Below are positions 1-26,109 of a DNA stretch of 26,109 nucleotides, in pieces. This stretch comes from a virus. Below the pieces are notes generated by a model. The model did not search any database, was not told where the DNA came from, and saw only the letters and a program-made list of their open reading frames with translations. How positions within the stretch are numbered: position 1 is the stretch's first letter; each line of letters begins with the position of its first letter. Made by a program: the position numbers and the translations under genes. The stretch spans positions 1 to 26,109 of the IMG/VR virus record IMGVR_UViG_3300043015_001993; one strand, 5' to 3'.

Positions 1-394
1 ATATAATGACGAACCCTTTCTTGACACGCCAGATGAATACCAGGGCTTCGTGTATCAAATCACGGAGCTCGATACCGGTAAGAAATACATCGGTAAAAAG
101 TTCTTCTGGCGTCCCAAGGTACTACCAATTACAAAAACTCGTAAACGCAGAGTCCATACTCGAGTTGAGTCAGATTGGCGTGATTACTTTGGTTCGAGCG
201 TCGAAGTCCAGCGACTTGTGGAATCCAAAGGGCACGACAACTATAAAAGAGAAATCCTAAAGCTTTGTAGAACTAAAGGCGAATGCTCTTATTATGAAGC
301 TAAACTTCAATTTGAACATGATGTTCTTCTTTCAGATGATTATTACAATGCATTTATTGGTTGTAAGATTCACGCGTCACACTTAAAAAAATAG
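1..394 (+). CDS. GIY-YIG-like nuclease-family phage protein (5' truncated)
   Basis: The reading frame is open from the window edge (first full codon at base 2) to a TAG at 392-394, so the N-terminus lies outside. The visible protein starts YNDEPFLDTPDEYQG and then has FVYQI followed about 10 residues later by KKYIGKKFFW, which resembles the paired GIY and YIG strands of GIY-YIG nucleases. A conserved-looking C-terminal half follows (GECSYYEAKLQFE, then DDYYNAFIGCKI). Related small proteins are common in T4-like marine phages and are usually called putative endonucleases. Whether it cleaves DNA is inference; the fold assignment rests on the short motif. It ends just before a promoter, so it belongs to an upstream transcription unit. 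A GTG at 50 could start a shorter form, but the sequence before it looks coding. Confidence 0.7.
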   Translation, partial: YNDEPFLDTPDEYQGFVYQITELDTGKKYIGKKFFWRPKVLPITKTRKRRVHTRVESDWRDYFGSSVEVQRLVESKGHDNYKREILKLCRTKGECSYYEAKLQFEHDVLLSDDYYNAFIGCKIHASHLKK

Positions 395-423
395 TGTACA
401 TATTCTAAAACCCGGTGTATAAT
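394..423 (+). promoter_or_regulatory. RTGTAC-class phage promoter before RNase H gene
   Basis: GTGTAC (394-399), an 18-nt spacer and TATAAT (418-423) followed by GG. The same arrangement recurs upstream of several genes in the window. It lies in the gap between the preceding stop and the RNase H start at 457, giving a predicted leader of about 27 nt that contains the ribosome-binding site. Confidence 0.7.
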
Positions 424-456
424 GGTAGAGTTATTCACCGGGAAGATGGAGTACCC

Positions 457-1302
457 ATGATTATTATTGATTTTAGTGGCATTGCAATTAGTGCTATAGC
501 CATTAATAAAACACTTGATGAAAATCTAATTCGTCATATGATTCTCAATTCTATACGTATGTATCGATCTAAATTTCATAAAGAATATGGTGAAGTCGTT
601 ATCGCTGCTGACGGTGCAAATAACTGGCGTCGTGGTGCATTTCCTCAATACAAAGCTTCACGTCGTAAAGACCGTGATAAGTCTGAATTCGATTGGCCTG
701 AAGCATTTCGTATTATGCATATGGTTAAGGAAGAAATCCTTGAGAACTTTCCATATAAAGTAATCCATGAAGAAGGTTGTGAGGCAGATGATATTATTGG
801 TACACTTGTTGAAAACACCAATGAGTTTGGTAACTATGAACCTGTCATGATTATTTCAGCCGATGGTGATTTTAAGCAATTACAACGATATGATAATGTT
901 AAGCAGTTCTCACCTTTATTGAAGAAGTTTGTTGTTGAAGATCATCCACGTTTACATCTCACGGAAAAAATTATTAAAGGTGACAAAGGTGATGGTGTTC
1001 CTAATATACTATCTGATGATAATGTATTTATTGAGGAGCTACGTCAAACTCCTGTATCTAAGAAAAAGATGGTCGAGATCCTTAATGCTTTGGAAGCGAC
1101 CGATACTTCAAAACCATGGTACAGAAACTATCAACGTAATGAGATGTTGATTGACTTGACAAAAACTCCACAGCACTTAAAAGAAAATATTTTAAAATCG
1201 TATGAATCTCAGGATCCATGGGGTAATAAAGGTAAAGTACTTCCGTACCTAATAAATAAACAATGTAAGATGTTGATTGAAAGCATAGAGGAATTTATCT
1301 AA
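457..1302 (+). CDS. rnh: RNase H / 5'-3' exonuclease, T4 Rnh-like
   Basis: A 281-residue protein of the T4 RNase H (FEN-1-like) family, which removes RNA primers and adjacent DNA from lagging-strand fragments. Matches to T4 Rnh visible by eye: IIDFSGIAIS at the N-terminus (metal-binding Asp), EADDIIG (acidic pair), ISADGDFKQL, DNVKQFSP, and IIKGDKGDGVPN, which corresponds to the helix-hairpin DNA-binding region. The start is placed at ATG 457, because GGAG (448-451) sits 5 nt upstream and the promoter -10 box lies at 418-423; a longer frame from 415 would begin before the expected transcript. Its stop overlaps the next start by one base. In T4 rnh also lies close to genes 33 and 32; here those are about 20 kb away. 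Confidence 0.93.
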   Translation: MIIIDFSGIAISAIAINKTLDENLIRHMILNSIRMYRSKFHKEYGEVVIAADGANNWRRGAFPQYKASRRKDRDKSEFDWPEAFRIMHMVKEEILENFPYKVIHEEGCEADDIIGTLVENTNEFGNYEPVMIISADGDFKQLQRYDNVKQFSPLLKKFVVEDHPRLHLTEKIIKGDKGDGVPNILSDDNVFIEELRQTPVSKKKMVEILNALEATDTSKPWYRNYQRNEMLIDLTKTPQHLKENILKSYESQDPWGNKGKVLPYLINKQCKMLIESIEEFI

Positions 1303-1715
1303 TGAAATTAATTTATGAAGTTTTAGAATTGGTATCTAAAGCAAAATCTAAAAAGGAAAAGGTAGAGATTTTAAAACAAAATGAAACATGGGGATTGAAA
1401 GACGTAATCCGTGGTTCAATGGATTCTAGTGTTGCATGGAATCTTCCTGGTGGATCCCCTCCATATACTGCTGCACCTGAAAATGCTATTCCTACAAATC
1501 TGCAAAGAGAAAACAAAAAGTTTGCGTATTTTGTAAAAGGTGGTAAAGGAGATCAATTACCATCATTTAAACGAGAAAATATTTTTATTGGTATGCTTGA
1601 AGGTGTCCATCCAAAAGATGCAGAATTATTGGTTGCAATGATTAATAAAGAAACGCCAAAAGGTCTTACTAAACCGGTTGTCGAAGAAGCATTTCCCGGT
1701 TTACTCAAAGGTTAA
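1302..1715 (+). CDS. conserved T4-like phage protein of unknown function
   Basis: A 137-residue protein with a basic N-terminal helix rich in Lys (VSKAKSKKEKVEIL), a Pro/Gly-rich middle (WNLPGGSPPYT) and a conserved-looking C-terminal part, HPKDAELLVAMINKE followed by GLTKPVVEEAFPGLL. I recognise this as a family widespread in marine T4-like phages with no assigned role (from memory, possibly DUF6433). Its start codon overlaps the RNase H stop (TAATG), so the two are probably translationally coupled. T4 has dsbA near this position, but I see no likeness to DsbA and do not transfer that name. Confidence 0.75.
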   Translation: MKLIYEVLELVSKAKSKKEKVEILKQNETWGLKDVIRGSMDSSVAWNLPGGSPPYTAAPENAIPTNLQRENKKFAYFVKGGKGDQLPSFKRENIFIGMLEGVHPKDAELLVAMINKETPKGLTKPVVEEAFPGLLKG

Positions 1716-1728
1716 AATGTGGTATAAT
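1699..1728 (+). promoter_or_regulatory. RTGTAC-like promoter, probably giving a leaderless transcript
   Basis: GTTTAC (1699-1704), exactly 18 nt, then TATAAT (1723-1728) preceded by TGG, which makes an extended -10. The -35 differs from the RTGTAC consensus at one base. The next gene's ATG is only 8 nt beyond the -10 box, so transcription should begin at or almost at the start codon. Confidence 0.5.
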
Positions 1729-1736
1729 AGTATATT

Positions 1737-2363
1737 ATGAATTTGTTTATTTTAGATCAAGACCCGGATACAGCTGCACGATTGCAATGTGATAAACATG
1801 TTGTCAAGATGGTAGTAGAATCTGCACAAATGCTATCGACTACACATCGTGTCCTTGATGGTATTGAACTTTTAAAACCATCAAAGTCCGGTAAGACAAT
1901 GCAAAAGCATTGGCGTCTTACTGGCGATCGTGAAGAACATTTATACACAGCCGTGCACGTGGGTCACCCGTGCACGCAGTGGACAATGGAATCAACTACA
2001 AATTATGGTTGGCACCTTGTCCATTTTGTTGCGCTTTGTGATGAATACACGTATCGTTATGGTAAAGTGCACAAATCATCAGAATTGATACCGTATCTGA
2101 TGGAACTACCAAGAAATATTAAAGAAGGACCAATGACTCCATTCCGTTTGGCAATGACGTCAAATCCCGAGTGTATGTTTCCTGAAGATCCGGTAAAATC
2201 TTATAGAATGTTTTATCAAACTAAACAGGAACGGTTCACTATGAACTGGACAAAACGACCGATACCGGAGTGGTTTAATGGGAGTCAGAGACAAGATCAA
2301 AGTACGTATGGACCAATTACAGGAGATGATGGAGTCCAACAAACACTTAGAGAGACAGTTTGA
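1737..2363 (+). CDS. conserved phage protein with CDKHVVKM motif, function unknown
   Basis: A 208-residue protein starting MNLFILDQDPDTAARLQ and containing CDKHVVKMVVESAQML, a His/Cys-bearing motif typical of a family found in many marine T4-like phages. It also has HWRLTGDREEHLYT and GHPCTQW. Clusters of His, Cys and acidic residues suggest metal binding or catalysis, but I cannot name an activity. Homologues are sometimes labelled as DNA-glycosylase-like; I could not support that from the sequence. There is no Shine-Dalgarno sequence before the ATG, in keeping with the promoter placement that predicts a leaderless message. The last 86 bases overlap the next gene. Confidence 0.7.
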   Translation: MNLFILDQDPDTAARLQCDKHVVKMVVESAQMLSTTHRVLDGIELLKPSKSGKTMQKHWRLTGDREEHLYTAVHVGHPCTQWTMESTTNYGWHLVHFVALCDEYTYRYGKVHKSSELIPYLMELPRNIKEGPMTPFRLAMTSNPECMFPEDPVKSYRMFYQTKQERFTMNWTKRPIPEWFNGSQRQDQSTYGPITGDDGVQQTLRETV

Positions 2364-2487
2364 AGTTGAAGAACACATATATACTATTACTAAATTCTGG
2401 TCTGTCCTTAATGATGAAGATAAAGATTACATTCATGCATGTCGTCACGCACTAGAATATCAATCACGTTGGGAGATAGAAGAGTAA
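2278..2487 (+). CDS. small acidic helical protein, unknown
   Basis: A 69-residue charged protein, predicted mostly helical (MDQLQEMMESNKHLERQFEV then WSVLNDEDKDYIHACRHALE). The ATG at 2278 has GGAG (2267-2270) 7 nt upstream and so is favoured, although it makes an 86-nt overlap with the preceding gene in another frame. Internal in-frame ATGs at 2308 and 2326 would reduce the overlap but have poorer ribosome-binding sites. The stop overlaps the start of the next gene (TAATG). Function not recognised. Confidence 0.65.
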   Translation: MGVRDKIKVRMDQLQEMMESNKHLERQFEVEEHIYTITKFWSVLNDEDKDYIHACRHALEYQSRWEIEE

Positions 2488-2720
2488 TGCCAACATATGT
2501 TTTAAAGAATGAAGAAACCGGAGATGAGTTTGAGCAAACATGTTCATATGATACTCTACAAAAAATGTTAGAAGCCGAACCAAATTTAAAACATTTGTTG
2601 AAAGCACCTAACATGATAACTGATCACAAAAGTGTGCTAACACGTGCTGGATCGGAATGGCAAGATCATTTGAAAAATATTAAGAAAAATAGCGGACGTG
2701 GAAACACGATTAAAGTATAA
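2487..2720 (+). CDS. small conserved phage protein (MPTYV start, FmdB-like N-terminus)
   Basis: A 77-residue protein. The start MPTYVLKNEETGDEFEQ resembles the first strands of FmdB-type zinc-ribbon proteins, but the CxxC pairs of that family are absent; only one Cys is present. The C-terminal half (EAEPNLKHLLKAP and a basic tail, KNSGRGNTIKV) is like small proteins seen in many T4-like phages. The start is the ATG that overlaps the previous TAA. Role unknown. Confidence 0.65.
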   Translation: MPTYVLKNEETGDEFEQTCSYDTLQKMLEAEPNLKHLLKAPNMITDHKSVLTRAGSEWQDHLKNIKKNSGRGNTIKV

Positions 2721-2722
2721 AT

Positions 2723-3394
2723 ATGAGAGTATTTCAACATGAACAAATTGATCTTGGATACGACGACTTGGATGCTGAGTCTACCGAAGTGGGTAGATTA
2801 TACACTACTCCTGACGGTGCCTTTCCTAGTGTCACTACTGTCTTAAGTATCCTAACAGAAGAAGCCATTCAAGCCTGGAGAAATCGTGTCGGCGAAGAGG
2901 AAGCTAACAAAGTAAGTGGTCGTGCTTCAAGTAGAGGCACGAAAGTGCATTCTATTATTGAGGACTATTTAAATGGAAAAGATACAACAGAATATCTACC
3001 GCACATTAGGCAAAGCTTGGCTAATGTTCAACCTATCCTCGACTCACGGATCGGACGTATCTTTGGGATTGAAGTTCCTTTATATAGCAAGCATCTCCAG
3101 TTGGCTGGGCGTTGCGATGCTGTTGCTGAATTTGACGGTGTAGTTTCGATTCTTGATTGGAAAACTTCTCGGTATCCAAAGAAGAAAGAAAAGATCTCAA
3201 ATTATTTTTGTCAGATGGCGGCTTATGCGATTATGTTTGAAGAACGTACCGGCATGCCAGTGACAAATCTAGCAGTTGTTATGGACGTTGATGGACATGA
3301 GCCATTAGTATTTAAAGAACATCGTGATAACTGGACCAAAATGTTACACGAAACAATCGAAAAATATAATAGGAGAAAATTTTGGCCGACCTAG
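2723..3394 (+). CDS. PD-(D/E)XK nuclease, RecB/MGME1-like exonuclease
   Basis: A 223-residue protein with the motif order of the RecB-type PD-(D/E)XK nucleases: a His in GTKVHSIIEDYL (His76), AGRCDAV (Asp132), SILDWKT (Asp145 and Lys147) and a following QMAAYA (Gln164). These should form the metal-binding nuclease site. Related proteins in marine T4-like phages are annotated as exonucleases, and the mitochondrial enzyme MGME1 has the same layout. A role in recombination, DNA processing or host DNA breakdown is inferred. No clear ribosome-binding site precedes the ATG; the preceding stop is 3 nt away, so coupling is likely. The C-terminus overlaps the next gene by 13 nt. Confidence 0.85.
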   Translation: MRVFQHEQIDLGYDDLDAESTEVGRLYTTPDGAFPSVTTVLSILTEEAIQAWRNRVGEEEANKVSGRASSRGTKVHSIIEDYLNGKDTTEYLPHIRQSLANVQPILDSRIGRIFGIEVPLYSKHLQLAGRCDAVAEFDGVVSILDWKTSRYPKKKEKISNYFCQMAAYAIMFEERTGMPVTNLAVVMDVDGHEPLVFKEHRDNWTKMLHETIEKYNRRKFWPT

Positions 3395-3651
3395 ATTTAG
3401 ACTTTGATTTTGGATTTACCGCGGTAGATGAAACTGAACTTGAAGCTGTACAAAAAGCTACACAAGAAGCAACTCAAGTTGCAACTACAGCAACTACGAA
3501 TCAAGAAAAACTTGATAAGCTATATAATGCAATCATCCCTCTCTTAAATAATCTTAAAAAGAATCCGGAGAAAGAATATATTCTTTGGCCAGATCGACTT
3601 GCAAAGGTCGAAGCTTTTGAGACACATCTTAACAAGATTTACACAAGTTGA
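3382..3651 (+). CDS. conserved acidic phage protein, TTG start
   Basis: An 89-residue protein beginning MADLDLDFDFGFTAV, an acidic and Phe-rich leader, followed by an Ala/Thr/Gln-rich linker and a helical C-terminal part (LDKLYNAIIPLLNNL, WPDRLAKVEAFE). The initiator is TTG, supported by AGGAGA 6-7 nt upstream and by conservation of the MADLDLDF-type leader in related phage proteins as I remember them. The location just after a nuclease suggests a partner or regulator of DNA metabolism, but I cannot assign a function. I considered gp33 and rejected it, since a better gp33 is present at 20741. Confidence 0.75.
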   Translation: MADLDLDFDFGFTAVDETELEAVQKATQEATQVATTATTNQEKLDKLYNAIIPLLNNLKKNPEKEYILWPDRLAKVEAFETHLNKIYTS

Positions 3652-3669
3652 TTCTAAGTGATTGATATT

Positions 3670-3705
3670 TAAGTGCATACTAATTGTAAAATAAGTATGT
3701 ACTTA
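3670..3705 (+). repeat. 12-bp inverted repeat overlapping a promoter -35 box
   Basis: TAAGTGCATACT (3670-3681) pairs with AGTATGTACTTA (3694-3705), with one G-T wobble, across a 12-nt AT-rich loop. The right arm contains the ATGTAC -35 box at 3697-3702. It could be an operator or the terminator hairpin of the previous unit; no T-run follows. Confidence 0.5.
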
Positions 3706-3725
3706 TTCTCATGATTTGGTATAAT
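3697..3725 (+). promoter_or_regulatory. RTGTAC-class phage promoter
   Basis: ATGTAC (3697-3702), 17-nt spacer and TATAAT (3720-3725) followed by GGT. It shares the 12-mer ATAAGTATGTAC with the promoter at 18666. The ATG of the next gene is at 3754, behind a purine-rich site (GAGGAGA). Confidence 0.7.
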
Positions 3726-3753
3726 GGTATCATAATCAATGAGGAGATAGATT

Positions 3754-3942
3754 ATGAATATTTCAAATGAATTCCAGAAAATTCTGGCCGATGGCATTGC
3801 AAAGAATGCGTTTGATGACAAGCAGATTCAACAATTTGAGACTGCTCTGTTTGAGTATGAGTCTTCACTCAAGTCTGTTCAGATGTTGACTGTATATATG
3901 GCACATCTGATCAAGATGGAAGAGTATCGGGAGGCTTCATGA
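3754..3942 (+). CDS. small helical protein, unknown
   Basis: A 62-residue protein, almost wholly helical by composition (NEFQKILADGIAKNAF, QIQQFETALFEYESS). It has a strong ribosome-binding site (GAGGAGA) and its own RTGTAC-class promoter, so it is likely the first gene of an early/middle unit that runs on through the overlapping genes downstream. No family recognised. Confidence 0.7.
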   Translation: MNISNEFQKILADGIAKNAFDDKQIQQFETALFEYESSLKSVQMLTVYMAHLIKMEEYREAS

Positions 3943-4205
3943 AAAAGCTTTCTGATCAAGTCACTCTGATCAAAACCACAGGATACATATATTATCTTAA
4001 GTGGATTGCAACCATCATTATTCTTATGGCGGTTGCTTGTCGATCAGTTGATGAGATTCCAAAGATCTATGATGTGGGTCTATCCTATATTGGAACTGGA
4101 ATGTGGCTGATCGTTTCAATTGCATGGAAAGACCGAGCATTGATTCTCCTTAATTCGGTCATTTCATTCATGCTCTTTGTAGCAATATTAAGGTACATAT
4201 TTTGA
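3939..4205 (+). CDS. small inner-membrane protein with two to three TM segments
   Basis: An 88-residue protein with hydrophobic stretches at about residues 18-34 (IYYLKWIATIIILMAVA), 47-62 (GLSYIGTGMWLIVSIA) and 66-87 (DRALILLNSVISFMLFVA and beyond). It has a basic N-terminus and no catalytic motif. It overlaps the previous gene by 4 nt (ATGA). A host-membrane role such as exclusion or lysis timing is possible, but the sequence does not decide it. Confidence 0.7.
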   Translation: MKKLSDQVTLIKTTGYIYYLKWIATIIILMAVACRSVDEIPKIYDVGLSYIGTGMWLIVSIAWKDRALILLNSVISFMLFVAILRYIF

Positions 4206-4585
4206 GAAAGCCAGATAGAGTAGCAGACAATAAAATGACAATGCCGTATGGTGACAATGTTGCTGCTCCGGCGATTACTCTTCCTGATACAAAAGATTAT
4301 CGTGAAGTCAAGGTCAAGGAAGCACAGAATAAACTCAAGACTCGATACGAAGAACTCGAAGCAGAATTTAAGAAACTTGTAGAAACAGCTGCAGACAACG
4401 AGCTGATCTACAGTGCAAATATTAGTTTTAGCCCAAAGGTTGGTGAAGTCTACCATCTCTATCGTAAAGAAGATGGCACCACATGGGTAAGTCTGATCGG
4501 ACCAGATGAATGGGGATCAGGTTATAATTTTGAATTTCTCGGTAGCTTTAGACTTGCTACCGATTCAGTATGGATAAGAATATGA
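4202..4585 (+). CDS. DUF2452-like protein, TTG start
   Basis: A 127-residue protein with RKPDRVADNKMTMPYGDNVAAPAI near the start (shown in two parts: RKPDRVADN and MPYGDNVAAPAI), which I recognise as the signature of the DUF2452 family found in phages and bacteria. A central coiled-coil-like helix (ELEAEFKKLVETA) and a C-terminal beta-rich part with WVSLIGPDEW follow. The start is TTG, because the signature begins immediately after it; AAGG lies about 9 nt upstream and the codon overlaps the preceding stop. A later ATG at 4234 would remove the signature. Function unknown. Confidence 0.75.
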   Translation: MRKPDRVADNKMTMPYGDNVAAPAITLPDTKDYREVKVKEAQNKLKTRYEELEAEFKKLVETAADNELIYSANISFSPKVGEVYHLYRKEDGTTWVSLIGPDEWGSGYNFEFLGSFRLATDSVWIRI

Positions 4586-5091
4586 TATATGTAGATATGG
4601 ATGGCGTACTCGCCGACTTCTTTGGCGGCCTTGAACGAAAGTTTAAAGTAGATCATTGGAAAAATATTGATAACGTAGAAGAAAAGATTATGAGTCTTCG
4701 TAATACTGATTTCTTCTACACACTTGACAAATATGAAACATCAGATGATTTGATTCATCATGTGCGTCAAATTTCAAATGGTGATTGGGGAATCTGTTCC
4801 TCGCCACTTAAAAATGATTTTGCTAACTCGACATTCCACAAACGTCGTTGGTTACAAAAGCATATGTTTATGCCTGCGGTTCCAAAGTGTATTTTTACTG
4901 GCCATAAACATAAGTTCGCCACAAATATTATTACTGGTGAACCCAACATCTTAATTGATGATAAACATACTAATATTGATGCTTGGAAGAAAGCTGGTGG
5001 TATTGCAATCCGGTATCAAGCAAATGAAGATGATCTTGAAGAATATTTGTTTATGCAACTAGATGAGGCTTTAAAGGGTATAAATAGATAA
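4582..5091 (+). CDS. 5'(3')-deoxyribonucleotidase-like HAD phosphatase
   Basis: A 169-residue protein of the HAD superfamily. Motif I is DMDGVLAD at residues 5-12 (nucleophile Asp5, acid/base Asp7); CSSPLKND matches motif II, and ILIDDKHTNIDAWKKAGG carries the motif IV acidic pair. This is the pattern of the NT5C deoxyribonucleotidases, which dephosphorylate dNMPs and tune nucleotide pools. The start is ATG 4582, which overlaps the previous stop (ATGA) and has GGATAAG upstream; an in-frame ATG at 4570 has no ribosome-binding site. The 3' end contains a late-promoter box for the next gene. Confidence 0.85.
   Translation: MIYVDMDGVLADFFGGLERKFKVDHWKNIDNVEEKIMSLRNTDFFYTLDKYETSDDLIHHVRQISNGDWGICSSPLKNDFANSTFHKRRWLQKHMFMPAVPKCIFTGHKHKFATNIITGEPNILIDDKHTNIDAWKKAGGIAIRYQANEDDLEEYLFMQLDEALKGINR
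5079..5086 (+). promoter_or_regulatory. T4-type late promoter (TATAAATA)
   Basis: An exact match to the T4 late -10 consensus, 29 nt upstream of the start of the LamG virion protein and inside the end of the nucleotidase gene. T4 late promoters are read by gp55 with gp33 and the sliding clamp; gp33 is encoded in this window. Confidence 0.75.
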
Positions 5092-5114
5092 TATAAATTA
5101 TCCGAGATAATACA

Positions 5115-7655
5115 ATGGCAAGAAAAAACCGACTCTTTGCAAAACTAGCTAGTGATGTTGATACTAGCGGAAACCTCGCAGCAACAGGTATTCAATCTGA
5201 AGCATTAGATACTGGTGTTACTGTATATGCATCTGCTGGTAATTTGCCTGTATCTGGTAATACCGCAGGTGATCAAGCTTTTGTAACCGGTACTGGTCGT
5301 TTGTATATTTTTTCTGGTGTTGGTTGGTATAATGTTGCATTAATTAATAATACGCCAATTATTCAGTCTGTACTAGATTCAGATGGGGGAGCAACTCCAT
5401 TTAGTCTAGCACAAGATGGTACAGCTACTACAATTACTATTACCGCTACGGATTCGGATGGTGAAACAATTACTTATAATGCCACTGCAGATTCAGACTT
5501 TGGTGGACTCGCATCCATATCACAATCGAGTAATGTATTTACTATAACACCATTTAGTCAAGATTCTGCAACGGCTTCATCCGGTACAATTACGTTTACT
5601 GCAACAGACGGTATTAATACCGCAACTTCAGCAACGCAGACGTTTACACTAAATTTCTTATCCCAATATTGGGATGAAACGGTATTAAGTATTGGAACTT
5701 CTAGCACTAATGGATTAGATAATAGTACATTCGTTGAGCGTTCTACTAATGCACATACTGTTACACCAACTGGTACTCCGGTTCAAACAGCATTCCATCC
5801 GTATCTTAATAAGTGGAGTGTTGAGTTTGATTCACTGTCTTCAAGAATCTATACAGGGAGTAGTTCTGATTTTGGAATCGGCACTAATGATTTTTCATAT
5901 GAGGGCTGGATTTATATTAATGATCTTACTGGGTTTACTACCTACTCTACTGGTTTCGGTTTAGGGGCAAACTTCTATGGATCTGACACGTTACGCTTAA
6001 TTTTAAGAGATGCGGCAAACGGTAATTACATAACACTTTGTTTCGTAAATGCTAGAGTGCTAGTCAGTACGACAACTTTTGAAACAGGTCAATGGAATCA
6101 TATTGCAGTTTGTAGATCAGGTAATACTCTGTCGATGTTTTACAACGGCACACGAATTGCTACCGCAACGTATACAACAAACATCAATAGTGGAAATGCT
6201 ACTCATGCTTATGTTGGTCACACCGGAACTAATACTGAAGGATTCAAAGGTAACGTATCAAACGTAAGATTTCTTAATGGATCTTCTGCTTATGATGCAA
6301 CATCTTCATCAATAACTGTGCCGACAGAACCGTTAACTGCTATCACCAATACAAAATTGTTAACGTGTCAATCTAATCGTTTCATTGATAACTCATCATC
6401 GGGTCATACTTTAACCCTTGGAGTAGTCCCAAAAGTCTCTGCCTTCAACCCATTCGGTCAAGAGTCTGAGTATGCGGTGGGAGAGAATAAGGGATCTGTT
6501 TATTTAAATGGTAGTTCATATATGACGTTAGCAACGTCACCATTTCATATGGATCAATCAGATTACACAGTAGAATGTTGGATATATCCAACCGTACTAG
6601 GGCGATATATAATGGGTATCTGGTCGTCTACAAGCGCATCAAATCAGGCATGGTCATTAAGAACGTTCAGTGGTGGTGAGATTAACTCTGAAATTGATCC
6701 CGGTGATGTCCAAATTGCAACTTCTTCTGCGGGAATCATAAAACTAAACCAGTGGCACCATGTTGCATTAACTAGATCCGGAGGAGATTTTAGAATATTT
6801 GTAGATGGAGATGTTGTAGCAAGTGGTAGTAGCCCCGGATTTAATATGGCTGAAGGTGGTGGATTTATGGGAATTGGTGCAGTTCAAGGATTAACTGGTA
6901 GTCCTTTTACTGGATATATTTCGGACGTCTATATTAGAAAAGGTGCCGCAAAATATACTTCAGCATTTACCATACCAACCGCACCTGTTCAAAATACCGA
7001 CGCTACTTTGTACCTCCCATTTGATAACGCAGGTATCTTTGATAAAACGGGTAATCATACTCTGGCATTGAACGGTAACGTTGCTACATCCACTACTCAA
7101 ACTAAGTTTGCTGATACTGCGATGTACTTTGATGGGAGTGGGGATTATCTAGCCTTGCCTGCAAGTTCAGAAACAGATTTCGGCACGGGCGATTTTACCG
7201 TCGAAATGTGGGCGAACCCAAGCGCGCAAACAAACGATTACCCATCTCTTATTGCGTGTGCTGCGTCTTGGTCTACTGGGGCGTTTTACATTAGATATGA
7301 CAACGTGGGCAATGCCGACAGCTTTGGTGTTTTTTGGAACCCAGATGATCCGTTGATTATAGCGAATACAACTTCGGCAACTGGGACTTGGCATCATGTT
7401 GCCGTTGTTCGAAATGGAACTTCCATTGTTCTCTATGTAAACGGAACCAATGTTGGTTCTGCGACAATATCATCCACCCGCACATTAAACCTTGGCTTAG
7501 GTGGAGCTGTGTGGATTGGAAACAATGGAAGCGCGCAATGCTTCTATAAGGGCTACATCGAAAACCTCCAGATCCTTAATGGTGTTGCTAAGTACACCGC
7601 AAACTTTACACCACCTACTCAAGAACAGGGTAGACAATATCAGGCGGAGTCATAA
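5115..7655 (+). CDS. LamG-repeat virion protein / putative receptor-binding adhesin
   Basis: An 846-residue protein. Residues 1-75 form a short head region ending in GRLYIFSGVGWYNVA, seen in many phage structural proteins. Residues about 75-180 look like a cadherin/Ig-type beta domain (TITITATDSDGETITYNA and TITFTATDGINTATS). Three LamG/concanavalin A-like jelly-roll domains follow at about 185-400, 455-640 and 655-840, each with the typical strand pair: QWNHIAVCRSG, QWHHVALTRSG and TWHHVAVVRNG, followed by MFYNG, IFVDG and LYVNG. Such domains bind glycans. A late promoter precedes it, so a virion role is likely, probably at the tail or capsid surface; the exact location is inference. The third LamG domain has a base composition near 50% GC, against about 32-43% in the earlier stretches I counted. 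The ribosome-binding site is weak. Confidence 0.85.
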   Translation: MARKNRLFAKLASDVDTSGNLAATGIQSEALDTGVTVYASAGNLPVSGNTAGDQAFVTGTGRLYIFSGVGWYNVALINNTPIIQSVLDSDGGATPFSLAQDGTATTITITATDSDGETITYNATADSDFGGLASISQSSNVFTITPFSQDSATASSGTITFTATDGINTATSATQTFTLNFLSQYWDETVLSIGTSSTNGLDNSTFVERSTNAHTVTPTGTPVQTAFHPYLNKWSVEFDSLSSRIYTGSSSDFGIGTNDFSYEGWIYINDLTGFTTYSTGFGLGANFYGSDTLRLILRDAANGNYITLCFVNARVLVSTTTFETGQWNHIAVCRSGNTLSMFYNGTRIATATYTTNINSGNATHAYVGHTGTNTEGFKGNVSNVRFLNGSSAYDATSSSITVPTEPLTAITNTKLLTCQSNRFIDNSSSGHTLTLGVVPKVSAFNPFGQESEYAVGENKGSVYLNGSSYMTLATSPFHMDQSDYTVECWIYPTVLGRYIMGIWSSTSASNQAWSLRTFSGGEINSEIDPGDVQIATSSAGIIKLNQWHHVALTRSGGDFRIFVDGDVVASGSSPGFNMAEGGGFMGIGAVQGLTGSPFTGYISDVYIRKGAAKYTSAFTIPTAPVQNTDATLYLPFDNAGIFDKTGNHTLALNGNVATSTTQTKFADTAMYFDGSGDYLALPASSETDFGTGDFTVEMWANPSAQTNDYPSLIACAASWSTGAFYIRYDNVGNADSFGVFWNPDDPLIIANTTSATGTWHHVAVVRNGTSIVLYVNGTNVGSATISSTRTLNLGLGGAVWIGNNGSAQCFYKGYIENLQILNGVAKYTANFTPPTQEQGRQYQAES

Positions 7656-7656
7656 G

Positions 7657-7664
7657 TATAAATA
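7657..7664 (+). promoter_or_regulatory. T4-type late promoter (TATAAATA)
   Basis: Exact TATAAATA directly after the LamG gene stop and 33 nt before the next ATG, in the only non-coding gap here. It could drive the EF-hand membrane protein gene and read on into the glycan cassette, in which I found no promoter of its own. Confidence 0.75.
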
Positions 7665-7696
7665 AAAAAATAACCTAACCCATAGAGGAGAGAGAT

Positions 7697-8011
7697 ATGG
7701 CAGAAGGTACACACCCAGCAGATACCAATGGTGATGGTATCGTTGATGAACGTGAACATGAAATGTACCTTGAGTTCAAGCGTAAGGAAATGGAAGACGC
7801 TGATGCTCAACGGGATGCAATCCGCAAGATGGCTTGGTTCGCACTTTTTGGTTTGTTACTTTATCCATTAGGGATATTTGTAACATCGATGTTTGGATTA
7901 TCAGAGGCAGCAGGTTTGATTGCTGATATTGCGCCAACATACTTTGCATCAATTGCGGTATTAGTCTCGGCATTCTTTGGAGCAGACGCACTCGGCAAAT
8001 CTAAAAAATAG
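7697..8011 (+). CDS. small membrane protein with canonical EF-hand loop
   Basis: A 104-residue protein. Residues 9-20 (DTNGDGIVDERE) are a perfect 12-residue EF-hand/dockerin-type calcium loop, with Asp9, Asn11, Asp13, Asp17 and Glu20 in the ligand positions. A charged helix (EMYLEFKRKEMEDADAQRD) follows, then two hydrophobic segments at about 45-66 and 75-97 and a basic end (GKSKK). It has a strong ribosome-binding site (GAGGAGAGA) and a late promoter, so it is made late and in quantity. The two-TM topology would fit a holin-like or virion membrane-interacting role, but neither is shown. Confidence 0.8.
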   Translation: MAEGTHPADTNGDGIVDEREHEMYLEFKRKEMEDADAQRDAIRKMAWFALFGLLLYPLGIFVTSMFGLSEAAGLIADIAPTYFASIAVLVSAFFGADALGKSKK

Positions 8012-8014
8012 ATT

Positions 8015-8185
8015 ATGTGGGTATTATTAGTTATGATAATGACCTCAGGCTCTCAACCTGAGGTTATAGCTTATGACCAAGGATGGTACACAAGCTGGGG
8101 TGAATGTAGAGACGTTGGAAAAGCTATGACCAGCGAACTCGATGGAAAATATACATATACATGTGTTGAATGGAAAAAGCGTTAA
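8015..8185 (+). CDS. 56-residue protein with short hydrophobic N-terminus
   Basis: ATG at 8015, three bases after the previous stop, to TAA at 8183-8185. The protein begins MWVLLVMIMTSGSQPEV, a short hydrophobic leader that could be a weak signal or anchor. It then has a small domain with two Cys (31 and 50) in WGECRDVGKAM and YTYTCVEWKKR, a spacing compatible with a disulfide bond. This resembles the small secreted Cys-pair proteins seen in marine phages, but I cannot name it. A strong RNA hairpin lies within its codons 9-18. Confidence 0.6.
   Translation: MWVLLVMIMTSGSQPEVIAYDQGWYTSWGECRDVGKAMTSELDGKYTYTCVEWKKR
8039..8067 (+). repeat. 11-bp inverted repeat (RNA hairpin) inside the 56-residue ORF
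   Basis: ATGACCTCAGG (8039-8049) pairs with CCTGAGGTTAT (8057-8067), with one G-T wobble, around a 7-nt loop, CTCTCAA. The 7-bp core is GC-rich. No T-run follows, so it is not a typical terminator. It lies between the virion genes and the glycan cassette. Confidence 0.6.
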
Positions 8186-8188
8186 TTT

Positions 8189-8980
8189 ATGAAAAAACTG
8201 ATCTATCAGGTTTCTATTGGGAAACCTTCTAAATTATATGGACATTGTACTCAATCGGTAAAAGACTATGCAGACCGAATTGGTGCAGATTATATTAAAC
8301 AAACAATTCCTACCTTAAAAATCAAGCCAGATCCTTTTGCTACAAATAGGCATCCAAATGCTTGGGAAAAGCATGGCGGATTTATGCCTATCTTTGAAAA
8401 AGAAAATGTCTTTAATTATTTTGATGAATATGACATGTGCTGTGTTATAGATGCCGACATCTATGTTCGTCCAGATGCACCAGACATTTTTGAAGAGATG
8501 AGTGAAAATGATACCGTTGGTTCTGTTTATGAATGCGATCTACCAATCAATGACGCGTATGCTGCAAAGATTAAACAGTATTCTCAAAATTGCTGGTCTA
8601 ATTATATGAAGTTTGATTGGAATCCACAGCCACGTACGGGATTAGATTTCTTTAATTCTGGTGTAATGCTTTATAATTCAAAGAATATGAAAAAAGCATT
8701 AAATGGAATGACACCAAAACAGTTCTTGCAGCAGCCGATGTTAAAAGATTTCATTGATGGCATTGGTTGGTTAAAATGGCAGTCAGATCAGATGACCCTA
8801 AATTATTGGTTTAAAGCAAAAGGCATTCCGGTCAAACGCTTGAATTGGAAGTGGAATACATTATTCACTGCGGTTTATACTAAAGATATGAAAGAAGCTC
8901 ATTTTGTGCATTTCTTCCTTAAAGATAAATTGCCTAATCATGGTGAAAATGTAGAACAACTTATGAAAGAAATTACATGA
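8189..8980 (+). CDS. GT8-like glycosyltransferase (GT-A fold)
   Basis: A 263-residue protein. The N-terminus MKKLIYQVSIG is a GT-A first strand; VIDADIYV at 86-93 supplies the DxD metal/nucleotide-sugar motif; NSGVMLYN at 156-163 and SDQMTLNYW at 199-207 match the acceptor-side motifs of GT8-type enzymes; HFVHFFLKDK near 238-247 is the usual C-terminal His motif. It should transfer a sugar from a nucleotide-sugar in the cytoplasm; donor and acceptor are unknown. It is related to the proteins at 11942 and 12712, which share the MKxxIYQ-type start and motif order. First gene of the overlapping glycan cassette; it overlaps the next gene by 4 nt. An alternative is a glycosyltransferase-like protein without activity. 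Confidence 0.8.
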   Translation: MKKLIYQVSIGKPSKLYGHCTQSVKDYADRIGADYIKQTIPTLKIKPDPFATNRHPNAWEKHGGFMPIFEKENVFNYFDEYDMCCVIDADIYVRPDAPDIFEEMSENDTVGSVYECDLPINDAYAAKIKQYSQNCWSNYMKFDWNPQPRTGLDFFNSGVMLYNSKNMKKALNGMTPKQFLQQPMLKDFIDGIGWLKWQSDQMTLNYWFKAKGIPVKRLNWKWNTLFTAVYTKDMKEAHFVHFFLKDKLPNHGENVEQLMKEIT

Positions 8981-9483
8981 TACCAATGATGACAAAGAAT
9001 GAATGGGAATTTTTAAAATCCTATTTACATTCTGATCAAATCATGTTAGAATATGGTTCTGGCATAAGTACTGGATTATTAGCTAAACTAGTGAATACTT
9101 TATATTCAATTGAGCACTATAAAGATTGGTATAACAGAGTAGTTAAAGAAATAAAAGGTTTAGATAATGTGCAGTACCTTTATATACCAAAGGAAAGCGG
9201 TGCACCGAAAGAAGATCGCAATCTAGATCCTAAGTTTTATGAGAAATATATAAACTGGCCAAAGACACAAGATGTAATATTTGATGTTGTGTTCATTGAT
9301 GGACGAGCTAGACAATGGGTTGCTGAATCTATACTGGATAATATAAGAGATGATTCTTTAGTTTTTATCCACGATTGGAATCCAAAACTAAAACCAAAAT
9401 ACAGAATGCGTTACAAGAGAATATTAGATCTTTACGATATTGTAAAATCAGAAAATATGATGACATTACTGAGAAAAAAATGA
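8977..9483 (+). CDS. class I SAM-dependent methyltransferase-like protein
   Basis: A 168-residue protein. LEYGSGISTGLL at about 24-35 is SAM motif I (E-x-G-x-G), LYSIEHYKDWY at 43-53 ends strand beta-2 with an acidic residue, FDVVFIDGRAR is motif IV, and LVFIHDWNPK is the motif V/VI region. The size and pattern fit small sugar or natural-product methyltransferases, and the position inside a glycosyltransferase cassette suggests it methylates a sugar; that is inference. Start and stop overlap both neighbours by 4 nt (ATGA), so translation is coupled. Confidence 0.75.
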   Translation: MIPMMTKNEWEFLKSYLHSDQIMLEYGSGISTGLLAKLVNTLYSIEHYKDWYNRVVKEIKGLDNVQYLYIPKESGAPKEDRNLDPKFYEKYINWPKTQDVIFDVVFIDGRARQWVAESILDNIRDDSLVFIHDWNPKLKPKYRMRYKRILDLYDIVKSENMMTLLRKK

Positions 9484-10172
9484 TTATTGATCCTAAAATT
9501 TTTATTCATATACCAAAAAATGCTGGTACAACCGTACGATTAAGTCCTATATTGAAAGGTAGGATTATTGAATCAGTTCCACAAAACCATAAAAGCAAAG
9601 AATATTCTGCTGCTGTAAAAGCACATATGGATAAGATTGGCGATCACCACGGATATGAGCATGCAAGATGGCGGGATTTAAAACCAACTCTTACGTCAGC
9701 TTATGACGCATTTGCAGTGATCCGCAATCCATGGTCTCGTGTGGTATCACGCTATCTTTTTGCAAAGAAAGTAACCGAAGTTGAAAAGAAACCTGATGCT
9801 CCACCTGGAAAATATAAAATTAATTCCCTAGAACATTTCTTAGAAGAACGCCATGAATGGGGAAACATGGAATATATGTGGCATCGTGCAATCCGTGGAT
9901 GGTACCCACAAATTGATTATGTTACTGATGAATCCGGAAACATCCGCTGTGATTGTATTCGTCAAGAAGAATTTGATACTGCAATCAAACAGTATTTTAA
10001 ATTGCCTAGTATGGATCGTCATCGGAATGTGACAAATATGTTAAAAGGAGATTGGAAAGATTTATATAATGAGAAGACAATTCAAATTGTTGGTGATTGG
10101 TATCAAGCAGATATCGATGCATTTGGATTTGATTTCGATACTCCTGCACAAAAGAATTATTGGAGTTTATAA
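9480..10172 (+). CDS. PAPS-dependent sulfotransferase-like protein (first of two)
   Basis: A 230-residue protein. IHIPKNAGTT at residues 9-18 is the 5'-phosphosulfate-binding loop of the Sulfotransfer_2/carbohydrate sulfotransferase type, and VIRNPWSRVVSRY at 80-92 is the 3'-phosphate-binding motif (Arg and Ser). Both parts of the PAPS site are therefore present. It should move sulfate from PAPS to a hydroxyl, most plausibly on the glycan made by the surrounding enzymes. The start is ATG 9480, overlapping the methyltransferase stop; a longer in-frame extension to 9375 would run into the upstream gene and precede the motif with unrelated sequence. A second sulfotransferase follows directly. 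Confidence 0.88.
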   Translation: MIIDPKIFIHIPKNAGTTVRLSPILKGRIIESVPQNHKSKEYSAAVKAHMDKIGDHHGYEHARWRDLKPTLTSAYDAFAVIRNPWSRVVSRYLFAKKVTEVEKKPDAPPGKYKINSLEHFLEERHEWGNMEYMWHRAIRGWYPQIDYVTDESGNIRCDCIRQEEFDTAIKQYFKLPSMDRHRNVTNMLKGDWKDLYNEKTIQIVGDWYQADIDAFGFDFDTPAQKNYWSL

Positions 10173-10780
10173 TGTCTTGTAGATTAACTGAAAAGAATGT
10201 TACATTCATACATATTCCAAAAACTGGTGGAAAATCAATTCGTAAGTTTTTAGAGACTAATCATGACTTTGTAAGAAAAACAATTCATGGAAAGGACAAT
10301 TTAGAAAAATTATCTCCCGCAGAATGGAATAAAGCTAAACATCCAACAATGATAGAAACAAAAGAGATTTATGGACTGGATGATTTGGGATATATTTTCA
10401 CTTGCGTTAGAAATCCATATCATCGTATTATGAGTGGATATTTTCACATGACACATATGAAAATAATTCCGAACTGTACATTTAGTAGATTTATTAAAGA
10501 TAAAATTCATTACGACGGATTTATGAGACCAATGGTTGATTATATTGAGGATATGACTGGTGTTAATCACATTATGAAATACGAGACATTAACCGAAGAC
10601 TTTGAATATATAAAAAGTGAATTAAAGTTAGAAGGTGATTTGCCGAATATTGGTAAATCTTTTAATACTAATAATGTATATTCAAATATATACAAAAACA
10701 ATCCAGAATTTATAAAAATGGTTTATAACTTATATAGGCCAGATTTTATTAGATTTGAATACGATAGGGATCAAATATGA
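10172..10780 (+). CDS. PAPS-dependent sulfotransferase-like protein (second of two)
   Basis: A 202-residue protein. IHIPKTGGKS at 13-22 is the 5'-PSB loop in its most typical form, and CVRNPYHRIMSGY at 78-90 is the 3'-phosphate motif. It is clearly of the same family as its upstream neighbour but diverged outside the motifs, so the two probably act on different positions or sugars. The start is ATG 10172, with GGAG 6 nt upstream at 10162-10165; an in-frame TTG at 10160 is less likely. The stop overlaps the next start (ATGA). Confidence 0.88.
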   Translation: MSCRLTEKNVTFIHIPKTGGKSIRKFLETNHDFVRKTIHGKDNLEKLSPAEWNKAKHPTMIETKEIYGLDDLGYIFTCVRNPYHRIMSGYFHMTHMKIIPNCTFSRFIKDKIHYDGFMRPMVDYIEDMTGVNHIMKYETLTEDFEYIKSELKLEGDLPNIGKSFNTNNVYSNIYKNNPEFIKMVYNLYRPDFIRFEYDRDQI

Positions 10781-11940
10781 AAATTTTAGTACTCGGCGGC
10801 GATGGTTTTTGCGGATGGCCAACTGCATTAAAACTATACGCAAATGGACATGATGTTTTAATCCTAGATAATCTATCTAGAAGATTAATTGATGATGAAT
10901 TAAAAACTTCATCCCTCACGGAAATTGCCACAATTGAACAAAGAATCAGAAAAGCCCAATCTGTGATTGGCAATAAACAAGGTTCTGGTAGTATTAAGTT
11001 TGTACGATGTGATGTTAGAAAATATCATAAACTTGTTGAGCACCTCCGTGCTTTTTGGCCAGATGCGATTGTACATTTTGCAGAACAAAGATCTGCTCCA
11101 TATTCAATGATCTCTCAAAAAGAAAGACGATATACTATTGAGAATAATATCCTTGCTACTAATGCAGTACTCGATGCTATCGTAGATGTGAATCCAAAAA
11201 TTCATTTAGTACACCTAGGAACTATGGGTGTGTATGGCTACTCAAAAGAATTTGGCGATATTCCGGAAGGATATTTAGACGTACAAATTAAAGAAACGCA
11301 AGAAGACGTTAGTATATTATATCCAACAAATCCAGGTAGTATCTACCATATGACCAAATCATTGGATCAGATTTTATTCCAATTCTATAATAAAAACTGG
11401 GGAATTAAAATTACTGATCTTCATCAAGGTATTGTATGGGGAACACAGACAGAAGAAACTAAATTGCATCCGCATTTAATGAATCGATTTGATTATGATG
11501 GAATCTATGGTACAGTCTTAAATAGATTTATTGTTCAGGCAGCATCAGGCAATGAGCTAACTGTTTACGGCACTGGTGGGCAGAAACGTGCATTTATTCA
11601 TATTGAAGATTCTGCTCGGTGTATTCAACTTGCTTGTGAAAATCCACCGACTGGAAAAGACCCGAAGGTGCGTATTTTTAATCAAGTATCAGAGTGTAAA
11701 ACTGTTAAACAACTAGCACAATATGTTGCGCGCGCATACAATGCTAATATTTCTTATGTTAAGAATCCGCGTAAAGAGGCTGAATCAAATGAACTTACGG
11801 TGCATAATGAAGGATTACAATCGCTTGGGTTTAAACCTTTAACTCTGCAGAAAAAATTAGTAGATGATACCCAGGTATTGGCTGAAACATTTAAGAACGG
11901 AGTGGACAGAAGTAAGTTCTTAATGTCACCAAATTGGTAA
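10777..11940 (+). CDS. sqdB: UDP-sulfoquinovose synthase (SQD1/SqdB family)
   Basis: A 387-residue extended short-chain dehydrogenase, full length for the family. The enzyme converts UDP-glucose and sulfite to UDP-sulfoquinovose, using NAD. The Rossmann motif GGDGFCG is at 7-13. Thr149 in LGTMGVYG and Tyr190/Lys194 in YHMTK give the catalytic triad. Hallmarks that separate this family from ordinary epimerases are present: DNLSRRLIDDEL, FAEQRSAPYSMI (101-112), DLHQGIVWGTQTEET, HPHLMNRFDYDGIYGT, LNRFIVQAASG and LTVYGTGGQKRAFIHIED. These closely follow plant SQD1 as I remember it. No GT4-type sulfolipid synthase (SqdX/SQD2) lies in the window, so the product may feed a glycan instead. It sits between the sulfotransferases and five glycosyltransferases, overlapping upstream by 4 nt. 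Confidence 0.93.
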   Translation: MKILVLGGDGFCGWPTALKLYANGHDVLILDNLSRRLIDDELKTSSLTEIATIEQRIRKAQSVIGNKQGSGSIKFVRCDVRKYHKLVEHLRAFWPDAIVHFAEQRSAPYSMISQKERRYTIENNILATNAVLDAIVDVNPKIHLVHLGTMGVYGYSKEFGDIPEGYLDVQIKETQEDVSILYPTNPGSIYHMTKSLDQILFQFYNKNWGIKITDLHQGIVWGTQTEETKLHPHLMNRFDYDGIYGTVLNRFIVQAASGNELTVYGTGGQKRAFIHIEDSARCIQLACENPPTGKDPKVRIFNQVSECKTVKQLAQYVARAYNANISYVKNPRKEAESNELTVHNEGLQSLGFKPLTLQKKLVDDTQVLAETFKNGVDRSKFLMSPNW

Positions 11941-11941
11941 T

Positions 11942-12715
11942 ATGAAAAACGCAATATTTTCTTATTTTCTACCGGCTGCCGGTGTTGATAAGCTGAAACA
12001 TTATAGAGGACTAGACGGTATCCCTGAATGGGGAATCCGTGCTAGTTCTTATTTCCAAAAATACGCCAATATTCACGGTGTTGATTATCACTTCTCTACT
12101 GAATCATATTGTAATGCAAGATCAAATTATTTTGAGATATGTCGTGTTTATCTCGATCCGATGTTTGACCAATACGATAAAGTATTATTTGTAGATTTAG
12201 ATGTTGTTCCAAAAGATATGTCCGCAAACATATTTGATATCGATGTTATTGATATTGCAGGATGGCCAGAATTTAAACATACAAAAATTAAAGGCGATCC
12301 TAAGTGGGATGACAATCCTCCGCTCAGAGCCAGATTCGAACACTTTGGCGCACCGATGATCAAACCTAAAACTGCAACTGATAACAGTACGCGGATGCTA
12401 AATACAGGTGTATTATTATGGTCAAAAGAAGCAAGATTAAAAGCCCGAGAAAGTTTTGATCATTTTGAAGATTGGTTTGGATATAAAAATAAATTACTAG
12501 AACCCGGTAAATGGGAAGACTTTGGACATAGTTCTTATTGTTTAGATCAGCCGTTTCTTAATGCTATGTTTAATAAATTTAATTTTGATGTTCTAGAACT
12601 GGATTATAAATGGAATAGGTTCCCTACAAAAGATGAAAATGAGCCATGTTATTTTGCTCATTATCTTGGTAAGGATGGAAAGAATGTTATACTAGATGTG
12701 TTCCCTGAATTATGA
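11942..12715 (+). CDS. GT8-like glycosyltransferase (GT-A fold)
   Basis: A 257-residue protein. VLFVDLDVVP at 81-90 contains the DxD motif (Asp85, Asp87), MLNTGVLLW at 152-160 and CLDQPFLNAMF at 200-210 are the typical acceptor and catalytic-side motifs, and FAHYLGKDGK at 237-246 is the C-terminal His/Lys element contacting UDP phosphates. This is the most typical GT8-like member of the cassette. A nucleotide-sugar donor is assumed; UDP-sulfoquinovose from the adjacent synthase is an attractive but untested candidate. It begins one base after the synthase stop and overlaps the next gene by 4 nt. Confidence 0.83.
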   Translation: MKNAIFSYFLPAAGVDKLKHYRGLDGIPEWGIRASSYFQKYANIHGVDYHFSTESYCNARSNYFEICRVYLDPMFDQYDKVLFVDLDVVPKDMSANIFDIDVIDIAGWPEFKHTKIKGDPKWDDNPPLRARFEHFGAPMIKPKTATDNSTRMLNTGVLLWSKEARLKARESFDHFEDWFGYKNKLLEPGKWEDFGHSSYCLDQPFLNAMFNKFNFDVLELDYKWNRFPTKDENEPCYFAHYLGKDGKNVILDVFPEL

Positions 12716-13365
12716 AAACTATTATATACCAAAATATTGTTAACGAACCAGATCTTCAAGAGAATAAAAGACTTTTGTTTGATACGGCTGCAACGACTAT
12801 AGAACGTTATGCAAATAATATTGGATCTGAATATTTACTCTCAAGAGAAAAATATTTTCCAAACTACCACTCTATATGGGGTATTTTTAGAATTTTAAAA
12901 GATCCGACATTTAAGGAATATGATAAAGTAGTATTTGTAGACGGTGATGTATTTGCAAGAAATACTAAAAATAATATATTTAAAAAGTATGATAGTTTTG
13001 CAGCATGTCGAAATACCGAAAATGATCGATCCCATATGCGACCCGAATATAAATTGTTTGGACCAAGGTTTTTTAACTCAGGTATCGTAATATTTAATCC
13101 TGAAGATATTGATAAATTAAGTAAAAACAATCCTGACAAATATATGAGAGAATATCAGAATGTAAAACCTGGTAGAGATCAATTAGCATTAAATGTTATG
13201 GCACATCAAATCTTAGGTCCATACATTGAGATTATGAAAAAAGATGCATGCTATTTAAAAGATGAATCAGAATCTATGACTGCACCATTAGTTCACTTAG
13301 CAGGAAGAGACCGGCAAAAATATTGGAATAATATTAATTTTTGGAATGAACAGTTTGAGGTATAA
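12712..13365 (+). CDS. GT8-like glycosyltransferase (GT-A fold)
   Basis: A 217-residue protein, shorter than its two paralogues in the cassette. VVFVDGDVFA at 73-82 carries the DxD motif as Asp77/Asp79, FFNSGIVIFN at 120-129 and GRDQLALNVM at 154-163 are the acceptor-side motifs, and VHLAGRDRQKYW near the C-terminus replaces the usual His-x-x-Gly-x-x-Lys element. The start MKTIIYQNIV echoes the gene at 8189. It probably adds one sugar to the growing glycan; donor and linkage cannot be read from the sequence. Confidence 0.8.
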   Translation: MKTIIYQNIVNEPDLQENKRLLFDTAATTIERYANNIGSEYLLSREKYFPNYHSIWGIFRILKDPTFKEYDKVVFVDGDVFARNTKNNIFKKYDSFAACRNTENDRSHMRPEYKLFGPRFFNSGIVIFNPEDIDKLSKNNPDKYMREYQNVKPGRDQLALNVMAHQILGPYIEIMKKDACYLKDESESMTAPLVHLAGRDRQKYWNNINFWNEQFEV

Positions 13366-14046
13366 ATGGAAGCCCATATTATTACATTGACATCTAATCT
13401 ACGATCATCTGCAGCAGCAGATCGATGTAAAAAATCAGCTAATATACCAATTAAAACATTTGAAGCTGTAACTGAAACACAAGCCGAAAAACTTATGAGA
13501 GATTTTTATATCAGATGGAATTATCCGTGGAAGGGTGAGGAATACGATATGAAAGCAGGTGTGAAAAAAACTGCATATCAGACTGTTGAACCTATGAGAA
13601 GAATTGCTTGTTTCTTATCTCATTATCTTTTATGGAAACGTTGTGCAGAGCAAAACGAACCACTCATGGTTCTAGAACATGATGCAATCTTTATTAAACC
13701 ATTTGATGAAACACCATTTATGAAAGCCGAATGTGAAATTATTTCAATTAACGATCCACGTGGTGCTACGCGCAAGGCGCAAGACTTTCATGAGAAATTA
13801 CAAAAAGGACCACAACTAATTCAACGTGTTCCAACTATTGATGATCTCATGATTCCTCAAGGATTGCCTGGAAACAGTGCATACATAATTAAACCAGGCG
13901 GAGCTCAAAAGATGCTCGAGCTTGTAAAAGAATTTGGTGCTTGGCCAAATGATGCTTTGATGTGTAAACAACTAATTCAAACATTAGCGTCAAGTAAGGT
14001 TTATTATACAAAGGTACAAGGTACTCCTTCGACAACATCATTATGA
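13366..14046 (+). CDS. GT25-like (LPS-type) glycosyltransferase A
   Basis: A 226-residue protein. MEAHIITLTSNLRSS is the N-terminal strand and Arg loop of GT25 (LPS/LOS glycosyltransferase) enzymes. RRIACFLSHYLLWKRC at 78-93 is the hallmark 'GCxxSH' helix, with Ala in place of Gly. VLEHDAIF at 102-109 stands where most members have an ED(D) metal motif, here EHD. GNSAYIIKPGGAQKML is the conserved C-terminal acceptor region. It is paired with a tandem paralogue that shares the RSxxxADRCxKSA start, so the two arose by duplication. Base GAGG upstream is the ribosome-binding site. Confidence 0.82.
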   Translation: MEAHIITLTSNLRSSAAADRCKKSANIPIKTFEAVTETQAEKLMRDFYIRWNYPWKGEEYDMKAGVKKTAYQTVEPMRRIACFLSHYLLWKRCAEQNEPLMVLEHDAIFIKPFDETPFMKAECEIISINDPRGATRKAQDFHEKLQKGPQLIQRVPTIDDLMIPQGLPGNSAYIIKPGGAQKMLELVKEFGAWPNDALMCKQLIQTLASSKVYYTKVQGTPSTTSL

Positions 14047-14684
14047 AAGCAAGTGTAATTACAATCATTAACAATATCCGATCTCGTCAAGTTGCGGATC
14101 GTTGCATTAAATCAGCAGCTGCAAATGGTTTACATGTAGATTATTTTTCTGCAATTACTCCGGACAGCGATCCATTAAAAATCGCTTCTCAAGAAAATAT
14201 TCCTATTGAAGGATTTGAAGAAAAGTATTCAAGGTTTACTAATTGCCTTGCTGCTTTCTTATCTCATTATTGGTTATGGAAAGTAACTGCAGCAGGGACA
14301 CATCCTCACGTAATTTTTGAACATGATGCCGTTATGGTAAGTCCGCTTCCAAATGTTTTTCACGGTGATATTGTAAATCTTGGTAAGCCTTCTTATGGTA
14401 AATGGAATACACCAACATTTTTAGGTGAAGGCCCATTAACATCAAAAGCATATTTCCCTGGGGCACACGCATACTATATTACTCCAAAAGGAGCACAGCA
14501 ATTGATTGATCAGGCACACATTGATGCTGGTCCTACAGATATTTTTATTAATAAAAGCCATTTTAATGATTTAAAAGAAGTATTTCCGTATTGTGCTGAA
14601 GCAAAGGATAGCTTTACGACAATTCAAAATGAAACCGGGTGTCTAGCTAAACATAACTATGGTGAATCGTATGAAGTTATTTAA
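14043..14684 (+). CDS. GT25-like (LPS-type) glycosyltransferase B
   Basis: A 213-residue paralogue of the preceding gene. It has MKASVITIINNIRSR, the shared ADRCIKSAA, CLAAFLSHYWLWK at 68-80, IFEHDAVM at 91-98 (again EHD rather than EDD) and GAHAYYITPKGAQQLID. Retention of the unusual EHD in both copies suggests it is functional in this subfamily. It overlaps the upstream gene by 4 nt and the downstream gene by 14 nt. It likely transfers a hexose in the cytoplasm; specificity unknown. Confidence 0.82.
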   Translation: MKASVITIINNIRSRQVADRCIKSAAANGLHVDYFSAITPDSDPLKIASQENIPIEGFEEKYSRFTNCLAAFLSHYWLWKVTAAGTHPHVIFEHDAVMVSPLPNVFHGDIVNLGKPSYGKWNTPTFLGEGPLTSKAYFPGAHAYYITPKGAQQLIDQAHIDAGPTDIFINKSHFNDLKEVFPYCAEAKDSFTTIQNETGCLAKHNYGESYEVI

Positions 14685-15315
14685 AAATGCGGTATTAATT
14701 GGTTGTGATGCTAAGCAAGAATGGATGATGCGATGGTGGTTTGACAATTATAAAAAACATAATAACCTACCGGTCATTTGTGCTGATTTTGGTTTATCTC
14801 CTCAAGGTCGTAAATATGCTGAATCTCAGTCTAAGCACGTAATTGATATGACTGGTATCCAAGAAAAAGGATGGTTTAAAAAACCAAAGTCAATGTTAGC
14901 GTGTCCTGCAGAAAAAACTTTGTGGATTGATATTGATGCAGAAATAAAAGGATCGTTGAAAGAAGCTTTTAATATGTTCGAACCAGGTAAACTTGCAATG
15001 GTTGAAGATCATCCATGGAAAAAACGCCGTGGTGAACTATGGCATAATTCTGGAGTAGTCGGGTTTATTGGTAAACCACAGATTTTAAAAGATTGGGCAG
15101 CTAGAGTTGAAGCAAATCCTAGAATCGGTGATCAAGAAGTTCTTCATAGTATGTTAAATCCTATTACAAAAATTACATATATAAAAGATCTTCCGCATCG
15201 ATTTAATGTGTTACGAATTGATGTTGATGATAATAATGTTCCAAAAGATCCTGTCGTTATGCATTGGACTGGATCAAAGGGTAAAGATATAATTAGGAGT
15301 CAGTTGAATGCCTAG
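14671..15315 (+). CDS. glycosyltransferase-like protein, GT-A fold
   Basis: A 214-residue protein. LWIDIDAEI at 84-92 has a DxD motif, WHNSGVVGFI at 124-133 and GDQEVLHS at 153-160 follow in GT8-like order, and MHWTGSKGK at 197-205 resembles the C-terminal His-x-x-Gly-x-Lys element. It is more diverged than the other GT8-like genes, and LPVICADFGLSP resembles the nucleotide-diphospho-sugar transferase group. ATG 14671 is chosen over an in-frame ATG at 14659, because GGTG precedes it and it keeps a smaller overlap with the upstream gene; this choice is uncertain. Confidence 0.7.
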   Translation: MKLFKNAVLIGCDAKQEWMMRWWFDNYKKHNNLPVICADFGLSPQGRKYAESQSKHVIDMTGIQEKGWFKKPKSMLACPAEKTLWIDIDAEIKGSLKEAFNMFEPGKLAMVEDHPWKKRRGELWHNSGVVGFIGKPQILKDWAARVEANPRIGDQEVLHSMLNPITKITYIKDLPHRFNVLRIDVDDNNVPKDPVVMHWTGSKGKDIIRSQLNA

Positions 15316-15931
15316 GATTGTACATATTATTGGTAATGGCGATGCAGCTCATACGTACAATGAAGAACCGCGTAAAGGTTTAAAGCTTACATGTAATATG
15401 CCACCATTCCCAGTTGAAGATGCTTATGGTACGGTAATGGTCGATTTTAAAATGATGCAAGCTTTGACTAAAGGCGAGATCACTTTACCAGGTGATTGGA
15501 TTTTAGGATTTCGTCCAAAAATCTGGATGGAAAAACAACCGGCTTGGTATGTTAAAATGTCATCTCAAGTGAAAGAATTTTATTTAAAATTGCCAAAATA
15601 TGTAAAAAACTATACTGATTTTAATTGTGGGCATATGGCTACTCATTATGCTTGTAGTAAATTTAAACCAGACATTGTTCATATGTACGGATTTGATTCT
15701 ATGTTTGATATGAACCTGAGATCATATACAGATTTATTTTTACCATCACCAAGAGATGACGGAAGTAATGTTAGATTAAGCGATAATTGGAGACCTGTTT
15801 GGACTGGTATTTTTAATGAATTTAAAGATACTGAATTTGTTTTGCATCATTTCCATGATCAGCTTAAAATGAAAGTACCAGACAATGTAAGAGTTGAAAT
15901 TCATCATAAAAAGAATAAGAAAGCTAAATAA
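15308..15931 (+). CDS. Rossmann-like protein closing the glycan cassette, possible GT29/DUF115-type
   Basis: A 207-residue protein beginning MPRIVHIIGNGDAAHTY, a strand-loop typical of a Rossmann fold. It has LKLTCNMPPFP and a later HMYGFDSMFD, and a basic tail (HHKKNKKAK). The IIGNG...TCN...YGFDS order recalls DUF115/GT29-like sialyltransferase-type proteins of bacteria and phages, but I cannot confirm this. Its position as last gene of the overlapping cassette (8-nt overlap upstream) supports a role in glycan synthesis. There is no DxD-type GT-A motif. Confidence 0.6.
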   Translation: MPRIVHIIGNGDAAHTYNEEPRKGLKLTCNMPPFPVEDAYGTVMVDFKMMQALTKGEITLPGDWILGFRPKIWMEKQPAWYVKMSSQVKEFYLKLPKYVKNYTDFNCGHMATHYACSKFKPDIVHMYGFDSMFDMNLRSYTDLFLPSPRDDGSNVRLSDNWRPVWTGIFNEFKDTEFVLHHFHDQLKMKVPDNVRVEIHHKKNKKAK

Positions 15932-15958
15932 GTTATTGATAACGTTACAAAAACTTTT

Positions 15959-16000
15959 GTGAAAATAGTTGTGTACAAACTCTCACTTATACTATAGAAT
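15959..16000 (+). promoter_or_regulatory. RTGTAC-class promoter with 18-nt conserved upstream box
   Basis: The box GTGAAAATAGTTGTGTAC (15959-15976) ends in the GTGTAC -35 motif; 18 nt later is TAGAAT (15995-16000), the least perfect -10 of the set. The identical 18-mer occurs at 17154-17171. The next ATG is at 16029 behind GATGAGGAGAG. It lies in the 97-nt gap after the glycan cassette. A TATACT at 15988 is too close to serve as the -10. Confidence 0.65.
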
Positions 16001-16028
16001 GATACCATAAATTGATGAGGAGAGTATT

Positions 16029-16226
16029 ATGATTAAGTATGATGTTACAGTGACTGGGTATGACGTTCGTTACCACGAGTCTTTCATCTTGTTTTCAACT
16101 AGCAAGCTTGAAGCAATGAAAAAAGGTATTCGACTTGCGCGTAAGTGTGACAATGTGTCAGGTGAGTTACGTGCAACTGCTCGCCTTGTCCGTGAAGAAT
16201 CTTTCACTCCAGGTATTTGTGTATGA
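16029..16226 (+). CDS. small protein, unknown
   Basis: A 65-residue protein with an alternating beta-type N-terminus (MIKYDVTVTGYDVRYHESF) and a basic helix (SKLEAMKKGIRLARKC). It has a strong ribosome-binding site and its own promoter, and overlaps the metallopeptidase gene by 4 nt. No family recognised. Confidence 0.65.
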   Translation: MIKYDVTVTGYDVRYHESFILFSTSKLEAMKKGIRLARKCDNVSGELRATARLVREESFTPGICV

Positions 16227-16717
16227 ATATTCCACGCGATAAGCAAAAGATTATCGAGGACATGGTGAAACTTTGTGTTCGTCATCTTCGTAAGAAAAAG
16301 TACGAGCTTAACCTTCCAAAGTCTGTTGTTGACAATGCGTGCAAACGTCTCAAAATCTATGCTCGCCGCAATGGTCGTTCATGGGCTGGTCACAATATGA
16401 TTAAGATCAATGTATTGTGCTGGCAGTTTGGTAACTCAACGTGGGATGAATACTCACGATTCAATAATGATTCAGTCATTGGTAAAATCAAGGTGAATGA
16501 TAATCGTGATATTTTACTTTGCCTTGTGGCTCATGAGGTATCACACTTCATTCAATACACGTATTACAATTGGTTCCCACAATATCTAAAGGACAAGCAA
16601 GACCGTGATCGTGGTCACGGAGAATGCTTTCAAACAATTTACCGGTATCTCCGTGCTGATCTGGTAAATCCAATGATTGAGTCTAAGCGTGAACAATATC
16701 TGGAGAGATTAGCATGA
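16223..16717 (+). CDS. SprT-like zinc metallopeptidase
   Basis: A 164-residue protein. VAHEVSHFIQY near residues 98-108 contains HExxH (two zinc His plus catalytic Glu), and RGHGECF about 25 residues later supplies the third His typical of SprT/WLM-type proteases, which clip DNA- or protein-bound substrates. The N-terminal half is basic (RHLRKKKYELNLPKS, RLKIYARRNGRSW). The start is ATG 16223, overlapping the previous stop; an in-frame GTG at 16217 adds two residues only. Substrate unknown. It sits directly before a second, diverged HExxH protein. Confidence 0.8.
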   Translation: MNIPRDKQKIIEDMVKLCVRHLRKKKYELNLPKSVVDNACKRLKIYARRNGRSWAGHNMIKINVLCWQFGNSTWDEYSRFNNDSVIGKIKVNDNRDILLCLVAHEVSHFIQYTYYNWFPQYLKDKQDRDRGHGECFQTIYRYLRADLVNPMIESKREQYLERLA

Positions 16718-17157
16718 ATACAGTGATGGCATGGGGTAGTTCTCATTTTAAACGTAAGACAGCCGAGATGGTAGCAAACTTTTGTATTGAACGTTTGATG
16801 CCACGGATGAAGACACTTGATATATGTATTGAATTATCTAAAAACATGGATAATGCTGATGGTTATTGTCTTGCAGTAAATCCACGTGAGTTTGTAATTG
16901 AAATTGATAGTCGACTCAAGGCTGATGACTTTATTACTGCACTGACTCACGAGATGGTACACGTCAAACAATACGCACGTGGTGAGACAAAAGATGTCAA
17001 TACCTTCACCAAGTCATGGAAAGGTGAGGAATACGTATCGATGTATTCAACAGTTGATGAGTATATGGCTTTGCCTTGGGAAGCTGAAGCATACGAACTT
17101 CAAGAAGTTTTATGTAATGAGTATAAGCAATTGAAATTAAAAGAATTAAAAAAGTGA
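16714..17157 (+). CDS. second HExxH metallopeptidase-like protein
   Basis: A 147-residue protein. LTHEMVHVKQYARG near residues 87-100 contains HExxH, and LPWEAEAYELQE about 28 residues later supplies a Glu that is the expected third zinc ligand in this phage family. It differs from its neighbour, which uses a His in HGxxF. IDSRLKADDFITAL forms the preceding helix. Proteins of this type are common in marine T4-like phages and are annotated as peptidases; a biochemical role is not known to me. It overlaps the preceding gene by 4 nt. Confidence 0.8.
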   Translation: MNTVMAWGSSHFKRKTAEMVANFCIERLMPRMKTLDICIELSKNMDNADGYCLAVNPREFVIEIDSRLKADDFITALTHEMVHVKQYARGETKDVNTFTKSWKGEEYVSMYSTVDEYMALPWEAEAYELQEVLCNEYKQLKLKELKK

Positions 17158-17195
17158 AAATAGTTGTGTACTTTTGAATTTACCCGCTATATAAT
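17154..17195 (+). promoter_or_regulatory. RTGTAC-class promoter with 18-nt conserved upstream box
   Basis: GTGAAAATAGTTGTGTAC (17154-17171) is identical to the box at 15959; the -35 GTGTAC is 17166-17171, followed by 18 nt and TATAAT (17190-17195) with GG after it. The box begins inside the stop codon of the metallopeptidase gene. Confidence 0.72.
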
Positions 17196-17224
17196 GGTTA
17201 CATCAAATGAGAGAGGATATGAAT

Positions 17225-17620
17225 ATGACAACTTTACTGCAGCACATCGAATTACTGAATGCCCACGCTGACCACATGATGGCTCAGGAGCCTGGTTTGT
17301 GGATGTCCAAGTGGACTGATGACATCTCGCATTGGAACGAGATGGGCATCTTTACGGTCGAAGACTTCGAGCGTAACTCGCTGATCAATAATATCAGCGA
17401 TGCTTCGAAGGAGCTGTATGGCTGCCGTCTACGTCTAGATTGGGACGAGATGTCAATCGATCGCATGAAGGAGATGTATACAAACATCTGCGATCAGCTC
17501 AATGAGCAGTTCGAGATGGAGCAAGAAGCAGAAGCTCTTGCCGCCGAGTGGAAGAAAGGTCTTCCTGATGATTGTGAGCCTCTTCCTTACGAGGAGTACG
17601 CTGACCTGGAGTTAGCGTAA
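17225..17620 (+). CDS. acidic protein with atypical base composition, unknown
   Basis: A 131-residue, strongly acidic, Met-rich protein (LLNAHADHMMAQEPGLWM near the start; EQFEMEQEAEALAAEWKKG and DDCEPLPYEEYADLELA at the end). The start is ATG 17225, with GAGAGG 8 nt upstream; in-frame ATGs at 17207 and 17219 overlap or abut that site. Its composition is about 50% GC in the central lines, with many CTG and ATC codons, unlike the AT-rich neighbours, which hints at recent acquisition. A DNA-mimic-like acidic nature is noticeable but not evidence of that function. Confidence 0.7.
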   Translation: MTTLLQHIELLNAHADHMMAQEPGLWMSKWTDDISHWNEMGIFTVEDFERNSLINNISDASKELYGCRLRLDWDEMSIDRMKEMYTNICDQLNEQFEMEQEAEALAAEWKKGLPDDCEPLPYEEYADLELA

Positions 17621-17805
17621 TGGCACAGAATCTTTTTGCTTACAAAGGTTTCATTTATAAAATTGAAACCGAAGAATTGGTGATCGTTGATCGCTACATG
17701 ACATTTCGCGATAGCGGTGAAAAAATTAGTCTAACTGAATTTGGTGAAATTACATTAAATGATTTTAGACAAATCGTGGATTCTTACTTAGATAGGAATC
17801 CGTAA
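17620..17805 (+). CDS. small protein, unknown
   Basis: A 61-residue protein (MAQNLFAYKGFIYKIETEEL, then a helical end, LNDFRQIVDSYL). It starts within the stop of the previous gene (TAATG) and ends the same way at the next one, so three genes are coupled. It returns to the AT-rich composition of the phage. No family recognised. Confidence 0.65.
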   Translation: MAQNLFAYKGFIYKIETEELVIVDRYMTFRDSGEKISLTEFGEITLNDFRQIVDSYLDRNP

Positions 17806-17963
17806 TGAGTCTAGAAGAATGGCTGCTTCTGTCTATCTCTCTCCTCTCTCTTTTGGCGGGAGTAGCCATCCTTCTAGGTTTAGCTAGTGTTGTCTTCCGG
17901 TTCTTTTTTAGAACGTGGTATATTTGGATAGCACTTATAGTAATTCTCGTTGTAGCTCAGTAG
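17805..17963 (+). CDS. 52-residue membrane protein running into tRNA-Arg
   Basis: ATG at 17805 overlaps the previous TAA. The protein has two hydrophobic segments: residues 6-30 (WLLLSISLLSLLAGVAILLG and on) and 37-51 (TWYIWIALIVILVVA), with Arg-Phe-rich FRFFFR between them. The last 18 bases, including the TAG, lie inside the 5' end of tRNA-Arg, so the stop is provided by the tRNA D-arm. Function unknown; it is a plausible two-TM inner-membrane miniprotein. Confidence 0.55.
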   Translation: MSLEEWLLLSISLLSLLAGVAILLGLASVVFRFFFRTWYIWIALIVILVVAQ

Positions 17964-18022
17964 GATAGAGCATCGGCCTTCTAAGCCGACGGTCGTAGGT
18001 TCGAATCCTACCAACGAGGCCA
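17946..18022 (+). tRNA. tRNA-Arg (anticodon TCT), CCA encoded
   Basis: Acceptor CTCGTTG (17946-17952) pairs with CAACGAG (18012-18018); the anticodon stem TCGGC/GCCGA encloses the loop CTTCTAA; the T-arm GTAGG-TTCGAAT-CCTAC is perfect; CCA is encoded at 18020-18022. It reads AGA/AGG, codons common in this AT-rich genome. The 5' end overlaps a small CDS. Confidence 0.95.
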
Positions 18023-18028
18023 ACTAAT

Positions 18029-18104
18029 TGCTCGATAGCTCAGTAGGTAGAGCAGGAGACTGTTAATCTCTTGGTCCCAGGTTCGAGTCCTGGTCGAGCA
18101 GCCA
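18029..18104 (+). tRNA. tRNA-Asn (anticodon GTT), CCA encoded
   Basis: Acceptor TGCTCGA pairs with TCGAGCA; the anticodon arm GGAGA-CTGTTAA-TCTCT gives GTT; the T-arm CCAGG-TTCGAGT-CCTGG is perfect; discriminator G and encoded CCA (18102-18104). Only 6 nt separate it from tRNA-Arg. Confidence 0.95.
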
Positions 18105-18109
18105 ATTTT

Positions 18110-18184
18110 GTGGACGTGGCTGATAGGTTAGGCGACTGACTGCAAATCAGTTTTAGGCAGGTTCGATTCCTGTCGTCCACTCCA
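18110..18184 (+). tRNA. tRNA-Cys (anticodon GCA), CCA encoded
   Basis: Acceptor GTGGACG pairs with CGTCCAC; the anticodon arm ACTGA-CTGCAAA-TCAGT gives GCA; the T-arm GCAGG-TTCGATT-CCTGT follows; discriminator T and CCA at 18182-18184. The structured RNA region begins immediately after it. Confidence 0.93.
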
Positions 18185-18370
18185 GAGTTCGGTGCCTGCA
18201 GCGCCGATAGGAACGTGACCGAATGCCTCTCGCTGATGGGGGGTAAGGTAGACCGAAGGGGTAGCGCCCATGTCCCTAGCGGGAACGTCAGGTCGTAGGG
18301 GGTCTATTTAGAAAGGTACATCAGATCGTACCCCCTTGGTGGTTACCCGAATCCACCCGTTCCGCACTTT
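18185..18370 (+). ncRNA. candidate structured non-coding RNA within the tRNA cluster
   Basis: About 185 nt with no convincing ORF, about 58% GC by my count (18191-18370), far above its surroundings. Complementary segments read by eye: TTCGGT 18188-18193 / ACCGAA 18218-18223; GGTGC 18191-18195 / GCGCC 18201-18205 (an alternative to the former); TAGACC 18249-18254 / GGTCTA 18301-18306, extendable to 9 bp with wobbles; TCCC-TAGC-GGGA 18273-18284; GGTAC 18315-18319 / GTACC 18328-18332; GGTGG 18338-18342 / CCACC 18353-18357. The loop TTACCC (18343-18348) matches GGGTAA (18241-18246), a possible pseudoknot. The ends can close by GGAACG 18210-18215 / CGTTCC 18358-18363 and GTGC 18192-18195 / GCAC 18364-18367. 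It is probably co-transcribed with and processed between the tRNAs, like the stable RNAs C and D of T4. I do not recognise tmRNA, RNase P, 6S or SRP signatures. Confidence 0.65.
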
Positions 18371-18375
18371 ATTTT

Positions 18376-18452
18376 GGACCTATAGCTCAGTTGGTTAGAG
18401 CAGGGGACTCATAATCCCTTGGCCGTAGGTTCAAGTCCTACTGGGTCCACCA
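18376..18452 (+). tRNA. tRNA with CAT anticodon (Met, or Ile2), CCA encoded
   Basis: Acceptor GGACCTA pairs with TGGGTCC (one G-T); the anticodon arm GGGGA-CTCATAA-TCCCT gives CAT; the T-arm GTAGG-TTCAAGT-CCTAC is perfect; discriminator A and CCA at 18450-18452. The paired first base argues against initiator Met; elongator Met and lysidine-modified Ile2 cannot be separated by eye. Confidence 0.93.
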
Positions 18453-18466
18453 TATTAGGAGATAGT

Positions 18467-18655
18467 ATGTCAGTTAAATTCGACGTATATAGTAAAGACC
18501 GTAAACGCCAAGCGATTGTAGAAAAACGATCAACTGGATATTTTGTTAAGTTTTTTGAAAATTCACAATTAAGAGAAGAAAGGGATTTGACTCAGCATTC
18601 AATATACTATGCTGAAGATGCTGCAATTAATTGGATAAATTATATTATCAAATAG
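18467..18655 (+). CDS. small protein, unknown
   Basis: A 62-residue protein (MSVKFDVYSKDRKRQAIVEK, STGYFVKFFENSQL, EDAAINWINYIIK). ATG 18467 is preceded by AGGAG at 18457-18461 with 5-nt spacing. An in-frame TTG at 18419 lies inside tRNA-Met and is rejected. It follows the tRNA by 14 nt and may be read through from the cluster. The beta-beta-helix pattern resembles small single-domain phage proteins; no function assigned. Confidence 0.65.
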   Translation: MSVKFDVYSKDRKRQAIVEKRSTGYFVKFFENSQLREERDLTQHSIYYAEDAAINWINYIIK

Positions 18656-18665
18656 TATAATAAGT

Positions 18666-18695
18666 ATGTACAAATGTAAAAATACTGAGTATAAT
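18666..18695 (+). promoter_or_regulatory. RTGTAC-class promoter, probably giving a leaderless transcript
   Basis: ATGTAC (18666-18671), 18 nt, TATAAT (18690-18695). It shares ATAAGTATGTAC with the promoter at 3697. The downstream ATG begins only 7 nt after the -10 box, about where transcription should start. Confidence 0.65.
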
Positions 18696-18702
18696 CCTTC
18701 TT

Positions 18703-18918
18703 ATGAAAAAATATTTTATTACAGTTGAATGGAATCACGGGTTCATACACACATACGATGTTATGGGTGGTGAACCCGGTTCTCGTTCTGATGCAGTTCA
18801 AGATGCAAAGACACATTTGAATTCAGCACGGAATATTAAATCATATATAATAAAAGACGAAGAGGGAAATATTGTGTATGACAAATCAAGAGATAATTCA
18901 AAAACTAAACTCGATTGA
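18703..18918 (+). CDS. small protein, unknown, likely leaderless
   Basis: A 71-residue protein (MKKYFITVEWNHGFIHTYDV; then GSRSDAVQDAKTHL; SYIIKDEEGNIVYDKS). The pattern of two beta strands, a helix and two strands suggests a small compact domain. No ribosome-binding site is visible and the promoter -10 ends 7 nt before the ATG. It overlaps the next gene by 41 nt. No family recognised. Confidence 0.65.
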   Translation: MKKYFITVEWNHGFIHTYDVMGGEPGSRSDAVQDAKTHLNSARNIKSYIIKDEEGNIVYDKSRDNSKTKLD

Positions 18919-19066
18919 AGAAGATCTAGGGTTTTTAGAAGAGGTTATAGATCGATCACTTGTAGAAACTAAAATTGAAGAGCTACGGCTCATTCGTTAT
19001 GAACTTGAGAGGAAACTAAATTATGACAAAACTTCAACGTTTAAAAATGATCAAGCGAGTTGCTAA
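18878..19066 (+). CDS. small acidic coiled-coil-like protein, unknown
   Basis: A 62-residue protein (MTNQEIIQKLNSIEEDLGFL, VETKIEELRLIRYELERKL) with heptad-like hydrophobics, probably a helical hairpin. ATG 18878 has GAGGG 11 nt upstream; TTG 18872 in the same frame has better spacing (5 nt) and would add two residues. It overlaps the previous gene by 41 nt and the next by 44 nt, all in different frames. Confidence 0.55.
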   Translation: MTNQEIIQKLNSIEEDLGFLEEVIDRSLVETKIEELRLIRYELERKLNYDKTSTFKNDQASC

Positions 19067-19214
19067 GAAAGTTGAGCGTGAACGTAAAGTTGCAGCTAAA
19101 TTAGCATATGAAAATTCTGTGTACATGGATGACAGAGAAGTGTATAATACCATTCAAAGCTCTGGTGTTTTAGACACTTATTCTGCAATGAAGGAATATG
19201 ATCAATGGCAGTAA
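19023..19214 (+). CDS. small basic protein, unknown
   Basis: A 63-residue protein with a very basic N-terminal helix (MTKLQRLKMIKRVAKKVERE) and a less charged end (SGVLDTYSAMKEYDQWQ). GAGAGG precedes the ATG with about 10-nt spacing. The basic helix could contact nucleic acid; this is speculation. It overlaps both neighbours. Confidence 0.6.
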   Translation: MTKLQRLKMIKRVAKKVERERKVAAKLAYENSVYMDDREVYNTIQSSGVLDTYSAMKEYDQWQ

Positions 19215-19531
19215 GTCGGCGTAAAAAGCTTCTTCGTGAAAAGAAACTTTCTATATATAGTATGGAGCTAAAACGTGAGAAACGTTTTGCATCGTCAGTA
19301 AATCTTCAGGAGTTTAAAGAATATGTTCCGAGCAGGTCGTTCTTACGCGTTCCTCAGCACATCCCCTCGCACGAAATCCGCACACCCAACGCAAATGCAA
19401 CAGCAAAAGCAAAAACAAAAGAATACTCAGGAGACTACATCACAGGTCTCGCCACGATGCACAAAAGTAACATCGTCCCAGTAGGTAGAGACGATAATCC
19501 TGCAGATTATGCGACAATGAGAAGAAACTAA
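19205..19531 (+). CDS. conserved basic phage protein, unknown
   Basis: A 108-residue basic protein. It begins MAVSRRKKLLREKKLS and has an extended Pro/Ala/Lys-rich middle (TPNANATAKAKTKEYSGDY). It ends with ITGLATMHKSNIVPVGRDDNPADYATMRRN (motif LATMHKSNIVPV at about residues 82-93), a segment I recognise as recurring in T4-like marine phage proteins without known function. AAGGA lies upstream. It overlaps the previous gene by 10 nt and the next by 1 nt. Confidence 0.7.
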   Translation: MAVSRRKKLLREKKLSIYSMELKREKRFASSVNLQEFKEYVPSRSFLRVPQHIPSHEIRTPNANATAKAKTKEYSGDYITGLATMHKSNIVPVGRDDNPADYATMRRN

Positions 19532-20022
19532 TGACTCAACATCCAGTCGATCATAGAAAATTCTTTTTAGAAAAAATGATTAATGAGCACAATCTTAAAT
19601 ATGGGGCAGAACTTGGTGTTCATGCCGGAGTTACATTTAAATATATGATTGAGTCTTGCCCAAATCTCAATCTAATAGGTATTGATCTCTGGAATAAAAA
19701 TCAAAAAAATATAAACTTTTATCATCATTTAAAGGCATGGTGTGAAAAATATTCTGATAGAACAACTCTATATAGAGAGTCTACCTTTACCGCTCATGAG
19801 CACGTGAAAGACTCGAGTTTAGATTTTATTTTTATTGACGCACTTCATACATATGATGCAGTGAAAAAAGATATATCTAATTGGTCACGTAAAGTAAAAT
19901 CTGGTGGTTTTATCATAGGTCATGATTTCCACATGGATGGTGTAAGAGATGCGGTGAATGAAACTTATGGGCTGACATATACATTAGGCCCAGATGAAAT
20001 TTGGTATAAAAGGAAAAACTAA
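19531..20022 (+). CDS. class I SAM methyltransferase (Methyltransf_24-like)
   Basis: A 163-residue protein. GAELGVHAGVTF at about 25-36 is SAM motif I, LIGIDLW at about 52-58 ends beta-2 with the ribose-binding acid, LDFIFIDALHTYDAVKKDI is the motif IV segment with the metal-type Asp and His, and GGFIIGHDFHMDGV closes the fold. This layout belongs to the Methyltransf_24 group, which often acts on sugars or small molecules. It lies outside the glycan cassette, between a structural-like small gene and the gp33/gp32 region. Substrate unknown. Start overlaps the previous stop (TAATG). Confidence 0.82.
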   Translation: MTQHPVDHRKFFLEKMINEHNLKYGAELGVHAGVTFKYMIESCPNLNLIGIDLWNKNQKNINFYHHLKAWCEKYSDRTTLYRESTFTAHEHVKDSSLDFIFIDALHTYDAVKKDISNWSRKVKSGGFIIGHDFHMDGVRDAVNETYGLTYTLGPDEIWYKRKN

Positions 20023-20744
20023 TGGCTAAGCCACGCGTTAAAACAGGAATCAGAGGCATTCCGCAAGATCGTGGATTCCGTGCAGTTGATTACTACATGC
20101 ATTACGATCTTGAAAAGAAAGATCTTGTAAAGTTAGCTAAAGACTATATCAAGAAAAACTATTCAAAAGAAGATGCTAAGGCAATTAATGCAAATGCTGA
20201 GTGGAACTTTACCATGTATAATGGTATTGTTGCTGCAGCATATTGTATAGATAATGATATTGACTTCCCTGAAGAATATGCAAGATATCCGGAAGAAGTT
20301 AAAACATATTTCGATGGATTGCTTTTAAAGGGTAAAGGACTCCTACGAGCTAAAGCTTTATTAGAGGAAGTTCGCGAAACAAAAAAGATCTTAACGCCAC
20401 AGCAGAGGTTACTGAATAAGATTCATGCTACGGTTATGCTTGACATTGACAAGATGGAAGATGAATGGTACGAAGGTGAAAAAACAGACTTTGATATCGT
20501 TGCATCATTCCGGATCAATGAGTTAAAAGGTATGGCTGTCGCACCTGTTGTGGCGTATCTGAAGCGTATGCTACCTGAGTATGAGGATGCTCATAGTGGG
20601 AATTGCAAGGATGCAAAGGTAGCATACGCACACCTTGGTAAGCGTGAATTATCGCGTCGTATTAAGGTGATAAATAACATGATAGCTGAGCTTGAAAAAT
20701 ATAAGATAGCTCAGAAACAAATGCGAAAACGGAAAGCTAAATGA
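20022..20744 (+). CDS. conserved T4-like phage protein upstream of gp33, unknown
   Basis: A 240-residue protein. It begins MAKPRVKTGIRGIPQDRGFR and is rich in Lys and Glu helices (ALLEEVRETKKILTPQQRLL; then MEDEWYEGEKTDFDIVASF), ending in a basic tail (QMRKRKAK). The segment YEDAHSGNCKDAKVAYAHLG is conserved-looking. Homologues stand next to gp33/gp32 in marine T4-like phages as I recall, always without function. The location suggests a link to replication or late transcription. It overlaps gp33 by 4 nt. Confidence 0.72.
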   Translation: MAKPRVKTGIRGIPQDRGFRAVDYYMHYDLEKKDLVKLAKDYIKKNYSKEDAKAINANAEWNFTMYNGIVAAAYCIDNDIDFPEEYARYPEEVKTYFDGLLLKGKGLLRAKALLEEVRETKKILTPQQRLLNKIHATVMLDIDKMEDEWYEGEKTDFDIVASFRINELKGMAVAPVVAYLKRMLPEYEDAHSGNCKDAKVAYAHLGKRELSRRIKVINNMIAELEKYKIAQKQMRKRKAK

Positions 20745-20974
20745 GCGTAGAAGAAAATTTCTTAACAAAAGCAAAATTTTCAAAACTGGTCGAAAGAACA
20801 GTGATTGAAAAACGTCTATCTTATATGGATGCAATAGTATGGTTATGTGAAGAACACAACATTGAGATAGAAGATTGCCGAAAGTTTATTAATCCTATCA
20901 TTAAGGATAAGCTTGAGGCAGAGGCAAGAAGATTAAACTTTTTACCTCGCACTAATGAGTTAGTGTTCGAATAA
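20741..20974 (+). CDS. 33: late transcription co-activator gp33
   Basis: A 77-residue protein homologous to T4 gp33, which bridges the sliding clamp and RNA polymerase and enables transcription from TATAAATA promoters. FSKLVERTVIEKRLSYMDAI parallels the T4 stretch ending in MSYLEA; WLCEEHNIEIEDC parallels FLEENSIPETQF; KFINPIIKDKLEAEARRLN parallels KFIPSGIIEKIQSEAIDEN. The C-terminal NELVFE matches the position of the T4 clamp-binding hydrophobic end (NTLDFLL). It is shorter than T4 gp33 (112 residues), lacking most of the N-terminal arm. Placement directly before gp32 is as in T4-like genomes. Confidence 0.85.
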   Translation: MSVEENFLTKAKFSKLVERTVIEKRLSYMDAIVWLCEEHNIEIEDCRKFINPIIKDKLEAEARRLNFLPRTNELVFE

Positions 20975-20980
20975 ATATAG

Positions 20981-21010
20981 ATGTACTTCGGTACAAATAC
21001 AGTGTATAAT
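20981..21010 (+). promoter_or_regulatory. RTGTAC-class promoter for gp32 with UUCG hairpin over the -35
   Basis: ATGTAC (20981-20986), 18 nt, TATAAT (21005-21010). TGTAC-TTCG-GTACA (20982-20995) is a perfect 5-bp hairpin with the very stable C(UUCG)G tetraloop, beginning in the -35 box. In RNA arriving from gp33 it would lie 7 nt past the gp33 stop, so it may protect or end the upstream message while its DNA forms the next promoter. Confidence 0.68.
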
Positions 21011-21044
21011 ACAGTAACATATTTCAGCAAACAAGGACAATACG

Positions 21045-21938
21045 ATGTCATTCGAAAATCTAAAGCGCAATCGCGATCAAATCAATAAACTCCTCAATGC
21101 CGCAGAATCTGTCGGTGGAACTCAAGAAAAGAAATCATATGGTGATGACCGTTTCTATAAGCCAGCTGTCGATAAGGCAGGTAATGGTTACGTAGTACTT
21201 CGTTTCTTGCCTGCACCTGAAGGTGAAGATCTTCCGTGGGTACGGTACTGGGATCACGGATTCAAAGGTCCTACAGGGATGTGGTATATTGAACGATCGT
21301 TGACTTCTATCGGCCAACCAGATCCAGTCGGTGAGTTAAACTCACGTCTATGGAATACTGGTGTAGAGGCTGATAAAGACCGTGCACGTACGCAGAAGCG
21401 TCGTCTACATTATGTAACTAATGTACAGATCGTTAGTGATCCTGCTAATCCAGAAAATGAGGGTAAAGTATTCCTCTATCAATTTGGTAAGAAGATCTTT
21501 GACAAGATCATGGACGTTATGCAACCGGCATTCCAGGATGAAACTCCGGTCAATCCATTTGACTTCTGGGAAGGTGCGAACTTCAAGTTGAAGATTCGTA
21601 ACGTGGAAGGTTATCGCAACTATGATAAGTCTGAGTTTGAGTCACCATCACAACTAGCTGATGACGCTCAACTCGAAGAGATCTACGGTAAGTTGAACCC
21701 ACTTAATGAGTTCACGGATCCAAAGAACTACAAGACTTATGACGAACTCAAGGCTAAGTTAATGCGAGTTCTTGGTGAAGAGGTAGAAGCTGGTGCTCCT
21801 ACTCTGAAGCAGGAAGCTCAAATGAACGAACCAGCTCCAGCACCATTGCTCGAGCCAGTCACAGCTGATGAGATTCCGTTCGATACCGATGAAGATGACA
21901 CAATGTCATACTTCGCTAAGTTGGCTAATGACGATTAA
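21045..21938 (+). CDS. 32: single-stranded DNA-binding protein gp32
   Basis: A 297-residue T4 gp32 homologue, which coats ssDNA in replication, recombination and repair. Shared landmarks: the basic N-terminal LKRNRDQINK in place of the T4 LAST motif; GNGYVVLRFLPAPEGE; HGFKGPTGMWYIE (71-83); DPANPENEGKVFLYQFGKKI; NPFDFWEGANFKLKIRNVEG; NYDKSEFE; and an acidic C-terminal tail (DEIPFDTDEDDTMSYF), the protein-interaction domain. The three Cys ligands of the T4 zinc site are absent: where T4 has Cys77, Cys87 and Cys90, this protein has ERSLTSIGQPDPVGEL. It has its own promoter. The stop codon overlaps the stop of the convergent tape-measure gene. Confidence 0.95.
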   Translation: MSFENLKRNRDQINKLLNAAESVGGTQEKKSYGDDRFYKPAVDKAGNGYVVLRFLPAPEGEDLPWVRYWDHGFKGPTGMWYIERSLTSIGQPDPVGELNSRLWNTGVEADKDRARTQKRRLHYVTNVQIVSDPANPENEGKVFLYQFGKKIFDKIMDVMQPAFQDETPVNPFDFWEGANFKLKIRNVEGYRNYDKSEFESPSQLADDAQLEEIYGKLNPLNEFTDPKNYKTYDELKAKLMRVLGEEVEAGAPTLKQEAQMNEPAPAPLLEPVTADEIPFDTDEDDTMSYFAKLANDD

Positions 21939-24217
21939 ATCATTCGTGTACGACCTATTCCAGATACGAATGGGTCGTCAAAATCAAATGGTTTTGATAT
22001 AACTGGCATAGCAGTATTTGATGTAGAACTTGATTTTGTGCTATTGTCAGAAATTATTACAGGCGCAGGTGCTCTAGTTGCTTGCGCCTTTTTGTTTTCT
22101 TCAGCTTCTCTTACCATTGATCCAAATACGTTACCGATATTATTTGGTTTAATTGCTTCTTTAATTGGATTTGATTTCATCTTTGGCATAGTAATCTGAT
22201 CAAATCCAGCAGCACTAAACATACTTTTCATATTACCCATCATCGATGGCATTTCACCCATCATAGATTGGGCAATATCCATATCTGATGCGCCAGCCGC
22301 CCTCATAGCATCTTCTTTTGCTTTTAGCTCAGTACCTTTTTGCTGCGTTGCTTTCATAATTCCACTATCTTGGAATTTTGTCATAATCTGACCAAGCGTA
22401 TTACCCATTCCTTCTGGGATCATGCTACCAGGTAAAGGTTTAGGTTTAGCACCACTTGGCAAACGTGTTGGTTCAGATTTAGGTTTAACACTACTTGGCA
22501 AAGGTGTTAGTTCAGATTTAGGTAATTCTTTTGGTTCAGATTTAGGTTTAGCACCACTTGGCAAAGGTGTTAGTTCAGATTTAGGTAATTCTTTTGGTTC
22601 GGATTTAGGTAATTCTTTTGGTTCAGATTTAGGTAATTCTTTTGGTTCAGATTTTGGTATGGGTTTGTTATCAGTTAAAGGCTTATTATCACTTGTTCGA
22701 TAAATGAAACCATCTCGCTGTCTCATACGACCAGCATCCGGACCATCGATAACTGGCATTGTTGCTCCATTGAGGGGTTTGCCACTTAATGTCAGACCGC
22801 TATTAAATGCATTTATAGCCGATTGATGCATTATTTGTTGGGCCTGCGATGGCATAGGACCTTGGTTTTCTTCTTGATATGCTGCCCACGATGCAGCGTA
22901 GTCTATTTTACCACCTTTATTTTTTTCGTAATCTTGAAGAACTTTTCCATGTTCACTATCTTTAGGAACAATTGCTTCTTCACCATGAGCTACAACTGGT
23001 GTACCTTTACCAAAGTTGGCAAATAATTTACCAAAAGCACCAACCGTCCCGTTATTTGCCCCTGGTATTTCAAGTGTTTCAGTTCCATCATTAGGCTTAT
23101 CAGCATTTGGGTCACCTTTAACAAAATTCTTAAATGCTTCCCAGCCATCACTAACAGCTTGACCAACGTCAAAATTAGTAATCCAATCAATAATCTTATT
23201 AATTGTCTTAGCTATTGCCATTCCAAAGTCTTTAATCATTTGTTCAAAATCAAATGCTTCATCAAACTTAGCAGCATCTTCTTCTGATAATATACCAAGT
23301 TTTTTACCAATCCATAATGTAATAGATTTGATAAGATTTAATGGAGCTCCGACAATAGATCCGAGTAAACCAGATACTGCTCCAGTTAATGCACCAACAA
23401 AACCTTCTTCTTCATAGCCTTCAATTGCACCCTTAATAGTATCATAAGCAGTAAAGATAAGACCGATAGGTAAGAATATTTTTTTAAGGACTCCGCCAAA
23501 TCCTTGGAGTAGTTTGAGGATTTTACTGTCTTCTGCAAATGTAAATGCAGATTTTAATGCACTCATCGCTTTACCAAACTTAGTGCCTTCACCAAATAAA
23601 CCAGATAAAGTTTTTCCCGCACCGCCAAATGCATCTGCGATTCGATTAATAGCTCTTCCAATAATATTAGGAGCTTTCATGAAGCGTCCAGTCTCAATAT
23701 TTCTCCAACGTTGTGCAACCTCATCAAAGACTGCAGCTGGTCCACGCAATGCCTCAATCAGTTTTACAATTGCAATTCCAATAATACCTTCACCACTGAA
23801 CATTTTAAAGAATGCTTTGAGTTTATTTCCCATTCCTAACCAGGCAGATGCAAAGGTTCTTGAAATATCATTCATTGTTTCATCTAATGATGCAATAACA
23901 GCACCGCTGAATCCAGCAACAATTGTTCCCAGAGTTCCAGTTAATGCTGCAACTGCCGCACCGATTCCAGCAAATAGGCCAGCTGTTGGTAAGTCAATAC
24001 TAGTATCTTGACTTCCTTTATTTTTCTTTTTAGCACCGCCTTCAATAGCTTCTTCACGACCTTTTAACTTTTCACCTTTCATCGTTTCTATAAACGCAGA
24101 AAAATTACTATTCATTCTCGAAAGGCTAACTGACATGTTGGTAAGTGTCTGGCCTTGTTCTTTATTTTCGTCGACTAATGCTTTTGTTATTGCAAAAAGC
24201 GGTGATGCTTCAGCCAT
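21935..24217 (-). CDS. tail tape-measure protein, gp29-like position
   Basis: A 760-residue protein. Residues 1-90 are helical, with a basic segment. Hydrophobic Gly/Ala-rich stretches at about 78-115 and 260-310 (GLFAGIGAAVAALTG; FVGALTGAVSGLLGSIVGAP) are typical of tape-measure proteins, which set tail length and enter the host membrane. FGKGTPVVAHGEEAIVPKDS near 425-445 is a motif common in phage tape-measure proteins. Residues about 515-595 contain PKSEPKEL-type repeats. The C-terminal 160 residues are helical and Met-rich. T4 gp29 is 590 residues; the extra length lies partly in the repeats. The start overlaps the stop of the small upstream ORF (TAATG). It converges on gp32 with overlapping stop codons. 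Confidence 0.85.
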   Translation of the reverse strand: MAEASPLFAITKALVDENKEQGQTLTNMSVSLSRMNSNFSAFIETMKGEKLKGREEAIEGGAKKKNKGSQDTSIDLPTAGLFAGIGAAVAALTGTLGTIVAGFSGAVIASLDETMNDISRTFASAWLGMGNKLKAFFKMFSGEGIIGIAIVKLIEALRGPAAVFDEVAQRWRNIETGRFMKAPNIIGRAINRIADAFGGAGKTLSGLFGEGTKFGKAMSALKSAFTFAEDSKILKLLQGFGGVLKKIFLPIGLIFTAYDTIKGAIEGYEEEGFVGALTGAVSGLLGSIVGAPLNLIKSITLWIGKKLGILSEEDAAKFDEAFDFEQMIKDFGMAIAKTINKIIDWITNFDVGQAVSDGWEAFKNFVKGDPNADKPNDGTETLEIPGANNGTVGAFGKLFANFGKGTPVVAHGEEAIVPKDSEHGKVLQDYEKNKGGKIDYAASWAAYQEENQGPMPSQAQQIMHQSAINAFNSGLTLSGKPLNGATMPVIDGPDAGRMRQRDGFIYRTSDNKPLTDNKPIPKSEPKELPKSEPKELPKSEPKELPKSELTPLPSGAKPKSEPKELPKSELTPLPSSVKPKSEPTRLPSGAKPKPLPGSMIPEGMGNTLGQIMTKFQDSGIMKATQQKGTELKAKEDAMRAAGASDMDIAQSMMGEMPSMMGNMKSMFSAAGFDQITMPKMKSNPIKEAIKPNNIGNVFGSMVREAEENKKAQATRAPAPVIISDNSTKSSSTSNTAMPVISKPFDFDDPFVSGIGRTRMI
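22437..22670 (-). repeat. 24-nt coding repeats in tape-measure gene (PKSEPKEL)
   Basis: Near-identical 24-nt units encoding PKSEPKEL (four copies) interleaved with PKSELTPLPSG/PKSEPTRLPSG variants. Three units in a row near 22590-22665 differ by single bases only, which indicates recent expansion by slippage or recombination. Confidence 0.8.
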
Positions 24218-24351
24218 TATTGATTTCCTTGCTGTCTAGCCCTATCATTTTGTTCTTCAATATGATTAATAAGCATAGTTAAATAAATTTCCCTCTCCCA
24301 AGGAATCATATTGTCTAGTTCATTTAACGCGTAATTAAAATTTTGCATCAT
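24217..24351 (-). CDS. small tail-assembly-chaperone-like ORF between gp26 and tape measure
   Basis: A 44-residue reading frame from the first ATG (24351-24349), with a second ATG adjacent. The protein contains YALNELDNMIPWEREIYLTM and ends HIEEQNDRARQQGNQ. The pattern 'E-L-D-x-M-x-P-W-E-R-E-I-Y' is typical of the small C-terminal (T-like) partners of tail assembly chaperones encoded before tape-measure genes. The ATG has only a poor ribosome-binding site. The frame is open for another 18 codons upstream, back to the slippery run at 24405-24411, and those codons also look protein-like (SHDNLENYYKVNFQ), so the normal product may be a frameshift fusion to the gp26-like protein. In T4 the hub assembly catalyst gp51 is encoded nearby; similarity in role is inference. 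Confidence 0.6.
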   Translation of the reverse strand: MMQNFNYALNELDNMIPWEREIYLTMLINHIEEQNDRARQQGNQ

Positions 24352-24401
24352 CTGAAAGTTAACCTTATAATAGTTCTCTAGATTATCATGAGAGAGGCAT
24401 A

Positions 24402-25106
24402 TTAAAAAAAATCGTCAAGTCCTTGTAATTTTACGTTTTGTTCATAACTACAGTTTGTACATGTAAACCCAGTATTATATTCTAATTGAGGAATTTCTTG
24501 TACAAAATCTGAAATCATTTCAAATTGTTTTGAATTCATTGATTCAACAAACTTTATTACTTCTTCTCTTGGTTCATCTTTTGCTGAAATATTATCTTCT
24601 TCAGTCATAATTGAATCAATACATGATACAACTACATCCATAATTGTATCTGTATGTGTTTTATTCTCAACATCTAGATTCGTCATAAAATCGTAATATG
24701 TTGGATACTTTAATTTAATCGAAATATCTTCACTTAGTTTTACAACTTTTTCCTTTGTATTACCATTCACTTTTACTTTTTCTACATCAACAGTAATTGG
24801 ATTATACGTTTCACATTGATCGCATTTAATAGTTAATTCGATTTTTTCGCCAACAGATTTTGCTCTTAGCTGTGTAAAAATATAATCAACATCTGATGTT
24901 GTTAATGTTTTAGGATTTATCTCATCAACACAAGAGGAAATTGTCTCTAACATTGCATTGATAATTTGTTTCTTATCTTGGCTTTCATATGCCAACATAA
25001 GGACCTTTTGTTCTTTTACCAAAAATGGTCTAAACTTATATTTTTTACCAGTTGATGGTACACTCAATTCATACGCCGGTGACGCATTTAACGAAGGCAA
25101 TGCCAT
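24402..25106 (-). CDS. 26: baseplate hub protein, gp26-like (T4_baseplate family)
   Basis: A 234-residue protein. Residues 12-38 (YELSVPSTGKKYKFRPFLVK then EQKVLMLA) are the signature of the T4 baseplate/gp26 family. IKCDQCETYNPI (CxxC) and TGFTCTNCSYEQN (CxxC) near the C-terminus could form a zinc ribbon. It ends LDDFF, encoded over a run of eight T that forms a -1 frameshift site. T4 gp26 is a hub component or assembly factor made with gp51; here the location before the tape-measure gene suggests a chaperone-like role in tail assembly. The start ATG is preceded by a purine-rich GGAG site. Confidence 0.82.
   Translation of the reverse strand: MALPSLNASPAYELSVPSTGKKYKFRPFLVKEQKVLMLAYESQDKKQIINAMLETISSCVDEINPKTLTTSDVDYIFTQLRAKSVGEKIELTIKCDQCETYNPITVDVEKVKVNGNTKEKVVKLSEDISIKLKYPTYYDFMTNLDVENKTHTDTIMDVVVSCIDSIMTEEDNISAKDEPREEVIKFVESMNSKQFEMISDFVQEIPQLEYNTGFTCTNCSYEQNVKLQGLDDFF
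24405..24411 (-). promoter_or_regulatory. candidate -1 programmed ribosomal frameshift site (T TTT TTT)
   Basis: On the minus strand, the last sense codons of the gp26-like gene read GAT TTT TTT TAA. The heptamer T TTT TTT is a canonical X-XXY-YYZ slippery site and is followed immediately by the 0-frame stop at 24404-24402. A -1 slip continues in TTA ATA TGC CTC and stays open for 62 codons to the TAA at 24219-24217, giving a 296-residue fusion. I did not find a clear downstream stem. Confidence 0.6.
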
Positions 25107-25118
25107 AATTTACTCCAA

Positions 25119-25832
25119 TTAAAATCCAATATCAAGATTAATAAAGTTTTGAGAAGGTTTAGTTCTCTTCCAGTTAGTATAAGACAGCTGAACTGTCACC
25201 TGAATAATTCCATCTAAATCATTCGTAAAAGTAATTTCATTAATAGTAGTCGGAAATGCTTCTAATAATTCTACAGTATATACACTTCCTCCACCGATAC
25301 CAATTCCAGCTGAGATTGGTCCTAGGTTTGCTGAGAATCCAATTTGCGGTTTTCTTAATTGATGGATTTTAACAGACTTTGCGTATTCATCTTTATACTT
25401 TACGATCTGTGCAGTCTTTTGCCCATTAGCTCCATAACCATCATCAATGATTTTTGCCATCCAAGCATCAAAATATAATTTAACGCTATAATCGTTTAGC
25501 ATATAAAAACTAATTGATAATTCTGAAACTGCATATCCATACGCAATTTTCTCATTAATCATACCAACTTTACGATCAGTTGTTAGTATCTGTTTTCCGG
25601 GCAATCCTGTTGCCTGGCATAATACATTCAGTTCTCTTGGATTTGGTTGTCTATCAGGTGTTAGACCAGGAATAGCTGGAATAAATCCACCAACTCGATC
25701 AATAATTGCACCTAAAAACCCACCAGGAGCAGATGATTCTTCTAATCTAGGAAGTTCAATTAAGAATTGGTTTGATCTAGCGAATCCTAGTTTTGATGAT
25801 GCCATACCTTTTAATTCATTAATACTACTCAT
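25119..25832 (-). CDS. tail tube / baseplate tube-initiator-like protein (gp19/gp54-type)
   Basis: A 237-residue protein with the tail-tube pattern: RSNQFLIELPRLEE at the start, LNVLCQATGLPGKQILTTD, VSELSISFYMLNDYSVKLYF, YKDEYAKSVKIHQL, and VYTVELLEAFPTTINEITF followed by DLDGIIQVTVQLSYTNW at the end. These beta-rich blocks are the common fold of gp19 and the tube initiators gp48/gp54. It is longer than T4 gp19 (163) and shorter than gp54 (320), with a Gly/Pro insertion at about 36-62. The location between a baseplate-type gene and gp26 favours an initiator or baseplate tube protein. It overlaps the upstream gene by 4 nt. Confidence 0.75.
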   Translation of the reverse strand: MSSINELKGMASSKLGFARSNQFLIELPRLEESSAPGGFLGAIIDRVGGFIPAIPGLTPDRQPNPRELNVLCQATGLPGKQILTTDRKVGMINEKIAYGYAVSELSISFYMLNDYSVKLYFDAWMAKIIDDGYGANGQKTAQIVKYKDEYAKSVKIHQLRKPQIGFSANLGPISAGIGIGGGSVYTVELLEAFPTTINEITFTNDLDGIIQVTVQLSYTNWKRTKPSQNFINLDIGF

Positions 25833-26109
25833 CGTATCATCTTCCTAGACTCTGAATAAACTTTTGAGGCACTTGCTTTTTCGAATTGTGCTATTGGTAA
25901 AAATGTTGCAATTTCCCATTCAGTTGGTTCAACCTTTGCAAATCTACTTTTTACATGTTCAGTCAAATAATGCTTGAAACATGGTTTAAAATATTTAAAT
26001 TTCTGAGCTCTTTGTAGTAATGCATATGAAGCTCTAAATTTTGTTGTATCATCATATTTTGTATTATTTGTAATATCCAATAACTCATCTAAAAATCTTG
26101 CACGTAATA
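25829..26109 (-). CDS. tail/baseplate-region protein, 5' truncated, unknown
   Basis: The frame is open from the window edge to a TGA at 25831-25829, which overlaps the next start. Visible residues begin LRARFLDELLDITN and continue with FRASYALLQRAQKFKYFKPC, FKHYLTEHVKSRFAKVEPTE and EIATFLPIAQFEKASASKVY. It is basic and helical. A TTG at 26080 could be a start, but coding sequence continues upstream of it, so the true start is probably outside. I do not recognise the family; the position suggests a baseplate or tail component. Confidence 0.6.
   Translation of the reverse strand, partial: LRARFLDELLDITNNTKYDDTTKFRASYALLQRAQKFKYFKPCFKHYLTEHVKSRFAKVEPTEWEIATFLPIAQFEKASASKVYSESRKMIR

Follow-up and report, generated by a model that had tools for sequence, protein, structure and literature searches.

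A predicted programmed −1 frameshift joining gp26-like and gp51-like coding regions in a marine relative of phage T4

The end of the gp26-like gene in a marine relative of phage T4 raises the question of whether the short reading frame that overlaps it is a gene of its own or the tail of a longer protein, reached by ribosomes that slip back one base. The DNA analysed, referred to here as the window, is a stretch of 26,109 nucleotides from a virus record (IMGVR_UViG_3300043015_001993), and its relevant features are collected in Table 1. On the minus strand the gene ends GAC GAT TTT TTT TAA, in which the heptamer T TTT TTT conforms to the X XXY YYZ pattern in the 0 frame, lies inside the overlap of the two frames and is directly followed by the 0-frame stop codon. 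The slip site forms a run of eight T, the only such run in the window. After a −1 slip, reading would proceed into a 62-residue extension that starts LICLSHDNLENYYKVNFQ-MMQNFNYALNELDNMIPWEREIY and ends at the stop at 24217, so that the predicted fusion has 296 amino acids; the first 18 residues of the extension contain no ATG, GTG or TTG. The first-pass annotation had described the slippery run, the 62 open codons, the 296-residue fusion and a 44-residue product of an internal ATG, and the sequence agrees with all of these readings.

Table 1. Features of the gp26/gp51 locus and its neighbours in the window
Feature	Coordinates	Strand	Basis or remark
Tail tube-like protein upstream of gp26	25119..25832	(-)	PHROG 45 tail tube, 8.1e-29
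gp26-like gene, 0-frame short G-like product, 234 aa	24402..25106	(-)	PF12322 T4_baseplate
SD-like AAGGA, first base 13 nt upstream of heptamer	24420..24424	(-)	SD 4-mer in relatives
Slippery heptamer T TTT TTT	24405..24411	(-)	0-frame stop TAA (24402-24404) directly after
-1 frame extension (T-like part), 62 aa + stop	24217..24405	(-)	PHROG 634 match, conserved frame
Weak possible stem-loop 3' of slip site, -6.6 kcal/mol	24344..24399	(-)	Folding
Internal ATG ORF, 44 aa, rival separate product	24217..24351	(-)	Annotated so in relatives, as 'gp51' gene
760-aa ORF, tape-measure position	21935..24217	(-)	Start overlaps extension stop (TAATG)

Given the base composition of the window, 62 open codons would arise by chance with a probability of about 1.6%. 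Since 7% of its minus-strand positions are open for as long, and five of its ORFs have an X XXY YYZ heptamer of some kind close to the end, the window instance alone is only suggestive, and comparison with relatives was therefore needed. A first comparison set was assembled from 80 IMG/VR loci together with named phages, providing 100 loci with an extension, or 95 after dereplication with the Ackermannviridae type left out; a second, independent set, drawn from genome assemblies, provided 60 judgeable loci. The arrangement proved to be conserved across more than 150 related sequences. In the first set the extension lies in the −1 frame wherever it was found (100 loci), with homology beginning at or beside the heptamer, and in the second it does so in 60 of 60. 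The heptamer T TTT TTN is present in all 95 dereplicated loci (TTC in 63, TTT in 27, TTA in four and TTG in one) and in 59 of the 60 loci of the second set. The first Phe column is encoded by TTT, with a preceding T, in 95/95 loci, the use of TTT in other conserved Phe columns of the gp26 gene being 48-92%; where the next residue is Leu, TTA or TTG is used and the heptamer is kept. It is the conservation of both frame and heptamer in two sets of loci that makes the frameshift signal decisive. The first-pass annotation had proposed such an alignment of the slippery run and extension as a check, and the contrary patterns that it had named did not emerge from it.

A few loci depart from this pattern. 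Two contigs of the first set break off too soon, and at one locus (L098) the heptamer is present with no detectable extension. The remaining locus of the second set (L169) has G TTT TTT A where the others have T TTT TTN, resembling the GTTTTT motif reported in the tail assembly chaperone (TAC) genes of Vandenendeviridae. In three loci of the Ackermannviridae and a relative (L102, L103 and L104) the gp26 gene ends GA(A/G) ATT TTC ATT TAA, without the heptamer, and the matches to the extension after it are weak.

Additional elements surround the slip site. In 87 of the 95 loci an SD-like 4-mer begins 12-15 nt before the heptamer, and the Glu codon at this site is GAG in 53 and GAA in 17 cases, against 736:1596 over whole genes. 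The mean pairing energy of the site is -7.1, compared to -5.4 for synonymous shuffles, yet the pairing is not extreme locus by locus, an average of 34% of shuffles pairing equally well or better. The AAGGA of the window is probably a frameshift stimulator, and the presence of the SD-like element together with T TTT TTY in T4-like phages of several families is well supported. Downstream, the RNA just 3' of the heptamer is more stably folded than its shuffled versions, with a mean z of -1.64 against -0.41 in controls. In part of the cyanophage loci an 11-bp stem is predicted to start 5 nt after the heptamer, its inner pairs having changed on both sides; stem-loops are stronger in some cyanophage relatives, that of the window itself being weak. 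Among 51 cyanophage-type loci, 27 cells show both-side change, a count reached by none of 500 shuffles of the 3' letters, although stems slid by -2 and by +2 yield 33 and 27, respectively, and pairing holds in only 69% of cells. Since RNAalifold over these 51 loci gave no consensus structure, the stem-loop is to be regarded as a property of a subset, and this result, together with the similar counts of the slid controls, leaves moderate evidence for a downstream stem-loop in a subset of cyanophage loci.

The two parts of the predicted fusion belong to recognizable families. The window gp26-like protein matches Pfam PF12322 at 8.3e-62 (209 bits, above the curated cut-off of 24.5 for this model) and PHROG 150 at 1.6e-63. 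Searched as a 61-aa piece, the extension, which the first-pass annotation had considered a plausible domain, matches PHROG 634, the baseplate hub assembly catalyst gp51, through residues 2-60 (2.4e-25), and also matches the C-terminal columns of PHROG 150. The ORF read from its ATG alone reaches 2.8e-16 against PHROG 634; the stronger match takes in residues ahead of the ATG, whose codons the first-pass annotation had called protein-like. No relevant match was obtained in NCBIfam, and no relevant relative among solved structures searched by sequence.

Phage T4 itself offers an informative comparison. Its gp51 (249 aa) matches PF12322 at 3.9e-52, also matches PHROG 634, and its alignment with the predicted fusion spans the junction (E 1e-11); judged by these alignments, T4 gp51 is the whole gp26-like domain with the extension in frame, the equivalent of the fusion, and T4 gp26, which has the short form only, is the equivalent of the short product. 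The T4 locus differs from that of the window in having two separate, divergently oriented genes and no slippery heptamer, gene 26 ending GAG TTC TTT GAG. Two PF12322 genes are found in T4, and one each in KVP40, S-PM2, C48C1, Mosig, RHph_Y68, DSL-LC03, HTVC008M, phiAS5 and Marzo. In T4-type gp51 loci on other contigs the extension is likewise in frame; one such gene (L115, 3001-3746) has its frame broken in an A/C run, probably by a sequencing error. Searches of phage records found relatives of T4 gp51 in 1339 records and of T4 gp26 in 1262, the closest being in enterobacterial T4-type phages. We consider the chances even that the recoding cassette, composed of the SD-like element and T TTT TTY and joined in some clades by the stem-loop, was ancestral to T4-like phages of several families, the T4 branch having replaced it by duplication, with loss of the run in one copy and fusion of the extension in the other.

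The extension is annotated in most relatives as a separate 'gp51' gene. On this reading no fusion would be made; in the window, ribosomes starting at the internal ATG, or re-initiating once past the gp26 stop, would give a 44-aa product. An ATG occurs near the start of the extension in about half of the relatives, at its fourth residue in 40 of 95 loci. However, the first 14 extension residues lack any ATG, GTG or TTG in 19 of the 95 loci, among them the window, and the conserved LSHDNLENYYKVNF precedes any such codon in the window and the 18 others. Substitutions in these pre-start residues fall on the three codon positions at 0.43, 0.34 and 0.55, the third being the most variable. Since the residues are conserved without a start codon, they could hardly be translated except by entry from gp26. 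The possible start lies at varying positions, yet the heptamer is always where homology begins; by its placement the conserved SD-like motif suits slippage and is too distant from those ATGs; and in T4 the gp26 domain and the extension are fused in one chain. An independent gene is therefore improbable, and as the sole explanation it is ruled out by the conserved residues that precede any start in the 19 loci. Because an ATG lies near the gp26 stop in many loci, a free T domain may be made in those relatives in addition to the fusion.

Slippage could also take place during transcription, the RNA polymerase adding a base on the T run and producing the same fusion from an altered mRNA. The eight consecutive T of the window would suit such a mechanism, but in most relatives the sequence is T TTT TTC and the T run no longer than six or seven, and the SD-like motif and the downstream stem-loops of some relatives fit an action on ribosomes, not on the polymerase; we consider this origin slightly less probable still than a separate gene. 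The weakest proposal, that a sequencing or assembly error or gene decay has split one real ORF, draws on the error-prone nature of homopolymer runs and on the single ORF of T4 gp51, but it has a negligible probability and is ruled out by conservation of the frame break, which recurs in independently sequenced isolates and metagenomes, including KVP40, S-PM2 and HTVC008M, at a heptamer that is under selection.

The neighbouring genes and the fold of gp26 are consistent with a role in tail assembly. The gp26/gp51 region is placed between the tail tube and tape-measure-position genes, the position of G and GT. The 760-aa ORF has four hydrophobic segments and homologous ORFs at the same place in relatives; its positional equivalent in HTVC008M matches tape-measure PHROGs, and we infer that it encodes the tape measure. 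An AF2 model of the window gp26 (pLDDT 92.5, pTM 0.86) was compared with PDB chains, and its top three matches were 3fgx (Z 8.0), 2ob9, the HK97 tail assembly chaperone (Z 7.5), and 3klu, YqbN (Z 7.2), the next scoring 4.8; the tool itself notes that Z values of 7-8 are unexceptional, and alone they are no proof. We take 3fgx and 3klu to be phage tail chaperone-type proteins. As 3fgx and 2ob9 fit only about residues 1-94 of the model, it is the N-terminal domain of gp26 that, with moderate Z scores, appears to resemble solved tail assembly chaperones. The model of a T4-type gp51 adds C-terminal helices (206-248), and in a second look at PDB chains it did not retrieve tail assembly chaperones. 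DUF6760, which may act as a T domain of extracellular contractile injection systems, had no match in the window or the control genomes.

Several other observations concern the rest of the window. KSEPKELP units are repeated in the tape-measure-position ORF (22422-22703, minus-strand reading), which overlaps a gp32-like ssDNA-binding gene (21045-21938, +) tail to tail by four bases (21935-21938); a gp33-like late-transcription coactivator is found at 20741-20974. An ORF at 8977-9483 (+) ends CGA AAA AAA TGA, and its −1 frame runs on without a stop for 229 codons, reaching into the next ORF (IHIPKNAGTT...), which is sulfotransferase-like by eye; ATGA start-stop coupling is a more likely account of this junction than frameshifting. 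About ten ORFs in a row (8189-15931, +) appear by eye to encode glycosyltransferases, methyltransferases, a nucleotide-sugar epimerase and sulfotransferases, bringing together many genes of surface-sugar type. An 846-aa protein (5115-7655, +) with three matches to laminin G / concanavalin A-like lectin domains is possibly an adhesin or tail-fibre protein.

The best explanation of the locus, in which we have high confidence on comparative grounds, is a programmed −1 frameshift on T TTT TTT that would give a short G-like and a long GT-like chaperone. Most ribosomes would stop at the TAA and release the 234-aa gp26-like short chaperone, and a minority would slip back one base to make the 296-aa gp26-gp51 fusion, probably aided by the upstream AAGGA. 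By analogy with lambda, the model for the chaperone roles (PMC5009743), the shared part would coat or bind the tape-measure protein. The long form, which is the rarer, would use its helical C-terminal tail to recruit tail tube subunits. T4 would obtain the same pair from two genes, 26 (short, lacking the slippery run) and 51 (long, in frame). We infer the occurrence of slippage, its rate and these biochemical roles from the comparisons described here. Both the frameshift and the assignment of gp26 as G-like and the fusion as GT-like are supported by the conservation of the locus, the in-frame equivalent in T4 gp51, the gene order and the resemblance of the gp26 N-terminal fold. The first-pass annotation had cast gp26 as G and the gp51-position ORF as T; this reading stands, with the correction that the extension is not a gp51 gene in its own right, T4 gp51 comprising the whole gp26-like domain as well as the extension.

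The arrangement has counterparts in known systems. In E. coli dnaX the cassette consists of an SD-like element some 10 nt upstream, a heptamer and a downstream stem-loop. The window has the first two in common with it, and part of the cyanophage relatives may share the stem-loop; the window differs in its T-rich heptamer and the weakness of its own stem-loop. Its gene order equals V-G/T-H of lambda, while the slippery site, in contrast to that of lambda gpG/gpGT, is T-rich, and gp26 is larger, with additional beta / CxxC parts. The TAC locus of Pseudomonas phage Adele and the Andersonviridae (PMC12846349) likewise has a −1 frameshift at a conserved poly-T motif before the tape-measure gene, but there the motif is GTTTTT and the phage families are others. 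The review of Atkins et al. (2016) describes G-T frameshifting as widely conserved, T4 excepted. Vladimirov, Gautam and Davidson (Virology 2022, 566:9-15) are cited in PMC10885494 and PMC12846349 for identifying the tail assembly chaperones of T4-like phages, and also for their poly-T slippery signals and for phages with a short gene and a fused long gene. With respect to that work as cited, no substantive difference from the window locus was found, and the locus is therefore a well-supported further case of an arrangement already described in 2022; the link between the T4 hub assembly factors and the lambda scheme, which the first-pass annotation had proposed, is, according to the same two citing papers, already contained in it. 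The SD-like element and the stem-loop may be new, as may the documentation of the arrangement in Kyanoviridae, Pootjesviridae, non-T4 Straboviridae and several unclassified phages.

The finding corrects the annotation of marine T4-like records, which usually split the gene into a 'baseplate hub' and a 'baseplate hub assembly catalyst'. It also suggests what T4 gp51, a protein that assembly requires but the particle lacks (PMC3004832), may do. Finally, the use of one frameshift gene in some phages and of two genes in others provides a natural comparison that could reveal whether contractile tails are sensitive to the proportion of short and long chaperone.
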